DNA of 64,000 bases from a bacterium. GTDB taxonomy: Bacteria; Bacillota; Sulfobacillia; UBA995. The notes under the pieces were generated by a model, which worked only from the letters and a program-made list of their open reading frames with translations, was not told where the DNA came from and made no database searches. The stretch is taken from positions 365,831 to 429,830 of the forward strand of contig JAVHLP010000001.1 of NCBI GenBank assembly GCA_031082145.1, read 5' to 3'. Shown here one piece after another: positions 1 to 64,000 of this stretch (within the stretch, counting starts at the first letter, position 1; the number at the start of each line of letters is the position of its first letter). The position numbers and the translations under genes are program-made.

Positions 1-803
1 ATGGCGGCCAACTCCGAGGCGGCCCGCCGGCGCCGCCCTTCCTCGAGCCCGCCCTCCCGCTTCAGGTAGGCCCAGTGAGCGTCGGCTTGGCGGCGGACTT
101 CGGAGACGCCCGAGCCGTCCCTGGCCACCGTCCGGATCACCGGAGGCCGCCAGGCGCCGGGATCCCTATCGGGGGCCATCTCCAGCATCATCTCAAGCTC
201 GGCAGCCGTCCGATCGGCGCCGTCCCGGTCGGCTTTGTTGACCACGAACACATGGCCGATCTCCATGATCCCTGCTTTGATGGCCTGGATCTCGTCGCCC
301 AGGCCGGGGGCAACTACCACCAGCGTGGAGTGAGCATAGTGCATGATGTCGATCTCCGCCTGCCCGGCTCCGACCGTCTCCACCAAGATCACATCCCGGC
401 CGCCGGCGTCCATCAGCTTGATGACGTCGCCGGTGGCCCGCGACAGCCCTCCCAGCTGGCCCCGGGTGGCCAGGCTGCGGATGAAAACCCCCGGATCGCC
501 GGCGCCGCGGGTCATGCGCACCCGGTCGCCCAGTATAGCGCCGCCGGTGAAGGGGCTGGTGGGATCCACCGCCACCACTCCGACCAGGCCACCTTCGCTG
601 CGGAACTCGACCGCCAGTTGATCGGTGAGGGTTGACTTGCCGACGCCGGGAGGCCCGGTTATCCCGATCACCCGGGCCCTCCCGGTGTGAGGGTACAACT
701 CGGACAGAAGCCGGCGGGCACCGGCGTCAGAGTTCTCTACCAGGGTGATGGCGCGAGCCAGGGCGGCCGCGTCGCCCGCCCGGAGCCGGGACGCGAGGTC
801 CAT
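1..803 (-). CDS. meaB: MeaB/ArgK-type GTPase, chaperone of the B12-dependent acyl-CoA mutase (3' end outside window)
   Basis: The reverse strand from the ATG at 803 reads open to the window edge, about 267 codons, so the C-terminus is missing. After a helical start (MDLASRLRAGDAAAL) comes a P-loop GITGPPGVGKST near residues 55-66, then a VAVDPTSP switch and an EIGHVFVVNKAD-type guanine-specificity motif (NKAD). This is the G3E-family MeaB pattern: a GTPase that loads adenosylcobalamin into, and protects, acyl-CoA mutases. Its ATG shares a base with the TGA of the mutase small subunit (TGATG), so the two are translationally coupled. A family member is normally about 310-330 aa. Confidence 0.93.
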   Translation of the reverse strand, partial: MDLASRLRAGDAAALARAITLVENSDAGARRLLSELYPHTGRARVIGITGPPGVGKSTLTDQLAVEFRSEGGLVGVVAVDPTSPFTGGAILGDRVRMTRGAGDPGVFIRSLATRGQLGGLSRATGDVIKLMDAGGRDVILVETVGAGQAEIDIMHYAHSTLVVVAPGLGDEIQAIKAGIMEIGHVFVVNKADRDGADRTAAELEMMLEMAPDRDPGAWRPPVIRTVARDGSGVSEVRRQADAHWAYLKREGGLEEGRRRRAASELAA

Positions 804-1204
804 CAGCCGGAACCCTCTACGGCCCGCCGGGTAAACTCAACGATCTCGTCAAGGCGGCTTCCGGGCCCAAACACGCGAGCCACCCCCGCCTGCAGGAGGG
901 CAGGCACATCGTCGTCAGGAACGACCCCTCCCACCAGCACCAGGACGTCGCCCCGGCCCCGCCGGCGGAGCAGCTCGACCATGCGCGGGACTAGCACCTC
1001 GTGGGCACCCGAGAGGATACTGATGGCCAGCACGTCCGCGTCCTCCTGGACGACGGCCTCGGCGACCTGCTCCGGTGTCTGGTGGAGGCCGGTGTAGATG
1101 ACTTCCATGCCCGCGTCGCGGTAGGCTCTGGCCACCACCTTGGCCCCGCGGTCGTGACTGTCCAAGCCCGGTTTGGCTACCAGCACCCGGATGATCTTAC
1201 CCAT
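803..1204 (-). CDS. B12-binding small subunit of acyl-CoA mutase
   Basis: 133 aa, a lone cobalamin-binding Rossmann domain. The DxHxxG signature is visible as LDSHDRGAK at residues 14-22; its His is the lower axial ligand of cobalt in this family. SILSGAHEV and LVGGVVPDDD match the SxL and GG segments that hold the nucleotide tail. It lies 3 bp downstream of the large subunit and overlaps meaB by one base. Function as the partner of the catalytic subunit is certain by context. Whether it is the methylmalonyl or isobutyryl type depends on the large subunit, which points to the latter. Confidence 0.93.
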   Translation of the reverse strand: MGKIIRVLVAKPGLDSHDRGAKVVARAYRDAGMEVIYTGLHQTPEQVAEAVVQEDADVLAISILSGAHEVLVPRMVELLRRRGRGDVLVLVGGVVPDDDVPALLQAGVARVFGPGSRLDEIVEFTRRAVEGSG

Positions 1205-1207
1205 GGC

Positions 1208-2821
<1,614 letters not shown>

Positions 2822-3101
2822 GCTGGTCGTCCCTCCCCCGCCAAACGCCGCCGGCCTCAGGGGTTCTCTGCCTCCGGCGGCAGTTCCTCCCCGGCGGACG
2901 AGCCTGCATACGTCTCAAGCGCCACTGCCATGCTTACAACGAGTGGACAGGGATTCTTCAACCGTCAGGAGGCCGGCTCCTTGATCCTGGGCGAGAGAGT
3001 CCGGCACCTTCGCGCCAGCGGGTTCATCCGAGTAGGGGCGCTCGTGCAGGAATCCCCCGTAGCCTGAGGCGCCACGGTAAGCGAGTCCGCATTGACTACC
3101 G

Positions 3102-3743
3102 CTAGTCCAGGTAGTAGGCCAACTGCTGTAGCTCCAGGCTCACGTCGCTATGGTGCAGCCTGACGCCGGGAGGCACGAACAGCTTGGTCGGAGCGAAGTT
3201 GAGGATTCCCCGGATCCCCGCCGCCACGCACCGATCGGCAACCTGTTGCGCGTACGGGGCGGGCACCGTGATGATCGCCACCTCCACCTGCGAATCCCGG
3301 ACCCAGTCGACCAGGGCATCCACCGGATAGACGGGGACATCCTCGATCGTGGTCCCCACCCTGGCCGGATCGTTGTCAAAAGCTCCCAGCAGCTCGAACG
3401 GATAGTGGTCATCCCGGGCCCGGCGCCTGGTGATATAGCGGGTCAGGGCAGTTCCCAGCTCGCCGGCGCCGATGAGCACCAGGCGCACGGGACGGTTCAG
3501 GTTCAGGATGGTGGACAACTCCTGCCGGAGGAAGTTCACCTGGTAGCCCACGCCCTGCTTTCCGAACTCGCCGAAGATGGCCAGGTCCTTCCGTACCTGC
3601 GCCGGGCTTACCCCGGCGCGCAACCCCAGTTCACGAGAGGAGACGTAACGGTCGGCCTCCGACTCCCCGAGCTCCTGAAGCACCCGCAAGTAGGTCACCA
3701 GCCGGCGGATAACCACGTCGGGCACCGTTCTCCTCACAGCCAT
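3102..3743 (-). CDS. rex: Redox-sensing transcriptional repressor Rex
   Basis: 213 aa, the usual Rex length. An N-terminal winged helix (YVSSRELGLRAGVSPAQVRK, residues 32-51) is followed by the Rossmann NADH site VLIGAGELGTAL (residues 89-100) and the C-terminal swapped helix. Rex senses NADH/NAD+ and represses fermentative and anaerobic respiratory genes when NAD+ is high. It is last in a minus-strand run after two membrane proteins and an IreB-type gene; the spacing to the 59-aa ORF is 50 bp. ATG at 3743 follows AGGGGAGGG closely; the GTG at 3737 is an alternative start. Confidence 0.96.
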   Translation of the reverse strand: MAVRRTVPDVVIRRLVTYLRVLQELGESEADRYVSSRELGLRAGVSPAQVRKDLAIFGEFGKQGVGYQVNFLRQELSTILNLNRPVRLVLIGAGELGTALTRYITRRRARDDHYPFELLGAFDNDPARVGTTIEDVPVYPVDALVDWVRDSQVEVAIITVPAPYAQQVADRCVAAGIRGILNFAPTKLFVPPGVRLHHSDVSLELQQLAYYLD

Positions 3744-3793
3744 CCCTCCCCTAAGAACCGTGCCCCGTTCCGCCGGGGGCAGCCGTCGTTGTC

Positions 3794-3973
3794 CTAATCT
3801 TCCTCATCGCGGGCCGTGCGCATCAAGTAAAGCCCCGCCGCGCCCAAGAGGAGACCCAGGGGCAAGGCCGGCGGCCAACTCGCGGCGAGGCGCCAGATCA
3901 ACAGCGCCCCACCGAAAGCGACCAGGAGTCCCAGCACGGCCTGGAAACGCCCCAGGAGCCTTGTCCCGTCCAT
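3794..3973 (-). CDS. Small two-helix membrane protein of unknown function
   Basis: 59 aa starting at ATG 3973 behind AAGGAGGG. It has two hydrophobic stretches (about residues 11-29 and 35-51) and an acidic tail RDEED. I recognise no family. It follows the 380-aa membrane protein by 14 bp and precedes rex, so co-transcription is likely. The 59-aa product is supported by the ribosome site, by its hydrophobic pattern and by filling the gap between two oriented genes. Confidence 0.6.
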   Translation of the reverse strand: MDGTRLLGRFQAVLGLLVAFGGALLIWRLAASWPPALPLGLLLGAAGLYLMRTARDEED

Positions 3974-3987
3974 CCCATCTGCCCTCC

Positions 3988-5130
3988 TTAGCGTGGAAAC
4001 CCGGCCGCGTCCGCCAGTATCCCCATCGACAGGGCCAGCGCTCCCAACCCCAGAGCCCACGGCAGTCCCCTCCGGGGGGGCGAGCCGGCCCTGTCCGCCA
4101 GCAGGTGGCCGCCTTGGTGCAGGAGGTTGGCCGCCACAATCCCCGCCACGAAGGCCATCCCCACGGGACGGGTCGCCACCAGCGCCAGCAAGGGGAACGG
4201 GCTGACCCGGTGACACAAGCGTGCCGCCGCCAGCCGGGGAGCTCCGTACCGCTCGCTCCCGGGCTGATCGGCCGCCCAGACCAGGGCGTGGCCTCCCGCA
4301 AGCAGTAGGGCCCACCCGGTTACGGCGAGCGGAGCCTCGGCCACCGCCCCACCGGCTGCCTCCCAGCCCAGCCGGGGCAGCAAGGCCAGCGGCCCGGCCC
4401 ACAGGAGGTGAGCCTCGGGAAGCACCCGGGAACCCCCCAAGCCCAGGGCAACCAGGCAGGCACATGCCGCTACCCAGGAGGTCGAAGAAGGGGTGAAACG
4501 GCAGGCCAAACCATGAGCCGTCGCTCCCAGGGCCAGACCTGCTCCCACAGCCGCGGCTGAGCGGAACCAGGCCGAAGCCTTGGCCTCGTGGAACCCCGCC
4601 GCCAGGCAGGCCCCGGCCAGCCAGGCTCCCACGGCCAGGGCAGCTACTCCCAGGACCCCCCTGACCAGGCCCCCGCGTGTGAGTTCGCCCGCCAGAGCCG
4701 ATCCCACGGCGGCTGACGGCAGGGCCGCCAGGACGGGACCCGGCGCCAGCCGCCGGACGGCCGGCGGGAAAGCTCCCCCGCCGATACGGCCCGAGAGGGC
4801 GGCCAGATAGGCTCCCAGCACCCCCAGGCGCCGGGCTCCCCGGGCGGCTCCTCGCCGCGCCACGGAAATGAGCCGAGCCAGGGCAACCCGCAGGAGGGCT
4901 AACCCCCGGCCGGTGGCCGAGCCGGTTCGCAGCCGGGTGACTGCAGCGCAGGCAGCCAACCTGCGGGCGGAGGGACCGGACCACGCCAGGAATCCTCTCC
5001 CCCGGGCGCCCAGACCGGCCAGCGCGGGTAGACCGGCTCGCGCCCACCAGCCGGCGGCACTCCGGCGGAGTTTCCCGGCCCCGGCAGCCACCCGCCGCCA
5101 AGGGGATCCGAGATGGGGGTCAGCCGCCAC
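3988..5130 (-). CDS. Polytopic membrane protein of unknown function
   Basis: 380 aa from GTG 5130 behind GGGGAGGGG. The first ~110 residues are Arg/Ala-rich and basic; the rest holds about eight hydrophobic segments rich in Ala, Leu and Gly. No motif identifies an enzyme or transporter family to me. It lies 21 bp downstream of the IreB-like gene and overlaps the ribosome site of the 59-aa gene, suggesting one operon down to rex. The very high Ala/Gly/Arg content fits a GC-rich genome, so low-complexity similarity should be treated with caution. Confidence 0.6.
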   Translation of the reverse strand: MAADPHLGSPWRRVAAGAGKLRRSAAGWWARAGLPALAGLGARGRGFLAWSGPSARRLAACAAVTRLRTGSATGRGLALLRVALARLISVARRGAARGARRLGVLGAYLAALSGRIGGGAFPPAVRRLAPGPVLAALPSAAVGSALAGELTRGGLVRGVLGVAALAVGAWLAGACLAAGFHEAKASAWFRSAAAVGAGLALGATAHGLACRFTPSSTSWVAACACLVALGLGGSRVLPEAHLLWAGPLALLPRLGWEAAGGAVAEAPLAVTGWALLLAGGHALVWAADQPGSERYGAPRLAAARLCHRVSPFPLLALVATRPVGMAFVAGIVAANLLHQGGHLLADRAGSPPRRGLPWALGLGALALSMGILADAAGFPR

Positions 5131-5151
5131 GCATCTACCCCTCCCCAGAGC

Positions 5152-5400
5152 CTACTCCGACTGGCCCTCCAGGTAGTACCTCAAGACAGCCTCGAGCAGC
5201 GCATCCCGCTCCAGGCCACGGATCATCACCCGGGCATTGCGGTGGCTGGTTATGTAGGCGGGGTCCCCGGTGAGCAGGTATGACGCTATCTGGCCCACGG
5301 GATTGTAGCCCTTCTCCCGCAGAGCCTCGTAGACAGCAGTCAGGACTTCTCGTACCGGCTCAAACTTCTCGCGGACGATCTTGGTCTTCTCATCGGCCAC
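5152..5400 (-). CDS. IreB-family regulatory phosphoprotein (DUF965)
   Basis: 82 aa. The diagnostic segment [19 protein letters not shown] followed by [20 protein letters not shown] and [16 protein letters not shown] is strongly conserved in IreB, a small substrate of the Ser/Thr kinase IreK that influences cephalosporin resistance in enterococci. An upstream ATG at 5415 lies inside the ribosome site GGAGGT, so the GTG at 5400 is the better start. In many Firmicutes this gene sits between alaS and ruvX; here it heads a run leading to rex. Confidence 0.9.
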
Positions 5401-5489
5401 ACCCCCACCTCCCATGAGTCGCTTGGTTCGCCCCCGAATCGGATGATACCTGCTGAGATGAGGTAGCAGCTTCCCGCCATACTAATCCT

Positions 5490-6161
5490 ATGCGAAGAGA
5501 CCGCCTGCGGCTGAGCCTGACCCTGATCGCCTTGCTGGCAGCGGCTTGGCTGGCGGGGAGCGTGATACCCGGCCCAGCGGTTGCCGAGCCAGAGCCACAT
5601 GTCATCGACCGCCCGCTTGCCCTGCCGCCGGGTGAACCGGCGGCGCCCCCTGGCCCACCGATCAAGGAGGAGGAAGCGGTGAGGTCGCCCGACCTTCTCC
5701 CTCCTCCCCACCCGGGGCCGGCCGTTGCGTCGGAGGAGTGGCTGCTGCAAGTGAGCCCGCTCTGGGAGGTATACCAGGCCGCGGTCGCGGTCGATGACGA
5801 ACTGCTGGGGTTAGCCCGCCAGTTGGAAGCCGGAGAGACTTCGTTCTGGGCATTCGCCCTCGCCGCCAGGCGAGCCGCAAGCCGGCAGCAGGATAACTTG
5901 CGCCGCTTCTCAGGTCTAGCCCTGGAGGCTCCCGTGGAGGCACAAGTCTTTGCCACGCTCGCCACCAGTTCGCTGGAGCACCGGGTGCGCGCGGCGAGAC
6001 TGGCCGAGCGGGCGGCCTTGACCCTGAGTGAGCGCAGTTACGTCGAAGCGCTAGAGGAACACCGGCTGGCGGTCACCAAGGGGATAAAGGCGACCGCCAA
6101 CCTGATCGCCTTTCTTCAACAGTACGAGATACCATGGCCGCCGCCAAGCCCACCCAGGTAG
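5490..6161 (+). CDS. Secreted proline-rich and helical protein of unknown function
   Basis: 223 aa. An N-terminal signal peptide is clear: basic MRRDRLRLS, hydrophobic core LTLIALLAAAWLAG, and a likely cut after AVA at about residue 32. A Pro/Glu-rich linker (to ~75) is followed by a largely helical, Ala/Leu/Arg-rich domain. No family is recognised. No convincing ribosome site precedes the ATG, which lowers confidence in the start. It is divergent from the IreB-like gene, and its 3' end overlaps the antiparallel flagellar ORF by 46 bp. Confidence 0.6.
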   Translation: MRRDRLRLSLTLIALLAAAWLAGSVIPGPAVAEPEPHVIDRPLALPPGEPAAPPGPPIKEEEAVRSPDLLPPPHPGPAVASEEWLLQVSPLWEVYQAAVAVDDELLGLARQLEAGETSFWAFALAARRAASRQQDNLRRFSGLALEAPVEAQVFATLATSSLEHRVRAARLAERAALTLSERSYVEALEEHRLAVTKGIKATANLIAFLQQYEIPWPPPSPPR

Positions 6162-6463
6162 CCCCTTAGCGCTATCCGCTGCCGGCTCAAGTCGGCAACG
6201 GCCTGATGCAGCACGTGAAGTCGCACGGCGGCCGTCCGCCGGAGCTGGCGGTCGGCTTCCTGGAGCTCCAGGGCCCACGGAGCCAAATCAACTGCTACCC
6301 GGCCGGGATCACCGTCCTCCAAGAGGTTGCGCAAGCGATCAACAAGTTCGGCCCTGGCCTCGAGCAGACCCATGTCCGGCTCCCGGCCCGGATCCGCCAG
6401 CGAGCGCTCCAGCGCGCGGGTCATCGCGAGCAGGTCGGTCAGAACCCGGGACATCTGGCTCAA
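6116..6463 (-). CDS. Small helical protein in the fliT position of the filament operon
   Basis: 115 aa, nearly all helical, with the start overlapping the fliS stop by 4 bp. In Firmicutes the gene after fliD-fliS is often a FliT-like chaperone of FliD; position and size fit, but I see no diagnostic FliT residue, so the role is inferred from context. The last 46 bp run antiparallel into the 3' end of the secreted-protein gene. The C-terminus (GYLGGLGGGHG) is glycine-rich, and the true end of the folded part may lie earlier. Confidence 0.6.
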   Translation of the reverse strand: MSQMSRVLTDLLAMTRALERSLADPGREPDMGLLEARAELVDRLRNLLEDGDPGRVAVDLAPWALELQEADRQLRRTAAVRLHVLHQAVADLSRQRIALRGYLGGLGGGHGISYC

Positions 6464-6858
6464 GGCACTCCCTCCCCGTGACCCAGGGCCTCCACCCAGG
6501 TGGCATGGAGCTCACCGAGGATACGGGCAACAGTCCGTAGCGTCTCGGGATCCTTACGCATGCCCCCACCGAGCAGTCCTTCCTGGCAGAAAGCGTAGAG
6601 CTGGTCAAGGTTGGCGGCCAGAGGCGCTTGCTGGAGGTCGAGGGAGTTCCGGAGTTCGGCCAGAATGGCCTGGGCCGAGCACAGGGCTTGCCCCGCCTCC
6701 TCCCAGTGGGCGGCCTCGGTGGCCCGGGCTCCCTGCTCAGCCCGGCTGGCAGCCCTGGCCAATAGCCGCACCAGCAAGACCTCCGGCCGGGCGGTGAGGA
6801 CGTCGGCTTCCCGGTAGCGCTTGGTCGCCTTGGCATACAAGGCCTTCCCCTCCTTCAT
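6460..6858 (-). CDS. fliS: Flagellar secretion chaperone FliS
   Basis: 132 aa, the normal FliS size. FliS binds the C-terminal disordered part of flagellin and delivers it to the FlhA export gate. The N-terminal KATKRYREADVLTARPEVLLVRLL corresponds to the Y-x-x-x-x-V/I-x-T-A-x-P-x-x-L-I-x-x-L pattern, and the four-helix body follows. It sits 3 bp after fliD and overlaps the next gene by 4 bp, so flagellin, fliD, fliS and the FliT-like gene form one late operon. Confidence 0.9.
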   Translation of the reverse strand: MKEGKALYAKATKRYREADVLTARPEVLLVRLLARAASRAEQGARATEAAHWEEAGQALCSAQAILAELRNSLDLQQAPLAANLDQLYAFCQEGLLGGGMRKDPETLRTVARILGELHATWVEALGHGEGVP

Positions 6859-6861
6859 GGC

Positions 6862-8160
6862 TCACCGCCTGCCCTCGGACAGCCAGGTCAGGGAAACCGA
6901 GAGGGCGTTCGACTGCCGTGAGAGACCGGCCACCAGCTTCTCCATGGCCACGAACTGCGCTTGTAGAGTCTTCTCCCGGGTCGCCAGGCGTTCTTCGGCG
7001 CGGCGGATTTGCCGCTCCAGGGCCGTCTTCCGTTCCCGTAGGGATTGAGTCCGGACGGGCACCCACCCGTCACCGGTGCGAACAACGCTGCCCAGGAAGC
7101 CCGAGAGGGCTTCCGCCCTGGAGGTAACCAGGGCCTGGACGGGCTCAGGGTCCTGCCGCAAGACCGCGAGCAGGCGATCTCGATCCAGCACCAGTTCTCC
7201 CGACCGGTCACCGGCGGTGCTTATCCCCACCTGCCACAGCTCCAACTCACTCTCATCCCGCATCGCGATCAGTCCGGCCAGTCGCTCCTGAAGGCGGGAC
7301 AGCAGGACTTCACTCCCCGAGGCGGAGGAGCGGATGCTGCGAAGGGCGGAGTTGTAGGCGGCTACCATCGAGGCCGCGCCGGCCAGGACCTCCTCGTGGT
7401 CGGGCTCGATCTCCAACCGCACCGCTTCGTTCCCCGCTCCCCGCAAGACGAGGGTTAGCCCCGGCAGGGCATCCTCAACGGTGTTGCCGGACCGGCTAAG
7501 GGTCAAGCCGTTGAGCTGGAATACGGCGTCCGCCGCCGCCACCAGAGTGTTGGCCTCCCCCTGATCATCAAGAAGACCGAGGGTTGCCAGCACTCCCTCG
7601 GGCCCGTCGGACAGGTTGATGGCGTTGGCGATCCCCGTCCGGGGCGACGTGAGAACCAGGTGGTGCTCACCTTCGGCGACCCGGATCACCGAAGCCCCGA
7701 CCCCCGTGCCGGCTACCAGGGTGGCCAGGTCCTCGAGGGTGTGGTGGGACTCCAGCACTACCGGGCAGCCGTTGACCTCAAAGGTCCCCTGAAGCTCCAA
7801 CGCCTGCTGGGGGCAGGCGAAGACGCCCCCTACCACCCGGTGGGGGGCAGCCAGGCTCACAACGGTGATCTCGTGCGTTCCCGAGGAGGCGCCCGGAGCC
7901 GCCGTGGCTTCCACCCGTGCGGGATCGGAACTGTGAGCCAGGAGCCGGTTCCAGCCGTCCGGGCGGGCCAGGGCCTGGGCTCGCGAGCGGAGTTCGGTGA
8001 GCCGCGAACCGATCTCCGCCCAGGCCTGGGCCTGCCGGTCAACGGTCGACCGCCTGGATTCCAGACGGCTAACGCCTGCCCGCTCCAGCCGGATGATCTC
8101 CTCCACCACGGTCTTCCAGTCGAGCCCGCTGGCCAGACCGGACACCGTTAGGCGGGACAT
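6862..8160 (-). CDS. fliD: Flagellar filament cap protein FliD
   Basis: 432 aa, short of the E. coli protein but normal for Firmicutes. The start MSRLTVSGLASGLDWKTVV is the FliD N-terminal signature (GLASGLD). The C-terminal half (LSGFLGSVVR, then a coiled-coil region rich in RRAEERLATRE) matches the FliD_C domain. FliD caps the growing filament and places flagellin monomers. A 14-bp perfect hairpin separates it from flagellin, which could lower cap and chaperone expression relative to flagellin. Confidence 0.94.
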   Translation of the reverse strand: MSRLTVSGLASGLDWKTVVEEIIRLERAGVSRLESRRSTVDRQAQAWAEIGSRLTELRSRAQALARPDGWNRLLAHSSDPARVEATAAPGASSGTHEITVVSLAAPHRVVGGVFACPQQALELQGTFEVNGCPVVLESHHTLEDLATLVAGTGVGASVIRVAEGEHHLVLTSPRTGIANAINLSDGPEGVLATLGLLDDQGEANTLVAAADAVFQLNGLTLSRSGNTVEDALPGLTLVLRGAGNEAVRLEIEPDHEEVLAGAASMVAAYNSALRSIRSSASGSEVLLSRLQERLAGLIAMRDESELELWQVGISTAGDRSGELVLDRDRLLAVLRQDPEPVQALVTSRAEALSGFLGSVVRTGDGWVPVRTQSLRERKTALERQIRRAEERLATREKTLQAQFVAMEKLVAGLSRQSNALSVSLTWLSEGRR

Positions 8161-8193
8161 GCAACTCGACCTCCTTCCGGCGGAGGCGGATCA

Positions 8194-8228
8194 GACCGGG
8201 CGGGAGCGGCATCGGCTCCCGCCCGGTC
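8194..8228 (-). terminator. Perfect 14-bp hairpin between flagellin and fliD
   Basis: Arms 8194-8207 and 8215-8228 are exact reverse complements (GACCGGGCGGGAGC) around a 7-nt loop. No U-tract follows on either strand, so it is not a classic intrinsic terminator. Its place right after the flagellin stop suggests partial termination or 3'-end protection of the abundant flagellin mRNA. Confidence 0.55.
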
Positions 8229-8233
8229 CCCCG

Positions 8234-9094
8234 CTAGCCAAGCAGACGGAGCACTGACTGGGGCGACAGATTGGCCTGGGCCAACACAGCGGTGCCGGCC
8301 TGCTGCAGGATTTGCAGCTTGGTGAAGTTCATCATCTCGATGGCCATGTCCACATCGCGTATCCGCGATTCGGCCGCAGTCAGGTTCTCAGCGCTGACCG
8401 AGAGGTTGGTGATGGTGTGATCTAGCCGGTTCTGCAGGGCGCCGGCCCCTGACCGGTTGCTGGAGATGTCGGTGATGGCCTGGTCGATGGAGAGCACCAG
8501 CTTCTCGGCGTTAGCCGCGGTGGCCGCGCCCTCAAAGGTGGTGACCGCCGCGTCAAGGCTTGCCGGGTTCCCGTCGCCGGCCACCGTGCCGATAGCCGTG
8601 GCCCGGGAGTCGGACAGAGTCACGGTCAGTTTCTGGCCCGTGTTCGGCCCGATCTGGAAGCTGGCGGACAGGGTCCCGTCGAGCAGCTTCTGCGTGTTGA
8701 ACCCGGTGTCATTGCCGATGCGAGTGATCTCGTTGCGCAGGTGCACCAACTCTTCCTTGACTGCCTCGCGATCGCCGCTAGACAGCGAGTCGTTGGCCGC
8801 CTGCAGGCTCAGCTCGCGCATCCGCTGCAGCATGCCGTGAACCTCGGCCAGGGCTCCTTCCGCCGTCTGGAGCAGGCTGACACCATCCTGGGCATTGCGG
8901 ATGGCCTGGTTGGTGCCCCGGATCTGGCTCCGCATCTTCTCCGAGATAGCCAGACCGGCCGCATCGTCGGCCGCCCGGTTGATCCGGAGCCCCGAGGACA
9001 GCTTCTCCATGCTCCGGGTCAGGGCGCTCGATGTCGTGAGCAGGTTGCGATGGGCGTTGATGGCTTCGATGTTAGTATTGATGCGTACTCCCAC
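8234..9094 (-). CDS. hag: Flagellin
   Basis: 286 aa from GTG 9094, which has AAAGGAGGG eight bases upstream; this start gives the standard flagellin N-terminus GVRINTNIEAINAHRNL. D0/D1 N-terminal helices run to ~residue 150 (SSGLRINRAADDAAGLAISE), the variable middle is very short, and the C-terminal D0 ends in LAQANLSPQSVLRLLG. This is a minimal flagellin without D2/D3 domains. An open frame continues upstream to 9400 but would remove the canonical N-terminus. It is transcribed from a sigma-28 promoter at 9154-9180. Confidence 0.96.
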   Translation of the reverse strand: MGVRINTNIEAINAHRNLLTTSSALTRSMEKLSSGLRINRAADDAAGLAISEKMRSQIRGTNQAIRNAQDGVSLLQTAEGALAEVHGMLQRMRELSLQAANDSLSSGDREAVKEELVHLRNEITRIGNDTGFNTQKLLDGTLSASFQIGPNTGQKLTVTLSDSRATAIGTVAGDGNPASLDAAVTTFEGAATAANAEKLVLSIDQAITDISSNRSGAGALQNRLDHTITNLSVSAENLTAAESRIRDVDMAIEMMNFTKLQILQQAGTAVLAQANLSPQSVLRLLG

Positions 9095-9153
9095 GTTCTC
9101 TTCCCTCCTTTCCTGCCGGGACAGGCCCGGGTGGTATCTTGCTTCCGCTCTCC

Positions 9154-9180
9154 GTATCGGCAAGGGGGTTGGGTTCTTTA
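9154..9180 (-). promoter_or_regulatory. Sigma-28 (FliA/SigD) promoter of flagellin
   Basis: On the minus strand TAAA (9180-9177), exactly 15 nt, then GCCGATAC (9161-9154). This matches the sigma-28 consensus TAAA-N15-GCCGATAA with one mismatch. It lies about 60 bp upstream of the flagellin start and points toward it. The sigma factor itself is encoded at 27260-28021. Confidence 0.9.
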
Positions 9181-9212
9181 GGCTCAATTGGAAAAAAACT
9201 TGTCGGGAGGTG

Positions 9213-9241
9213 TTGACAAGGATTCCTTCCTCTGGTATCCT
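9213..9241 (+). promoter_or_regulatory. Sigma-A promoter of the flgB operon
   Basis: TTGACA at 9213-9218, a 17-nt spacer and TATCCT at 9236-9241. The -35 is perfect and the -10 matches at four of six positions. Transcription would begin near 9248, about 20 nt before the cyclic-di-GMP riboswitch. Confidence 0.75.
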
Positions 9242-9269
9242 GATCCGGTCACCCTGAAAAAGGGAAGAT

Positions 9270-9358
9270 TCTGGGAACCGAATAGGCAAACCCACCGCGA
9301 GGTGGGGACGCAAAGCCACCGGATCCTGTCTCTCTGACAGTGACGGCCGGGCTGCCGG
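9270..9358 (+). promoter_or_regulatory. Cyclic-di-GMP-I (GEMM-I) riboswitch
   Basis: The aptamer core is clear: AGGCAAACC (9284-9292), a short stem CCACC/GGTGG capped by a GCGA (GNRA) tetraloop, then GGGACGCAAAGCC (9304-9316), which holds the ligand-contacting and tetraloop-docking core seen in GEMM-I RNAs. A second stem follows (CCTGTC...GACAG region) and the 3' strand GGCCGGGCTGCCGG. It lies between a sigma-A promoter and flgB, so it controls the whole early flagellar operon in response to c-di-GMP. Whether the ligand turns the operon on or off cannot be read from the sequence alone. The outer ends of the aptamer are approximate. Confidence 0.9.
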
Positions 9359-9400
9359 AGTTAAGCCCAACCGCCCCTGGGCGCTCACCCGTTCTGGCAC

Positions 9401-9427
9401 CCCGCTGCGAAGCGGGATGTTTTGTTG
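9401..9427 (+). terminator. Terminator-like hairpin, probable riboswitch expression platform
   Basis: CCCGCT, GCGA loop, AGCGGG (9401-9416), followed by a T-rich run ATGTTTTGTTG up to 9427. It lies 43 nt after the aptamer and 19 nt before flgB. The short stem with a U-rich tail fits a ligand-dependent terminator, though the U-tract is interrupted by G. Confidence 0.6.
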
Positions 9428-9445
9428 AAAGGCGGGTTGCGCGGC

Positions 9446-9847
9446 ATGGGGCTTTTGTCTTCGCGAGGAGTAGACGCGCTCAACTGGGGTCTAAAGGTGG
9501 CCGGGCTCAGGCACCAGGCGGTGGCCCAGAACCTGGCCAACCTGAGCACTCCCGGCTACAAGCGGGTGACCGTCTCCTTCGACCGGGCCCTACAGGGTTC
9601 CCTTCCCCAACTCCCGCTGGCGACGCCCCACCCCGGGCACCTCAGCCCGGGAACCGCCGGCCACCCATCGGAACCCCGGCTGGAGCCGGTCTCCTCCTCC
9701 TCGGCCCGGCCGGACGGCAACAATGTGGACCTCGAGTACGAGTTGGCGGTCTTGTCTGAGAACACGCTTCACCACCAGGCTCTCCTTCGCCAGCTGAACC
9801 AGCGGCTCGCCGCACTGCGGCTGGCGATCAGCGAGGGCAGGAAGTGA
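9446..9847 (+). CDS. flgB: Flagellar basal-body rod protein FlgB
   Basis: 133 aa from ATG 9446 (in-frame TTG codons at 9422 and 9425 are possible but less likely). The rod-protein N-terminus AQNLANLSTPGYKRVTVSF is canonical. The C-terminal coiled helix ending in LRLAISEGRK pairs with it. FlgB is the proximal rod subunit that docks on FliE. It is first in a roughly 20-kb operon that follows the c-di-GMP riboswitch. Confidence 0.94.
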   Translation: MGLLSSRGVDALNWGLKVAGLRHQAVAQNLANLSTPGYKRVTVSFDRALQGSLPQLPLATPHPGHLSPGTAGHPSEPRLEPVSSSSARPDGNNVDLEYELAVLSENTLHHQALLRQLNQRLAALRLAISEGRK

Positions 9848-9863
9848 GCCGGGAGGGATGACC

Positions 9864-10280
9864 ATGCGGATCTTCCAGACCCTGAAAACCAGCGTGTCGG
9901 CCCTGACGGCAGAACGCTTGCGCCTGGACCTCATCGCCAGCAACCTGGCCAACCTCAACACTACCCGAACCGCCTCCGGGGAGCCCTACCGCCGCCTGGT
10001 GCCGGTGTTCTCCCCGCGGGGGCCGGCGAACGGCCGGAACGGCCCGGGGCAGGGAGTCCAGGTAACGGCCGTGCTGCAGGACCCCTCCGAGTTCCCGCTG
10101 CGTCACGACCCGGGCCATCCTGACGCCGACGCCGATGGCTACGTTCGCTTGCCCAACGTGGACCTGGTCGCCGAGATGGTTGACCTGATGGCCGCAACCC
10201 GGGCTTATGAGGCCAACGCTACCGTGGCCACCGCCAGCCGTGCCCTGGCCCAGCGGGCACTGGAGATCGGACGACCCTAA
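9864..10280 (+). CDS. flgC: Flagellar basal-body rod protein FlgC
   Basis: 138 aa from the second ATG at 9864, six bases after GGGAGGG (the ATG at 9858 abuts it). N-terminal MRIFQTLKTSVSALTAERLR and IASNLANLNT and the C-terminal VDLVAEMVDLMAATRAYEAN are the FlgC signatures. The proximal rod is built from FlgB, FlgC, FlgF and FlgG. The gene starts 16 bp after flgB. Confidence 0.94.
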   Translation: MRIFQTLKTSVSALTAERLRLDLIASNLANLNTTRTASGEPYRRLVPVFSPRGPANGRNGPGQGVQVTAVLQDPSEFPLRHDPGHPDADADGYVRLPNVDLVAEMVDLMAATRAYEANATVATASRALAQRALEIGRP

Positions 10281-10296
10281 GAAGGGGGAGTGACCG

Positions 10297-10608
10297 GTGA
10301 AGGTGACCAGCCTGGTGGCAGTGAGCAGTCCGGGTAAGGTCTTGCCGTCGGCGCCGGCGCCGTCAGGAACGTCGAGGCCGGGCGCCGTCGAGAGCTTCGG
10401 CGAGTACCTGAAGGAATCCCTGGCCCTCCTCAACCAGCAGCAACTGGCGGTGGAGGAGGCGGCGGTCGGATTGGCCCGGGGCGACGGAGCCGACCTGCAC
10501 GAGATCATGCTGGCGGCGGAGAAGGCGAGTCTCTCCCTGGAACTGGCCATCCAGATCCGGAACAAGGCTCTGGAGGCCTACCAGGAGATCATGCGGATGC
10601 CAGTATGA
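10297..10608 (+). CDS. fliE: Flagellar hook-basal body adaptor FliE
   Basis: 103 aa from GTG 10297 with AAGGGGGAG upstream. The helical C-terminal half, ADLHEIMLAAEKASLSLELA then IQIRNKALEAYQEIMRMPV, is the FliE signature. FliE links the MS-ring/export gate to the first rod subunits and is itself exported early. The length and the place between flgC and fliF are typical. Confidence 0.93.
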   Translation: MKVTSLVAVSSPGKVLPSAPAPSGTSRPGAVESFGEYLKESLALLNQQQLAVEEAAVGLARGDGADLHEIMLAAEKASLSLELAIQIRNKALEAYQEIMRMPV

Positions 10609-10630
10609 GGGCTGAGACGGGAGGCAAGCG

Positions 10631-12187
10631 GTGAGCGGCGGCGGTGAGATGATCGAGCGCATCCGGTCCCTGCTCCAGGGCAGAGGACCCCTGATCCTGG
10701 GGCTTGGTCTGGCGCTGGCAACTCTGACCTTCGTCATCTTCGTGGCCACCCGTCCGGCCATGGTTCCCCTGTTCACCGGTTTGTCGCTGGAGGACGCGGC
10801 AGTCGTCGTCGAGCGCTTGGCCGCCGAGAACGTGCCCTATCGCCTGGGTGACCGTGGCGGCAGCATCCTGGTACCCGCCTCGCGCCTACACGAGATCCGG
10901 CTGATGATGGCCCGCGAGGGACTGCCCACCGGCGGGGTGGTGGGTCTCGAGAGCTTCAGTGGTAGTGGATGGAGTTCAACCGACCTGGATCGCCAGGTTC
11001 GCTTGATCCAGGCCCTGCAAGGCGAGCTCACCCGCACCATTCTGCAACTGAAAGGAGTGGCCGGCGCGCGGGTTCACCTCGTACTGCCGCGGGAGAGCAT
11101 CTTCGCCGGGCAGTCCCGTCCGGCCGCGGCGGCTGTCATGGTGCAGCTGCGCCCTGGCCACACCCTGTCCCGCGATCAGGTGGCTTCCATCACCCATCTG
11201 GTCGCCGGAGCCGTCCCCGACCTGTCTCCCGATCAGGTGACGGTGCTGGACGCGGCGGGAAGGCTTCTCTCGAGCGGGTCCGGCCCGCCGGCGGGACCCG
11301 CCCTGCTTCAGCACCAGACCGAAGCCCGCGAGTACCTGGAGGCCCGGCTAGCCCAGGAGCTCAAGGGTGTTCTGGAGCAAGTCCTCGGTCCGGGCAACGC
11401 CCTGGTGACGGTCAGGGCCGACCTCGATTTCAGCTCACGCGAGTCGGAGCAGGTGCTTGTCGATCCGTCGGCCGGCCCCCTGGTCCGGAGCCATCACGAA
11501 ACGCGGGAGACCTATCAGGGCACGGGAAGCCCGGCCGCCGGGGGGCCGGCCGGCTCGGCCGCCAACCTGCCGGGCGCCTCCATCCCCCTCTACGGGTCGG
11601 CCACCGAGCAGCCAAACCGCTCTGAATACGAGCGGACCGAAACCCTGGTTAACTATGAGCTGAACCAGACCCTCGAACGCGTGGTCACCGCTCCCGGTAC
11701 GATCACCCGGCTGACCGCAGCCGTGGTGGTGAACCGAGACTTGAGCGCGGCCGAGGAGGAGACGGTGGCCCGCGTGGTTCGTGCCGCCCTGGGCTTGGAT
11801 CCGGGGCGGGGAGATGAGTTGGCGGTCGTGGGTATGCCCTTCGACACCTCTCTGGTCGACCGCCTGCTGGAGGACTGGGTCGAACCGGCCCCTTCTCTCC
11901 CCGCCTGGTGGTTACCTGGCCTGGGTGGGTCCGGGGTCATGGTTCTGCTGGCCCTCATCTTGTGGTCCGCCCGGCGGGCCCGGCGCCGCAGGCCGGCGGC
12001 AACGCAACCGCCGCGGGTCCGGAGACCCGAGGAGGAGTCCTCCGTGCCGGGCCCTGCTCTGCGTCCTTGGGCCCGGGTGGCCGAGCCCGTACCCGACGGA
12101 GGTGCCTGGTCGGATCTCATGGACCTGGCCCGGCAGAAACCCGAGGTAGTGGCTCGCCTGCTACGGGTGTGGATCTCCGACAACTGA
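10631..12187 (+). CDS. fliF: Flagellar MS-ring protein FliF
   Basis: 518 aa from GTG 10631 behind GGGAGG. A first membrane helix (about residues 20-40), ring-building motifs with LRL-type segments and the YscJ/FliF fold (VAGARVHLVLPRESIF), a periplasmic loop with NYELNQTLERVVTAPG, a second membrane helix (about 430-450) and a cytoplasmic tail ending in the FliG-binding helix PEVVARLLRVWISDN. FliF polymerises in the membrane and templates the C-ring and export gate. Confidence 0.96.
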   Translation: MSGGGEMIERIRSLLQGRGPLILGLGLALATLTFVIFVATRPAMVPLFTGLSLEDAAVVVERLAAENVPYRLGDRGGSILVPASRLHEIRLMMAREGLPTGGVVGLESFSGSGWSSTDLDRQVRLIQALQGELTRTILQLKGVAGARVHLVLPRESIFAGQSRPAAAAVMVQLRPGHTLSRDQVASITHLVAGAVPDLSPDQVTVLDAAGRLLSSGSGPPAGPALLQHQTEAREYLEARLAQELKGVLEQVLGPGNALVTVRADLDFSSRESEQVLVDPSAGPLVRSHHETRETYQGTGSPAAGGPAGSAANLPGASIPLYGSATEQPNRSEYERTETLVNYELNQTLERVVTAPGTITRLTAAVVVNRDLSAAEEETVARVVRAALGLDPGRGDELAVVGMPFDTSLVDRLLEDWVEPAPSLPAWWLPGLGGSGVMVLLALILWSARRARRRRPAATQPPRVRRPEEESSVPGPALRPWARVAEPVPDGGAWSDLMDLARQKPEVVARLLRVWISDN

Positions 12188-12206
12188 CACTTTGGGGGGC
12201 AAGAGC

Positions 12207-13256
12207 TTGAGCGAGAGAGCCAGTGCAGTGCTCAGCGCCGGTCCGAGCCCGTCTCCAGAGTTGACCGGCCGGCAGAAGGCGGCGGCCCTGATCGTCGCCC
12301 TGGGGGTTGACCTCGCGTCGCGGGTGCTCAGGCACCTGGGGGACAACGACATCGAGGCGGTCATGACGGAGGTCGCCAACTCGAACCGGGTGCCGGCAGA
12401 CACCCAGAAGCGAGTAGCCCAAGAGTTCCTGCAGACCGTCCTGGCCCACGAGTTCTACCAGCAGGGAGGACTGGAGTATGCCCGATCCGCCCTCGACCGC
12501 GCCCTGGGCACCCAGCGAGCCGGCGGCATCATCCAGCGGCTACTGGCCTCCTCGCAGGTACGGCCGTTCGGTTTTGCCCGCCGCTCCGATCCGGTCGGTC
12601 TGAGCAACTTCCTCCAGGGCGAGCATCCCCAGACCGTGGCCCTGGTTCTCGCCCATCTCCTGCCCGAGCAGGCGGCCGCCGTTCTTGGCGGGCTGCCGCC
12701 GGACTTGCGGGTGGACGTCGCCAGGCGGGTCGCCCTCATGGACCGGGCTTCACCCGAGGTCGTGCGCGAAGTTGAGCAGGTACTGGAACGCAAGCTGGCC
12801 ACCAACGCCATGCTGGAGGACGCCAGGGCCGGCGGGCTGTCAACCCTGGTCCAGATCTTGAACCGGGTGGACCGCGGCACCGAGAAGAGCATCATCGAGA
12901 CCCTGGCCGATCAAGACCCTGAACTGGCCGATCAAATCAAGAAGCAGTTGTTCGTGTTCGAGGACATCGTCAACCTGGATAGCCGCTCCCTCCAGCGGGT
13001 GCTGAGAGAAGTTGATCTCTCCCGCGTACTCCCGCTATCCCTCAAGGTGGCAAGCGATGAGCTCAAGGCCAAGATCGCCCAGAACCTCTCGGAGCGGGCG
13101 GCCCAGAATCTCAAGGAGGATATGGAGTTCCTGGGACCGGTGCGCCTTCGTGAGGTTGAGGAAGCGCAGCAGACGATAGTGGCCATCGTGCGACGGCTGG
13201 ATGAGGAAGGCGAGATCATTCTGTCGCGGGGAGGAGGCGAGGACATCGTTGTCTAG
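12207..13256 (+). CDS. fliG: Flagellar motor switch protein FliG
   Basis: 349 aa from TTG 12207, seven bases after a GGGGGG run (TTG at 12192 would overlap that ribosome site). The three FliG domains are present. The C-terminal torque domain FVFEDIVNLDSRSLQRVL to GPVRLREVEEAQQTIVAIV matches FliG closely, with its charged helix (KAKIAQNLSERAAQNL) intact. FliG contacts MotA and carries rotation force. The end overlaps the fliH start by 8 bp. Confidence 0.95.
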   Translation: MSERASAVLSAGPSPSPELTGRQKAAALIVALGVDLASRVLRHLGDNDIEAVMTEVANSNRVPADTQKRVAQEFLQTVLAHEFYQQGGLEYARSALDRALGTQRAGGIIQRLLASSQVRPFGFARRSDPVGLSNFLQGEHPQTVALVLAHLLPEQAAAVLGGLPPDLRVDVARRVALMDRASPEVVREVEQVLERKLATNAMLEDARAGGLSTLVQILNRVDRGTEKSIIETLADQDPELADQIKKQLFVFEDIVNLDSRSLQRVLREVDLSRVLPLSLKVASDELKAKIAQNLSERAAQNLKEDMEFLGPVRLREVEEAQQTIVAIVRRLDEEGEIILSRGGGEDIVV

Positions 13257-13953
13257 CTCATTCGCCAGTCTTGGCACCCGGCCCCAGACAACCAGACCGC
13301 CTGTCCGCTGGCGACCCGATGGGCTGCAGCCGGTGCGCAAGCGGGCCGCCAACAACGGTGAGGATCAAGCGGTTCCCCCGACCCCGGAGGCGGCGAGCGG
13401 ACCGGCGGCAGATGCCTATCAGCGCGGTCTGGCCGAAGGCCGGCAGCTTGGTAGGGAGGAGTTCGCCCTCGAGCGGGAGGGCCTGGCGGCCCGCGAGGCC
13501 ATCCTGGAGCGAGCAAGGGCGGATCTCGAACGGCGAGCCGGCGAGCTTGAGGCAAGTTTTCGGGAAGAGCGGGAAGCGCTGGTCAAGGGAGCGCAACTTC
13601 AGTTGGTAGAACTGGCCGTGCTGGTCGCCGAGCGATTGCTCAGGGCCCAGCTGAAGCAGGCCCCGGACACCGTTATCCGGGTGGCCCGGGAGGCCCTGGG
13701 CGAGATCCGCGGCGAGCCGGCGGTGCGCTTGCGCGCAGGCCCGGAAGACGTGCCGCTCCTCCGGGAGGCGCTCGACGGGCTGGCCGGTGAGGCAGGAGTC
13801 TCCGAGCTGGAGGTAATCCCCCAATCCGACCTCGACCAGGGGGAGCTTGAGGTGGAGACGAGCTCCGGCACCCTCGACGGGCGATGGTCCTCCCAACTCG
13901 CCTGCATGCGGCAGGGGCTCAGCCGCCCCATCACGGGGGAGGAAGGGCCGTGA
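13249..13953 (+). CDS. fliH: Flagellar export regulator FliH
   Basis: 234 aa from TTG 13249, which overlaps the fliG stop. An in-frame ATG at 13201 would place 48 bp more inside fliG and is less likely. The middle is a long coiled coil with the GxxxG-type Gly-rich heptads of FliH (YQRGLAEGRQLGREEF), followed by the C-terminal HrpE/YscL-like domain (LVELAVLVAERLLRAQL). FliH holds the FliI ATPase inactive until it docks at the export gate. Start is uncertain by a few codons. Confidence 0.88.
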   Translation: MSSSFASLGTRPQTTRPPVRWRPDGLQPVRKRAANNGEDQAVPPTPEAASGPAADAYQRGLAEGRQLGREEFALEREGLAAREAILERARADLERRAGELEASFREEREALVKGAQLQLVELAVLVAERLLRAQLKQAPDTVIRVAREALGEIRGEPAVRLRAGPEDVPLLREALDGLAGEAGVSELEVIPQSDLDQGELEVETSSGTLDGRWSSQLACMRQGLSRPITGEEGP

Positions 13954-15275
13954 GAGAACTCCAGCTGCCGCCGGAGGTCGCAGTTGCCGCGAGGAAGGCC
14001 AGCCTGTTCGGCCGCCGCGGCCGCATCAGCCGGGTGGTCGGCCTGACCCTGGAGGCTACCGGGCCCCGGGCACTGGTGGGTGAGTTGTGCCGCGTCCAAC
14101 GCACAGGCAACGGGACGCTGCTGGCCGAGGTCACCGGCTTCCGCGACGGGCGCACCCTGCTCACCCCGCTGGGCGATCCCGGCGGGGTGGGACCGGGCAA
14201 TCTCGTCGAAGCAGCAGGCTGCGTCCTGGGCATTCCGGTGGGCCCCGGCCTGCTGGGGAGAGTGGTGGATGGCCTCGGGAGACCCATCGACAGCCTGGGC
14301 CCGCTCGAGGTCACCTCCTGGCGCGCCGTCGACTCCCCCGCCCCGCCGGCCATGGACCGCCCCCCGATCGGCCTGCCCCTGCCAACCGGGGTGAAGGCGA
14401 TCGACGGCGTGCTTACCTGTGGCCGGGGCCAGAGGATGGGGATCTTCGCCGGAAGCGGCGTGGGTAAGAGCACCTTGCTGGGGATGATGGCCCGCTTCAC
14501 CGAAGCGGAGGTCAACGTCATCGCCCTGATCGGCGAGCGGGGTCGCGAGGTTCGCGAGTTCCTCGACCGGGACCTGGGGGAGGAAGGCAGGAAGCGCTCG
14601 GTGGTGGTCGCGGCCACATCCGATCAGCCGGCCCTCGTCCGCATCAAGGCGGCCATGGTGGCCACGGCCATTGCCGAGTATTTCCGGGATCAAGGCAAGC
14701 ATGTCCTGCTGACGATGGACTCCCTGACCCGATTCGCCATGGCTCAGCGGGAGGTTGGTCTGGCCAACGGCGAACCCCCGGCGGCCCGCGGCTACACCCC
14801 GTCGGTGTTCTCAATGTTGCCGCGACTGCTGGAGCGTGCCGGGTGCTCCCCGGCCGGGAGCATAACCGGTTTCTACACGGTGCTCGTGGAAGGCGACGAC
14901 ACCATGGAGCCGGTCGCCGATTCGCTCCGGGCCATTCTGGACGGCCATGTCGTGCTGTCCCGCGACCTGGCGGCCCGCGGCCACTACCCCCCGATCGACG
15001 TTCTACTGAGCATCAGCCGCCTCATGCCCGAGGTGGTGGACGAGGGCACGCTGAGGAGCGCTCTTGAGGTGCGCAAGGTCCTGGCCGTCTACCGGGAAGC
15101 GGAAGACCTCATCAACATTGGCGCTTACGCGCCCGGGCAGAACCCGGCCATAGACCATGCTTGCCGGCACATCGGGCCGGTTCTGGAGTTCCTGCGGCAG
15201 GACCGGGACGAGAGGGCGGGTTTTGAAGCGACCGGCACGGCTCTCAAGGGATTGTTCGGGGAGGAGGGGACCTAG
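13950..15275 (+). CDS. fliI: Flagellum-specific ATPase FliI
   Basis: 441 aa from GTG 13950, overlapping the fliH stop by 4 bp and preceded by GGAGG. Walker A GSGVGKST (about residues 168-175), Walker B VLLTMDSLTRFA, and the F1-beta-like GERGREVREFL. The N-terminal beta-barrel and the C-terminal RKVLAVYREAEDLINIGAYA are FliI/YscN features. It hydrolyses ATP to unfold and release chaperoned cargo to the export apparatus. Confidence 0.97.
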   Translation: MRELQLPPEVAVAARKASLFGRRGRISRVVGLTLEATGPRALVGELCRVQRTGNGTLLAEVTGFRDGRTLLTPLGDPGGVGPGNLVEAAGCVLGIPVGPGLLGRVVDGLGRPIDSLGPLEVTSWRAVDSPAPPAMDRPPIGLPLPTGVKAIDGVLTCGRGQRMGIFAGSGVGKSTLLGMMARFTEAEVNVIALIGERGREVREFLDRDLGEEGRKRSVVVAATSDQPALVRIKAAMVATAIAEYFRDQGKHVLLTMDSLTRFAMAQREVGLANGEPPAARGYTPSVFSMLPRLLERAGCSPAGSITGFYTVLVEGDDTMEPVADSLRAILDGHVVLSRDLAARGHYPPIDVLLSISRLMPEVVDEGTLRSALEVRKVLAVYREAEDLINIGAYAPGQNPAIDHACRHIGPVLEFLRQDRDERAGFEATGTALKGLFGEEGT

Positions 15276-15719
15276 GTGCGGGGGCGATCTTTTCGGCTGG
15301 ACCGGCTGCTAAGGGTTACCCGCACCCGGGAGGACCACTACCGACACACGGCAGCAGTGGCCCGCAGGGCGGAGATACTCGCCCGCGACGAACTGGAAGC
15401 GGCCCGGCTGCAGCAGGCGGCGCTGCTGGAGACCTTACGGGACGCCGCCGCAACCCCCGAACCGGCTACTATGACCCTGGGCTGGGAGGCCCTGGCAGAA
15501 GCCGGCCGGCGCCTTGAGTCGGCCCTGGCCCGGCTCCGAGGGCGGGAGCAGGTCTCGGCCGCCGGGCTCAGGGACCTGCAGGAAGCCGCTCGGGGGCGGA
15601 AGAGCCTGGAGACCCTGTACGATCGCCACCTGGCGGCCTGGCAGCAAGAGCAGGCCAGGCTCCAGGCGCGGGAAGCGGACGAGCATGCCCAGCAAGCAAG
15701 GAGCAGGGAGGCTCGATGA
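15276..15719 (+). CDS. fliJ: Flagellar export protein FliJ
   Basis: 147 aa from GTG 15276, directly after the fliI stop. Almost entirely a two-helix coiled coil (FRLDRLLRVTRTREDHYRHT start; repeated Arg/Glu/Ala heptads). FliJ is the gamma-subunit-like stalk that couples FliI to FlhA. Primary sequence in this family is weakly conserved; the call rests on position, length and coiled-coil pattern. Confidence 0.88.
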   Translation: MRGRSFRLDRLLRVTRTREDHYRHTAAVARRAEILARDELEAARLQQAALLETLRDAAATPEPATMTLGWEALAEAGRRLESALARLRGREQVSAAGLRDLQEAARGRKSLETLYDRHLAAWQQEQARLQAREADEHAQQARSREAR

Positions 15720-15722
15720 GAT

Positions 15723-17078
15723 ATGACCAGTCCGGTGGCTACACACAAGTCCGGCGCGCCGGGGCCAGACGGTCTGACGCGAGGGAGACCAGGGGAAAGC
15801 CAAACCAGCCCTTGCCGGGGTGAGGCACAAGGTTGGTTTGAGGCACTGGTTGCCCTGCTCTGGGCCGTGAATTACCACGGGGCGGGGTTTTCCGGCCAGG
15901 GTTTGGCCGGGGAGATCCAGGCAGGCCCGTCGGGCGGGGACGTGAGGAGGTTGGGTGAGGTCCCGGGCTGCCGTGACTGGTCAGTTTCAGGGTGGGAGGG
16001 TCTACCGGAAAGCCGGGGAACTGCCGGTGACGGCTCCGAGTTGGCGCCCACCCTTGAGTTGCCGTTGCCCTCCTCCCCGGCCGCTGTGGCAGGCGGCCGG
16101 GGGCCGCTGGCCGGGGACGAGGGACTCACCGCTCAAGACGGTCTCGCCGCCACCGACATCGATGTAGCCGCGCCTGCCCCCTTAGAGGCCGGCACGGAGC
16201 TGCTATCGCCCGGTGACGGCGACCCGGCTCTCGCAATCACGATCACCGGTAGCCTGGCGCCGGCCACAGTACCCATTGCCTTCACATCGTCCATCTCGCC
16301 GGTTGCCGCCGCCGGTCCGGCCCCTTCGGCTCCTGCGGGAGCCGCACCGCTGGCGGCCAGCGCTATCCCGCCGGTCTCGCCACAGGGTCCGCCGGCCGAT
16401 GCGGAGGACCTGATCGCCCAGGCAGCCGGGAGATCTGGCCATGTCATCGCAGACCGGGGTGGCCGAGCAGTGGCCGGCCCGAACGACCGCCTCCTGCCCA
16501 GCCGTACACCTGGCGCCACCCAGGACGAAGTTGACGGCCCACGGCCGCCGGCCCGGGTCGCGGGGCCGCCCGAAGGGGGATCGGTCCGGGGCGGGCTCCT
16601 TGAGGAGATGGCGCCGGTCACCGTCCCCTCGTCCCCCGGGGGCGACGGCGGGACAACAGCACCCCCTGGCGTCGACCCGTCCGGTCGAGCAGCGGAGGCC
16701 TGGGAAGCCCTGAACGCCCGGGTTACGGTGCTGGACGGGACCCGGCGGACGATCCAGGTAGCCCTCGAACCGGAGGGCCTGGGACCAATGAAACTGCAGG
16801 TGAAGCTGGCCCGGGACGGCGCCCGGGCGGTCTTCGAGGTCAGCGATCGGCGACTCGGCGACTTGCTGGCGAGCCGGGAGGCAGACCTCCGCCAGACCCT
16901 GGAGGGATGGGGCGTACAGCTAGGGGCAGTGGATGTGCGGATGGGTGGGAGAGAGTCGGGCCAGGCCCGCCCCGAGATCCCCGCCCCCCCCGTGGAGAAA
17001 CGCCCCGAGCCCCCGCCAACCCTCCGGTCCCCGGCCGAGAGCGCGACCGGGCAGAGCCTGTTGGACTGCCGGGTGTAG
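15723..17078 (+). CDS. fliK: Flagellar hook-length control protein FliK
   Basis: 451 aa. The N-terminal ~320 residues are low-complexity Pro/Ala/Gly, the ruler part. The C-terminal domain (about residues 325-420) has the FliK core IQVALEPEGLGPMKLQVKL, which triggers the FlhB specificity switch when hook length is reached. In this window the partner FlhB has a variant cleavage motif (NPEH). Spacing to fliJ is 3 bp. Confidence 0.9.
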   Translation: MTSPVATHKSGAPGPDGLTRGRPGESQTSPCRGEAQGWFEALVALLWAVNYHGAGFSGQGLAGEIQAGPSGGDVRRLGEVPGCRDWSVSGWEGLPESRGTAGDGSELAPTLELPLPSSPAAVAGGRGPLAGDEGLTAQDGLAATDIDVAAPAPLEAGTELLSPGDGDPALAITITGSLAPATVPIAFTSSISPVAAAGPAPSAPAGAAPLAASAIPPVSPQGPPADAEDLIAQAAGRSGHVIADRGGRAVAGPNDRLLPSRTPGATQDEVDGPRPPARVAGPPEGGSVRGGLLEEMAPVTVPSSPGGDGGTTAPPGVDPSGRAAEAWEALNARVTVLDGTRRTIQVALEPEGLGPMKLQVKLARDGARAVFEVSDRRLGDLLASREADLRQTLEGWGVQLGAVDVRMGGRESGQARPEIPAPPVEKRPEPPPTLRSPAESATGQSLLDCRV

Positions 17079-17092
17079 AGGGGAGATAGGCG

Positions 17093-17485
17093 ATGGAAGG
17101 CCTCACAAGGACCGGCAACCTGCTCGGACGGGAGCAACTGCTGAAGCTGATGGTAGCTCAGCTTCAGTACCAGAACCCGATGGCTCCCGTGAGCAGCCAG
17201 GAGTTCTTCGGGCAGTTGACCCAGTTGCTAATGGTTGAGTCCCTGGAGAACCTGCGCGGCCAGATGGAGCACATGGTCCCCCGGCTGAGCCCCGAGGCCA
17301 CCGTCCTGGCTCAACTGGCAGCCCTGGTGGGGCGTACCGTACGGGCCGAGACAGCCCAAGGGGAGATCGGGTTCAGGGTCGAGGGTGTAAGTCTGATCGA
17401 CGGTTCCTGGTACCTGATCGGGGACGGCCGGCAGGTCGATCCCGCACTGGTGACCGGTCTGGAAGGTCAAACAGGAGGAGGTTGA
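17093..17485 (+). CDS. flgD: Flagellar hook cap / scaffold protein FlgD
   Basis: 130 aa. The N-terminal LMVAQLQYQNPMAPVSSQEF then FFGQLTQLLMVESLENLR is the FlgD signature. The C-terminal region is short (no full FlgD-Ig domain), as in many Firmicutes such as B. subtilis. FlgD caps the growing hook. It starts 14 bp after fliK and is followed 3 bp later by the hook gene. Confidence 0.92.
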   Translation: MEGLTRTGNLLGREQLLKLMVAQLQYQNPMAPVSSQEFFGQLTQLLMVESLENLRGQMEHMVPRLSPEATVLAQLAALVGRTVRAETAQGEIGFRVEGVSLIDGSWYLIGDGRQVDPALVTGLEGQTGGG

Positions 17486-17488
17486 TCC

Positions 17489-18283
17489 ATGTTACGTTCA
17501 CTGTTTGCCGCCGTCTCTGGCCTTCGCGTCCACCAGGTCAAGATGGACGTTGTCGGCCACAACCTGGCCAACGTTAATACCGTGGCCTACAAGGCAAGTC
17601 GCGGGTCCTTCCGCGAATTGTTCAGTCAGACCCTGCGGGGAGGAGCGGCTCCGGGAACCGCCCTGGGAGGGGTTAACCCCCAGCAGGTCGGGCTGGGCAC
17701 CCAACTGGGAGCCATCGACAGCATTCAGACTCAGGGCGCCTCGCAGGCCACCGGCCGGGTACGCGATCTGGCGATCGAAGGCGCAGGTTTCTTTGTGCTC
17801 AAGGCGGGCAGCGAGACCTTCTACACCCGGGCCGGCAGCTTCGTTCAGGACGCCAACGGCGCGCTGGTCGACCCGGCCACCGGGTTGATCCTGCAGTCGG
17901 TAGCCGGCGGCGGCATCACCGTGCCGGGCACGGTTCAGTACCTGTCCATCGACCGCACCGGGAACGTCACCGGGGTTGATGACACGGGCAATCTCGTCAC
18001 CCTTGGTCAGATCGCCCTGGCGGTTTTCCCCAACCCCGAAGGCCTCCTGCGCGCGGGCAACGGGCTCTACACGGTGTCCGTCAACTCCGGCACCGCCTCG
18101 GTGGGCTCGCCGCAGTCCGGTGGGCGGGGCGCCATCGCTTCCGGGGCCCTAGAGATGTCCAACGTGGATCTGGCCACCGAGTTCGCCGAGATGATCGCTA
18201 CCCAGAGGGGCTTTCAAGCCAACAGCCGGGTGGTGTCCGCCTCAGACGAGATGCTGCAAGAACTCGCAAATCTCAGGAGATGA
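17489..18283 (+). CDS. flgE: Flagellar hook protein FlgE (short, FlgG-like)
   Basis: 264 aa. The N-terminus MLRSLFAAVSGLRVHQ and GHNLANVNTVAYKASR is the rod/hook signature, and the C-terminus ATEFAEMIATQRGFQANSRV is the FlgE/FlgG C-terminal signature. At this length it resembles the short hook proteins of Bacillus, which can look like FlgG. The position after flgD and before flbD supports a hook rather than a rod assignment. It has a good AGGAGG ribosome site. Confidence 0.9.
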   Translation: MLRSLFAAVSGLRVHQVKMDVVGHNLANVNTVAYKASRGSFRELFSQTLRGGAAPGTALGGVNPQQVGLGTQLGAIDSIQTQGASQATGRVRDLAIEGAGFFVLKAGSETFYTRAGSFVQDANGALVDPATGLILQSVAGGGITVPGTVQYLSIDRTGNVTGVDDTGNLVTLGQIALAVFPNPEGLLRAGNGLYTVSVNSGTASVGSPQSGGRGAIASGALEMSNVDLATEFAEMIATQRGFQANSRVVSASDEMLQELANLRR

Positions 18284-18287
18284 GATC

Positions 18288-18491
18288 ATGGTCCGGTTGA
18301 CCCGCCTGGATGGGACTGACCTTTTCATCAACGCCAGGCTGATCGAGCTCGTGGAGGCCAGCCCGGACACGGTGATTAGCCTGACCACGGGCCGTAAGGT
18401 CGTCGTGACGGAGGCGGTTGAGGAAGTCGTCGAGCGAGTCCTAGCCTACCACCGGTCCATAACTTGGCCACCGGTCAGGGAGGTCCCCTGA
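18288..18491 (+). CDS. flbD: FlbD/SwrD family flagellar protein
   Basis: 67 aa. The motif MVRLTRLDGTDLFINARLIE and TTGRKVVVTEAVEEVVERV is the FlbD (SwrD) family pattern. In B. subtilis SwrD raises motor power so cells can swarm. Its position between the hook gene and motA is the conserved one. The stop is directly followed by the motA GTG. Confidence 0.9.
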   Translation: MVRLTRLDGTDLFINARLIELVEASPDTVISLTTGRKVVVTEAVEEVVERVLAYHRSITWPPVREVP

Positions 18492-19313
18492 GTGGACATG
18501 GCGTCCATTTTGGGCATCGTGTCAGGAATCGGGTTGCTGGCCTATGCTATCGGGGCCGACGGTGGCCTCGGCGCCTTCTGGAACCTGCCCTCGGTGATGA
18601 TCACCTTCGGCGGGACCCTGGCGGCGACGGTGATCAACTACCGCATGAGCCAGATCCTGGGGGCGCTGGGCGTTCTCCGCAACGTCTTCTGGAGTCGCCA
18701 CACCCAGCCGGCCGAAGTCCTTGCCCTCATGGTGGACTATGCGACCCGGGCCCGCCGTGAAGGCCTGCTGGCTCTCGACCGGGAGCTGCCGGAAGTGCGA
18801 GATCCTTTCCTGGCCAAGGGGATTCAACTGGTCGTGGACGGGACCGACTCCGAGCTCACCCGATCCATCCTGGAAACGGACCTCATGGCCCTGGAGAAGC
18901 GGCACCAGTCAGGTCAGGGCATCTTTGAGGCCATGGGAAGCCTCTCCCCGTCTTTTGGGCTGGTCGGAACATTGATCGGCCTGATCAAGATGCTGCGCAC
19001 ACTGGACGATCCGTCGACGATCGGCCCCGGTATGTCGGTGGCACTGCTGACTACCTTTTACGGAGCCCTCTTCGCCTTCCTCATCTGTATACCCCTGGCC
19101 GGGAAGTTGAGGATCTGCCACGATGAGGAGTATCTGGTCAAGCGGATGACCATCGAGGGCCTCTTGGCCATCCAGGCAGGCAATAACCCCCGCCTGGTCG
19201 ACCAGAAGCTGCGGGCCCATCTATCGCCTGGCACCCAGCGAGCCATTGACCGGCGTGCCGCCGGACCCGTGGAGAGGCCGGCCGGCGAAGCCAGAGAGGT
19301 GGAACTGGGATGA
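18492..19313 (+). CDS. motA: Flagellar motor stator protein MotA
   Basis: 273 aa from GTG 18492; ATG 18498 is possible. Four membrane helices, with the MotA/TolQ core GSLSPSFGLVGTLIGLIKML (residues ~155-174) and PGMSVALLTTFYGALFAF. A cytoplasmic loop between helices 2 and 3 (YATRARREGLLALDRELPEV) holds the charged residues that face FliG. With MotB it forms the proton- or sodium-conducting stator. It overlaps motB by 4 bp. Confidence 0.95.
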   Translation: MDMASILGIVSGIGLLAYAIGADGGLGAFWNLPSVMITFGGTLAATVINYRMSQILGALGVLRNVFWSRHTQPAEVLALMVDYATRARREGLLALDRELPEVRDPFLAKGIQLVVDGTDSELTRSILETDLMALEKRHQSGQGIFEAMGSLSPSFGLVGTLIGLIKMLRTLDDPSTIGPGMSVALLTTFYGALFAFLICIPLAGKLRICHDEEYLVKRMTIEGLLAIQAGNNPRLVDQKLRAHLSPGTQRAIDRRAAGPVERPAGEAREVELG

Positions 19314-20056
19314 GCCGCCGCGACGACCATCCCGCCAGGCAGTCCGCCCCTTTCTGGATGTCCAGCTACGCGGACCTGGTCACCCAGATCCTGATCTTCT
19401 TCGTCCTTCTCTATAGCATGTCGGTGATCGACATTCAGCGGTTCTCCGCCGCTCTGGCCTCGGTTCAACATACGCTCGGGATTCCCCCCGGCACCGTCGA
19501 GCCGCCGCCGCTGCTGTTCGATCCTGCCGACGGCACCGAGCTGGCCGACCTGGACGAGCTGATCTTCCAGCGCGACCTCGCCCAGTTGCTTGGCGTCTAC
19601 CGGCGCCTGGAACTGGAAGTCGGTGACGCGGCCCAGGCGGAACTGCTCTTGGAAGAGAGAGGCATCGTGGTCCGGTTTCCCGAGCGCATCCTGTTCGACA
19701 CGGGGAGCGCCGACCTGAGGCCCGAAGCCCTTGCGGCTCTCGATCACCTGCTCCCCATACTGGCCGACATTCCCAACGCCATCCGGGTGGAAGGCCACAC
19801 CGATTCCCGTCCCATCAGCACCATCCAGTTCCCGTCCAACTGGGAACTCTCTACGGCCCGGGCCACGGCCGTCATCCGCTACCTGATCGAGTTCCGTGGC
19901 ATGGACCCGCTGCGGTTGTCGGCGGCCGGCTACGCCGAGTTCAGACCGCTGGCCCCTGATACCACCCCGGAGGCCATGGCCCGCAACCGTAGAGTTGACC
20001 TGGTGATCTTGCGTGTGAGCCTGGGCGCCGGCGAACCGCGGGCGCAGACGGAGTGA
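19310..20056 (+). CDS. motB: Flagellar motor stator protein MotB
   Basis: 248 aa. A single membrane helix with the ion-carrying aspartate in SSYADLVTQILIFFVLLYSM (residues 18-37), a plug/linker, then an OmpA-like peptidoglycan-binding domain (VEGHTDSRPI, NWELSTARATAVIRYL). The short basic N-terminus is typical. The family offers no certain way to tell H+ from Na+ stators from the sequence alone. It overlaps fliM's possible GTG start. Confidence 0.95.
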   Translation: MSRRDDHPARQSAPFWMSSYADLVTQILIFFVLLYSMSVIDIQRFSAALASVQHTLGIPPGTVEPPPLLFDPADGTELADLDELIFQRDLAQLLGVYRRLELEVGDAAQAELLLEERGIVVRFPERILFDTGSADLRPEALAALDHLLPILADIPNAIRVEGHTDSRPISTIQFPSNWELSTARATAVIRYLIEFRGMDPLRLSAAGYAEFRPLAPDTTPEAMARNRRVDLVILRVSLGAGEPRAQTE

Positions 20057-20061
20057 ACGAG

Positions 20062-20970
20062 ATGAGCTCAAGGGACGATCGGATCAGGAGTTTCGACTTC
20101 CGGCGGCCGGACAAGTTCTCCAAGGAGCAGCTCCGCACCCTGGCCGTCCTTCACGACCATGTGGCCAGGCGCTGGACCTCGCACTGCTCGACTCAACTGC
20201 GACTCCCCGCCCAGGTCGCGGTGACCGGAGTGGAGCAGGCCAGCTATGACGATTTCCTGCGCCGTAACGATGATGGGGGCATGCTGGGCCTGGTGGCCAT
20301 GCCACCCCTCCGCGGCGAGGCGGTCGTGAGCCTGGACGGGCGTCTGGCCCTCTCGCTGATCGATCGCCTCTGTGGAGGCCCCGGCCGCTGGGAGGGAGTT
20401 CCCCGGCGGCTGACCGACATCGAACGGGTAGCCCTGGCCCGGACCATTCAGGACCTTGCCGACGTGCTGGCCGAGGGTTGGGCGGGTCTGGTGGAAGTCC
20501 AGCCCCGGGTCGAGAAAGTAGAGGACAACCCCCTCTTCGTGCAGTCCATGCCCGGTTCCGAAGCCGGCGCGACGGTCCAGTTCCGCGCCGACTTGGGCGC
20601 CCAAGAGGGACGCCTGGAGCTGTTTGTACCTTATTTCACGCTGGAGCCCCTCCTGCCCCGCCTCAACACCCAGGCTTGGGCCGACCGCTACCGCCAGGGT
20701 GCCGCCGGGAGCGGCGCGCAGGTGAACAGTCGCCTCCGCCGGGCCCCGGTGAACCTGACCGTGGTGCTCGGAAAAACAACTCTCCCGCTGCGTCGGGCCC
20801 TGGCCCTGCGCCCGGGTGTTGTCCTGCGCCTGAACTCGCAGGTTGAGGGACTCCTGCCGGTACTGGTGGAGGGCAAACCAGTGTTTCTCGGCCGGTCCGG
20901 GCGGTGTGGCCAACGGCTGGCCTTCCGGATCGAGAATCTCCCCGGAGGGGACGGTGAAGACAGTGGCTAG
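20062..20970 (+). CDS. fliM: Flagellar motor switch protein FliM, lacking the CheY-binding N-terminus
   Basis: About 302 aa from ATG 20062, eight bases after GGAG; GTG 20053 is an alternative. The protein begins almost at the conserved [17 protein letters not shown] segment, so the usual ~30-40-residue leader with the EIDALL CheY-P-binding peptide is absent. The CheC-like middle domain ([13 protein letters not shown]) and C-terminal SpoA domain (from ~residue 225) are present. It forms the C-ring with FliG and FliN. Direct control of rotation by CheY-P through FliM is not expected. Confidence 0.93.
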
Positions 20971-21289
20971 CAGTCCAGACAAACCGGTCCCGGGGGAGCA
21001 CCTGCCGGTGGCGGAGGCCGACTCCGCGCTCAGAGTGCTCTTGGACGTTCCGCTCGAGATCACAGTGGAGCTCGGACGCACCCGGCGGCTGGTCGAAGAC
21101 GTGCTGAACATGGTGGCAGGCTCGGTTATCCAGCTTGATCGCCTGGCCGGAGAGCCGGTGGATGTCCTGGTCAACGGAGAACTGGTGGCCAAGGGCGAGG
21201 TTCTCGTAATCGACGAGAACTTCGGGGTGCGGATAACCGAATTGGTCCAACGCGGCGACCGGCCGCGGGCACCGGCCAGACTGGGGTGA
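20954..21289 (+). CDS. fliN: Flagellar motor switch protein FliN
   Basis: 111 aa from GTG 20954 (GGAGG five bases upstream), overlapping the fliM end by 17 bp; GTG 20963 is an alternative. One SpoA domain: [20 protein letters not shown] and [19 protein letters not shown]. It is the short, E. coli-like form, without the CheC-like phosphatase domain that makes FliY in Bacillus. It completes the C-ring. Confidence 0.94.
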
Positions 21290-21663
21290 GGGTCGTGCTG
21301 ATCGAGCTCGGCAAGCTGGCCGCCAAGTCACTGCTGCTGGTGGTCCTCCTTGCGGCCGGACTGCGCTTTCTCCGCCGGGGCGTCCAACGCCAGGATGGGC
21401 AGCACCTGGCCCTGCTGGCCACCCTGTCGCTGGGACCGGGCAAGAGCGTTCACCTGGTGCGGGTCGTGAACCAGGTCTACCTGGTAGGCTCGGCCGACAA
21501 AGCCCTGGCCCTGCTGGATCGGTTACCGGCCGGCCAGGCTGCCTCCGCCCGGCGCGCCGGCGCGCGCCGGGCGCGGTCACCATCGCCGGGGAGGAGGGGG
21601 GCGGCCACTCCCGTTTTCCTGGGCGAGTTGCGCCGGGCCCTGGGGAAGACCAATGAAGCTTAG
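21286..21663 (+). CDS. fliO: Flagellar biosynthesis protein FliO
   Basis: 125 aa from GTG 21286, overlapping the fliN stop. One N-terminal membrane helix (about residues 9-24, [16 protein letters not shown]) and a short soluble domain with [20 protein letters not shown] and [10 protein letters not shown], the FliO signature. The tail is Arg/Ala-rich and low in complexity. FliO helps assemble the FliPQR export-gate core. Position before fliP is diagnostic. Confidence 0.88.
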
Positions 21664-22387
21664 CAGGGGTGTGTTCAATCTGCTGGGGCTCATGGCCCTC
21701 GTGGGGGCGGCCGGGGGGCAACTGCCGTTCCTGGAGGGACTGGAGTCGGCGCTGGGGCCGGAACTCGCGCCCGTGCTGCAGATCCTCGTGCTGCTGACGG
21801 TGCTCAGCGTGGTCCCCGCCCTACTCATCCTGACCACTTCCTTCACCCGGGTGGTGATCGTGCTGAGCTTCCTCCGGAACGCCCTGGCCACGCAGAACGC
21901 CCCGCCCAACCAGGTCATCGTGGCCCTCGCCCTCTTCCTCACTTTCTTCATCATGGCTCCCGTGTTCCAGGCCATCAACGGCGAGGCCATAGCTCCCTAT
22001 GTGGCGGGGTCGATCAACGAAGCCCAACTCTGGGAGCGGGCTACGGCGCCCCTGGCCGACTTCATGCTACGCCAGGCCCGGGAAGCGGATCTAGCCCTCT
22101 TCCTGGGGATGGCGGGGATAGGCCCGGTCGACGGGCCGGGGGACGTTCCTTTCTACGTGCTCGCCCCGGCGTTCGCCATCAGCGAGCTCAAGACGGCTTT
22201 CCAGATCGGTTTCCTTCTCTTCTTGCCGTTCCTGGTGCTCGACCTGGTGATCGGCAGTTCGCTCATGGCCATGGGAATGTTCATGATTCCCCCCATGATG
22301 GTGTCGCTCCCCTTCAAGCTTCTTCTCTTCGTGATGGTTGACGGCTGGCACCTGGTTGTCGGGTCGCTGGTCACCAGCTTCCGTTAG
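21653..22387 (+). CDS. fliP: Flagellar export gate protein FliP
   Basis: 244 aa. Signal-like first helix, then the FliP core: LTSFTRVVIVLSFLRNA-type segment (here TTSFTRVVIVLSFLRNALAT), PYVAGSINEAQLWERA, and the C-terminal GMFMIPPMMVSLPFKLLLF. Five FliP, four FliQ and one FliR form the helical export channel inside the MS ring. Overlaps the fliO end by 11 bp. Confidence 0.97.
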   Translation: MKLSRGVFNLLGLMALVGAAGGQLPFLEGLESALGPELAPVLQILVLLTVLSVVPALLILTTSFTRVVIVLSFLRNALATQNAPPNQVIVALALFLTFFIMAPVFQAINGEAIAPYVAGSINEAQLWERATAPLADFMLRQAREADLALFLGMAGIGPVDGPGDVPFYVLAPAFAISELKTAFQIGFLLFLPFLVLDLVIGSSLMAMGMFMIPPMMVSLPFKLLLFVMVDGWHLVVGSLVTSFR

Positions 22388-22399
22388 GAGGTGACGGTG

Positions 22400-22669
22400 G
22401 TGCCGGAAGGGCTGGTCATCAAACTGGCCCAGGAGACGCTCAAGACGGTCCTGCTGGCGGCCGGCCCGGTGCTTGCGTTGAGCCTGCTGGTGGGGTTGAC
22501 GATCAGCATTCTCCAGGCGGCAACCCAGATCCAGGAGCAGACCCTCAGCTTCGTGCCCAAGCTCCTGGCGGTAGGGATGGCCGTCGCTATCTTCGGCCCC
22601 TGGATCCTGCGCGTTCTGGTCGACTTCTGCCAGCGGGTCTTCCTGAGCTTGCCGGGGGTGATCTACTAG
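22400..22669 (+). CDS. fliQ: Flagellar export gate protein FliQ
   Basis: 89 aa from GTG 22400 (AGGAGG eight bases before; GTG 22397 is possible). Two membrane helices, with LSLLVGLTISILQAATQIQE and TLSFVPKLLAVGMAVAIFGP in the standard FliQ pattern. Length equals that of B. subtilis FliQ. It lies 12 bp after fliP and 2 bp before fliR. Confidence 0.96.
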   Translation: MPEGLVIKLAQETLKTVLLAAGPVLALSLLVGLTISILQAATQIQEQTLSFVPKLLAVGMAVAIFGPWILRVLVDFCQRVFLSLPGVIY

Positions 22670-22671
22670 CT

Positions 22672-23457
22672 ATGGAGGGTGTCGGCGGCGGCGGCCTGGT
22701 GGGGATCGTCCTGGTACTGACCAGGGTGGGCACCGTATTCCTGCTAAGCCCATACTCGGGTCTGCCCTTCATCCCCGGCATGGTCAGGGTGTCCGCAGCC
22801 CTGGCGGTAACGGGGTTGCTGGTCATCGCCGACCCCGCCGCCCGCACGGCGGGCGCCCTGGGTCCTGGCCCTCTCGGCCTCGGCCTGCTGGGTGAAGTGG
22901 CGGCCGGGCTGTTGCTGGTGCTCGGCCTCGGGCTTACCTTCTATTCCGCCCAGTTGGCCGGGTCGGTGGTGGACTATCAGATGGGCTACGGCTTCGCAGC
23001 GGTGGCCGATCCCAACCAACCGTCGCCCACCCCCATGCTCGGGCGCTTCTACTACTACACCGCCATGGCCGTCTTCCTGGCCATGGGCGGCGATCGGGCT
23101 TTCCTGGCGACCGTCTGGGCCAGTTTCCGGCTGATGCCTCCGGGCGGAGTCCTGCTGGGCGAGCACCTGCCGCTGGCCCTGGGCTCAAGGGCAGCCGAGG
23201 CCCTGGCCCTGGGTGTCCAGCTCGCCGCCCCGGTGCTGGCCGCGCTGTTCCTGACCGACATCCTGCTGGGAACCGTGGCCCGCAGCATGCCCCAGCTCAA
23301 CCCATTCTTCATAGGCATGCCGGTGAAGGCCCTCGCCGGACTGCTCGTCCTCGGCGGGGCGATGCCGGCCGTAGCCGCGGTCCTGCGCGGCGGCTTCCTC
23401 CGCCTGACCTCGTCGCTGGTAGAGTTGATGAGCCTGGTTCCACCGGCCATTCGCTGA
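22672..23457 (+). CDS. fliR: Flagellar export gate protein FliR
   Basis: 261 aa, about six hydrophobic helices. Family features: RVGTVFLLSPYSGLPFIPGM, VDYQMGYGFAAVADPN and GMPVKALAGLLVLGGAMP. One FliR closes the FliP5Q4R1 assembly. It is separate from flhB here, whereas some clostridia carry a FliR-FlhB fusion. Fourteen bp separate it from flhB. Confidence 0.95.
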   Translation: MEGVGGGGLVGIVLVLTRVGTVFLLSPYSGLPFIPGMVRVSAALAVTGLLVIADPAARTAGALGPGPLGLGLLGEVAAGLLLVLGLGLTFYSAQLAGSVVDYQMGYGFAAVADPNQPSPTPMLGRFYYYTAMAVFLAMGGDRAFLATVWASFRLMPPGGVLLGEHLPLALGSRAAEALALGVQLAAPVLAALFLTDILLGTVARSMPQLNPFFIGMPVKALAGLLVLGGAMPAVAAVLRGGFLRLTSSLVELMSLVPPAIR

Positions 23458-23471
23458 CGGGAGGTTGTGGC

Positions 23472-24530
23472 TTGAGCAGCGAGGATACCCAGGAGAGACG
23501 AGAGGAACCCACACCCCGGCGGCGCCAGGAAGCACGCCGCAAGGGGCAGGTCTTTCGCAGCGCGGAGGTGACCGGCCTGCTGGTACTCGCTGCGGGGGCC
23601 GCCACCCTGGGCATGACTGCATCCGCCGCCGGCGGCCGCCTGGCCCGCCTGGCCTGGTCGGTCTGGCAGGGCCCGCCTGGTCCCGAACTGGAGGTGAATG
23701 CCCTCGCCGGTCAGGCCGCCCAGGCAGCCGCGGGTGCCCTTTGGCCGCTGCTGGCGGTGGGAACCATCGTCGCCCTCACGGCGGGAGTTGCCCAGACCGG
23801 CGGGGTGGTGGCACCTTCCCTCCTGGTTCCCGATATGAAGCGCCTGAACCCGGTGGCCGGACTGGGACGCATGTTCTCTCGCCGGGGCTTGCTCGAGATC
23901 CTGAAGAACCTGATCAAGATAGCCGTCGCGGTCTGGCTCGGCTGGTCCGCCCTGGCCCCCCGGCTACCGCAACTGGTTGACCTCGCCCGCTTCACTCCTC
24001 TGGCCGCTGCGGCAGCGGCTGCGGGCTGGGGGAGAGCCCTCTTGACTCGCATGCTCCTCGTCCTGACCGTGCTGGCGGCGGCCGACTACGCGTTCCAGCG
24101 GGCAGAGCACGACAAACGGCTGCGGATGACCCGCCGCGAGCTCCGAGACGAACTCAAGGATACCGAGGGTTCGCCCCAGACCCGGGCCCGCCGTCTCGAG
24201 ATGGGCCGCTCCCTCCGTGGGCGCCGGGTCGTCGCCGCGCTGGGCGGAGCCGATGTGGTGGTTGCCAACCCCGAACACTTCGCCGCCGCCCTCCGCTACG
24301 TTCCGGGCCTGGATCTAGCCCCGGTGGTCGTGACCAAGGGTCAGGGCATTCTGGCCCTGCTGATCACCGGGACCGCCCGCCGCCTGGGCATACCGGTCGT
24401 GCATAACCGCCCGCTCGCCCGGGCGCTCTACCGCGGCGTCAGCGTCGGCGCACCGGTACCCGGGCAACTCTACCAGGCCGTGGCGGCCGTAATGGCCTAC
24501 GTTTATCAACTGCGGGGTGGGCAACCATGA
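23472..24530 (+). CDS. flhB: Export-gate substrate-switch protein FlhB with a variant NPEH cleavage motif
   Basis: 352 aa from TTG 23472. N-terminal basic helix (EEPTPRRRQEARRKGQ), four membrane helices, and a cytoplasmic domain beginning near residue 215. FlhB normally cleaves itself between N and P of NPTH, which lets it switch from hook to filament export. Here the motif is NPEH (24267-24278, within VVANPEHFAAALRY). The Asn-Pro bond is present, but Thr is replaced by Glu. The rest of the switch domain, including IPVVHNRPLARALY, is normal. Confidence 0.95.
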   Translation: MSSEDTQERREEPTPRRRQEARRKGQVFRSAEVTGLLVLAAGAATLGMTASAAGGRLARLAWSVWQGPPGPELEVNALAGQAAQAAAGALWPLLAVGTIVALTAGVAQTGGVVAPSLLVPDMKRLNPVAGLGRMFSRRGLLEILKNLIKIAVAVWLGWSALAPRLPQLVDLARFTPLAAAAAAAGWGRALLTRMLLVLTVLAAADYAFQRAEHDKRLRMTRRELRDELKDTEGSPQTRARRLEMGRSLRGRRVVAALGGADVVVANPEHFAAALRYVPGLDLAPVVVTKGQGILALLITGTARRLGIPVVHNRPLARALYRGVSVGAPVPGQLYQAVAAVMAYVYQLRGGQP

Positions 24531-26560
24531 ACCAAAGCCGGGCGCCCCGGTTTACCGACATTGTCCTGGCCGGCGGGGTGGCCGCCGTGGTAATGGCCAT
24601 GGTCCTACCCCTCCCCGCCTTTCTCCTCGACCTCCTGCTATCACTGAACCTATCCCTGTCGTTGGTTGTCCTGTTCACCTCCATCTACACCCGCGAGCCC
24701 CTGCACTTCTCAGCCATGCCCTCGTTGCTGCTCGTCACCACCCTCTTCCGGCTGGCCCTAAACGTGTCCGCCACCCGGCTGATCCTCCTTCAGGGGTACG
24801 CCGGCCAGGTCATCGAGAGTTTCGGGCGCTTCGTGGTGGGGGGCAACGCCCTGGTGGGCTTCCTGGTGTTCCTGATCATAGTGGTAATCCAGTTTGTCGT
24901 CATCACCCGGGGCGCCGAGCGGGTAGCCGAGGTGGCGGCTCGCTTCACCCTCGACGCCATGCCGGGCAAGCAGTTGGCCATAGACGCCGACCTGAACGCG
25001 GGGCTGGTCGGAGAAGAAGAAGCCCGGCGACGCAGGACGGAAGTAGAACGGGAAGCGGACTTCTACGGGGCCATGGACGGAGCCGCCAAGTTCGTGAAAG
25101 GGGACGCCATAGCCGGCCTCATCATAGTCACCATCGACTTGGTGGGCGGCTTCATCACCGGCATGCTGCAGCGGGGCCTCACCTTCGAGCAAGCCCTGGC
25201 GACCTACTCCCTGCTCACGGTGGGTGACGGTCTGGTCACCCAGATCCCCGCCCTCCTCATCAGCGCGGCCACCGGCTTCATAGTGACCCGGGCCGCCGGC
25301 GAGTCTGATCTAGGTCAGGATATCGCCCTTCAGCTTACCGCCAATCCCCGAGCGCTGTCGCTGACCGCCGGGGCTCTGGTCCTGCTGGGACTGGTTCCCG
25401 GCCTTCCCACGCTGCCTTTCCTCGTTCTGGCGGCTGTCTGCGTCGCGCCGGCGCTGGCCATGCGCCGGGGTGGTGGCCAGCATGCGGCAGAGCCCTCCCC
25501 CAGCCGCCGGGCGCCCCCCGAGGATGTCAGGTCCCTGATCGATCTGGACCCGCTGGAGGTAGAACTGGGATACGGCCTGCTCGCCCTGGCCGATCCGGGC
25601 CAGGGAGGCGACCTCCTGGACCGTGTCGTCCAGGTCCGGCGCCAAGCCGTGCTGGAGTTCGGGATGACCGTGCCGCCGGTCAGGATTCGCGACAATCTGA
25701 ACCTGGGGCCGCAACACTACGCCATCAAACTCCGGTCCGTCGCCGTCGGGGAGGGGGAACTGATGGCCGGCCGGTGCCTGGCGATCGGCCCGGAGGACTT
25801 GGATCCCCCGGAGGACGCCATTGCCACCCACGACCCTGCCTTCGGGCTACCGGCCTGGTGGGTCCACCGGACCGCCGTTCATCGAGTAGAAGCACTCGGC
25901 TATACGGTCGTCGAACCGTCGGCGATCATCGCCACCCACCTGTCGGAGGTGGTGCGTCGCCACGCGCCGGACCTCTTTGGCCGGCAGGAGTTGCAGGCGC
26001 TGGCGGAACTCGTGCGCGAGCGCTACCCAGCCCTGGTGGACGACCTGCTACCCCACCGCTTGGCGCTGGGCGAGGTCCTGCGGGTCGTTCAGAACCTGCT
26101 GCGCGAAGGAATCCCCTTGCGCGATCCGGTTGGCATCTTCGAGGCCCTGGCCGACGGGTCGGCCTCAACCCGCGATCCCGAAGCGCTGACGGCTCTTGTC
26201 CGCCGCCGGCTTCGCCGGCAGCTCCGTGTCCACTTCGAACTCGATCGAGGACGGCGGGCGGTCACGGTCGACCCCGAGGCCGAGCAGCGGATCCTGGAGA
26301 ACATGCTGGCCGGTGACGACGGCCCGCTGGTCCGCCTGGATCCCCCCAGCCTCCGCGCCTTTCAGACCTCGCTGCGGGGCCAGTTGTGCCGCCTGGACGC
26401 CCGGGGCAGGGCCCCCGTGGTCCTGTGCTCCGGCCCGGTCCGTTCGGCCGTGAAGCGCCTGGCCGAGGGGGCGGTTCCGGGGACCGTGGTACTAGCTTAC
26501 GACGAGCTCGACGGCTCAGCCAGAGTGGAATCGATCGGCATGGTGGGGTGGAACCCGTGA
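24527..26560 (+). CDS. flhA: Flagellar export gate protein FlhA
   Basis: 677 aa, overlapping flhB by 4 bp (ATGA). Eight membrane helices in the first ~320 residues, then the cytoplasmic ring domain. The FHIPEP core is intact: SMPSLLLVTTLFRLALNV-like segment, MPGKQLAIDADLNAGLV with the essential Asp, and EADFYGAMDGAAKFVKGDAI. FlhA is the docking platform for FliS-flagellin and FlgN-hook-protein complexes. flhF and fleN, which often follow it in Firmicutes, are not next here. Confidence 0.97.
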   Translation: MNQSRAPRFTDIVLAGGVAAVVMAMVLPLPAFLLDLLLSLNLSLSLVVLFTSIYTREPLHFSAMPSLLLVTTLFRLALNVSATRLILLQGYAGQVIESFGRFVVGGNALVGFLVFLIIVVIQFVVITRGAERVAEVAARFTLDAMPGKQLAIDADLNAGLVGEEEARRRRTEVEREADFYGAMDGAAKFVKGDAIAGLIIVTIDLVGGFITGMLQRGLTFEQALATYSLLTVGDGLVTQIPALLISAATGFIVTRAAGESDLGQDIALQLTANPRALSLTAGALVLLGLVPGLPTLPFLVLAAVCVAPALAMRRGGGQHAAEPSPSRRAPPEDVRSLIDLDPLEVELGYGLLALADPGQGGDLLDRVVQVRRQAVLEFGMTVPPVRIRDNLNLGPQHYAIKLRSVAVGEGELMAGRCLAIGPEDLDPPEDAIATHDPAFGLPAWWVHRTAVHRVEALGYTVVEPSAIIATHLSEVVRRHAPDLFGRQELQALAELVRERYPALVDDLLPHRLALGEVLRVVQNLLREGIPLRDPVGIFEALADGSASTRDPEALTALVRRRLRRQLRVHFELDRGRRAVTVDPEAEQRILENMLAGDDGPLVRLDPPSLRAFQTSLRGQLCRLDARGRAPVVLCSGPVRSAVKRLAEGAVPGTVVLAYDELDGSARVESIGMVGWNP

Positions 26561-27255
26561 GTCGACCGATCTCCGATATCGAGGTCATCCCGGGCCCTCC
26601 CCGGGTGGCCCCGGACGACCACCTGCAGGCCGCCGTCCACAGGCGGGGCAAGGGTTGGCAGAAGCATCCGGTCGTCGTTGTGGCCCGGGCCAGGAACAGC
26701 CTGGAACTGGAGGCAGTCCTGCGCGAGCAACCGCCCGAGTTGCATCCCGGTGCTCACCTTCGCTGTACTTGCCGGGTCAACGAGGCGTTCCTCTACTGGT
26801 CATCAACAGCCGTGGAAGTGCTGGCGGTGACGCCGGTACGCTTCGTCGCCTCCCTCCCGCCGCAACACTACCGGATCCAGCGCCGGCGGTTCGCACGGGT
26901 GCAGCTGTCCTTGCCGGTGACATTTGAGGTGCTGGGTCCGGACGAGGCCACGACGGCGGGGCAGGGCGTGACCGCGGATCTGGGCGGGGGTGGGATCAGC
27001 TTGACCACCACCACCGAACTCCTACCCGGACAGATGGTGCGCATGACGGTCCTGCTCGGCCCGGACCGGAGCGTTGAGGTGGAGGAGGCGCGGGTGGTTC
27101 GGATCGCCCGCCCGGCTGGTGACAGTGCAGGGGTCAGCTGCTATGGACTCCACTTCACGAAGCTGCCGGGCGTCATCGGCGACCTCATCTACCAGCGCAT
27201 TTTTGAGGAACAGGCCCGGCTCCGCCGCCTAGGCCTTGATCCGGGAGGAGGGTAG
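26557..27255 (+). CDS. YcgR-type PilZ domain protein (c-di-GMP flagellar brake)
   Basis: 232 aa from GTG 26557, overlapping the flhA stop by 4 bp. An N-terminal YcgR-like beta domain (to ~105) precedes a PilZ domain with QRRRFARVQ (RxxxR, about residue 110) and TADLGGGGISL (D-x-G-x-x-G, where Ser or Ala is usual at the third position). Such proteins bind c-di-GMP and slow or bias the motor at MotA/FliG. Together with the GEMM riboswitch at the operon head, it shows that c-di-GMP acts on this motility system at two levels. Confidence 0.85.
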   Translation: MSRPISDIEVIPGPPRVAPDDHLQAAVHRRGKGWQKHPVVVVARARNSLELEAVLREQPPELHPGAHLRCTCRVNEAFLYWSSTAVEVLAVTPVRFVASLPPQHYRIQRRRFARVQLSLPVTFEVLGPDEATTAGQGVTADLGGGGISLTTTTELLPGQMVRMTVLLGPDRSVEVEEARVVRIARPAGDSAGVSCYGLHFTKLPGVIGDLIYQRIFEEQARLRRLGLDPGGG

Positions 27256-27259
27256 AACG

Positions 27260-28021
27260 GTGCGCGAGACCTCAGCAGCCGCTCAGTGGAGAGCCTACCG
27301 GCAGGCCGGGCGGCGGGAAGATCGGGACCAACTAATCCTGAGCTACCTCCCCCTGGTCAAGCACGTGACCAGCCGTTTGGCGGCCTGCCTGCCCGCCAGC
27401 GTGGCGGAGGAAGACCTCTATGGCTGGGGCATCTTCGGTCTCCTGGAGGCCGTGGATCGCTACGACCCTGACCGCGAGATCAGGTTCGAGACGTACGCCA
27501 CCATCCGCATCCGAGGTGCCGTCCTGGACGGCCTCCGGTCGCTGGACTGGGCCCCGCGCTCCCTGCGGCGCCGAGCCCGCGAGATAGACGATGCTTGCCG
27601 CAAGGTCGAGGCTCGTCGCGGGGGTCCCGCCGGCGACGACGAGATCGCTCAGGAGATGGGCCTCAGCCTGGCCGAGCTCAGATCCTGCCTTGCCGAGGTG
27701 CATGGAGCGGTGGTGCTGTCGCTGCAGGAGGCGCTGGCGAGCGGGGACGAGGTCGGGGAGGAGGAACTGGGCACCGTTCTCCCCGACCCCGCTGCGCTCG
27801 ACCCTGCGGCGAGCGCGATCGCCGGTGAGGTGGTCGAGGAACTGGCCCGGGCCATTGAGGCCCTGCCCGACCGCGAGCGCCTGTTGATCACCCTCTTCTA
27901 TTACGAGGAACTACGCCCCAAGGAGATCGCGCAAGTCATGGGGATTTCTCCTTCACGCGTGGCCCAGCTTCACACTCAGGCTTTGCTGCGGCTGCGCCGC
28001 AGACTGGCAGAGGCGAGGTGA
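27260..28021 (+). CDS. fliA: RNA polymerase sigma-28 factor FliA/SigD
   Basis: 253 aa from GTG 27260, eight bases after GGGAGGAGGG. Region 2 (DLYGWGIFGLLEAVDRYDPD, RFETYATIRIRGAVLDGLR) and region 4 (ALPDRERLLITLFYYEELRP, MGISPSRVAQLHTQAL) are complete. It is the late-flagellar sigma factor whose targets include the two TAAA-N15-GCCGATA promoters in this window, and it is held by FlgM (29761-30054). The 3' end overlaps the next ORF's region by a few bases. Confidence 0.95.
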   Translation: MRETSAAAQWRAYRQAGRREDRDQLILSYLPLVKHVTSRLAACLPASVAEEDLYGWGIFGLLEAVDRYDPDREIRFETYATIRIRGAVLDGLRSLDWAPRSLRRRAREIDDACRKVEARRGGPAGDDEIAQEMGLSLAELRSCLAEVHGAVVLSLQEALASGDEVGEEELGTVLPDPAALDPAASAIAGEVVEELARAIEALPDRERLLITLFYYEELRPKEIAQVMGISPSRVAQLHTQALLRLRRRLAEAR

Positions 28022-28026
28022 GAGAC

Positions 28027-28293
28027 ATGTACCGGCCGATCAACTGGCCCGCCATCCTGGGCCGGGGCGGTACTGAGGCCCCCGCCGGGCCGCCTCCGGT
28101 CCCGGCCCTTGGTGAACTGGTGCGGGCGAGCGCTCCCCCAAAGCCTCCGGAATCCCCGCCTGAACGCCGGCGGCCGGCGCCGGCGACCCCCCGGGCCTCT
28201 AAGTCCAGAACCGGTCGGCCGGCCCCGGGCCTGGTGCATCCCTTCAAGGGGGCGGCCTTGGACCTGACCGTCGGTGGAGGTGAGCAGGCATGA
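28027..28293 (+). CDS. Small proline-rich protein of unknown function between fliA and flgF-like gene
   Basis: 88 aa from ATG 28027, five bases after AGGTGAG (GTG 28018 is an alternative). MYRPINWPAILGRG begins a mostly disordered Pro/Ala/Arg sequence. It overlaps the next gene by 4 bp (ATGA), which supports translation. I know no family. Other Firmicutes carry small variable genes at this site. Confidence 0.5.
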   Translation: MYRPINWPAILGRGGTEAPAGPPPVPALGELVRASAPPKPPESPPERRRPAPATPRASKSRTGRPAPGLVHPFKGAALDLTVGGGEQA

Positions 28294-29024
28294 GAGGGAT
28301 ATACCTGGCCGCGGCCGGCCTCCGGGCCGAGCAAGCCCGAGCTGCTGCCGCCGGCCGCCGTCTAAACAACCTTGAGGCTGCCGGCCTACCGGGCGAGGTC
28401 ACGGTGCTGACTTCCTCCGCCCAGGCGTTTCACCGTATGGATGCCGGGGCCGGGACGGCGGTGTTCCTGGGTCCCGGTCCCGGCCTGGTCTGGCCGGCAC
28501 CGGAGTTGGTGCCGGAGTTGGGGGTGATCCGTAGCACCGGTGTAGCGACCGATCTGGCCATCGAGGGGCCCGGCTTCTTTGTGGTCGCCGGAGCGGATGG
28601 AGAGTTCCTCACCCGGAACGGTTGCTTCGGACTGGACGGCGAGGGTTACCTCACGGCTATCGGAGGCTACCGGGTACTGGGGGAGGCGGGGCCGATCAGG
28701 GTGGACGAGACCGCGTTCACGGTTAATGAGCGGGGCGAGGTCCGAGTGGGCTCCCGCGAGGCCGGCCGGCTGCTCCTGGAAGTGCCAGGAACGGACCTCG
28801 GCCCGGCGCTCCCCGGCGGCATCTACCGCCGGCCCCCGACCGCGACATCGGCCGGCGGGGAGAGCCGCGTCATGCAGGGAGCACTCGAATACCCCAAGCA
28901 TGATCATGTTGGTGAGGTTGTCGCGCTGATGACTGCCCTCCGGGGCTATGAAGCCGCCCAACGGGCCACCCAGGCCCACGATGAAGCGGTCCGCAAGCTG
29001 CTGGAGAGCCTCGGTATCTTTTAG
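28290..29024 (+). CDS. Flagellar rod protein, FlgF/FlhO-like, with a degenerate N-terminal signature
   Basis: 244 aa. The start MRGIYLAAAGLRAEQ and the C-terminus GEVVALMTALRGYEAAQRAT are rod/hook features. The middle has DLAIEGPGFFVV as in FlgF/FlgG. The usual NNLANxxTxGY segment is replaced by RRLNNLEAAGLPGEV, so the packing helix is altered. It is one of a FlhO/FlhP-type pair that forms the distal rod. Confidence 0.85.
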   Translation: MRGIYLAAAGLRAEQARAAAAGRRLNNLEAAGLPGEVTVLTSSAQAFHRMDAGAGTAVFLGPGPGLVWPAPELVPELGVIRSTGVATDLAIEGPGFFVVAGADGEFLTRNGCFGLDGEGYLTAIGGYRVLGEAGPIRVDETAFTVNERGEVRVGSREAGRLLLEVPGTDLGPALPGGIYRRPPTATSAGGESRVMQGALEYPKHDHVGEVVALMTALRGYEAAQRATQAHDEAVRKLLESLGIF

Positions 29025-29036
29025 GAGGTGATCGTT

Positions 29037-29702
29037 GTGTTCGAGGCCCTATGGGGAGCCGCGCGGGCCGTGGGAGCCTACTCCACCGCCCTGGCGGTAG
29101 TGGCCGATAACCTGGCCAATATCTCCACTCCGGGCTTCACGCCCCGGCGCACAGTCTTCGCGGAACTCGTAGATGGATCGGTGTCCCGCCCTTCTGGCCT
29201 GGAACCCCTGGTACAGGCTGTTCCTGGACAGGGCCCGCTGGTGGCCACGGGGCGCCGCTGGGACTTCGCCGTCGCCGGTCCCGGCTACTTCCCACTCCGG
29301 CTAGAGGACGGACAAACTGCCTATGCGCGGTCGGGAGCCTTCTCTCTCGACGCCCAGGGTCGTCTGACCGGACCCCGGGGAGCCCTGGTGCTCGGTGCGG
29401 GCGGAACAGCGCTAGAGCCCCTGGCCAGCGACAACCGGCCCACCCTGGTGTCTTTTGCCAACCCCGGCGGCCTCCACCACCTGGGAGATGGGCTCTACTC
29501 CCCCACCCCGACTTCCGGGCCCCCCCGGCCGGCCCCAGCCGGCGCCCGGGTGGTTGAGGGGCACCTTGAGCAATCCTCCACCGACCTGGCCGCAGAGATG
29601 GCCACCCTGCTGGCAACCCAGCGGGCGTTTCAACTGGCCGTCCGGGGACTGGATACCCAGGATCAGATGCTGGGCCTGGCGAATCGCCTGAAAGGGACCT
29701 AA
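29037..29702 (+). CDS. Flagellar rod protein, FlgG/FlhP-like
   Basis: 221 aa from GTG 29037, eight bases after GGAGG. VADNLANISTPGFTPRRTVF is the canonical rod signature, and AEMATLLATQRAFQLAVRGL the C-terminal one. It follows the FlgF-like gene by 12 bp and is last in the 20-kb operon. Its TAA stop lies inside the -35 element of the flgM promoter. Confidence 0.88.
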   Translation: MFEALWGAARAVGAYSTALAVVADNLANISTPGFTPRRTVFAELVDGSVSRPSGLEPLVQAVPGQGPLVATGRRWDFAVAGPGYFPLRLEDGQTAYARSGAFSLDAQGRLTGPRGALVLGAGGTALEPLASDNRPTLVSFANPGGLHHLGDGLYSPTPTSGPPRPAPAGARVVEGHLEQSSTDLAAEMATLLATQRAFQLAVRGLDTQDQMLGLANRLKGT

Positions 29703-29726
29703 AATCCGCGGCGACGCGGCCGATAA
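29700..29726 (+). promoter_or_regulatory. Sigma-28 promoter of the flgM-flgN-flgK-flgL operon
   Basis: TAAA (29700-29703), exactly 15 nt, GCCGATAA (29719-29726): a perfect match to TAAA-N15-GCCGATAA. The TAAA overlaps the TAA stop of the upstream rod gene. It lies about 35 bp upstream of flgM, whose start follows GGAGGAGG. Confidence 0.93.
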
Positions 29727-29760
29727 GAGAACCGGGAGATTCTATGGAGGAGGCAGATCT

Positions 29761-30054
29761 ATGAAGGTAAACCAGACCGGCCTGGACCAGGTGCAACCGT
29801 CCGAGCGCAAGTCGCCGGCGGAAGTCGAGAGCACCGGGCAGGTCCGTCCGGGGCCTGGTGCCCGGACCAGCTCCGACCGGGTAGAGTGGTCGGCCACGGC
29901 CCGGGAAGCAGCCCGTCAGCTGGAGAAGCTGCCGGAGGTGAGGTCGGAGCGGGTAGCCGCCCTGACCCACCTGGTCCGCCAAGGTGAGTACCAGGTGCCC
30001 GCCCGGGATGTTGCCCGGAAGCTCCTGGAATTCTTCCGGAGAAACCGCTCGTGA
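29761..30054 (+). CDS. flgM: Anti-sigma-28 factor FlgM
   Basis: 97 aa. The C-terminal half, VAALTHLVRQGEYQVPARDV followed by ARKLLEFF, is the sigma-28-binding FlgM pattern (RxxxIxxLKxxIxxGxYxVDxxxVAxxLL). FlgM is exported once the hook is done, which frees FliA. The gene is itself under a perfect FliA promoter, giving a feedback loop. It overlaps flgN by 4 bp. Confidence 0.92.
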   Translation: MKVNQTGLDQVQPSERKSPAEVESTGQVRPGPGARTSSDRVEWSATAREAARQLEKLPEVRSERVAALTHLVRQGEYQVPARDVARKLLEFFRRNRS

Positions 30055-30377
30055 CCGGCCCTACACTGGAGGAAATGGTCCGGGCGAGCGATGATCTGGT
30101 TACCGCACTCCTCCGGGGTGACGTCTCCCGGCTCGAAGCAGCCTTCGCCACCCACGAGGGCTGTCTGCGTCGCCTGGAGGGGACCCTCGGTCCGACCGGG
30201 CCGGGTGGTCCCCCCCGCCCCACCACGGAGGAAACCGCCCTCATGCTCACTATTCGCTCCAACCTCGCCCGGGCTCGCCTGTTGGCCAGACAGGGCCTGC
30301 TCCTCACGAGGCGGCTGGCCAACCCGATCTCCCCGGTTGCGGCCATTTACGGGCGCCAGGAGGCGACAGAGCGGTGA
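30051..30377 (+). CDS. flgN: FlgN-like export chaperone for FlgK and FlgL
   Basis: 108 aa from GTG 30051, overlapping both neighbours by 4 bp. All helical with a Pro/Gly-rich loop near the middle (LGPTGPGGPPRPTTEE). FlgN sequences diverge greatly; the assignment rests on size, helical character and the conserved flgM-flgN-flgK-flgL order. Confidence 0.75.
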   Translation: MTGPTLEEMVRASDDLVTALLRGDVSRLEAAFATHEGCLRRLEGTLGPTGPGGPPRPTTEETALMLTIRSNLARARLLARQGLLLTRRLANPISPVAAIYGRQEATER

Positions 30378-31759
30378 ACGGCTTCTTCACCCTGGAGACC
30401 GGCTTGCGCGCCATCCGGGCCCAGCTCATGGCCTCACGGGTCATAGGTCACAACATCGCCAACAGCCGCACGCCCGGTTACTCCCGGCAGATCGCCGAAC
30501 TCCAACCATCCACCCCCCTGCAGTTCTCGACCGGGCAGCACGCCCTCAGTCTGGGAACGGGGGTGACGGTCGCCGGCATCCGGCGCCAGCGCGAGGAGTT
30601 CCTGGACCGGCTGGCCCGCTTCCACCTCTCCGACCTTGCCCGCTGGGAGACACTGCGCCCCGCACTGGACCTGGTGGAAATCGCCTTCGGTGAGCCGGCC
30701 GGGTTCGGTCCTCGCCAGGCTTGCCTCAGACTCTGGGATGCTCTCCAGGAGCTCTCCGGCGAGCCCGAGAGTGGGACGCTCCGCCACTCCGCTTGCCAGG
30801 AAGCGGAGTCGCTCGCCACCACCCTGGGCTCCCTGGCCCGGCATCTGGATGAGCAAGTCCAACAGCAGGTCGCCGCGGCCCAGGACACGGTGGCGGAGGT
30901 CAATCACCTGGCCGGTCAGATCGCCGTCCTCAACCACGACCTTCGCCTGGCGGCGATCCTCAAGACCCAACCTGGCGATCTCGAGGACCGGCTAGATCTC
31001 CTCCTCGACCGCCTGTCCTCCCTGGCCGGGGCTACTTCCCGCCGGGAGGGCGACGGCACTGTCAGCGTCCATATCGGGGCGGCCGTTCTGGTGGAGAGAG
31101 ATAGTGTCTCACCCCTTATCCTGGAGATCACCGGCGGCCAACTCCGATTCGCCGGCGCCGGAGGCTCGGAGGTGGTACCGCCATCGGGAGTGCTGGCCGC
31201 CAGGCGCGACTCCCACAACCAGATCCTCCCCGGCTACCAGGACAGCCTGGACACTTTCGCCCGGCAACTGGCGGGTAACCTCAACTCGATCCATCAGGCC
31301 GGCTACGGTCTGGACGGCTCCACCGGACTGGACCTCTACCGGTATGACCCGGCCGCCCCCGCCCGGACACTAGCCCTGGCCCCGGAGGTCGCCGCCGATC
31401 CCGCCCGCCTCGCGGCCTCGGCCGATGGCGCGGTGGGTGACGGCTACGGCGCGCTGTCCCTGGCCCGTGCCCTCACCGGGCCCAACTTCACGGGACAGAG
31501 CGCCGCCGAGTACTGGGCCTCGGCCGCAACGAGGCTGGGCATGGAACTCGAGAAGGTGGGCCGCCAGGTGGAGAACGCTACCCTCCTGGCCGAACAGGCG
31601 GAGAACCTGAGAGCCCAGATAATGGGGGTCAGCCTTGATGAGGAGACGGTGGACCTCGTTCGCTGCCAGCACGCCTACGCCGCCGCGGCCCGGCTCATTA
31701 GCGTTGCCGATGAGATGCTGGAAATACTGATCGCCCGGACCGGCCGGGTAGGGAGGTAG
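30374..31759 (+). CDS. flgK: Flagellar hook-filament junction protein FlgK
   Basis: 461 aa from GTG 30374. N-terminus LETGLRAIRAQLMASRVIGH with NIANSRTPGYSRQ is the FlgK signature. The C-terminus GVSLDEETVDLVRCQHAYAA ends in AARLISVADEMLEILI, as in all FlgK proteins. It forms the first junction ring between hook and filament, with FlgL after it. Confidence 0.96.
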   Translation: MNGFFTLETGLRAIRAQLMASRVIGHNIANSRTPGYSRQIAELQPSTPLQFSTGQHALSLGTGVTVAGIRRQREEFLDRLARFHLSDLARWETLRPALDLVEIAFGEPAGFGPRQACLRLWDALQELSGEPESGTLRHSACQEAESLATTLGSLARHLDEQVQQQVAAAQDTVAEVNHLAGQIAVLNHDLRLAAILKTQPGDLEDRLDLLLDRLSSLAGATSRREGDGTVSVHIGAAVLVERDSVSPLILEITGGQLRFAGAGGSEVVPPSGVLAARRDSHNQILPGYQDSLDTFARQLAGNLNSIHQAGYGLDGSTGLDLYRYDPAAPARTLALAPEVAADPARLAASADGAVGDGYGALSLARALTGPNFTGQSAAEYWASAATRLGMELEKVGRQVENATLLAEQAENLRAQIMGVSLDEETVDLVRCQHAYAAAARLISVADEMLEILIARTGRVGR

Positions 31760-31767
31760 GGGCCAAG

Positions 31768-32655
31768 ATGCGGGTCGCCGACAGCTCACTGGCCAGACAG
31801 GCGTTGCGGGGCATTCACGAAAGCCGGCGCCAACTGGGAGCGGTTCAGGTCCAACTCGCCTCAGGCCGCCGCTTCACCCGGGCTTCCCAGGCCCCCCCGG
31901 CTGCCGCTCGGGCCGACACTCTTCGCAACCAACTGGAGACCTTGGGGCGCTACCAGGCAAGCTCCCATACGGCCGCCGACCGGCTAAGGGCAGTAACTGC
32001 CACCGTCGCCGTACTGACCGAACTCGTGCAGGATGCCCTGCAACTTGCCGTCGCCAGCGGCAGCGGCGCCCTGACCGCCGCCGATCGCTCCTGCCTGGCG
32101 CTTGAGGCCGAGGAGATAGCCGGCGCCGTCCTGGATCTGGCCAATAGCTCATGGATGGGACGGCACCTGTTCGGCGGCCACCTGACGGCCGATCCCCCGT
32201 TCGCCCGTGAGACGGGGGCGGGGGGCTACACATTCGCCTACCGCGGCGACGGGGGCGAGGTGATCCGCGAGGTGGGACCGGGCTGCACAGTCACCCTAAA
32301 CCTGCCGGGCGACGCCGTCTTCGGCTCGCCGCTGGAGGCTGTCGAGCGACTGCGCCAAGCCCTGGTCGATAATGACCCGGCGTCGCTGGCCGAGACCACC
32401 AGCGCCCTGCACCAGGCTCTCGATCAAGTACTGCAGCACCAGGCGGTGCTGGGCGTCCGGACCGCTCATCTGGAGCTGTGGGCCGACCACCTGGGGACGA
32501 TGAACTGCGCTTATGCGGAAAACCTGTCCCGGGAAGAGGACCTGGACTTCACCAAGGCCGTCTCCGACCTACATACGCGGGAGATCGCCTATCAGGCGTC
32601 GCTCGCCGTGGCTGCCCGCCTGCTCCAGCCATCCCTCTTGGACTACTTGCGCTGA
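31768..32655 (+). CDS. flgL: Flagellar hook-filament junction protein FlgL
   Basis: 295 aa. Flagellin-like termini: MRVADSSLARQALRGIHESR at the start and DFTKAVSDLHTREIAYQASL at the end, the latter a typical FlgL segment. Mid-region variable. It is the last gene of the sigma-28 operon; its final 13 bp overlap the antiparallel methyltransferase gene. csrA and fliW, frequent downstream neighbours in Firmicutes, are absent here. Confidence 0.94.
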   Translation: MRVADSSLARQALRGIHESRRQLGAVQVQLASGRRFTRASQAPPAAARADTLRNQLETLGRYQASSHTAADRLRAVTATVAVLTELVQDALQLAVASGSGALTAADRSCLALEAEEIAGAVLDLANSSWMGRHLFGGHLTADPPFARETGAGGYTFAYRGDGGEVIREVGPGCTVTLNLPGDAVFGSPLEAVERLRQALVDNDPASLAETTSALHQALDQVLQHQAVLGVRTAHLELWADHLGTMNCAYAENLSREEDLDFTKAVSDLHTREIAYQASLAVAARLLQPSLLDYLR

Positions 32656-33098
32656 GGCAGGATGAAGCCGGTCCGGGCGGCATGGTCCTCCCAGTCCCGG
32701 CCGAAGACGGCCGCCAGATCCCTCTCCTCGAGCCGCGCCCGGTATACAGCGCTGGGCACGAACAAGCCCAAGACTCCCAGCAACCCCGAGCCGCTGCGGA
32801 GACTTATGGCCATTCCCGCCAGGGCCAGGATCAACCCGAGATAGAGGGGATGGCGGACCAACCGGTAGGGCCCCTCGCGGACCAATCCCGGAGCTACCGG
32901 GTAGATACCGCCCAGAATCCCCCACCGCATGGTCGCCACCGCCCAGGCAGCCAGGGCCAGACCCGGCAGAACTGCCAGTAACCCCAGCCGCCAGGCCACC
33001 CCACCGGAGAGGGGAAGCTGCCCCGGCAAGGCCATGCTGAGGATGGCCCCGGCCAGAGCCGACGCGGCGTAGAGGAAGATGGCCAATCCCCGGCCCAC
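32643..33098 (-). CDS. Isoprenylcysteine/phospholipid methyltransferase-like membrane protein
   Basis: 151 aa with about four membrane helices. The SAM-binding signature of the ICMT/PEMT superfamily is present: GPYRLVRHPLYLGLILALAG (RHPxYxG) and the C-terminal EERDLAAVFGRDWEDHAART. Such enzymes methylate lipids or small hydrophobic molecules at the membrane; the substrate cannot be told. It converges with flgL, overlapping by 13 bp. Confidence 0.85.
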   Translation of the reverse strand: MGRGLAIFLYAASALAGAILSMALPGQLPLSGGVAWRLGLLAVLPGLALAAWAVATMRWGILGGIYPVAPGLVREGPYRLVRHPLYLGLILALAGMAISLRSGSGLLGVLGLFVPSAVYRARLEERDLAAVFGRDWEDHAARTGFILPQRK

Positions 33099-33128
33099 TT
33101 GATCTCAAACCCCCCGTGCAGATATAGT
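33099..33128 (+). promoter_or_regulatory. Probable sigma-A promoter upstream of the 134-aa gene
   Basis: TTGATC (33099-33104), 18-nt spacer, TATAGT (33123-33128). The -10 matches five of six and the -35 four of six. It is about 48 bp upstream of the ATG at 33176. Confidence 0.5.
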
Positions 33129-33175
33129 CAGGAGCGAGAGGCTGTCGCCGGCCGGTCGGCGAGAAGGGGAGACCG

Positions 33176-33580
33176 ATGCGCACTTACCTGGGTTCGGTGA
33201 TCGTTGAGAGCCTGGCCGATCCGACGGTCTTGGATGGTCTCACCCCGCTGGTGGAACGGGTTGTGAACATGCCCACCGATCCGGACGCCACAACCTGGCA
33301 CATCCGGTGGTACCGCCTGAGCGAGGCCAAGCTCCGCCGGCTCCTACCCGCTCTGGCCCAAGCCACCCTTCCCCACTGGTATGCCCATTTCTGGTCGGGC
33401 GATGATCTGTGCGTTGTGCTCGCCGGTAAGGCTTTTTGGGTCAAGATCGGCGACCGGACAACCTGGTCCGAGTTCATCAGCTACGGTGACTCGGTTGGGG
33501 TCGACCGGAAGTGGACCGAGAACGTCCCGACCAAGCTACCGGAGTACGTGCTGGCGGCACTGGGCGGCGAGTGCGGCTAG
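33176..33580 (+). CDS. Conserved-looking soluble protein of unknown function
   Basis: 134 aa from ATG 33176 behind GGGGAGACCG. No signal peptide or membrane segment. It is Trp-rich (TWHIRWYRLSE, LPHWYAHFWSGDDL, TTWSEFISYG), suggesting a compact alpha/beta fold. I do not recognise the family. The ORF has its own candidate promoter. It converges with the RNase D gene and overlaps its stop by 4 bp. Confidence 0.65.
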   Translation: MRTYLGSVIVESLADPTVLDGLTPLVERVVNMPTDPDATTWHIRWYRLSEAKLRRLLPALAQATLPHWYAHFWSGDDLCVVLAGKAFWVKIGDRTTWSEFISYGDSVGVDRKWTENVPTKLPEYVLAALGGECG

Positions 33581-34770
33581 GGCCGGGAGCGCCGGCCGGC
33601 TCCGCTTGAGCCCGGTCGCACCAGGCGTAGCCCCCCCTCCACCAGCGCCAGCGCTAGCTTACCTTCCAGCAGGTCCACGAGTTCGTCACCAACCAGACCC
33701 CGTCGCCACCCGGCGAACACCCGGGGTAGCGCCCCGCATTCTCCCGCCCGGTGCCAACGAACCAGGGCGGCAACATCATCCCTGGTGGCCAGCAGGGATC
33801 CGGTCAGACCCTCCTCCTGGGCTCGCTTACGCACCCAGCTGGCCAGGAAGTCGGAGACCAGCCTTACCCCCGGCTCCTCCCGCGGCGGCTCCGGAAGCTC
33901 GGGCCAGCCCTCCCGGGGGCAGGCCAGGCCGCGCTCTATGGCAGCCAGGAGATCCTTGCCGTACCGCCGCAGCTGCCCCCCGGCCATGCCGCGGACCCGT
34001 CCCAGGGCCTCCAGATCCCGGGGGGCCTGCTGGGCCAGGGCCGTCAGGGCCGCATCCCGGATCACGTACCCCACCGGGAGATCGGCTCGCCGGGCTTCAT
34101 CCTCGCGCCAGGCTGCCAGTTCCCGCAACACAGCCATCTGACTGGGCTTGAGCCGGCGGGCGCCATCGACTCGCTGCCATGCCTCACCCGCGGCGCTCTC
34201 CGTCAGGCTGCGCTCCCGCAGCAGGCGGCATTCCTCTTCAAACCACTCCCGCCGGCCCCTACGGTCAAGGTCGGTCGCCAGGGCCCTGTGCAAGGCAGGT
34301 AGGTGACGTGCGTCTTCCCGGGCATAGCGCAGCTGCTCCTCGCTGAGCGGGCGTCGCGTCCAGTCGCTATAGCCGCTGGCTCCCTCTAGCCTGATCCCCA
34401 GCACCGCCTGGACTAGCCGTTCGTAGCTAATCTGGCCGTGGCCCAGGAAAGCGCCAGCCAACTGGGTATCAAAGACGAACTTGGGAACAGAGCCCAGGCG
34501 CTCCTCCAGGAGCACAAGGTCCTGCGACGCGGCGTGCAGCACCAGCGCGAAGCCGGGCCGAGTCAGGGCCGGGGCCAGCGGCCGCAGATCGGGGAGCGCG
34601 ATCGCGTCCACCACCGCTTCGCCGCCAGGCCAGGCCAAGCTCACCAGGCACAGGACGGGACGGTAAGTCCGCTCGGACACGAACTCGGTATCCAACCCGG
34701 CCGCGTCCACGCCGACCAGGTCCCCGGCCAATCGGGCCAATCCCTCGGGGGTCGTGATCAGAGCCGTCAT
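33577..34770 (-). CDS. rnd: Ribonuclease D family 3'-5' exonuclease with HRDC domains
   Basis: 397 aa from ATG 34770 behind GGGGAG. The DEDD exonuclease motifs appear in order: GLDTEFVSERTYRP (ExoI), VLHAASQDLVLLEE (ExoII) and YAREDARHLPALHRAL (ExoIII with Y-x-x-x-D). Two HRDC-like helical regions follow (DLEALGRVRGMAGGQLRRYG). RNase D trims 3' ends of tRNA and other stable RNAs. The frame stays open to 35259, antisense to sdhC, but that extension has no family support. Confidence 0.93.
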   Translation of the reverse strand: MTALITTPEGLARLAGDLVGVDAAGLDTEFVSERTYRPVLCLVSLAWPGGEAVVDAIALPDLRPLAPALTRPGFALVLHAASQDLVLLEERLGSVPKFVFDTQLAGAFLGHGQISYERLVQAVLGIRLEGASGYSDWTRRPLSEEQLRYAREDARHLPALHRALATDLDRRGRREWFEEECRLLRERSLTESAAGEAWQRVDGARRLKPSQMAVLRELAAWREDEARRADLPVGYVIRDAALTALAQQAPRDLEALGRVRGMAGGQLRRYGKDLLAAIERGLACPREGWPELPEPPREEPGVRLVSDFLASWVRKRAQEEGLTGSLLATRDDVAALVRWHRAGECGALPRVFAGWRRGLVGDELVDLLEGKLALALVEGGLRLVRPGSSGAGRRSRP

Positions 34771-34840
34771 GGTTGGCTCCCCTTCGCCGGACCCGGCCGG
34801 AGCCAGTTCACCCGGTCCGTCGCCGCCGCTTGAGTTCACC

Positions 34841-34857
34841 GTATTCCCCGGGAATAC
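34841..34857. promoter_or_regulatory. 17-bp perfect palindrome between rnd and sdhC, candidate operator
   Basis: GTATTCCC and GGGAATAC, exact reverse complements separated by one C. It lies 71 bp upstream of rnd and 82 bp upstream of sdhC on the opposite strand. A weak TTGAGT at 34830-34835 lies just before it. It does not match the Rex operator (TTGTGAA-type). Confidence 0.55.
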
Positions 34858-34938
34858 CTCCCGCCGGGGATGCCAGGGGAAGGCAATCGTGGTGGCGAAG
34901 TGGCAGGTGAGCCAGATGCTCCCAGGGAGGTGGAGCCC

Positions 34939-35352
34939 GTGCGCCGGTCCCGGTGTACCCGGGAGGTTGGCTATCGCGACTCTGACGCCTGGCCCGGGCA
35001 GTTCAAGGTGGGCACTTGGGCCTTCGTGCTCCATCGAATCAGCGGCCTGGCCCTTGTCCTCTTCGTCTTCATCCATCTGGCGGCCATGGCCTCGGCACTG
35101 AGGGGACAGGACGCCTTCGACCGGACCATGGCCTTCCTGCACCGTCCCGTCTTTCGCCCCCTGGAAGTGGCCCTGCTGGCTGCCTTGCTCTTCCACGGGC
35201 TGAACGGCCTCCGGATCATCCTCTTGGATCTCGGAGTAGGCTTCCGTTACCAGAAGCACATGTTCTGGGCCGCCTTCGCGCTCGCCGCCGCAGGCACCCT
35301 TACCGGCGCCTGGTACCTCTTGGCGCCGCTGATCGGGGGGATGGGAAGATGA
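34939..35352 (+). CDS. sdhC: Succinate dehydrogenase/fumarate reductase cytochrome b subunit SdhC
   Basis: 137 aa from GTG 34939, eight bases after GGGAGG; the open frame begins further upstream but without a ribosome site. Three membrane helices. The SdhC signature VLHRISGLALVLFVFIHL and the heme-ligand region LLFHGLNGLRIILLDLG are present. It anchors the catalytic subunits with SdhD and overlaps it by 4 bp. Confidence 0.92.
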   Translation: MRRSRCTREVGYRDSDAWPGQFKVGTWAFVLHRISGLALVLFVFIHLAAMASALRGQDAFDRTMAFLHRPVFRPLEVALLAALLFHGLNGLRIILLDLGVGFRYQKHMFWAAFALAAAGTLTGAWYLLAPLIGGMGR

Positions 35353-35687
35353 GCGGCCTCGGGAGGTGGGTTCTGTACCGGCTGGCCGGCCTTGCTCTCT
35401 TACCCCTCATCGTCCTACACCTGTGGGCCTGGCACGCCCCAGGAGCGCCTCCGACCGCCTTCGCCCCGGCCCGGGCCCGGCTGGAGACTACCTCGGCTAT
35501 GGCGGTGGCGCTACTGCTTCTGTCACTGACCATCTTCCACGGCCTGACCGGCCTGGGCAACGTCCTGGGCGACTGGTGGCGGCTCGACCGGCCGGGCGAG
35601 AGGCGGCTGGCGGTCGCCTTGGGCACGGCGGGGGTGTTGCTCTGGATCCTCGGCGCATGGGGCCTGTTTGCCTTCCGGCGGAGATGA
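35349..35687 (+). CDS. sdhD: Succinate dehydrogenase/fumarate reductase membrane anchor SdhD
   Basis: 112 aa from ATG 35349. Three membrane helices with LYRLAGLALLPLIVLHLW and LTIFHGLTGLGNVLGDWW, whose His fits the second heme/quinone side. Separate SdhC and SdhD anchors (the E. coli and archaeal layout) differ from the single fused five-helix cytochrome b558 of Bacillus. The gene ends 4 bp before sdhA. Confidence 0.88.
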   Translation: MSGLGRWVLYRLAGLALLPLIVLHLWAWHAPGAPPTAFAPARARLETTSAMAVALLLLSLTIFHGLTGLGNVLGDWWRLDRPGERRLAVALGTAGVLLWILGAWGLFAFRRR

Positions 35688-35691
35688 GACG

Positions 35692-37386
35692 ATGATCCGT
35701 CATCGCGTGCTGGTTGTCGGAGGCGGCCTTGCCGGGCTACGAGCGGCCATCGCGGCCCGCGAGCAGGGCGCGAACACGGCCGTCCTATGCCGGCTGCACC
35801 CGCTGCGCTCAGCTTCGGTCGCCGCGCAGGGCGGGATCAATGCCGCCCTGGGCAATGCCCCCGAGGGCGGGGCTGATACCCCGGAGAAGCACGCCCTGGA
35901 CACCATCCGGGCCTCCGCCTACCTGGCCGACCAGGGAGCGGTGGCCTTGCTGGCCGCCGAAGCGCCGGCCAGAGTCTTTGAGGCGGAGAACTGGGGTTGC
36001 CCGTTCAGCCGCACCCCTGAGGGGAGGATCGCCCAGCGCCCCTTCGGGGGGGCCGGTCTCCCCCGTACCTGCTACGCCGCTGACCGCACGGGACAGGCGC
36101 TTGTGCACACCCTGCACGGCGTGGCCCTGCGGCATGGCGTCAGGTTCTACGAAGAGTTTGTGGCCATCTCGCTCGCCGAGGAGGACGGGGCGGTCTTCGG
36201 GCTGGTGGCGGTGAACCTGGCAACCGGCGACCTCGTGCCCGTGCAGTGCGAGGCCATCGTCCTGGCCACCGGGGGCGCCGGAAGGCTCTATGCGCGGTCC
36301 ACCAACGGTGTCCTCAATACGGGTAGCGGCATGGTGCTGGCTTACCAGGCGGGAGCGCCACTGAAGGACATGGAGTTCGTGCAGTTCCATCCTACATCGC
36401 TGGCCGGCGGCAACGTGCTGGTCTCCGAGGCGGCCAGGGGAGAAGGTGGGCAGTTGAAGAACGCCTGCGGGGAACGCTTCATGGCCAGGTACGCGCCACA
36501 AGACATGGAACTGGCCCCTCGGGACGTGACCGCCCGGGCCATCCAGAGTGAAATCGAGGCGGGCCGGGGGTTTCCCGGTGGGCACGTGCACCTCGACCTC
36601 ACTCACTTGGGCGAAGAGCCGTACCGGGACCGGCTCAAGGGAGTGCGGGAAGTGGTTCGCGCCTTCGTGGGAGTGGACCCCGCCGTTGAACCTATTCCCG
36701 TTCAGCCTGCCCAGCACTACATGATGGGTGGGATCGGCACCGACGAGCACGGGGCCACGCCACTGGGCGGGGTGTTCGCGGCAGGAGAATGTGCCTGCGT
36801 GTCCGTTCACGGAGCCAACCGACTGGGAGGGAATTCCCTGCTGGAGACCTTGGTCTTTGGTCGGCGAGCGGGAGCGAGCGCCGCCGTAGCTGCCCGCGAC
36901 CGCCGCCCCCGACGAGTCCCGGCAGCGGTGGTCAGTGAAGCCCTGAGACGGACCCGCCAGGAGTGGATGGCACTAGTCAGGGCGAACGGGCCTGAGAGCC
37001 CGGTGAGGTTGCGGCGAACCCTCCAAGCGACCATGACCGAGAAGATAGGGATCTGCCGGGACGGACCAGGACTGAACGAAGCGGCGGCAACCCTGGCTTC
37101 CCTGCAGGAGAGGTTTCGCAGGATAGGCATCACCCGGGGCAGCCGGTGCTACAACCTGGAACTCCTCGGCGCCTGGGAGTTGCGGGGCATGCTTGTGCTG
37201 GCCGAAGTCATCGCCCTAGCCGCTCTCCGGCGGCAGGAGACCCGGGGCGCGCATTGCCGGCGCGACCATCCCCGGCGTGACGACCGCCGCTGGCTCGTCC
37301 ATACCGGCGTCCAGCGCGGCCTAGACGGGCCGCTGCTCTCGTCCCTTCCCGTGGACGTTTCCCTCCGACCGCCGGGGACAGACTGA
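35692..37386 (+). CDS. sdhA: Succinate dehydrogenase/fumarate reductase flavoprotein, covalent-FAD histidine absent
   Basis: 564 aa from ATG 35692. FAD Rossmann motif VVGGGLAGLRAA, the active-site segments QFHPTSL, EAARGEGGQL, APRDVTARAI, QHYMMGGIG and GANRLGGNSLLE, and the C-terminal RRDHPRRDDRRWL are all present. In SdhA/FrdA the FAD is bound covalently to a His in RSHT/SHS. Here the aligned segment is PLRSASVAAQGG: Ala41 stands for that His. The fold and catalytic residues are otherwise intact. In E. coli FrdA, loss of this His keeps fumarate reduction but abolishes succinate oxidation, so this enzyme may work as a fumarate reductase. Confidence 0.94.
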   Translation: MIRHRVLVVGGGLAGLRAAIAAREQGANTAVLCRLHPLRSASVAAQGGINAALGNAPEGGADTPEKHALDTIRASAYLADQGAVALLAAEAPARVFEAENWGCPFSRTPEGRIAQRPFGGAGLPRTCYAADRTGQALVHTLHGVALRHGVRFYEEFVAISLAEEDGAVFGLVAVNLATGDLVPVQCEAIVLATGGAGRLYARSTNGVLNTGSGMVLAYQAGAPLKDMEFVQFHPTSLAGGNVLVSEAARGEGGQLKNACGERFMARYAPQDMELAPRDVTARAIQSEIEAGRGFPGGHVHLDLTHLGEEPYRDRLKGVREVVRAFVGVDPAVEPIPVQPAQHYMMGGIGTDEHGATPLGGVFAAGECACVSVHGANRLGGNSLLETLVFGRRAGASAAVAARDRRPRRVPAAVVSEALRRTRQEWMALVRANGPESPVRLRRTLQATMTEKIGICRDGPGLNEAAATLASLQERFRRIGITRGSRCYNLELLGAWELRGMLVLAEVIALAALRRQETRGAHCRRDHPRRDDRRWLVHTGVQRGLDGPLLSSLPVDVSLRPPGTD

Positions 37387-37388
37387 GC

Positions 37389-38123
37389 ATGGAGGCGTGC
37401 GAGAACACCATTCGGCTCGAGATCTACCGCTGGGAGCCACGGCGAGAGCCCCGGCCGCGCTTTCAGTTCTTCCACCGGCCCTGGCAGAGCAGGCTGACGG
37501 TACTGGGCCTGCTCCAGGAAGTATATGAGGAACACGATAGCTCACTGGCCTTCAGATCATCCTGCCGGGAGGGCATCTGCGGGGCCTGTGCCATGCTGGT
37601 CAACGGCCGCTACCGGCTTGCCTGCGCCACCCCCGTGGCCGACCTGGGGACGAAGTGCATCACGGTGGCCCCGCTCCCCCGCCTCCGGGTCATAAAGGAC
37701 CTGGTCGTCGACTTGGAGCCCTTCTGGCGCGCGCACGAAGCCGTTCGGCCCTACCTGACGCCTCCTTCGGGCCCCCCCGGGGGACGGGAGTTCCTGCAGT
37801 CACCCCGGGACCGCGAGCGGATGGGACAGGCAATCGCCTGTATCCTCTGTGGGTCGTGCTTTAGCGCCTGCCCCACCCACTGGACGGGCAAGCACGATCT
37901 CGGCCCGGCCGCCCTGACCCGGACCTTTCGCTTCTACGCCGACTCCCGGGATGGGGACGGAGCGGCCCGGCTGGCGCGGGCAGACCGGGGACTATGGCGA
38001 TGCCGCTACGCGTTGAACTGCACCGATGCCTGTCCCCGGAATGTCAACCCGGCCCACCATATCCGCGAACTCCGACGGCAGGCCGTGCGATCGTGGCTGG
38101 GCCGAGTGACCAGGCGAACCTGA
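37389..38123 (+). CDS. sdhB: Succinate dehydrogenase/fumarate reductase iron-sulfur subunit
   Basis: 244 aa. [2Fe-2S] ligands in SSCREGICGACAMLVNGRYR with a further Cys after; then the ferredoxin part CILCGSCFSACPTHW and CRYALNCTDACPRNVNPAHH, giving the [4Fe-4S] and [3Fe-4S] centres. All cysteines expected of SdhB are visible. Adjacent to sdhA (2-bp gap), completing sdhCDAB. Confidence 0.95.
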   Translation: MEACENTIRLEIYRWEPRREPRPRFQFFHRPWQSRLTVLGLLQEVYEEHDSSLAFRSSCREGICGACAMLVNGRYRLACATPVADLGTKCITVAPLPRLRVIKDLVVDLEPFWRAHEAVRPYLTPPSGPPGGREFLQSPRDRERMGQAIACILCGSCFSACPTHWTGKHDLGPAALTRTFRFYADSRDGDGAARLARADRGLWRCRYALNCTDACPRNVNPAHHIRELRRQAVRSWLGRVTRRT

Positions 38124-38167
38124 GTTGGCCCCACCCGCTGGGGGGAGACTAGCCGGGTGGTTGGGGG

Positions 38168-38635
38168 GTGACCCGCTCGGGCCGAGGACTTCTGTTGGCG
38201 GTCGCGGCGGCTGCGCTGAGCGGCCTGGCCATGACCTTGCAGGGGACCTTCAACGCCGTGGTGGGTAAACGCGTGGACCTGCCCGCCATGATCCTCCTCG
38301 TCCACGTGACCGGCCTGGCCATCGGCGTCGTGGTCTACCTCCTGTGGGGAAAACCCCGGCGCCTGCCCGCCCTCTCGGGTATCCCCTGGTACGCCCTTTT
38401 GGGCGGTGTCCTGGGGGTGATCATCATCGCCGGGGTTGCCTATGCGCTGGCCCGCACCGGCATCGCCCTGGGCGTCGCGGTCATCCTGACCTCGCAGCTC
38501 ATCACCGGAGTGGTGGTGGACCACTTCGGCTTGTTTGGGACGGAGAGGATCGCCGCCGCCTGGCCCCGCCTGGTGGGAGCGGTGTTGATGGTCGCCGGGA
38601 CCCGGCTGATGCTGTGGCGTCCCCCCTCGCCCTGA
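38168..38635 (+). CDS. Small DMT-superfamily transporter (YdcZ/DUF606 type)
   Basis: 155 aa from GTG 38168 behind GGGGGG. Five hydrophobic helices; ALSGLAMTLQGTFNAVVGKR at the start and a C-terminal VGAVLMVAGTRLML match the YdcZ family, half-size drug/metabolite-transporter relatives. Substrate unknown. It is not clearly linked to the sdh operon (44-bp gap) and converges with the amidoligase gene 14 bp downstream. Confidence 0.85.
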   Translation: MTRSGRGLLLAVAAAALSGLAMTLQGTFNAVVGKRVDLPAMILLVHVTGLAIGVVVYLLWGKPRRLPALSGIPWYALLGGVLGVIIIAGVAYALARTGIALGVAVILTSQLITGVVVDHFGLFGTERIAAAWPRLVGAVLMVAGTRLMLWRPPSP

Positions 38636-38649
38636 CCCCCGGTGGCCGG

Positions 38650-40107
38650 CTAAGCACCGCCGGCCGCCGCCGGTGGCCGCCAGACGGCTGCCGGGATGGG
38701 TAACTTCCACTGTCGCCGGATATCCGCCCGCTCCCGCCACTGGCGGTGGTCCCCTATGAGCCGCCGCAGGGGTTCGATCTCCTCCGAGCACTCCTTGTAG
38801 CCCGGCAAGGAGGTCAGGTCAGTCCATAGCGCGGAGAAGAGAGGCCGGAAGAAGGCCTTGCGACCGCGATAGAAGGCTCGCTGGGCCTCGGCCGGGGTGA
38901 GAACCCGGCGGCGGAGGAGGTCGCCGTCCATGGCGATGAGCCGGGCCAGGCTTATGACCGCCCGGGTCACCACCGGGGACACCAGCCAACTGGACAGGGT
39001 GCGGTACTCAAACCCGTGCCGCTGTAGCCTGAAGTCCCCCAGAAAGCCGTAGCGCCGCCGGCGTTGTTGGGCGGTCTCCGTCTTTTCCACCAGCATCAAT
39101 GGGAGGGCCAGGTGGTTATCCAGGGCCCGCAGCAACCAGGTGGTCGGCCGGAGGTTTCCGAAATGGATGTGCCCGCCGATGGGAAAGCCCTTGAAGGGCA
39201 TGCTGCCGGCGAGCCACTTGATGTTCGAGTAGGGCGCCAGCTCGAGGGCTTGGCGCAGGGCGGCGCGAATGCCTCGTAACACCTCGTCGGGGCAGGAGTG
39301 CGGCCGGGGCCGCACCTCGGCCAGCGGGAAGGACGGTCGCGGGGAGCGCCTGAGCAGCCGGTCGTCACAACCGACGCTGCCGTGGCGGGGGAAGAACTGG
39401 GAGGCCGCCACCATCCGCCGGGTGACGGTGTCCTGCAGCATGAACTCGGGATCGGCCCCCAGCAAGAGCGGCGAGGCCGGCGAGGGCCGGCAGTCCCGGC
39501 GCCGGGCGTCGGCGATGGCGATGTGGCGAGACATCAGGGCCCTGAGGGCGGCGGCCCAAGCCTCCAGGAGTTCCGCTTCCAGCCGCGGCGCGGGGTCGAC
39601 CCAATGCACGGCCGGCGACCCCTTGGGGGGAACCACCACATCCACTGCCCCGAAGTCCAGCCCTGTGCTGTACAAAGCCGATCTGGCCGCCCGCACCACT
39701 CTGTCCGCGGCCGATCCGGCCGGAACCTCCCTGAACCCTCCTCTCCGCATACGCTTCAGCACCGCAACCGGTTCCAGGTCGCAAAGGTGCACGCGATAGC
39801 CACGAACCCGGGCCACGCTGGGCGCCAGTTGAGCAGTGGTCCGTACCCCGTTGAGCCGCAGGACTTCCCGCAGCCGCTCAGAGTCGCCGGCGTTCTCCAG
39901 GCCTTCACGGCCGTTGAGGATGGCGCCCGGACCCGGATCGGCCGGCCATCCCCAGGCGAGAACGCCAAGCGGCTCCCCGTCCGGGTCCAGGAGATCCCGC
40001 AGCCGGGCCTCGAGGCGGAGTGCGGTCTCGTCGCCGGGCCGGGCTATGAACTTGATCAAGCCCCTCCCCCCCCGGTGGCCCCTAGCCGGCGCTCCTGGCC
40101 CCGTCAC
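38650..40107 (-). CDS. Predicted COOH-NH2 amidoligase (glutamine-synthetase-like fold, phiEco32 type 2)
   Basis: 485 aa from GTG 40107, which has GGAGGAGGGG upstream and overlaps the previous gene by 26 bp (TTG 40059 is an alternative, 469 aa). The C-terminal two thirds carry the amidoligase landmarks: LLLGADPEFML (about residue 215), FPLAEVRPRPHSCPDEV and GGHIHFGN, plausible Mg-ATP and carboxylate ligands of the glutamine-synthetase/GCS fold. The N-terminal ~200 residues lack a recognisable motif. Such enzymes are predicted to join a carboxyl to an amine. Last in a four-gene operon behind three ATP-grasp paralogues. Confidence 0.85.
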   Translation of the reverse strand: MTGPGAPARGHRGGRGLIKFIARPGDETALRLEARLRDLLDPDGEPLGVLAWGWPADPGPGAILNGREGLENAGDSERLREVLRLNGVRTTAQLAPSVARVRGYRVHLCDLEPVAVLKRMRRGGFREVPAGSAADRVVRAARSALYSTGLDFGAVDVVVPPKGSPAVHWVDPAPRLEAELLEAWAAALRALMSRHIAIADARRRDCRPSPASPLLLGADPEFMLQDTVTRRMVAASQFFPRHGSVGCDDRLLRRSPRPSFPLAEVRPRPHSCPDEVLRGIRAALRQALELAPYSNIKWLAGSMPFKGFPIGGHIHFGNLRPTTWLLRALDNHLALPLMLVEKTETAQQRRRRYGFLGDFRLQRHGFEYRTLSSWLVSPVVTRAVISLARLIAMDGDLLRRRVLTPAEAQRAFYRGRKAFFRPLFSALWTDLTSLPGYKECSEEIEPLRRLIGDHRQWRERADIRRQWKLPIPAAVWRPPAAAGGA

Positions 40108-41488
40108 CCCCCTCCTCCATCAGGGGGTCGAACCCGACCAGGTAGCGGCAGTAAAGGACGAGCTTGGTCCAGGCATACTCGCGAATGGCATCCTCATCAA
40201 AACGAAACGGCTTGGAGTTGATCTCCAGAACCCAGACCCGTCCGTCCCGATCCACCGCCATATCCAGTGAGAGTTCGCCGAAGCGGTGACCCAGTTCGGC
40301 GTCGAGCCCTTCCGCCAGAAGGCCGACGGCCCGCTCGAGCTCGACGATGATCTCCCGCACCCGGTCCGGCGAGCCGAAACTCGCTCCCAAGGCCCTGAGC
40401 AACGGTTGGCGGGTGCCCCCGTTGGGCACATGGGTGGCAATCCCGCCTCGCCGGGCCACCCGGGCGGCCATGCCGGTCACCGTCCAGACACCCCGGCCGT
40501 CCTTCTGGGCCAGAGCCCGCACATCGAACACCCGTCCCTCAAAGGTGGCCAGGGGCACGCCCTGCTGCACGATGTAACGGCGGGCCCGCACGAGGCTCCG
40601 GATCACCCCTCGCAACCGGGCGGCCCCGGTGACGCTAAGCCGCCGGACCCGGCCGGGCCGCATCTGGTGCCGGACGGTGAAGCGGGAAAGGCCCGTGCGC
40701 TCGATCTTGACTATGCCGACGCCCAGGCTGCCGCCCGCCTGCTTCAGGTACAGGACCGGGTACCGGTCGACCATGGTCACGAACCCACCGCCGCCGAAGC
40801 GCATCGTGGCCGGCAGGTAGGGCGCCGCCTCCGGACGCATCCGGAGCAGCTTGTAGACGTTCCACTTGTCCAGGTAATGGGGGTTGAAAAAGCGGTGCCC
40901 CAGTTCGCCCTCCAGTCGCCGGTAGAAAGCCTTCATGGCCGCCTCGCGCTCGGCGGAGCGGCTAGAGACCCGGTTGTAGATGATGTCGGGAAACGGCAGC
41001 CGGTGCCGCCGCCAGCGGTTACGGCCGGCACCGGGTGTTAACACGTAGCCGTCAAGCCTTCCGGGTCGCCGGCGGATGCCCGCCGGCGGGAAGACGGCGG
41101 CTATGGCCCCCAGCTTTCGTGCCGCCATGGCCACACCCCTCAAGGACGCATCCTGAGGCCCCAGGCTGGAGGTCACCCGCGGGCGTCCGGCGGCGTGAAG
41201 CGTCATCACCCCGATCAGGGGGCCCAAGCGAAGCCCCTGAGTGGTCCGGCCCAGGGTCAGCCAGTGGCCAAGGGGAACCATGCCGCGAGCTATTCGCGGG
41301 ACCTCAAGCCGGCCCCCGGACCCGTCGCCAGCAATGGCCAACTCGGCGATGCCACCATCCTTGCCGAACCGGATCGGCACCCGGTCTCCCGCGCTGAGCC
41401 CGAGTCTCACCGCCGTCGCGGGTGGCACGCTAAGGCCGAACCGGCTCTTGTCACCCAGGCCGGCGGCCCTCACCGCCATAACCCTCAT
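40082..41488 (-). CDS. YheC/YheD-family ATP-grasp protein, copy 1 (with N-terminal beta domain)
   Basis: 468 aa. An N-terminal ~75-residue beta-rich domain (SVPPATAVRLGLSAGDRVPI) precedes the YheC/D ATP-grasp. Landmarks: FNPHYLDKWNVYKLL, YLPATMRFGGG, LYLKQAGGSLGVGI (nucleotide-binding Lys), YIVQQGVPLA and ELSLDMAVDRDGRVWVLEIN (Asp and E-x-N metal ligands). YheC and YheD are spore-coat-associated in B. subtilis, and their ligase reaction has not been shown. It overlaps the next upstream gene by 4 bp. Confidence 0.9.
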   Translation of the reverse strand: MRVMAVRAAGLGDKSRFGLSVPPATAVRLGLSAGDRVPIRFGKDGGIAELAIAGDGSGGRLEVPRIARGMVPLGHWLTLGRTTQGLRLGPLIGVMTLHAAGRPRVTSSLGPQDASLRGVAMAARKLGAIAAVFPPAGIRRRPGRLDGYVLTPGAGRNRWRRHRLPFPDIIYNRVSSRSAEREAAMKAFYRRLEGELGHRFFNPHYLDKWNVYKLLRMRPEAAPYLPATMRFGGGGFVTMVDRYPVLYLKQAGGSLGVGIVKIERTGLSRFTVRHQMRPGRVRRLSVTGAARLRGVIRSLVRARRYIVQQGVPLATFEGRVFDVRALAQKDGRGVWTVTGMAARVARRGGIATHVPNGGTRQPLLRALGASFGSPDRVREIIVELERAVGLLAEGLDAELGHRFGELSLDMAVDRDGRVWVLEINSKPFRFDEDAIREYAWTKLVLYCRYLVGFDPLMEEGGDGARSAG

Positions 41489-42579
41489 GCGTCATCACCT
41501 TCCACCAGGCTCCGGGCGTACCGGAAGATTCTCCTCCCCGCCAGCCGGCGCTCCCTCCAGGCCCTCGCCAGCACCAGGGCCCTCCGCCCGGGGCGCGCGT
41601 TGGCCTCCAGGAACCAGGGTTGACCCTGGAGGTCCAAGACCATGTCGACTCCCAGTTCGCCAAAGGGCCCGAACCGCTGCTCGATCGGTGGCGGCACGGC
41701 CAGGGCCAGAGCTCTCAGACGGGACAGGGCCTGCTCTGCCCGCCCAGGCTGGCCCCGGTACAGCAGTCTCAAGAAAGACCGGGCAGCCTTGGCCGTACCC
41801 CCAGTGTGCAGGTTGGACGTTATCCCCCTGGACCGGCCGATCCTGGCCACCAACGCCGTTAGCCTCCACCCGGCCGCACCATCACGGTGCAGCAGCCCCC
41901 GTACGTCGAAAGGTCTCCGGCGGCGACCGGGAACCTCGATTCCCTGCTGTACAACGAAGTCATCGCCGGCCCCGGCCATGTCCACAGCCGCCTGAAGGCC
42001 GGACACCCGCCGGCCGGCCACCCGCCCCGGCGAGCGAACCCGGTAGGCCCCATCGGGATCGGCGGTCAGGCGTTCCAATCTGACCACCTGCTGCCCCTGG
42101 GTCCCCGAACGGGGCTTCATGTAGATGAGGGGCCAGCGGCAGGCCACCTCGCGGACGGTCTCGACACCCGCGAACAGAAAGGTAGCAGGAAGGTGAGCCC
42201 GCATCGCCGGCTCGGTCCAGAGACACTGATACACGTCCCACTTGTCCAGGAACGTCGGGTTGAAGTAGCGCCCATGGTACCTGGCCTTGAGCCTCCGCAC
42301 AGCCTGGGCCACCGGCGGCCGTCTGGCATCCCTCCGGTTGACAATGCGATCATAGACCACGTCGGGCAAGCGATGGTTGGACCGCCGCCAGCCACCCCTG
42401 CCGGCGGTCCAACCCCGTACCGTCCCTGTCTCCCAGTTCACGCCCTCCGGGGTGAACACGTAGGCCCTACACCTCTCCTGCCGGGCCGACCGCAAGAGCG
42501 CCCGGAAGAGCGGGCTCTGCTCGCCAAAACCTCGTCCCGCCGTCAGCGTGGTCAACATCCCGACCAGTGGAGTTCTCAT
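41485..42579 (-). CDS. YheC/YheD-family ATP-grasp protein, copy 2
   Basis: 364 aa, without the N-terminal beta domain of its neighbours; it starts at the MRTPLVGMLTTLTA segment that marks the catalytic part. ATP-grasp landmarks: FNPTFLDKWDVYQCL, LPATFLFAGVE, IYMKPRSGTQGQQVVRL and GELGVDMVLDLQGQPWFLEA with an E-x-N ending (EANARPG). Overlaps copy 1 and copy 3 by 4 bp on either side (ATGA), so the three are made together. Confidence 0.9.
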   Translation of the reverse strand: MRTPLVGMLTTLTAGRGFGEQSPLFRALLRSARQERCRAYVFTPEGVNWETGTVRGWTAGRGGWRRSNHRLPDVVYDRIVNRRDARRPPVAQAVRRLKARYHGRYFNPTFLDKWDVYQCLWTEPAMRAHLPATFLFAGVETVREVACRWPLIYMKPRSGTQGQQVVRLERLTADPDGAYRVRSPGRVAGRRVSGLQAAVDMAGAGDDFVVQQGIEVPGRRRRPFDVRGLLHRDGAAGWRLTALVARIGRSRGITSNLHTGGTAKAARSFLRLLYRGQPGRAEQALSRLRALALAVPPPIEQRFGPFGELGVDMVLDLQGQPWFLEANARPGRRALVLARAWRERRLAGRRIFRYARSLVEGDDA

Positions 42580-43994
42580 TGCGACACCCCCACCTCGCCG
42601 GCGCCGCCCGCCCTCTCAACTGGTTCTTCCGCGAAGCCGGCGAGGTGGCGTGCGTAGGCCAGGGGCCGGACCAGTGCCAGCCGCACCAGGGCCATCGATC
42701 CTCGCTCGGTGGTAACGTTGCGCCAGGGGCGGGAGTTGACCTCGATCAGCCAGATCTGCCCGGTTCGGTCCACTCCCAGGTCGAGCCCGAGTTCGCCGAG
42801 GGTCACACCCAGCGCCGACTCGACCAGGGGAGGGAGCCACGTCGAGACATCCCGCAAGCGGCGCGCGGTCTCCCGCCGTCGGGCCGGCCTGGCCCGAGCC
42901 AGGGCGATGGGAACTACTCTCGCCAACGGCTCGCCCGTCCCGCCGGCGCTGATGTTCGAGGTTATCCCGCCGTAGCTCCCAACGCGGGCGAACAGCTTGG
43001 TCCGCCGCCAGTGGCCGCTCTCGTCCCGCTGCATCAGGATCCGCACGTCGAAAGGGCGGGTCCCCACCCGGGCCAGATCAAGACCTTCCTGGGCGAGGTA
43101 CTTCCGGCCCCGCATCAGCCGGGCCAGAGCCCGGGCGAGACCGGCGGCTCCCACGGCCTCACCCGTCCGCACCGACCTTGGTCCCTGGAACTGCCAGAGG
43201 TATTGCTCCGGCCAGCGCCGGAGAACCCGGATGATGCCCCGGCCCTGGCTGCCGCCCGTAGGCTTCAGGAAGACCACGCGGTGACGATCTAGCATGCCCA
43301 GTACGATGGGTACGCCCTGGTAGCGATGAGTCTCAGGCAGCAGCGGCCGGATGCGGGGTTCGCCCATGAGCGCCTGGTAGGTCTCCCACTTGTCCAGAAA
43401 GGAGGGGTTAAAGTAGCGGGAACCCAGCGCCTGCTCCAGCCGCGCCGCCGTGGCGGCGACCGGGGGGCGGCGTTCCGCCTGCCGGCTGGGGATCCGGTTG
43501 TAGACGGCGTCCGGAAAGGGGAAATGCCCCCGGCGCCACCGGCCCCTGCTCCCCGAGAAGGTGTAACCCCGGACCGTTCCCCGTTCCCAGTCAACCGATC
43601 CGGGAGTGAAAGCGAAGGCCAGCACGCCCTGGGTGGCCGCCAGCCGGGTCATCTCCCGGACGATCGGTGTCTGGCCGCCGAAGAGCGAGCGCCGTCCCCG
43701 GGTGGTGAAGATGCCCACGATAGGGCCCAACCTGACGGTGGGGGGATCGTTACCTACCCGCACCCCCAGGCGTACTCCAGCCGGCATTCGCAGTGCCTGG
43801 AGGAGGGCCCGGTTGGCCCAGAGGGAACGTTGGCCGGCGCCTGTACGTTGCACCACGACGGCCCTCGTTCTCCTCCCTCCCGCCTCAACTGTGAGCTCAC
43901 CCCCCGGCTCAACTCCCAGCAAACGGGCTGCGGAATCGGTGAGCGTGAGAACCGGTCCCCCCGGCGGTCCTGTCAGCCTTCCCAGCGTCCACAC
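42576..43994 (-). CDS. YheC/YheD-family ATP-grasp protein, copy 3 (with N-terminal beta domain)
   Basis: 472 aa from GTG 43994; first gene of the operon. Same architecture as copy 1: beta domain (LLGVEPGGELTVEAGG), then ATP-grasp with FNPSFLDKWETYQALM, LPETHRYQGVP, VFLKPTGGSQGRGIIRV, KYLAQEGLDLARVG and GELGLDLGVDRTGQIWLIEV ending E-x-N. The paralogues differ most in the segment between the adenine-binding Lys and the metal-binding loop, which suggests different substrates. Confidence 0.9.
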   Translation of the reverse strand: MWTLGRLTGPPGGPVLTLTDSAARLLGVEPGGELTVEAGGRRTRAVVVQRTGAGQRSLWANRALLQALRMPAGVRLGVRVGNDPPTVRLGPIVGIFTTRGRRSLFGGQTPIVREMTRLAATQGVLAFAFTPGSVDWERGTVRGYTFSGSRGRWRRGHFPFPDAVYNRIPSRQAERRPPVAATAARLEQALGSRYFNPSFLDKWETYQALMGEPRIRPLLPETHRYQGVPIVLGMLDRHRVVFLKPTGGSQGRGIIRVLRRWPEQYLWQFQGPRSVRTGEAVGAAGLARALARLMRGRKYLAQEGLDLARVGTRPFDVRILMQRDESGHWRRTKLFARVGSYGGITSNISAGGTGEPLARVVPIALARARPARRRETARRLRDVSTWLPPLVESALGVTLGELGLDLGVDRTGQIWLIEVNSRPWRNVTTERGSMALVRLALVRPLAYARHLAGFAEEPVERAGGAGEVGVSQ

Positions 43995-44020
43995 GGGTAT
44001 CGCCAGCCATCCGGGCCGGT

Positions 44021-44049
44021 AGTAACGGCCGGTAAACAGTATATGTCAA
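44021..44049 (-). promoter_or_regulatory. Candidate promoter of the ATP-grasp/amidoligase operon
   Basis: On the minus strand TTGACA (44049-44044), 17 nt, GTTACT (44026-44021). Overlapping it, CATATACT (44045-44038) resembles the -10 of the mother-cell sigma factors E and K. AT-rich compared with its surroundings and 27-45 bp before the GTG at 43994. Which sigma factor applies cannot be decided from sequence. Confidence 0.3.
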
Positions 44050-44137
44050 CCCCGCCGACCGGTTACCGGCGGGGCATTGTGTCGAGCGGACCTGGCGGGA
44101 CGGAGTGGGCCGGGTGATGGCCGGAGGCAGTGGCGAG

Positions 44138-44165
44138 GGGCCCGCCTGAGCGGTCAGGCGGGCCC
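44138..44165 (-). terminator. Perfect 12-bp hairpin downstream of cotE-like gene
   Basis: Arms GGGCCCGCCTGA (44138-44149) and TCAGGCGGGCCC (44154-44165) around GCGG. No U-tract. It lies 66 bp after the stop of the CotE-like gene; a second weaker stem, CCCCGCCG/CGGCGGGG, is at 44050-44074. Confidence 0.5.
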
Positions 44166-44231
44166 GATCCCGGGCACTGGGGGATGACCCGGCGGGTGGC
44201 GGGGCGGGCCGGAAGCCGGAGCCACCGGGAG

Positions 44232-44813
44232 CTAGAGGTCTTCTTCCTCCGGAGCCCCCTCCTCTTCGTCCAGCAGGTCCTCCCACTCATCGTCACTGAG
44301 TTCATCATCGCGCCCGGTGCCGTTGCCCTTCAGCTTGCGGGCCACCACTTCCTCGGGGTAGGCCCGGACCCAGAGCCGGGCGGGGCCAAGCACCTCGGCC
44401 GCGTAGGCCGTCTCCACCACCAACTCAATCTGCCCGCCAGAGGTGATCCGGGCGTCCCACACTCCCGGCTCGCGCGCGGCCGTGATCTCCACCGTCTCGT
44501 TGCTGCCTACCCGCCCGGGGACCGACGTCACGGCGAGGTTCTCGCGGAAACCGAGCTTCTCCTTGGCCAGTTCGGTCTGCGTCCCCCCGCTGTGCGAGTA
44601 CCACACTTCGGCGGCGTAGTTACCGGCGATCTCCACCTCCGACCCGCCGGGCCGGGCCCGGTAGTCGTGGTTCACCACCCGGGCGCCCAGGATGCTGGTG
44701 GGGCGCTTGACCGGGTTGATGACGTGGGTCTGGAGGTAGCGATGACTGCCGCTGGCCACGACGGCCCGGGTGATGATCTGCCGGAACGCCCCCCCCAAAG
44801 CCTTCTCTGCCAT
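44232..44813 (-). CDS. cotE: Outer spore coat morphogenetic protein, CotE family
   Basis: 193 aa. The match to B. subtilis CotE is collinear: FRQIITRAVVASGSHRY, then INPVKRPTSILGARVVNHDY, VEIAGNYAAEVWYSHSGGTQ, and an acidic C-terminal tail (SDDEWEDLLDEEE). CotE is made in the mother cell and organises the outer coat around the forespore. Its presence shows that the organism forms spores of the CotE type and that the neighbouring ATP-grasp cluster may serve the spore envelope. Own transcription unit, minus strand. Confidence 0.9.
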   Translation of the reverse strand: MAEKALGGAFRQIITRAVVASGSHRYLQTHVINPVKRPTSILGARVVNHDYRARPGGSEVEIAGNYAAEVWYSHSGGTQTELAKEKLGFRENLAVTSVPGRVGSNETVEITAAREPGVWDARITSGGQIELVVETAYAAEVLGPARLWVRAYPEEVVARKLKGNGTGRDDELSDDEWEDLLDEEEGAPEEEDL

Positions 44814-45017
44814 GCCAGACTCCCCCTTCGGCTCGCTTCCTGCCTTCCCCCGGGAGGCAGGTCAGCGGTCACCCGGCGATCCGTGCCCCGGCCGCCAGGC
44901 TCGTTTCATGATATGGATGACCCAAGAGGGGCGTGACAGAACTCCCAGGGGAAATAGGTCTCCAGGGGGGGGTCGGTCGTCGGGGGCGGCCGGTGCCGGA
45001 CCGGCCGCCGTCACCGC

Positions 45018-45878
45018 CTAGCCGCCGATCTCCGTGCGTATAAGGTCCCGGTAGGAGTCCAGCAGTTGCCGGGTGACCGGCCCCACCCGGCCGTCACCCA
45101 CCGGCAAGCCGTCAAGGTTTACCACGGGCATCAGCTCGGTGTGAGTTCCGGTCACGAAGAACTCCCCGGCGCGGGCCGCCTCATCAAGGGTAAAGGGCTC
45201 CTCAAGGGAAGTGATACCCAGTCGCAGGGCCAGTTCAAGCACTGCCGCACGGGTGACCCCAGAGAGGATATGTTGTGAACAGGGAGCGGTCCGCAGCACC
45301 CCGTCAACCACGGCGAACGCGTTGGAGGCGGTCGCCTCGGTGACCACGCCATTCCGGTGTAGTAGGCACTCGTATGCTCCATCGCCGGCGGCCCGGGTCC
45401 TCAAGAGGACGTTGGCGACCAGGGCGGTTGTCTTCAGGTGGCACCACTCCCACCGGATATCGCGGTGGGTGATCACCTTCACTCCCTCCCGGTAGCGGTC
45501 CTCGGGCTGGGGAGGCACTCCCCGGCAGGTGATAATCAGGTTGGGCTGGAGACCCTGCAGAGCGACATGGGCGCGGGGCCCTTGACCTCGGGTCACCTGT
45601 AAGTACAGCAGGCCCTGAGTCTCACCGGATCGCTCCCAGAGTTCATCCAGCAGGCCGGCCAGCCCTCCCGGCACCTCCGGCGGGGGAATATCCAGGCCGG
45701 CCATGCCCTCCCGCAAGCGAGCCAGGTGGGGCCCGGCCCGGAAGAGCCGGCCCCGGTAAGCTCGAACCACCTCGTAGACACCGTCCGCGAATTGCATCCC
45801 CCTGTCCTCGACGTGTATCAGGGCTTGCTCGATGGGAAGCACCTGCCCGTTCACATAGGCCAAAGGCAATGACCTCAC
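45018..45878 (-). CDS. dat: D-amino-acid transaminase (class IV PLP enzyme)
   Basis: 286 aa from GTG 45878, overlapping the M20 gene by 4 bp. Class-IV fold: YVNGQVLPIEQALIHVEDRG, QFADGVYEVVRAYRGRLFRA, YLQVTRGQGPRAHVA, DIRWEWCHLKTTALVANVL (catalytic Lys within LKTT) and HRNGVVTEATASNAF. The collinearity with Bacillus D-amino-acid transaminase, notably VTRGxxPRAH, favours D- over branched-chain specificity. Makes or uses D-Ala/D-Glu. End of a four-gene operon. Confidence 0.88.
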   Translation of the reverse strand: MRSLPLAYVNGQVLPIEQALIHVEDRGMQFADGVYEVVRAYRGRLFRAGPHLARLREGMAGLDIPPPEVPGGLAGLLDELWERSGETQGLLYLQVTRGQGPRAHVALQGLQPNLIITCRGVPPQPEDRYREGVKVITHRDIRWEWCHLKTTALVANVLLRTRAAGDGAYECLLHRNGVVTEATASNAFAVVDGVLRTAPCSQHILSGVTRAAVLELALRLGITSLEEPFTLDEAARAGEFFVTGTHTELMPVVNLDGLPVGDGRVGPVTRQLLDSYRDLIRTEIGG

Positions 45879-47224
45879 ACCTCCAGCGCAAAGCCGGCCA
45901 GGACATCGGCCAGCACTGCCAAGGCGAAATCCAGGGTGTTCACGCCTATTCGTTCATTATGCCCGTGGATGAGACGGATGTCCACGTCGGGTAAGGTGGG
46001 GGCGAAGCCGTAGCAGACGACCCCCCGCGGGCGCAGGAAGCGCGAGTCGGTGGCTCCGGGCACCAGGAAAGGAACCGGGTGCGCCCCTGGCGAGTGCCGG
46101 GCCAGTGCTCGCTCGATGGACGCGGCCAGTTCGGTCTCAACTGGGGATTCCGTCGGTTCGCCGCTCAGGCCAAGCTCCAGTTCTACCTCGGGGCCTCCTT
46201 CGAGGGCGGCCAGGAGTTCTCTGCGGATGGACGCCGGGGTCTGCCCCGGCAGGATCCGGCAGTCAACTTGGGCCTCAGCGATCGAGGGGATCACGTTGGT
46301 CTTCTCCCCCGCCCTCAGCACGGTGGGACTGGCCGTGTTCCGCAGCATGGCTCGCAACATGGCGGCAAGGTTATCGTCGGGTAGCCCGTCGAGGACGGCA
46401 TCCGCCCGCTCGGGGTCCAGGAGCGAGCGGATCAACCCCGCCATCGGCTCTTCCTGCACCGCGGCCAGACCCTCAACGAAGAGGCGGGCAGTTCCGGTTA
46501 GATGGAACGGCAGCCGGGCGCGACCGATCCGGGCCACCGCCTCGGCCAACCGCACAACCGCGTTGTCCCGGCGGGGCATGGAAGCGTGGCCGGGCGTCCC
46601 CCGCACCCGCAGTGTCATCCAGCAGGGGCTCTTCTCCGCCGACTGGAAGGGGTAGTAGGTGACGCCGCCAAGCTCCACCGCGAAGCCACCGCCCTCATTG
46701 AGACACCAGCCAGCCTCCAGCAACTCGGGCCGGTTCTCCACCAGCCAGCGCACCCCCAGGGCTCCGCCCATCTCCTCGTCGGCGGTCGCGGCGAATATGA
46801 GGTCCCGCCTGAGAGGAAGCTTCTCGCGCTTGATCTTCAGGAACAGGGTCAGCCACAGGGCGGTCAGACTCTTGGTGTCCAGAGCGCCGCGGCCCCACAC
46901 CTCACCATCCACCAGTTCGCCCCCGAACGGATCCCGCCGCCACCCGGCGGGTTCGGCGGGCACCACATCCAGATGGGATAGCAGCAGCAGGGCGTCCTCG
47001 GGGCGAGATCCCTCGGCCCGGAGCCGGGCCACCACGCTGCCGCGCCCCGGCGCCGGTTCCACCACCTCGGCGGCGACACCTTCCGCCGCCAGCCGCTCGG
47101 CCAGGTAACGGGCAGCCGCCGACTCGTTCCCGGGAGGGTTGGTCGTGTCAATGCGGATCAGATCTTGGAGGTATCCTATCGTCTCGTTGAGGGCGGGGCC
47201 GATCCAGCAGGGTCGCATGGTCAT
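45875..47224 (-). CDS. M20-family metallo-amidohydrolase/peptidase
   Basis: 449 aa. Metal ligands of the M20 family: LLLLSHLDVVPAEP (HxD), GRGALDTKSL (D), FAATADEEMGGALG (EE; Glu is base) and a later His (VDIRLIHGHNERIG). The middle carries the small dimerisation domain (VRGTPGHASMPRRDNAV). Family members cut dipeptides, N-acyl-amino acids or N-succinyl groups. Its place between MFS transporters and a D-amino-acid transaminase suggests an imported acyl- or peptidyl-amino acid as substrate. Confidence 0.9.
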   Translation of the reverse strand: MTMRPCWIGPALNETIGYLQDLIRIDTTNPPGNESAAARYLAERLAAEGVAAEVVEPAPGRGSVVARLRAEGSRPEDALLLLSHLDVVPAEPAGWRRDPFGGELVDGEVWGRGALDTKSLTALWLTLFLKIKREKLPLRRDLIFAATADEEMGGALGVRWLVENRPELLEAGWCLNEGGGFAVELGGVTYYPFQSAEKSPCWMTLRVRGTPGHASMPRRDNAVVRLAEAVARIGRARLPFHLTGTARLFVEGLAAVQEEPMAGLIRSLLDPERADAVLDGLPDDNLAAMLRAMLRNTASPTVLRAGEKTNVIPSIAEAQVDCRILPGQTPASIRRELLAALEGGPEVELELGLSGEPTESPVETELAASIERALARHSPGAHPVPFLVPGATDSRFLRPRGVVCYGFAPTLPDVDIRLIHGHNERIGVNTLDFALAVLADVLAGFALEV

Positions 47225-47239
47225 TCCTCCCGTTGCAGG

Positions 47240-48529
47240 CTAAGTTGCAGCTTCGATCCCCGGCACGCTGTCTCCTGCCACCGGGGGCCGTTCAGCACCG
47301 CGGAAGAAGGCGTAGAAGAGGGCCGCTCCCACTACATAGCAGGCGCTGGTCAGGGTGAAGGCGGCGCTGAATCCCCCCCTCACCTGGAGGAAGCCGCTGA
47401 TGATGGGACCCAGGCCGCCCCGGCCCAGGCCGCCCAAGATCTCGGCCAGGCTCGAGAAGGTGGCCCGCTGGTCCTCCCGTACCTGTTCCAGCAAGAAGAC
47501 ATGGCGGACGGGGCCACTCATGTTCATGAGGGCTTGCCGGAAGTAGTAGGCCAGGACCACCCAGCGCAAGTCGTAGGAGTAAGCCAGGACGAGAAGGAAC
47601 GGGATGGAGGCCAGTTCGGTGCAGACTACGGCCCGGACCCGGCCGAAACGCCGCGCCAGTCCGGGTGACACCAGGGTGGCCACGGCGGTGGTCACCGAGG
47701 CAAAGGCGAAGAGCACGCCAATGGTCCCCGGCTCCAACCCGAAGCGCAACCGGAAGAACAGCTGGAAGAACACGACCATGGCCCCGGCTCCGGTCGCCAC
47801 CAGGGCCGAGGGGCCCAGTAGCTTGAGAAACAGCTTGGCCTCGCCCCAGTTCCGGGGTAGGGGCCGGGCGGCCCCCGGTGGGCGGCTCCGGGGCTCCCTC
47901 ATGCCGAGCAAGGGGCCGATCGCCAGGGCGGAGAGGGCAACCGCCGTCAGCAGGGAAGCCCGCAAGGGCTCGACGTCACCGGCGGCCAGGCCCCACCAGC
48001 CGCCATACAGGCGAGGCAAGGCTCCTCCCAGCAGGCTGCCCAGGAAACCGACGCTAAGGCCGATGGCGGAACTGATGGCGAACAGGTGCAAGCGGTCCTC
48101 GGGGCGACTGATGACCATCATCAGCGGGGCCGCGATCACCCAGGTCAGAGCGCCGCCCAAGCCACCCAGCAGCGAGAAGCCCACCAGCAGGGCCGGCGGC
48201 CGGGCCAGGGCCAGACCCAGGCCCGAGGCGACACTGAGCACCGCTCCGACCCGCATGAAACCCAGGTAGCCCCGGCGGTCGGCGGCGATCCCCAGCGGCA
48301 GGCCGACCACCAGCACGACCACAGCCGGAAGACCATTGAGGAGCCCGATGAAGTCCTGGCGGTAGCCCAGGGCATGGATGTAAAGGTTGAAGATGAGAGC
48401 CGTGATGGCCCCGCCGGTGCTGGCAAGAGCCATGACCATGAGCATCAGGCGGGTATTGGTGTCGAACCGCTTCACCGCTGACGAGTACTCGGCAACCCAT
48501 CCCAAGACCGGGAATCCCTCCTCGGTCAC
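47240..48529 (-). CDS. MFS transporter, tandem paralogue A
   Basis: 429 aa from GTG 48529, overlapping the upstream paralogue's stop by 4 bp; the frame is open to 48853 but that part lies within the other transporter. Twelve hydrophobic helices, with the MFS motif A-like DRRGYLGFMRVGAVLS after helix 2. The loop YRQDFIGLLNGLPAVVVLVV and the C-terminal LEQVREDQRATFSSLAEILG are almost identical in the second copy. Substrate unknown. Confidence 0.88.
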   Translation of the reverse strand: MTEEGFPVLGWVAEYSSAVKRFDTNTRLMLMVMALASTGGAITALIFNLYIHALGYRQDFIGLLNGLPAVVVLVVGLPLGIAADRRGYLGFMRVGAVLSVASGLGLALARPPALLVGFSLLGGLGGALTWVIAAPLMMVISRPEDRLHLFAISSAIGLSVGFLGSLLGGALPRLYGGWWGLAAGDVEPLRASLLTAVALSALAIGPLLGMREPRSRPPGAARPLPRNWGEAKLFLKLLGPSALVATGAGAMVVFFQLFFRLRFGLEPGTIGVLFAFASVTTAVATLVSPGLARRFGRVRAVVCTELASIPFLLVLAYSYDLRWVVLAYYFRQALMNMSGPVRHVFLLEQVREDQRATFSSLAEILGGLGRGGLGPIISGFLQVRGGFSAAFTLTSACYVVGAALFYAFFRGAERPPVAGDSVPGIEAAT

Positions 48530-49794
48530 CGCCCCGGGCCGGCGGCGGCGGGCACCCGGCCGGCCGCGGCCGGCTCCCCTTCTGTGTGTCGGAAGAAGAA
48601 GTGGAAGAGCAGCGCCCCTGTCACATAGCAGACACTGGTCAGCGTAAAGGCCGCCGAGAACCCGCCCCGGACCTGCAGGATCCCGCTTACGATGGGGCCC
48701 AGCCCGCCCCGGCCCAAGCTGCCCAGCATGGCGGACAGGCTGGAGAAGGTGGCCCGCTGGTCCTCCCGCACCTGTTCCAGCGAGAATATGTGCTGGACGG
48801 GGCCGCCCATGTTCATGAGCATCTGCCGGAAGTAGTAGGCGGTGACCACCCAACGCAGGTCATGCGAGTAGGCGAGGAGCAACAAGAAGGGTATGGAGGC
48901 CATCTGGGTCAGGACCACCGTCCGGACTTTTCCCGAGCGCCGGGCCAACACGGGGGCAGCCAGCGTGGCCAGGGCGGTGGTCACCGCCGAGAAGGCAAAG
49001 AGGGTTCCGATGGTCCGGGGCTCCAAGTTGAACCGCAGCCGGAAGAACAACTGGAAGAACACAACCATAGCCCCGGCTCCGAAAGACACGAGTGCTGAAG
49101 GGGTGAGCAGCTTCAGGAACAGCGAGATCTCGCGTCGGCCGCGGGGCAGGGGGCGGGACGTGGCCGGGCGCGCTGTTCGGGTCTCTCTCATCACCAAGAG
49201 GGGTAGGAAAGACAATGCGGAGAAAGCCACCGCCGCCATCAAGGCCCAGCGCAGCGGCTGGGCATCCGACGCCGCCATGCCCCACCAGGCGGCGAAGACG
49301 CCGGGCAACGCCCCTCCCAGCAGGCTGCCGGCAAAGCCGGTGGCCAACGAGAGGGCGGACGCTACCGAGAACAACGTCACCCGGTCTTCCGGCCGGGTCA
49401 AGCTCATCATGAAGGGAGCGCCGATAACCCATGAGAGGGCGCCACCCACGCCACCTACGAGCGAGCAGCCCACCAGTAAGGCCGGTGACTGCCCGAGGGC
49501 CAAGCCCAGGCACGAGGCTGTGGACAGAACCGCTCCAACCCTCAGGAAGCCGAGATAGCCCCGGCGGTCGGCGGCCATGCCGATCGGCAACCCGATCAGC
49601 AGCACGACCAGTGCCGGCAGCCCGTTCAGCAGGCCGATGAAGTCCTGCCGGTAGCCCAGGCTGTAGATATACAGGTTGAAGACCAGGCTGAAGATGGCGT
49701 GGGACATGCTCCCAAGCGCGTTTACGGTCAGAAACAGCCTGGCGTTGGTGCCGAACTGCCGGATGGACCCCAGGTGTTCGAGCAACCCGATCAA
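48526..49794 (-). CDS. MFS transporter, tandem paralogue B
   Basis: 422 aa from TTG 49794 with GAGGGG upstream. The same twelve-helix layout as paralogue A and long near-identical stretches (YRQDFIGLLNGLPALVVLL, DRRGYLGFLRVGAVLS, LEQVREDQRATFSSL), which shows a recent tandem duplication. First gene of the operon with the M20 hydrolase and D-amino-acid transaminase. The stop-start overlap could allow coordinated expression of a pair. Confidence 0.88.
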   Translation of the reverse strand: MIGLLEHLGSIRQFGTNARLFLTVNALGSMSHAIFSLVFNLYIYSLGYRQDFIGLLNGLPALVVLLIGLPIGMAADRRGYLGFLRVGAVLSTASCLGLALGQSPALLVGCSLVGGVGGALSWVIGAPFMMSLTRPEDRVTLFSVASALSLATGFAGSLLGGALPGVFAAWWGMAASDAQPLRWALMAAVAFSALSFLPLLVMRETRTARPATSRPLPRGRREISLFLKLLTPSALVSFGAGAMVVFFQLFFRLRFNLEPRTIGTLFAFSAVTTALATLAAPVLARRSGKVRTVVLTQMASIPFLLLLAYSHDLRWVVTAYYFRQMLMNMGGPVQHIFSLEQVREDQRATFSSLSAMLGSLGRGGLGPIVSGILQVRGGFSAAFTLTSVCYVTGALLFHFFFRHTEGEPAAAGRVPAAAGPGR

Positions 49795-50019
49795 GACCGT
49801 TTTCCCCTCTTCGGCCGTTCGCCGGCAAGGAGGTTCATGCCCTCTAGCTGCTCTAGAGGCAGGATCATCTTACCTATTTAGCTTCGGGCTCCGGCCCGCC
49901 ATCTCCTGCCAGTACTTCTCCTGGCGGGCAGCCAAGGGATCGAGAGAGGCCAACGACCCCGGGGGGCAGTCCATTGGGGAGAGGGGGGGAGGGGGTGGGT
50001 CACCCCTCCCGCTATCCAA

Positions 50020-50487
50020 TCAGAAGGTGAACCAGTGCGATCCGATGACCGTCGCCACCGGTCTCCGCACCATGAACGGGTGCCTGCTCTTCTGGGGGTT
50101 GAAGAAGAAGAGGGCGCCGCCGCTGGGGTCCCACCCCGACGCTGCCGCAACCGCGGCCCGCTCGGCCGATGCCGCGGGCGGAAGGTAGATTCGCCCATTT
50201 GCGACCGGTTGGAACTGGCCGGGCTGGAAGATAACGCCGCGTACGGTGCTCGGGTAGTCGGGGCTGCCAACACGGTTGAGGACCACGGCGCCAACCGCCA
50301 CTTGGCCCTCGAAAGACTCTCCGCGGGCCTCCGAGCTTATGATGCGCGCCAGCCAGAGCAGGTCACTCTCGGTCAGCTCGTGAGCCGGCGCCGCCTCAGC
50401 GGCGGGGATCGACTCCACGCCGGCCAGTGAGATGGCCAGGGCCAGGGCGAGCATGGCCACCGGCGTCAAGCATCTTGTCTTGAACAT
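50020..50487 (-). CDS. SleB-type cell-wall hydrolase, secreted
   Basis: 155 aa from ATG 50487 behind GGGAGGAGAG. Signal peptide (MFKTRCLTPVAMLALALAIS, likely cut after AEA near residue 33), then the hydrolase_2 domain: WLARIISSEARGESFEGQVA (catalytic Glu), VGAVVLNRVGSPDYP, VIFQPGQFQPV and FFFNPQKSRHPF. This matches the catalytic half of SleB/CwlJ, which break spore cortex at germination. It lacks an N-terminal peptidoglycan-binding domain, so the role could also be vegetative. Confidence 0.9.
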   Translation of the reverse strand: MFKTRCLTPVAMLALALAISLAGVESIPAAEAAPAHELTESDLLWLARIISSEARGESFEGQVAVGAVVLNRVGSPDYPSTVRGVIFQPGQFQPVANGRIYLPPAASAERAAVAAASGWDPSGGALFFFNPQKSRHPFMVRRPVATVIGSHWFTF

Positions 50488-50532
50488 CGTACCTACTCTC
50501 CTCCCTGGACTATTGTTTGAGGATCTTTGTTC

Positions 50533-50561
50533 AGGGTAGACGTCCCCGCCGGGCAAGTCAA
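50533..50561 (-). promoter_or_regulatory. Probable sigma-A-like promoter of the SleB-type hydrolase
   Basis: On the minus strand TTGACT (50561-50556), 17 nt, TACCCT (50538-50533). The -35 matches five of six, the -10 three of six. It lies about 45 bp upstream of the ATG at 50487. Confidence 0.45.
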
Positions 50562-50731
50562 GGTTCCTGGAGCTCACAAATGCTGACAGGCCCCGGCGAC
50601 TACGGCCGCCTCTTCAGTACCAGCATCATGGCAATGTTTGCCAGTTGGGTCCGTGGTCCCGTGCCGCTGTTACACCCGTCCCGGTCGCGCCCTCAACCAG
50701 TGAACGTAAGTTAGTCAAGGGAGGGGCACCT

Positions 50732-51817
50732 ATGGCCACGCTAGGGGTTTTCCTTGACTCGGGGGTACTCTTCAGGGTACTGCGCCGGCGGCGTGTGTTC
50801 GAGGCAGTGCATCTCTACGAACCGGCCGCCCGGGAGTTCGGGCTGAATCTCGTCCTGTTCCGGCCCCGCGGCCTCAGCCGGCGGCGGAGGAGGGTCCGGG
50901 GCTACTCGGTCCCCGGCTTTCGGCCGGTGAGCGTTCCGATTCCCGAGGTAGTGCACAACCGCACCCTCCAATCCGCCTCGTCCAGGAGCGGCGTACGATG
51001 GCTACAGGCACGCGGCGTGCATGTGTTCAACCCCATCGTGCCGGCCAGCAAGCATGCCAAACACCTCCTCCTCAACCGGTCTGCCGAGGTTCGCCCCTAC
51101 CTGCCGTCCGCCTTCCGGCTCGCACCGGGCTGGCCCGCCCGATTGGAGACACTGCAACGTCGCTCGGGGCAGTTCTTTGTCAAGCCCAGTTTCGGGTCCC
51201 GCGGGCAGGGTGTCATCCGGATAGCCAGCGCCGGCGGGGGCAGGTACCGGGTCGACGGCGTCCGGCACCGGGTTGTAGGCCGAAGAGGACTGCGACGGTG
51301 TGTTCGCCAGGCGGCCCGCCGGGGCCCCCACATCCTGCAGGAGGGCATTGAACTCGCCCGCTACCAGGGTCAGCCCTTCGACATCCGGGTGCACCTGCAA
51401 CGGGGCGAGGGCGGCCACTGGAACGTGCCCGGCATGGCCGCCAGGAGGGCTCACAGCGGCCGCTTCGTCACCAACCTCACCCGGGGCGGGTCGGCCCACC
51501 GGGTCCGCGAGGTGCTCGCGGCCGCGTTCCCCGGCACCGACCGAGAGCGCATCTACGAGCACATCGAGCAAGCCAGCCTGGCCGTGGGCCGGGCCATGGC
51601 GTCGAGTTATCCCCGGGTTGCCGACCTCGGCCTTGATGTGGGGCTAGATCGTGACGCCCACCCCTGGATCCTGGAGGTAAACCTCCGGATGCTGCGTCTC
51701 AGCCTTAGGGATACGGGCGAACACGAGGCCTGGGCCCGGGTGTACCGAAACCCAGTGGCCTACGCCCATCATCTGCTGACCACCGGGGGCCACATGGGAG
51801 AGGCGGGGACGACATAG
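50732..51817 (+). CDS. YheC/YheD-family ATP-grasp protein, copy 4 (separate from the operon)
   Basis: 361 aa from ATG 50732 behind GGGAGGGG. The compact form: MATLGVFLDSGVLF, FNPIVPASKHAKHLLL (replacing the FNPxxLDKW of the others), YLPSAFRLAPG, FFVKPSFGSRGQGVIRI, HILQEGIELARYQGQPFDI and DLGLDVGLDRDAHPWILEV ending E-x-N. The altered DKW segment sets it apart from copies 1-3. It is monocistronic, divergent from the SleB-type gene. Confidence 0.9.
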   Translation: MATLGVFLDSGVLFRVLRRRRVFEAVHLYEPAAREFGLNLVLFRPRGLSRRRRRVRGYSVPGFRPVSVPIPEVVHNRTLQSASSRSGVRWLQARGVHVFNPIVPASKHAKHLLLNRSAEVRPYLPSAFRLAPGWPARLETLQRRSGQFFVKPSFGSRGQGVIRIASAGGGRYRVDGVRHRVVGRRGLRRCVRQAARRGPHILQEGIELARYQGQPFDIRVHLQRGEGGHWNVPGMAARRAHSGRFVTNLTRGGSAHRVREVLAAAFPGTDRERIYEHIEQASLAVGRAMASSYPRVADLGLDVGLDRDAHPWILEVNLRMLRLSLRDTGEHEAWARVYRNPVAYAHHLLTTGGHMGEAGTT

Positions 51818-51860
51818 GGTTGAGGCGTGCCCTCAACGGGAACGGAGAGGAGGCCCCTTG

Positions 51861-52169
51861 GTGCGCTGGGAGCTCTACGCCGCCGGGACCCCGGTAGCCG
51901 AACTGGAGTGGCTGGGGGACCACATCGTCCCCGTCCGGGTCAACCCGCCGTTCGCCTGCTTCCTGCGCTGGTGGCTGAGCCGGGTGGCGTCAAGTCCTCC
52001 CAACCCTCACGCCTTCACCCTCAGCCTGCGGGAGCTGGAGCCGAGCGGGTTCCAGCTGGTGGTGGGCCCATCCCGGCGTGAACCGGGTCAGGCGAACTCC
52101 TCCAGACCCAGGGAGGCCAGCCGCCCGGGCGTGGGCCGGCCGCCGGCGTCCCAGCCCATCAGCTCGTAG
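51861..52169 (+). CDS. Small protein of unknown function, overlapping the 3' end of the AOR gene
   Basis: 102 aa from GTG 51861, seven bases after AGGAGG (TTG 51858 is adjacent). The first ~75 residues (VRWELYAAGTPVAELEWLGD) look like a compact beta-rich domain. The last 82 bp run antiparallel to the aldehyde:ferredoxin oxidoreductase 3' end, where the composition turns Pro/Arg/Ser-rich, so the C-terminus may be non-functional. No family recognised. Confidence 0.5.
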   Translation: MRWELYAAGTPVAELEWLGDHIVPVRVNPPFACFLRWWLSRVASSPPNPHAFTLSLRELEPSGFQLVVGPSRREPGQANSSRPREASRPGVGRPPASQPISS

Positions 52170-53941
52170 TACATCTGCAGCAGGCGCCTGAACCCTTCTT
52201 CGTCGAGTCCCTGCCCTTGCAGGGGCCCGGAGCTGAAGGCCTCGTGCAGGCGCCCCGGCAGCCGGTCGTCGTCCCGGGTGAAGCCCTCTCTCACGTTGAA
52301 GCAACGGGCCAAGGTTATCACCCGGTCTACCGCCTGCATCAGTTCGTACAGGGAGGTGTTCCAGCCGGTGACCGCCGCCGTCAGTCCGACGAGTTCCTGA
52401 GGGCTCCAGGGAACGAAGTAGCAGACACCCAGGCAGTTGACAAGGTGCCGCAGCCGGCTGACGGCATGGAAGAGCCGGAGCTTGGCCGGTCCCAGGTCGG
52501 TGCGTGCGACCGGGCCGTAGATCCCCAGCGGCCGGAGGTTCTCCAACATGCGCCCGGGCTTCTCGTACAGGGTATCGTGCAGGTTGTGGCAATGGTCGGC
52601 ACCAGTCGGCGACACCGCATAGCCCAGGCCCAGACCGTGTTTGAGACGGGGTTCGTGCATGGGTACCTCCAACCCCTTCACGTGCACGGCCAGCCCGGTG
52701 GCCCGCGGGCCCAGACGACCGGCCGCCACAGCCACCCCTTCCGCCAGCAAGTCGCCCAGGCCCTCTCGCTTGGCAATGGCTCGCAACATCGCAATCATGG
52801 CCTCCGCCTGGCCTGAGCGGAGATCAAGTCCTTCGGTGTCCTCGGCGGTGAGAATACCGTTCTCGAAACACTCCATGGCGAAGCCGATCGCCACCCCGGC
52901 AGAAATGGTGTCCAGCCCCATGGCATTGGCGATCTCGTGGCCCTTGCAGATCGCCTCCAAGTCGTCGATGCCGCAGGTGGAACCAAGCGAAGCCAGGGTC
53001 TCGTATTCAGGCCCGCCGTAGATAGGGTTGACATCCCAGGGGGGTCCGGTGCGGGCCACCCGCTTGCAGCTGGCGGCACACGCATAGCAGCTATCCCTGC
53101 CCACGAGGGGTCCCCGGTTGAAGGCCTCGGCCGAGATGCGCTCCGCGCCCTCGAAGTCGCCCTGCCGGAAGTTGCGGGTGGGCAAGCCGCCGGCCAACTG
53201 CAGGGGCATCAGTACACCGGGGGTGCCGAACTCGGTCAGCCCGGTGTCCTTTTCCTTCTGCTGCCGTATCATCTTCCCGGCCAGCGCCTGCAGGCCTTTG
53301 CGGTCGGCTACCGGCGGCCCGCCGCTTCCCCGGACGGCGACGGCCCTCAGTTGCTTGGCCCCCATGACAGCCCCCATGCCGGTCCGGCCGGCCGCGTGAC
53401 GGAGGTCGTTTATGATGCAGGCGAACCGCACCAGGCGCTCCCCGGCGGGACCACACTGGGCCACGCGAACTCGCCGGTCACCCAGCTGGTCTCGTATGGT
53501 TGCCTCGGCCTCGGCGGTGCTGGCGCCCCAGATATCGCCCGCGTCCCGGATCTCGGCCTCGCCATCAACTATGGAGAGGTACACCGGGCGAGAAGATCGT
53601 CCGCGGATGACGATGGCGTCGTAGCCGGCCCGCTTCAGCTCGGCTCCCCACCACCCGCCGCCCTCGGACGTGCCAAAGGCACCGGTCAGTGGCGACCGGG
53701 CTCCCACGCTGTTGCGGCCACTGCCCGGCAAGGCATGCCCGGTCAGCACACCGGTGGCGAAGATCAGGACGTTGTCTGGACCCAGAGGGTCGGTGCCCGC
53801 CGGCATCTCCCGCATCAAGTAGTGGGCGACGAACCCCTCGCCACCCAGGTACATGCGGTAGAGGTCCTCGGGCGGCTCTTCCACCGCCAACTCCCCCCGG
53901 GAGAGGTCCACCCGTAGAATCTTCCCGTTCACTCCGCTCAC
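52088..53941 (-). CDS. Aldehyde:ferredoxin oxidoreductase (tungsten-pterin type)
   Basis: 617 aa from GTG 53941, six bases after GGAGGG. The AOR fold is clear: N-terminal VNGKILRVDLSRGELAVE, the pterin-binding region FGTSEGGGWWGAELKRAGYD, and the [4Fe-4S] cluster DSCYACAASCKRVART (CxxCxxxC) with a distal Cys (NCLGVCYF). GADHCHNLHDT and LRHLVNCLGVCY lie in the C-terminal part. It oxidises aldehydes to acids with ferredoxin as acceptor, or the reverse, in anaerobes. A stand-alone gene here; the precise aldehyde is not readable. Confidence 0.93.
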   Translation of the reverse strand: MSGVNGKILRVDLSRGELAVEEPPEDLYRMYLGGEGFVAHYLMREMPAGTDPLGPDNVLIFATGVLTGHALPGSGRNSVGARSPLTGAFGTSEGGGWWGAELKRAGYDAIVIRGRSSRPVYLSIVDGEAEIRDAGDIWGASTAEAEATIRDQLGDRRVRVAQCGPAGERLVRFACIINDLRHAAGRTGMGAVMGAKQLRAVAVRGSGGPPVADRKGLQALAGKMIRQQKEKDTGLTEFGTPGVLMPLQLAGGLPTRNFRQGDFEGAERISAEAFNRGPLVGRDSCYACAASCKRVARTGPPWDVNPIYGGPEYETLASLGSTCGIDDLEAICKGHEIANAMGLDTISAGVAIGFAMECFENGILTAEDTEGLDLRSGQAEAMIAMLRAIAKREGLGDLLAEGVAVAAGRLGPRATGLAVHVKGLEVPMHEPRLKHGLGLGYAVSPTGADHCHNLHDTLYEKPGRMLENLRPLGIYGPVARTDLGPAKLRLFHAVSRLRHLVNCLGVCYFVPWSPQELVGLTAAVTGWNTSLYELMQAVDRVITLARCFNVREGFTRDDDRLPGRLHEAFSSGPLQGQGLDEEGFRRLLQMYYELMGWDAGGRPTPGRLASLGLEEFA

Positions 53942-54054
53942 GGCGATCCCTCCAAACAGCGCTCGCACAGGTCTTCTCGGTGACGACAGGTCTCCCCTGC
54001 CGGAGGGGGCCGCATCGGCGAGTGTCCCGGGCGTAAGACCGGGTTTCCCTCTGG

Positions 54055-54249
54055 CTAGTCGATCTCAACGGCCATTCCGCGTGGTAACGACGCCACCCCG
54101 ATGGCACACCGGGCGTGCCTGCCTTCCTCGCCGACAACCTCCACCAGGAGGTCCGACGCACCGTTCACCACCGTTCTCACCGTACGCACGTAGTTGGCGC
54201 CCGGTTGCGGCGCGGCCTCCAGGGTGATACCAAGACGCCTGAGGCTTGT
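54055..54249 (-). pseudogene. RidA/YjgF-family remnant with internal deletion
   Basis: About 64 codons in one frame read as two RidA ends joined: LRRLGITLEAAPQPGANYVR (normal N-terminus) runs straight into NGASDLLVEVVGEEGRHARC and AIGVASLPRGMAVEID (normal C-terminus). Around 75 residues between them, including the enamine-deaminase core, are missing. The frame is unbroken across the join, and no start codon with a ribosome site is close to the N-terminus. I call it an in-frame deleted, non-functional copy. Confidence 0.7.
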
Positions 54250-54305
54250 TGAGTGTTGAGAGGTCTTCCAGGAGGTGAGCTGCCGTCCGTTACTGCGGCG
54301 AGAGT

Positions 54306-54749
54306 TCAAGAGTGGCGGGGCCCGTGGCCCCTCCCCCGGTGCCACCGCGGCCGTACTTCCCGGCTCCCACAGCCAGGACAGGGCTCCCCTTGTTCTTGCC
54401 CGGCTCCTTCCTCCCGCTCCCACCGCGCCCCGCACTCGGCACACAGGAGAGTCCGGGCCACCACCCGGTAGGGGCCGCCCTCGATCCGGATCGCCTTTCC
54501 CTCCACCAGGGCCTGGGTGAGCTTACGGCGAGCGGCGGCCGCAATCCGCTGAAATGTGCTCTGTCCCAACCCCATACGCCTGGCCGCTTCCTCCTGCTCC
54601 AGCCCTTCCAGGTCGCTCAGGCGCAGGGCCTCGAACTCATCCACACCCAGACGGACCTCGTCCAGCGCATGCATGGGTACGCCGGCAGGCTTGAAGTAGG
54701 TGACTTCCGGTTCGAACTCAACAAACCTCCGTTTAGGTGGTCGTGGCAA
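54306..54749 (-). CDS. DUF134-family predicted DNA-binding protein
   Basis: 147 aa from TTG 54749, behind GGGAGGGG. The start PRPPKRRFVEFEPEVTYFKP is diagnostic of DUF134 (UPF0251). A helix-turn-helix follows (DLEGLEQEEAARRMGLGQST, then FQRIAAAARRKL), and the C-terminus has four Cys in CAECGARWE...CPGCGS, a likely zinc ribbon. DUF134 genes are often linked to iron-sulfur ATPase and NifX-like genes, as here, and are thought to regulate them. Confidence 0.9.
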   Translation of the reverse strand: MPRPPKRRFVEFEPEVTYFKPAGVPMHALDEVRLGVDEFEALRLSDLEGLEQEEAARRMGLGQSTFQRIAAAARRKLTQALVEGKAIRIEGGPYRVVARTLLCAECGARWEREEGAGQEQGEPCPGCGSREVRPRWHRGRGHGPRHS

Positions 54750-54770
54750 TACGTCCCCTCCCGCTGGAGG

Positions 54771-55628
54771 CTAGGTTTCCCCCGCCAGCAACTGCCGCCA
54801 GAGCAGCCGGATCGCCCGCGAGGTCTCGTCCCCAGCACACTCCACCACCGGCCGGCCGGCAACCCCGGCGGCGGTGAATGCCGGATCGTACGGTATCCGG
54901 GCTGCGACCTGAACTTCTTCCTGCCGGCAACGTTCTTCCATGGCCCGGGAGGTTCCTTCATGCAGGTCATAGCGGTTTACGCAGACCAGGGTAGGAACGC
55001 CGAAATGGCGGCAGACCGCCAACACCCGTTGGAGGTCGTGCAAGCCGGACAGACCGGGCTCCGTCACCACTAGAGCACGGGTCACCCCTGTTAGCGAGGC
55101 CATGACCGGGCAGCCGATCCCCGGTGGCCCGTCAATCAGCACCAGATCTTGGCGCCCGGAGGCCGCTAACTCCTCCGCCCGCCGCCGGACGGCGGTTACC
55201 AGCTTGCCCGAGTTGGCCTCGCCGGGGCGCAGGCGAGCGTGCACCAGCGGCCCGTAGGCGGTATCAGACACAAACCACTCTCCGGAAACCTTATCCTCCA
55301 TGGCGATGGCTTCGACGGGACAGAACCTGGCGCATACCCCGCACCCCTCGCAAGACCAGGGGTCCACCCGGAAGCCGTCGATGGCATCATACCGGCAGAG
55401 TTCTTGGCACAGCCCACACTGCCGGCAGCGAGCGGCGTCTATGCGGGCCTCCCGGGCGGCCTGGAAGGAGTGGCGCTCACGCAAGGCCGGCCGTAGGACA
55501 AGCCCAAGGTTAGCGGCGTCGACGTCGCAGTCGGCCAAGACCGCTGGGGGGCCCAGGGCGGCGAACGACGCCACCAGGGACGTCTTGCCGGTGCCGCCCT
55601 TCCCGCTCACTACTGCGATCTGCCTCAC
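54771..55628 (-). CDS. Ferredoxin-fused MinD/ParA-like ATPase (copy A)
   Basis: 285 aa from GTG 55628, overlapping the next upstream gene by 4 bp. Deviant Walker A VSGKGGTGKTSLV, then two inserted [4Fe-4S] motifs CRQCGLCQELCRYDA and CEGCGVCARFCPVEA, and DLVLIDGPPGIGCP (Walker B region). This is the CooC/Mrp-related iron-sulfur ATPase type found as adjacent pairs in anaerobes. Likely role: metal-cluster insertion or carrier function for a redox enzyme. Partner of copy B. Confidence 0.9.
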   Translation of the reverse strand: MRQIAVVSGKGGTGKTSLVASFAALGPPAVLADCDVDAANLGLVLRPALRERHSFQAAREARIDAARCRQCGLCQELCRYDAIDGFRVDPWSCEGCGVCARFCPVEAIAMEDKVSGEWFVSDTAYGPLVHARLRPGEANSGKLVTAVRRRAEELAASGRQDLVLIDGPPGIGCPVMASLTGVTRALVVTEPGLSGLHDLQRVLAVCRHFGVPTLVCVNRYDLHEGTSRAMEERCRQEEVQVAARIPYDPAFTAAGVAGRPVVECAGDETSRAIRLLWRQLLAGET

Positions 55629-56503
55629 GACCGGCCCCTCCTGGCCCGGCGAAGAACCTCTTCTCCCAGGGCCGCGAACTCGCCCCGCCAACGGGGCAAG
55701 CGCCCGGCTGGTATGCCGCGGGCGTGGGCCTCGGCCAGGGCTCGATCAAATGGGATCCGGAGCAGGATGGCGAGGTCCCTCTGGCGACACCAGCTCTCCA
55801 CCTCGCCGTCTCCCACGTCAGAGCGGTTCAGTACCACGGCCGACGGCACCTCGAGGCCCCTCGCCAGTTCCACAGCCAGGCGGAGGTCGCTCAACCCGAA
55901 AGGGGTGGGCTCGGTGACCAGGAGGCACAGGTCGCTCCCCCGCACCGCGCCCACCACCGGGCATGAGGTTCCCGGCGCGGCATCGATGATGACCACCCGG
56001 TCCCGGCGGGCCTGGCGCCGGACCGCCCGGACCACGGGAGCGGCGAAGGGCTGGCCGGGCTCCAGCCTGCCCTCGGCGAAGAGCAGGGAGCCCGTTTTTC
56101 CCGTTCTCACCAGGCCCACCCGGCGGTTTTCCTCAGTTATGGCTTGCTCCGGGCAGACCCGGACACATCCCCCGCAGCCGTGGCAAAGCTCGCGGAAGAC
56201 CAGCACTTCCCGGTCGGTGACGGCGAGGGCGCCCGACCCGCAGAAGGCGGCACACTCCCCACAGCGAGTGCAACGCTGATGGTCAACCCGTGGCACCGGC
56301 ACCATGACCTCTTCCTGATAGGACCAGGTAGGGCCGAGGAAGAGGTGGGCGTCGGGCTCCTCCACGTCGGCGTCCAATAGTTGGACGGGAACTCGCTTTG
56401 CCAGGGCAAGGGCGAGACTGGTAGCCACGGTGGTCTTCCCCGTCCCACCCTTGCCGCTGGCCACGGTGATAACCGGGTTGGGATCAGTCGTCTTCCGACT
56501 CAA
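55625..56503 (-). CDS. Ferredoxin-fused MinD/ParA-like ATPase (copy B)
   Basis: 292 aa from TTG 56503. VASGKGGTGKTTVATSL, [4Fe-4S] motifs CTRCGECAAFCGSGA and CHGCGGCVRVCPEQA, and RVVIIDAAPGTSCPVV. It is paralogous to copy A (54771-55628) and overlaps it by 4 bp, so the two are likely to act as a heterodimer. The start overlaps the last 20 bp of the upstream short ORF. Confidence 0.9.
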   Translation of the reverse strand: MSRKTTDPNPVITVASGKGGTGKTTVATSLALALAKRVPVQLLDADVEEPDAHLFLGPTWSYQEEVMVPVPRVDHQRCTRCGECAAFCGSGALAVTDREVLVFRELCHGCGGCVRVCPEQAITEENRRVGLVRTGKTGSLLFAEGRLEPGQPFAAPVVRAVRRQARRDRVVIIDAAPGTSCPVVGAVRGSDLCLLVTEPTPFGLSDLRLAVELARGLEVPSAVVLNRSDVGDGEVESWCRQRDLAILLRIPFDRALAEAHARGIPAGRLPRWRGEFAALGEEVLRRARRGRS

Positions 56504-56825
56504 GTTCGTTTAGCCGCTTCTCAATGGCCTCGAGTTCCCGGCGGAGGGCCGCAGCCTCTTCCTTCAGCAAGCCCGCCTCCGTCCCCGGCTCCGGTGGGCC
56601 GTATCCCCAGGAGCCCGCTGCTGACCACCAGCTAGGCGGGCCAACCCGGCATCCCCATCCCGGTCTCCGCCAGGACCGCCACCCCGGCATGTCAGACCCT
56701 CTCCTCGACAGCCAGGCTCCTCCCGCAAGAGCCCTCCGACCAGCCCAAAACTGGGGACCGGTCGCCGGGGAGCAGTGGCCTGGCCCACCCGGTCCGGGGA
56801 CCCAACCCCAAGGGGCCAGTTCCAT
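56484..56825 (-). pseudogene. C-terminal part of a DUF5320-like protein in a separate frame
   Basis: The ORF from ATG 56825 encodes 113 aa, but only its last ~50 residues look meaningful: WSAAGSWGYGPPEPGTE, then a coiled coil LKEEAAALRRELEAIEKRLN ending ELESEDD, the usual tail of DUF5320 proteins. The matching N-terminus (MPGFDRTGPEGRGPMTGG) is encoded 40 bp upstream in another frame at 56866-57057. A TAG at about 56837 closes this frame upstream. Either one gene broken by frameshifts (or assembly error), or two small genes. Confidence 0.45.
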
Positions 56826-56865
56826 CTCCTCCAGGCACTACGGCCACCTCCTCTCCGTCCCGTAT

Positions 56866-57057
56866 CTACCATGAACCCCGCCTGGCTCCGCCCCGCCGCC
56901 ATCGTAGGCCGAGGCCCAAGCGGCCCAGGAGCGTCAGCCGGCGGCGGGGACGGCCAAGCCGGTTGGCCAGGTTCCGGAGTGGTACCCGGCACAACCCTCG
57001 GCCACCACCCGTCATCGGTCCTCTTCCCTCAGGTCCGGTCCTGTCGAATCCGGGCAT
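56866..57057 (-). CDS. DUF5320-like N-terminal ORF
   Basis: 63 aa from ATG 57057, about seven bases after GGAGGT. MPGFDRTGPEGRGPMTGGGR is the DUF5320 signature; the rest is Arg/Leu/Gly-rich and ends at TAG. The usual C-terminal coiled coil is in the next ORF (see 56484-56825). DUF5320 proteins are small, of unknown function, and travel with iron-sulfur ATPases and NifX-like proteins, as here. The start overlaps the NifX-like gene's end by 46 bp. Confidence 0.6.
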   Translation of the reverse strand: MPGFDRTGPEGRGPMTGGGRGLCRVPLRNLANRLGRPRRRLTLLGRLGLGLRWRRGGARRGSW

Positions 57058-57401
57058 CCGGTCACCTCCTCTCCATGTTCGCACAGCGTCTCACCGGTCT
57101 CGAGGGCGCCCGCCAGGTAGCTCCTGACGGCCATGTCGACCGGACCGGTGACTCCTACCAACGCCTCGATGCCCTCGCGGGCGAAGAGCTCCTTGGCCCG
57201 CGGCCCCATGCCTCCCGCCATTATGCAGGTAACCCCTAGCCGGGCGAGATAGCCGGGGAGGAAGCCGGGCTGGTGACCGGGATTGGGGACTATGGTGCTG
57301 GCGGTGATCACACCGTCCTGCACGCCGATCAGCGTGTACTCCGAGCACCGCCCGAAGTGCGGGGCTACCCTGCCTCCCTCGGTGGCCACGGCGATCTTCA
57401 C
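57012..57401 (-). CDS. NifB/NifX-family iron-molybdenum cluster-binding-like protein (copy 1)
   Basis: 129 aa. MKIAVATEGGRVAPHFGRCS begins the dinitrogenase FeMo-cofactor biosynthesis fold; VTCIMAGGMGPRAKELFARE is its second marker. The C-terminal tail has additional Cys (LCEHGEEVTGCPDS). No nitrogenase gene is in the window; such stand-alone proteins in anaerobes are thought to handle Fe-S or heterometal clusters. Overlaps copy 2 by 4 bp. Confidence 0.88.
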   Translation of the reverse strand: MKIAVATEGGRVAPHFGRCSEYTLIGVQDGVITASTIVPNPGHQPGFLPGYLARLGVTCIMAGGMGPRAKELFAREGIEALVGVTGPVDMAVRSYLAGALETGETLCEHGEEVTGCPDSTGPDLREEDR

Positions 57402-57778
57402 CGGCCTCTCCCTCCCTGCCCACCCCAGCCGGGGCTGACGGTCGGTCCCCCCACCGGCGTCAACTCTCCCTGCCGGTACCGGCGCAGGGCATCCGCAACC
57501 GTTCCCGTGATGTCACCGTAGACCTTGATCCCCGCCGCCTCCAGCACCGCCAGTGCGTTCGGCCCGACCTGGGCCGCCAACACCGCCTCCACTTTCCTGT
57601 CCACCAGCATCCGCGCCGTCTGAATGCCCGCCCCCCGCGCGGCATCGCGGCCGGCATTGGGGACGGCCTCCAGTTCATCCCCCTCCGGACCCACCAGTAC
57701 CAGATAGGCACAGCGCCCGAAGCGCGGATCAACGGGCGAGTCCAGGTTGGGTCCCTGCGAACAGATGGCCACCTTCAC
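57398..57778 (-). CDS. NifB/NifX-family cluster-binding-like protein (copy 2)
   Basis: 126 aa. MKVAICSQGPNLDSPVDPRF, then GRCAYLVLVGPEGDEL and VEAVLAAQVGPNALAVLEAA follow the NifX/NafY fold. Overlaps the Mrp gene and copy 1 by 4 bp each, giving Mrp-NifX-NifX order. The tail after ~110 is Gly-rich. Confidence 0.88.
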   Translation of the reverse strand: MKVAICSQGPNLDSPVDPRFGRCAYLVLVGPEGDELEAVPNAGRDAARGAGIQTARMLVDRKVEAVLAAQVGPNALAVLEAAGIKVYGDITGTVADALRRYRQGELTPVGGPTVSPGWGGQGGRGR

Positions 57779-58587
57779 CCCTGGTCACCTCCCTTGGTCG
57801 ATCGAGCCGGGCCGTCCAGCAACGAAGGCAAGACCTTCAAGAAATCCACCTCATACTTCTCGATCTCCCCCCGGTCCCCGAGTTCGGATATGGCGGGGTC
57901 CAGAGGAACGGTTCCGAGGAGGCGTACCCCCATGGCATCCGACGTCTCCCGGGCGTGGCTGGACCCGAACACGCGAAAGGTCTCGCCGCACGCCGGGCAG
58001 CGGGCGAAAGCCATGTTCTCCACCAGTCCGATCACCCTAACATTAAGCCTGGCAGCCATTTTAATGGCCTTACGCACAACCATCGCAGCCAGGTCTTGGG
58101 GTGAGGTGACAACGATCAGGCCGTCCAGGGGGATGCATTGGAGTACCGTCAGGGGCGCGTCGCCGGTACCCGGCGGCAGATCGATGACCAGGTAATCCAG
58201 GTCGCCCCACACCACGTCAGTCCAGAACTGCCTGACAGTCCCGGCTATCAGTGGCCCCCGCCAGATCACGGGGTCGTCCTCGGCGTCCAAGAACAGGTTC
58301 AACGACATCACCAGGACCCCCGTCTTGGTCCGGGGAGGGACCATGCCCAGCCCCTCCAGGGGGACTACCGCCTCCTTGATCCCAAACAGCCTGGGTATGC
58401 TGGGACCGGTGATGTCGGCGTCAAGGATCCCAACCCGGTGACCCTCCCGGTTCAGGGCCACCGCCAGAAAGGCGGTGACCGTAGACTTGCCCACCCCTCC
58501 CTTACCGCTCATGACCGCCACTACACGTTGAATCCTGCTATGTTGCGGCACCGGCAGCTTCTCGAGCACCTGGCCGGCCTCGCCCAC
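57775..58587 (-). CDS. Mrp/NBP35-family iron-sulfur cluster carrier ATPase
   Basis: 270 aa from GTG 58587. VMSGKGGVGKSTVTAFLAVA (deviant Walker A), ILDADITGPSIPRLF, LDYLVIDLPPGTGDAPLTVL and CPACGE, the CxxC that binds the bridging [4Fe-4S]. This is the ApbC/Mrp carrier. First gene of the minus-strand cluster; no N-terminal DUF59 domain. A palindrome and a TATAAA element precede it at 58612-58633. Confidence 0.92.
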   Translation of the reverse strand: MGEAGQVLEKLPVPQHSRIQRVVAVMSGKGGVGKSTVTAFLAVALNREGHRVGILDADITGPSIPRLFGIKEAVVPLEGLGMVPPRTKTGVLVMSLNLFLDAEDDPVIWRGPLIAGTVRQFWTDVVWGDLDYLVIDLPPGTGDAPLTVLQCIPLDGLIVVTSPQDLAAMVVRKAIKMAARLNVRVIGLVENMAFARCPACGETFRVFGSSHARETSDAMGVRLLGTVPLDPAISELGDRGEIEKYEVDFLKVLPSLLDGPARSTKGGDQG

Positions 58588-58611
58588 GTCACAACCCCCA
58601 TCCCGAAGGTG

Positions 58612-58633
58612 TTTATATCCGCTTTAATCGGAT
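58612..58633 (-). promoter_or_regulatory. TATAAA element with overlapping inverted repeat upstream of mrp
   Basis: TATAAA (58617-58612 on the minus strand) and, just upstream, ATCCG-N7-CGGAT (58617-58633). The surrounding ~60 bp are much more AT-rich than the window. No good TTGACA lies 17 bp upstream (GGTTAG at best), which suggests an activator- or repressor-dependent promoter. It is 25-46 bp before the mrp start. Confidence 0.4.
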
Positions 58634-58781
58634 TCTAACCCGTTATCACTTTAATATTTATCCCGCTGACGGTCAAGAGGGTTCTTGGCAGAAGAGAGCC
58701 AGCCAGCAGCTTGTGGGCGGACGCTGGGCCTTTCCGAAGGTCGCGCCAGATGTGACGACTGGCGAGTTCCTGACCTCAGGC

Positions 58782-59690
58782 CTAGCCGGGCGCGCGACTG
58801 CTTGATCCTGTTGCCTGCTCCATCCAGTCCAGTACCTCGCGGCAGTCACCGGCCACCTGCCCCACCTCCAGCCCGGGCTTCAAGCTGGGGCCATGGAAGT
58901 CGGAGCCGGCCGTCACCCCCAGGCCGAGTCGCCGCGCCAGCCTTCTGAGCCCGCGAGACACGCTGGCCGAGTGGTAAGAACTGAACACCTCTACCCCTGC
59001 CAATCCCCGTCCGGCTAGCTCGCGCAGTAAGGGCTCCAGGGCACTCGCCGGTTTCCCCAGGCCCAGACTCACCACGGGGTGGGCCAGCACGGGGACGCCG
59101 CCCACTCCCCGGACGAGGTCGATCGCCTCCCCGATCGGCATCACGGCGGTAGATACATACCCCGGGGCTGAGGGACCCTGGTAGTCCCGGAAAAAGGCCA
59201 GACGCGCCGGCAGGTCTGCCGCCCGGTAAGGGTCAAGCCGGCGATCGGCGCGGTCCCGGTCTCCCCGCAGGAGCGCTTCGAGCAGGGACTTGAGGATGTA
59301 GCCACCCTCCGGCCGGAACTCCAACACATCCTCATCCTCGACCCAGAACCCAAGCGAGCGCATGCGTGCAGCGCGACCGAGGAGCGCCTGGGCAAAGTCC
59401 CGTTCGGCCCGGGCGAGGCGTTCGCCAAAGCCCGGGGCTTGCCAGTCCACAAAGTAACCGAGGAGATGGACCTCGCCGTCCCCGTGGGCTGCGCTGATCT
59501 CCACCCCGGGGATAACCCGGACGCCCCTCGCCTCCCCCGCCGTGAGCGCTTCCCCCACCCCGGCCACCGTGTTGTGGTCGGTGACGGCTACGGCGGACAG
59601 CCCGGCGGCAGCCGCTCTGCGGATCACCTCGGCCGGGGCGAAGTCGCCGTCGCTGGCGGTAGTATGCAGGTGCAGGTCTGCCCGGTCCAC
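58782..59690 (-). CDS. PHP-domain phosphoesterase
   Basis: 302 aa from GTG 59690, eight bases after GGAGG. The PHP metal motifs: DLHLHTTASDGDFAPAE, AVTDHNTVAGVGEAL, VIPGVEISAAHGDGEVHLLG and TAGSDFHGPS, near the C-terminus. Members of this subfamily (YciV/TrpH-like) include a 3',5'-nucleotide bisphosphate phosphatase. The neighbourhood adds no further clue. Confidence 0.92.
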   Translation of the reverse strand: MDRADLHLHTTASDGDFAPAEVIRRAAAAGLSAVAVTDHNTVAGVGEALTAGEARGVRVIPGVEISAAHGDGEVHLLGYFVDWQAPGFGERLARAERDFAQALLGRAARMRSLGFWVEDEDVLEFRPEGGYILKSLLEALLRGDRDRADRRLDPYRAADLPARLAFFRDYQGPSAPGYVSTAVMPIGEAIDLVRGVGGVPVLAHPVVSLGLGKPASALEPLLRELAGRGLAGVEVFSSYHSASVSRGLRRLARRLGLGVTAGSDFHGPSLKPGLEVGQVAGDCREVLDWMEQATGSSSRAPG

Positions 59691-59873
59691 GCATCATGCC
59701 TCCAAGACTCACCCCGACCGCCTCAGGTGGGCGATGACCGCCAGACCGGCAGCCGGGCCGTTGGCCCTTCGCCGTCTTGGCATACCTTGCCTGCCTGGAG
59801 CGGAGTCCCGGAGAAGGAATATCTCCCGGCGGAGGCGAAATGACGCCGGGCATTTCAGCGAGGAGGTAGGTTA

Positions 59874-60503
59874 TTGAGGCGGCTGGCCCTGAGCAGCCTG
59901 CGGCGCCGACGAGTTCACGGGGCTCCGCCCAGCCGGGAGTTCGATCCCCGCTGGGAAGCCATCTCACCGGGACACCGGCAGGTGCTCACGCGGTTCCTGT
60001 CCCGGCTCGGGCCGGGAGCAAGCATATTGGACGCCGGCTGCGGCACCGGGAAATACTGGCCGGTGTTCGCGGAGGCGGGACTGGCCGTCACCGGGGTGGA
60101 CCGATCGGCCAGCATGCTCAAGTGCGCCGGCGAGAAACTCCCCGACGCCGGCCTCGTCTGCTCTCCCCTGCAGGCCTACCGGCCGCCGCCGGGCAGCTTC
60201 GACGCCGTGTGGTGCTCTGACGTCATGGAATGCCTGCCTCCCGGCGACTGGCCCGGGGTGCTCTCCTGCCTGGTGGCCAGCCTGCGGCCCGGCGGCCTGA
60301 TCATGGTCAGCTTCGAGGCTCCGGGCCCCCTGCGGCTGCGGCTTCGTCACTACCTGGCAGGCCGCCACCAGCGGTCTGCGGGCCACTCACCCCTGTCGGC
60401 AGGCGGGTGGCTCCGCCGGGTCCTGCGCCGCCTGCCGGTGCGCACCATCGACTGGCAAGTGGGTGACGGCTACCGCTTCTGGCTGGCCTCCCGGAAGCCC
60501 TGA
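59874..60503 (+). CDS. SAM-dependent methyltransferase, class I
   Basis: 209 aa from TTG 59874 behind GGAGGTAGG. Motif I ILDAGCGTGKYWPVFAEAGL (about residue 51), VTGVDRSASMLKCA, FDAVWCSDVMECLP (post I) and LRPGGLIMVSFEAP. It is a small-molecule type methyltransferase of the methyltransf_11/25 group; no substrate domain is recognisable. Lone plus-strand gene between minus-strand units. Confidence 0.88.
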   Translation: MRRLALSSLRRRRVHGAPPSREFDPRWEAISPGHRQVLTRFLSRLGPGASILDAGCGTGKYWPVFAEAGLAVTGVDRSASMLKCAGEKLPDAGLVCSPLQAYRPPPGSFDAVWCSDVMECLPPGDWPGVLSCLVASLRPGGLIMVSFEAPGPLRLRLRHYLAGRHQRSAGHSPLSAGGWLRRVLRRLPVRTIDWQVGDGYRFWLASRKP

Positions 60504-60518
60504 CTCCGCCGCCCCGAG

Positions 60519-61349
60519 CTAGCCGCTCCGCTTCAGCTTGCCCGCTCTCATGGCATAGTTCTCGCCCCAGGCGAACACTGCCAGGCCCGCCGGGATCAGG
60601 ATCACGCCGGTCGCCGCCAGTATGGCTAGGCAAGGCACCAGTTCACCCAGAGGCACCCCTTCCAGTAGAGCGGCCCGAACACCGCGCAAGGTGTAGGTGG
60701 CAGGCGAGATCACCGAGATCGGCTGGAGCCACCGCGGGAGAACGGACACCTCGTAGTAGACCCCCGAGACCAGTAGGATGAAGCCCTGCAGAATGTGGGT
60801 GGCCTGGGCTCCCCGCTCGGCCGAGAGAAGGGGCAGCACGGCCGCCATGAGTCCCAGCCCGATAAAGGAGATGCTCGACATCATCAGCACCGCCAGCGCC
60901 CCCAGCAGGTTGGCACCCCCCAGATCGAGGTCGAAGAAGAGAGCCACCACCGCCAGCACTATCACGGAGCGGAGGATGCCGTAGATGATGGCATAGATGC
61001 ACATCCCCCCGAGGTGAGTCAGGCGGTGGATGGGGGCCATGAAAGTATACTCGATGGTGCCCTCCCACCGCTCCCAGGCCACCGATTCCGACACATCGTG
61101 AAAGATGATGGACAGGAACCCCCACAGCAGGGCCCCGATCACCAGGTAGAGCACCTTCTCCCCGGCCTGGCCGGGGGCGGTGACCCCGATCAAGGCGATG
61201 GTCAGGGTGTTCACAATTGTGTAGAAGAGGAACACCACTTCCCACCCCAGGTAGCGCTTGCTCAGGTAGAAGTTGCGCTCAACAAATCCAAGGGTAGCCC
61301 CCAGTTCGGCCCGGAGTTGGCCCCGGGTTGACTTCTTTGGCGCCTCCAT
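60519..61349 (-). CDS. ABC-2 type transporter permease
   Basis: 276 aa, six hydrophobic helices. Typical ABC-2 features: WERWEGTIEYTFMAPIHRLT, LPRWLQPISVISPATYTLRG near the C-terminus. It overlaps the ATPase gene by one base. Exports an unknown compound (drug, lipid or polymer). Confidence 0.9.
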   Translation of the reverse strand: MEAPKKSTRGQLRAELGATLGFVERNFYLSKRYLGWEVVFLFYTIVNTLTIALIGVTAPGQAGEKVLYLVIGALLWGFLSIIFHDVSESVAWERWEGTIEYTFMAPIHRLTHLGGMCIYAIIYGILRSVIVLAVVALFFDLDLGGANLLGALAVLMMSSISFIGLGLMAAVLPLLSAERGAQATHILQGFILLVSGVYYEVSVLPRWLQPISVISPATYTLRGVRAALLEGVPLGELVPCLAILAATGVILIPAGLAVFAWGENYAMRAGKLKRSG

Positions 61350-62212
61350 CAGTCATCCCCCTCGGCGATCAGGTGCTTACCGGTGACGTCCAGGAAGATG
61401 TCCTCCAGGGTCGCCCCGTCCGGGCGCAACCGGCAGTACTCCTCCTTGAGGACGGCTGGCCGCCCCTCGGTCACGAATCGGCCCTCGTCTATGAACGCCA
61501 GCCGGTCGCAGAGGCGATCCGCCTCGGCCATATCGTGGCTGGTCAAGATAACCGTGGTGTCATGCGTGGCCCGCACCTCCAGAACGAACTCCTGTACCTC
61601 CCGCTTGGACCGGGGGTCGAGTCCGGTCGTCGGTTCATCCAGGAGCAGGAGAACCGGAGAGGTGAACAGGGCGCGGGCCACCGCCACCTTTTGCTGCATG
61701 CCCCGGCTGAGGTTCTCCAGGGACCCAAAGGCCTTGCGCCGGTCAAAGCCGAGCCGTTCCAGGATGACCAGGGCGTGCTCGGTGCCCTCCCGCGGTGGGA
61801 GACCGTAAAGCCTGGCCGCGTACCGCAGGTTCTCCAGGGCCGATAGCTTCTTGAAGAAGGCCGCTTCGACTGATACCCGGTTAATCAGGTGGCGGACGGC
61901 GCGACGCTCTTTGACCACGTCCATCCCGAACACGGTCACCCGCCCGGCGTCAGGCAGCAGCAGGGTTGCCACCAACCTTATAAGGGTGGACTTGCCAGAG
62001 CCGTTCGGCCCCAGGATGCCGAATATCTCACCCCGGCGAACCTCGAAGCTGACGTCGTTCACAGCCCGGATGTCCTTTGGCCGCAGCCGGGCGTACTTCC
62101 ACCGCCCGGCCAGGCCCCGGTACTCCGGCAGGTAGGCCAGCGTCTCATCTTTCTCCCGGAACGTCTTGCGAACCGCAGTGGCGGCCGCTGCGGGGACACC
62201 GTTTCCTGACAC
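61349..62212 (-). CDS. ABC-2 type transporter ATP-binding protein
   Basis: 287 aa. Walker A GILGPNGSGKSTLIRL, Q-loop region with INRVSVEAAFFKKLSALENL, signature LSRGMQQKVAVARAL, Walker B VLLLLDEPTTGLD and H-loop ILTSHDMAEADRL. An N-terminal ~45-residue extension precedes the nucleotide-binding domain. It forms an exporter with the downstream permease. Preceded by a 262-bp region with a terminator hairpin and a possible leader peptide, so attenuation is possible. Confidence 0.93.
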   Translation of the reverse strand: MSGNGVPAAAATAVRKTFREKDETLAYLPEYRGLAGRWKYARLRPKDIRAVNDVSFEVRRGEIFGILGPNGSGKSTLIRLVATLLLPDAGRVTVFGMDVVKERRAVRHLINRVSVEAAFFKKLSALENLRYAARLYGLPPREGTEHALVILERLGFDRRKAFGSLENLSRGMQQKVAVARALFTSPVLLLLDEPTTGLDPRSKREVQEFVLEVRATHDTTVILTSHDMAEADRLCDRLAFIDEGRFVTEGRPAVLKEEYCRLRPDGATLEDIFLDVTGKHLIAEGDD

Positions 62213-62252
62213 GGGTTAGCACCTCCACAAGAACTCAAGGAACACGGGCACG

Positions 62253-62295
62253 AAAAAGGGACCACGTCTCGCAAGTCGGAGCGAACCGGGGTCCC
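62253..62295 (-). terminator. Intrinsic terminator upstream of the ABC operon
   Basis: On the minus strand GGGACC (62295-62290) pairs with GGTCCC (62263-62258), with an inner TCGC/GCGA stem, followed by TTTTT (62257-62253). It ends transcription from the HD-GYP side or, with the leader ORF, attenuates the ABC operon whose start is 41 bp downstream. Confidence 0.6.
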
Positions 62296-62392
62296 CGTTC
62301 CGGCAAGGGGAAGAGCAAGGACCACGGGTCCGCTTCTCAGCCGACCGGTGGCCCCGCTGACTAAGATGGGAGCCAGGCGGACAGGTCGGCCG

Positions 62393-62431
62393 TCACGCGA
62401 ACGGGCGACGATCGAGCAGCCTCATTCGCAT
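62393..62431 (-). CDS. Possible 12-codon leader peptide of the ABC operon
   Basis: ATG 62431 five bases after AAAGGGGG opens a 12-codon ORF, MRMRLLDRRPFA, ending at TGA 62393. Five Arg codons and a good ribosome site suit a leader peptide, and a terminator follows about 100 nt later. It lies between the HD-GYP stop (62475) and the ABC ATPase (62212). Inference only. Confidence 0.35.
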   Translation of the reverse strand: MRMRLLDRRPFA

Positions 62432-62474
62432 CACGGCCCCCTTTCGCCCGGATCGTATGGCAAGTTCTCCCGCA

Positions 62475-63674
62475 TTATACCTCCGGCCCCGGGGGGCTGT
62501 CAACTCCACCTTCACCATCACCGGGGTGCCCTCCCGGGAACCCGCGAGCAGAACGGGGAATAGCGGGTCGTGGCAACTCCATTGGGAGCCCCGTGCAGTC
62601 CCCCCGTGCCCCTGGCCCTGAAGACGGCACCACCCTCCTGCCCCCCGGATGCTCGCCGGGGCCCGCCTGTTTGCCGTAGACCAGCCTTGCTCCCAGCTCA
62701 ACCAGCCCGCAATCGAGAGCGCATTCCACCATCGCCCGATCCCATTGCCTACCCCGGTGTCTCCGCAGGAGCGACTCGGTGACCGCCACCGTGCGCCCGA
62801 GCCGGTATGGCCGGGTGCTGAGCATGGCCTCTATGCCGTCGGCCAGGCCCACAACCCGTGCCGTAAGGGGAATCGCCTCCCCCGCCAAGCCGTCTGGATA
62901 ACCCTTGCCATCCCAGCGTTCGTGGTGACTGCGAACGCAGGGCAAGATCGCCCGCATGGACCGCATGGGTTCCAGGATGCGAACGCCCGTGAGGCAATGC
63001 CCCTGTACCAGGACTCTCTCAGCCCGGCTGAGGGGGCCTGGTTTCCTGAGCACGGCGTCAGGGACTCCGATCTTGCCGACATCGTGCAACAAGGCCCCGG
63101 TCACGGCATCGTCGCGGTTCTGCTGAGACAAGCCCAGATCCGTCGCCAGGGCATCGGCGAGCAGCGAGACTCGCCGGGAGTGGCCGGCCGTGTAGGCATC
63201 CCTTGCCTCGACGGCTTGGGCGAATCCCAGCAGCACTTGTCCCACCTGCTGTCCCAGTTCCTCCCAAAGATACCTCCGTTGGAGTTGGGTCTCAACAGCC
63301 GCCGCCAGTTCCTGCGACGAAAGGGGCCTGAACAATAAGGCATCGGCGCCGGCCTCGATGAGGCGAGCTCGTGTGGCGGGCGACAGCTCGCCGGCAATCA
63401 CAATTGCCGGCACGAGACCTCCCCGGCCATCCCCCTTTCGCACCGGGAAGCGACTGCAGAAGTCCTGCCGGGAGAGAGGCTGGTCGGTCAACACAATGAG
63501 ATCGGCCTGCGCGTTCAGGGACTCGGAACCGGCGACGACCGCCGCCGGCCGGACGATCACCACCCTGACGCCGGGCCGGGCGGCCTTCAGTTCCCGGCAC
63601 AGCTGCCGGGAACTCCCGGCGTCGGCGACGACCATTACGGTTGGCTGTCTATCACGCACTACCCGTGACAGCAT
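62475..63674 (-). CDS. HD-GYP domain c-di-GMP phosphodiesterase with degenerate receiver domain
   Basis: 399 aa from ATG 63674. Residues ~10-120 have a receiver-like fold without a clear phospho-acceptor Asp. The HD-GYP domain follows: GHSRRVSLLADALATDLGLS, ALLHDVGKIGVPD (HD), GHCLTGVRILEPM, RSHHERWDGKGYPDGL (the GYP motif is intact). The C-terminal ~70 residues are Pro/Gly-rich. It should degrade c-di-GMP to pGpG/GMP, the signal read by the flgB riboswitch and the PilZ protein in this window. Confidence 0.92.
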   Translation of the reverse strand: MLSRVVRDRQPTVMVVADAGSSRQLCRELKAARPGVRVVIVRPAAVVAGSESLNAQADLIVLTDQPLSRQDFCSRFPVRKGDGRGGLVPAIVIAGELSPATRARLIEAGADALLFRPLSSQELAAAVETQLQRRYLWEELGQQVGQVLLGFAQAVEARDAYTAGHSRRVSLLADALATDLGLSQQNRDDAVTGALLHDVGKIGVPDAVLRKPGPLSRAERVLVQGHCLTGVRILEPMRSMRAILPCVRSHHERWDGKGYPDGLAGEAIPLTARVVGLADGIEAMLSTRPYRLGRTVAVTESLLRRHRGRQWDRAMVECALDCGLVELGARLVYGKQAGPGEHPGGRRVVPSSGPGARGDCTGLPMELPRPAIPRSARGFPGGHPGDGEGGVDSPPGPEV

Positions 63675-64000
63675 CCGTTCTGCCCTCCACCCCGACGCAG
63701 ACCACAGAACTTACCCTCACTCAGACTATGCCTCGCAATTCTGGATTCGGCAAATATCGCCAGACTCCTGCTATTCGGACTAATACCGCGGGTGGGCGTA
63801 GCCGGAAGCGGTGATCTGCCCTGGCGGCCCCATACGGCCCCCAAGAGGGTGAAATGGCGGGGCAGGAGTAAGGCCTCGCCGGGAAGGGGATGAGCGGCTG
63901 GAACTGACACACGACGACCGGGACCGACAGCGCCGGAACCGGCCGCGGGACCGGGGTTCCCTCAGAGCGGCGCCAAGGCCCCCCGCAGAAACCGTTCGCG
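63675..64000. other. Gene-free stretch upstream of the HD-GYP gene
   Basis: 326 bp without a credible gene. The part near 63715-63785 is clearly more AT-rich. On the minus strand TTGCCG-17-CATAGT falls within it and could be a weak promoter for the HD-GYP gene. The short ORFs here have no family features. The rest to the window edge is GC-rich and shows nothing recognisable. Confidence 0.5.

Follow-up and report, generated by a model that had tools for sequence, protein, structure and literature searches.

The CotE gene and the four ligase genes that lie together on the minus strand of the window (the whole analysed stretch of 64,000 nucleotides) are best explained as a late-sporulation amide-ligation system of the mother cell that is tied to coat building, and we give this complete explanation a probability of about 0.6. 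The more general reading, a coat-associated system that forms amide bonds late in the mother cell, is well supported. A spore-linked amide-forming operon had been proposed in the initial annotation of this DNA, and the proposal was borne out by the linkage of CotE with YheC/YheD-type (YheC/D) ATP-grasp genes, the presence of SpoIVA in the genomes concerned, the sigmaK-like promoter sites, the intact active sites and the predicted folds. In the window, PF14395, PF14398 and CotE genes are adjacent, and the genome carries SpoIVA as well as a sigmaK gene that scores above the curated cut-off.

Translation and Pfam scans confirmed the set of genes that had been recognised in the locus. The CotE-family outer spore coat protein, which has an acidic C-terminal tail, is encoded at 44232..44813 on the minus strand (PF10628, E=6.5e-33; 114 bits against a cut-off of 25) and is the only CotE of the genome. 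The ligase genes on the same strand begin with YheC/D ATP-grasp copy 3, which has an N-terminal beta domain (42576..43994; PF14398, E=4.8e-69), continue with copy 2, which is devoid of this domain (41485..42579; PF14398, E=5.6e-59), and with copy 1, which has it and lies directly before the amidoligase (40082..41488; PF14398, E=1.2e-67), and end with the amidoligase itself (38650..40107; PF14395, E=8.5e-100), a COOH-NH2 ligase of a glutamine-synthetase/GCS-like fold with an additional N-terminal ATP-grasp-like domain. These four genes had been described as overlapping head to tail. Copies 3 and 2 as well as copies 2 and 1 indeed overlap by 4 bp, and the junction between copy 1 and the ligase depends on the choice of the start codon of the latter. 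The 26-bp overlap at this junction arises because GTG 40107 is assumed as the start; the other option, TTG 40059, has a purine-rich stretch on its 5' side, leaves a gap of about 22 bp to copy 1 and is in better agreement with the homologues. CotE, which had been placed immediately upstream, is on the same strand as stated but is 237 bp away from copy 3, with a promoter-like site inside the gap. A fourth ATP-grasp copy had been reported at 50732-51817, and the gene at 50732..51817 on the plus strand does match PF14398 (E=8.9e-54, scanned from TTG 50645). Starting at ATG 50732, it is divergent from a gene for a SleB-like hydrolase, it occupies a long branch in our quick tree, and it does not clearly belong to the system encoded by the operon.

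Promoters were searched within 200 bp upstream of genes with a working form of the sigmaK consensus, AC-N15..17-CATANNNT, whose arrangement in two blocks and whose spacing are those given in PMC517825. It matched before CotE (ACGCCCCTCTTGGGTCATCCATATCAT, 44908..44934, minus strand), where the nearest relative, locus L043, has the counterpart ACGTCGCCTCTGGGTCATCCATATCAT, and before the ligase genes (ACCGGTCGGCGGGGTTGACATATACT, 44038..44063, minus strand), where L043 has a site at the same place. The whole window contains 4 matches on both strands, with about 3 expected by chance; two of the 4 are those preceding CotE (44934) and copy 3 (44063), and both of these recur in L043. The pattern was present upstream of 24 of 35 CotE genes (dinucleotide-shuffle mean 1.05) and of 42 of 136 YheC/D genes (dinucleotide-shuffle mean 3.25), and a sigmaE-like pattern was not enriched. 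No sigmaK-like site was found before the second operon of the genome (L007), and a scan for sigma70-like promoters and terminators yielded nothing useful. The pattern matches strongly suggest that CotE and the ligase genes are transcribed from separate sigmaK-like promoters, and since each has a site of its own, they probably form distinct transcription units that are expressed at the same time.

The active sites of the ATP-grasp proteins are preserved. The four window copies score 183-233 bits with PF14398 (Pfam cut-off 26.8), and the metal and Lys motifs that had been noticed in all four are intact: K202, K244, D405, E418 and N420 are present in 6/6 YheC/D copies of the genome (the four in the window and two on contig C33), copies 1 and 2 of the operon included. 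Furthermore, 60/60 aligned YheC/D proteins keep the catalytic Lys/Lys/Asp/Glu/Asn set, the single exception being a replacement of Glu by Asp. Structure prediction, which had been suggested as a check, was run on copy 3 and the ligase and gave confident folds (mean pLDDT 93). The AlphaFold model of copy 3 (pLDDT 93.3) contains a separate beta-rich N-terminal domain of about 96 residues; the beta domain ascribed to both copies 1 and 3 is thus confidently modelled in copy 3, and copy 1 has an equally long N-terminal part, such a part being absent from copy 2. In the quick tree, in which many branches are long, copies 1 and 3 have separate L043 orthologues and fall into different groups.

The best fold match of copy 3 was RimK (5zct), accompanied by glutathione synthetase and a graspetide ligase, with ArgX among the next, and D-Ala-D-Ala ligases were also among the fold matches of the operon's ligases. 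By sequence, the solved proteins nearest to YheC/D were TTLL6 (the best profile match) and glutathione synthetase. RimK, tubulin tyrosine ligase (TTL)/TTLL, ArgX/LysX and graspetide ligases therefore represent the nearest solved folds, with weak sequence matches and catalytic Lys, Asp, Glu and Asn residues of the kind present in YheC/D, but the identity is 10-18% and the window proteins have the extra beta domain. The RimK and TTL family models remained below their cut-offs (rimK_fam 18 bits vs 143; TTL 12-18 vs 20.1; NCBIfam, Pfam), and membership in these families was rejected for this reason; we take the likeness to RimK and TTL as one in the probable way of working only.

The amidoligase is likewise complete in its catalytic part. 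PF14395 covers its residues 216-469 at 333.6 bits (cut-off 25) and is matched over profile positions 1-254, a full-length domain, and the key residues of the active-site motifs GADPEF, ExRP, GGHxHF and FEYR are invariant in 39/39 ligase sequences. The fold matches of its AlphaFold model (pLDDT 93.0) were glutamine synthetase and YbdK, plus ATP-grasp enzymes. In a profile comparison, the N-terminal part of the ligase aligned with the C-terminal portion of YheC/D (E=1.5e-5), and no match was obtained for the glutamine synthetase (GS)-like part. The Glu-x-Asn metal motif is replaced in the N-terminal part, where the window protein reads VDPAP, and this part is therefore an ATP-grasp-like domain without a catalytic metal site. 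YbdK/GshA-like carboxylate-amine ligases and glutamine synthetase have the same fold as the C-terminal domain of the window protein, which differs from them in its fusion to this ATP-grasp-like N-terminus that lacks the metal motif. The N-terminal domain was absent from the initial annotation. Literature searches yielded no experimental work on PF14395 in spores.

A scan for the ligase domain in the genomes of 84,980 species yielded 439 relatives, and the best 80 of 439 were analysed, the surrounding DNA ending at contig ends in many cases. These 80 belong to Bacillota and represent Syntrophomonadaceae, Paenibacillus, Aneurinibacillus, Ammoniphilus, Thermoflavimicrobium and Tumebacillus, and also Alicyclobacillaceae, Thermincola, Heliobacterium and MAGs. 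Among the best 80 of 439, YheC/D is near the ligase in 63 loci and CotE in 31; one or the other is found in 77 and neither in 3. The arrangement is CotE-ligase in Paenibacillus and CotE-YheCD-YheCD-ligase-YheCD-YheCD in Tumebacillus, and in Thermincola-like loci two CotE and four YheC/D genes are followed by the ligase. L043 shows the gene order of the window together with an upstream M20 peptidase and aminotransferase, and in the locus L020 the ligase and YheC/D are fused into one protein.

When 398 genomes evenly drawn from the phylum were sampled, the ligase was present in 52, and 52/52 of these had YheC/D (Fisher p about 1e-32, a guide only, since the loci and genomes are related and p-values therefore overstate the significance). 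SpoIVA was present in 51/52 ligase genomes of this sample, the lone exception being 61% complete; the occurrence of the same operon in non-sporulators, which the initial annotation had named as an observation that would speak against it and which was looked for within the phylum, thus left the link to sporulation standing. CotE scored above the cut-off in 30/52 ligase genomes, and is therefore not an obligate partner of the ligase. In B. subtilis, which was among the 14 control genomes, PF14395 was not detected, though CotE and YheC/D are present; the amidoligase is therefore not needed for a coat.

The Pfam entry texts reportedly link PF14395, YheC/D and CotE, with a role in the spore coat. 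Iyer, Abhiman, Burroughs and Aravind reportedly predicted the PF14395, PF14398 and CotE neighbourhood in Firmicutes in 2009 (Mol Biosyst 5:1636), and are said to have proposed spore coat or cell wall modification as its role. Both the association and the coat role have thus reportedly been proposed already, and the window locus, with the same three families and the same proposed role, joins that known kind. In later work, the same group also states that the linkage of ATP-grasp with COOH-NH2 ligases in operons had been observed (PMC4431377). To this reported prediction the present analysis would add the distribution counts, the promoters, the degenerate ATP-grasp half of the ligase, the L020 fusion, the second operon, the AstE-like neighbour and the confident models. 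Little is known about the chemistry of the bacterial spore coat, which has YheC/D proteins among its constituents. The old prediction has now become directly testable, as the ligase cluster is recurrent, promoter-marked, equipped with intact active sites and carried by culturable genera (Paenibacillus, Tumebacillus and Thermoflavimicrobium).

ATP-grasp and GS-fold ligases convert a carboxylate into an acyl phosphate, which is then joined to an amine. We propose that CotE and the ligase genes would be expressed late in the mother cell from separate sigmaK-like promoters, and that the ligases would settle on the forespore surface, as B. subtilis YheD does, where ATP would activate carboxylates as acyl phosphates for joining to amines. 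Coat proteins would thereby receive amino acids or short peptides, in a modification like those made by RimK and TTL. The three ATP-grasp copies would differ in the step or substrate that they serve, and a further one would fall to the GS-fold enzyme, perhaps under the guidance of its own ATP-grasp-like domain without the metal site. In B. subtilis, YheD interacts with itself and surrounds the forespore with a shell that depends on SpoIVA (PMC7911427, PMC7769602), and YheC appears in a table of spore coat proteins (PMC8005191). By analogy, the YheD shell and the coat listing of YheC would favour modification of coat proteins in place over a free small product. The B. subtilis proteins are of the same Pfam family and are likewise associated with the spore coat, but yheC and yheD are a sigmaE/SpoIIID-controlled pair (PMC517825) in a genome without PF14395, whereas three copies belong to one operon in the window, where the sites are sigmaK-like and not sigmaE-like.

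The cluster could instead make a free, ribosome-independent small peptide or polyamide, with one ligase per bond, which would be stored in or fill the coat, on the model of the glutathione, cyanophycin or teichuronopeptide pathways. Such a product is consistent with the presence of several distinct ligases with two different folds in the same operon, a combination also stated for known stepwise pathways (PMC4431377), with the placement of the ATP-grasp copies in different tree groups and with the fold matches to enzymes of small molecules, namely glutathione synthetase, D-Ala-D-Ala ligases and YbdK. However, no conserved amino-acid biosynthesis or export gene was found to accompany the cluster, the aminotransferase and M20 peptidase being found in L043 only, and the behaviour of B. 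subtilis YheD as a coat protein suits protein modification better; we therefore regard a free product as unlikely. The gene at 45018, annotated initially as a D-amino-acid transaminase, encodes a class IV aminotransferase whose nearest models are indeed those of D-amino-acid transaminases, with scores below their cut-offs. Together with the M20 peptidase gene it sits upstream of CotE's own promoter-like site and is common to L043 only among the relatives, and with synteny to L043 alone the suggested supply of D-residues to the ligases was rejected.

The acidic tail of CotE might itself be the direct substrate of YheC/D, to which residues would be added as by tubulin glutamylases or RimK. The window CotE has 16 D/E among its last 35 residues and ends in ...SDDEWEDLLDEEEGAPEEEDL, most CotE proteins of the related loci end in D/E-rich tails, the CotE and YheC/D genes are adjacent, and the best matches of YheC/D are TTLL6 by sequence and RimK by fold. 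However, the tail was also acidic in 5/5 ligase-less genomes with strong CotE matches, and therefore it does not track the amidoligase; moreover, 22/52 ligase genomes have no CotE match above the cut-off. These counts weaken the tail as a specific substrate and make this version quite doubtful. A role of the proteins as mainly structural or morphogenetic coat components that retain an ancestral ligase fold would agree with the self-interacting YheD shell of B. subtilis and with the loss of the metal site from the N-terminal ATP-grasp part of the ligase, but it appears very improbable, as the retention of catalytic residues in 60/60 YheC/D proteins (with the one Asp for Glu) and 39/39 ligases is unexpected for pure scaffolds.

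The preferred amide-ligation system may include a further enzyme in many relatives. In 37 of the best 80 of 439 loci, mostly from Syntrophomonadaceae, the ligase gene has a tail-to-tail neighbour that encodes an AstE/aspartoacylase-like zinc hydrolase (PF24827). The window operon has no neighbour of this kind, and one is beside the second operon of the same genome, which comprises two YheC/D genes and a ligase gene in the same order on contig C33 (L007:8914-12968); the third ligase gene of the genome stands alone on this contig (L012). The AstE-like proteins keep the HxxE, His and Glu motifs, as judged by inspection, and begin with a hydrophobic stretch that looks like an export signal; they are probably secreted. 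The location of an amide-bond-cleaving type of enzyme beside amide-forming enzymes suggests that the hydrolase may trim or remove the product, and in these lineages it points to the kind of bond made. We tentatively consider a dedicated reversible cycle, unlikely as it stands, in which the ATP-grasp and GS-fold ligases would conjugate amino acids or peptides to coat proteins at a late stage of sporulation and the secreted AstE-like hydrolase would remove or remodel these conjugates. If true, reversible conjugation would join transglutaminase and tyrosine cross-links as another covalent chemistry of the coat. In L007 and in the locus L106, five AstE-like domains are arranged in tandem, and by inspection the zinc ligands are kept in the first of them only.

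The genome that carries the window operon holds a second one, in which two YheC/D genes precede a PF14395 ligase gene (L007:8914-12968, on contig C33 of genome G000). CotE is absent from this second operon, and no sigmaK-like site was found upstream of it. A minus-strand gene of the same locus (L007:12965-16624) codes for a protein of 1219 aa in which five AstE/aspartoacylase-like domains stand in tandem; by inspection, only the first of these has kept the zinc ligands. The five-domain gene is followed by a single-domain relative (L007:16843-17718), and the two are arranged in the same way in the related locus L106. The third PF14395 ligase of the genome is solitary (L012:9869-11494); its N-terminus is of the same ATP-grasp-like type, and it is flanked on each side by a long protein of tetratricopeptide repeat-like appearance.

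In the related locus L020, the ligase and YheC/D are united in a single 940-aa protein (121-2940, minus strand), and long open frames in genomes G325 (961 aa) and G359 (989 aa) may represent similar fusions. At the C-terminus of the Syntrophomonadaceae ligases (L044-L095) is a low-complexity tail, rich in Arg, Ser and Thr and about 20-125 residues long, that is missing from the Paenibacillus and window ligases; it may anchor the protein in the coat or be a target of phosphorylation.

In L043, the nearest relative, CotE is separated from the YheC/D genes by two short genes (4257-5220) that are absent from this position in the window, one of them resembling a toxin-antitoxin type nucleotidyltransferase. 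Elsewhere in the window, a SleB-like cell-wall hydrolase gene (50020-50577) is divergent from the long-branched fourth YheC/D copy (50732-51817), and two similar MFS transporter genes lie in tandem on the minus strand (47240-49794), upstream of an M20 peptidase gene.
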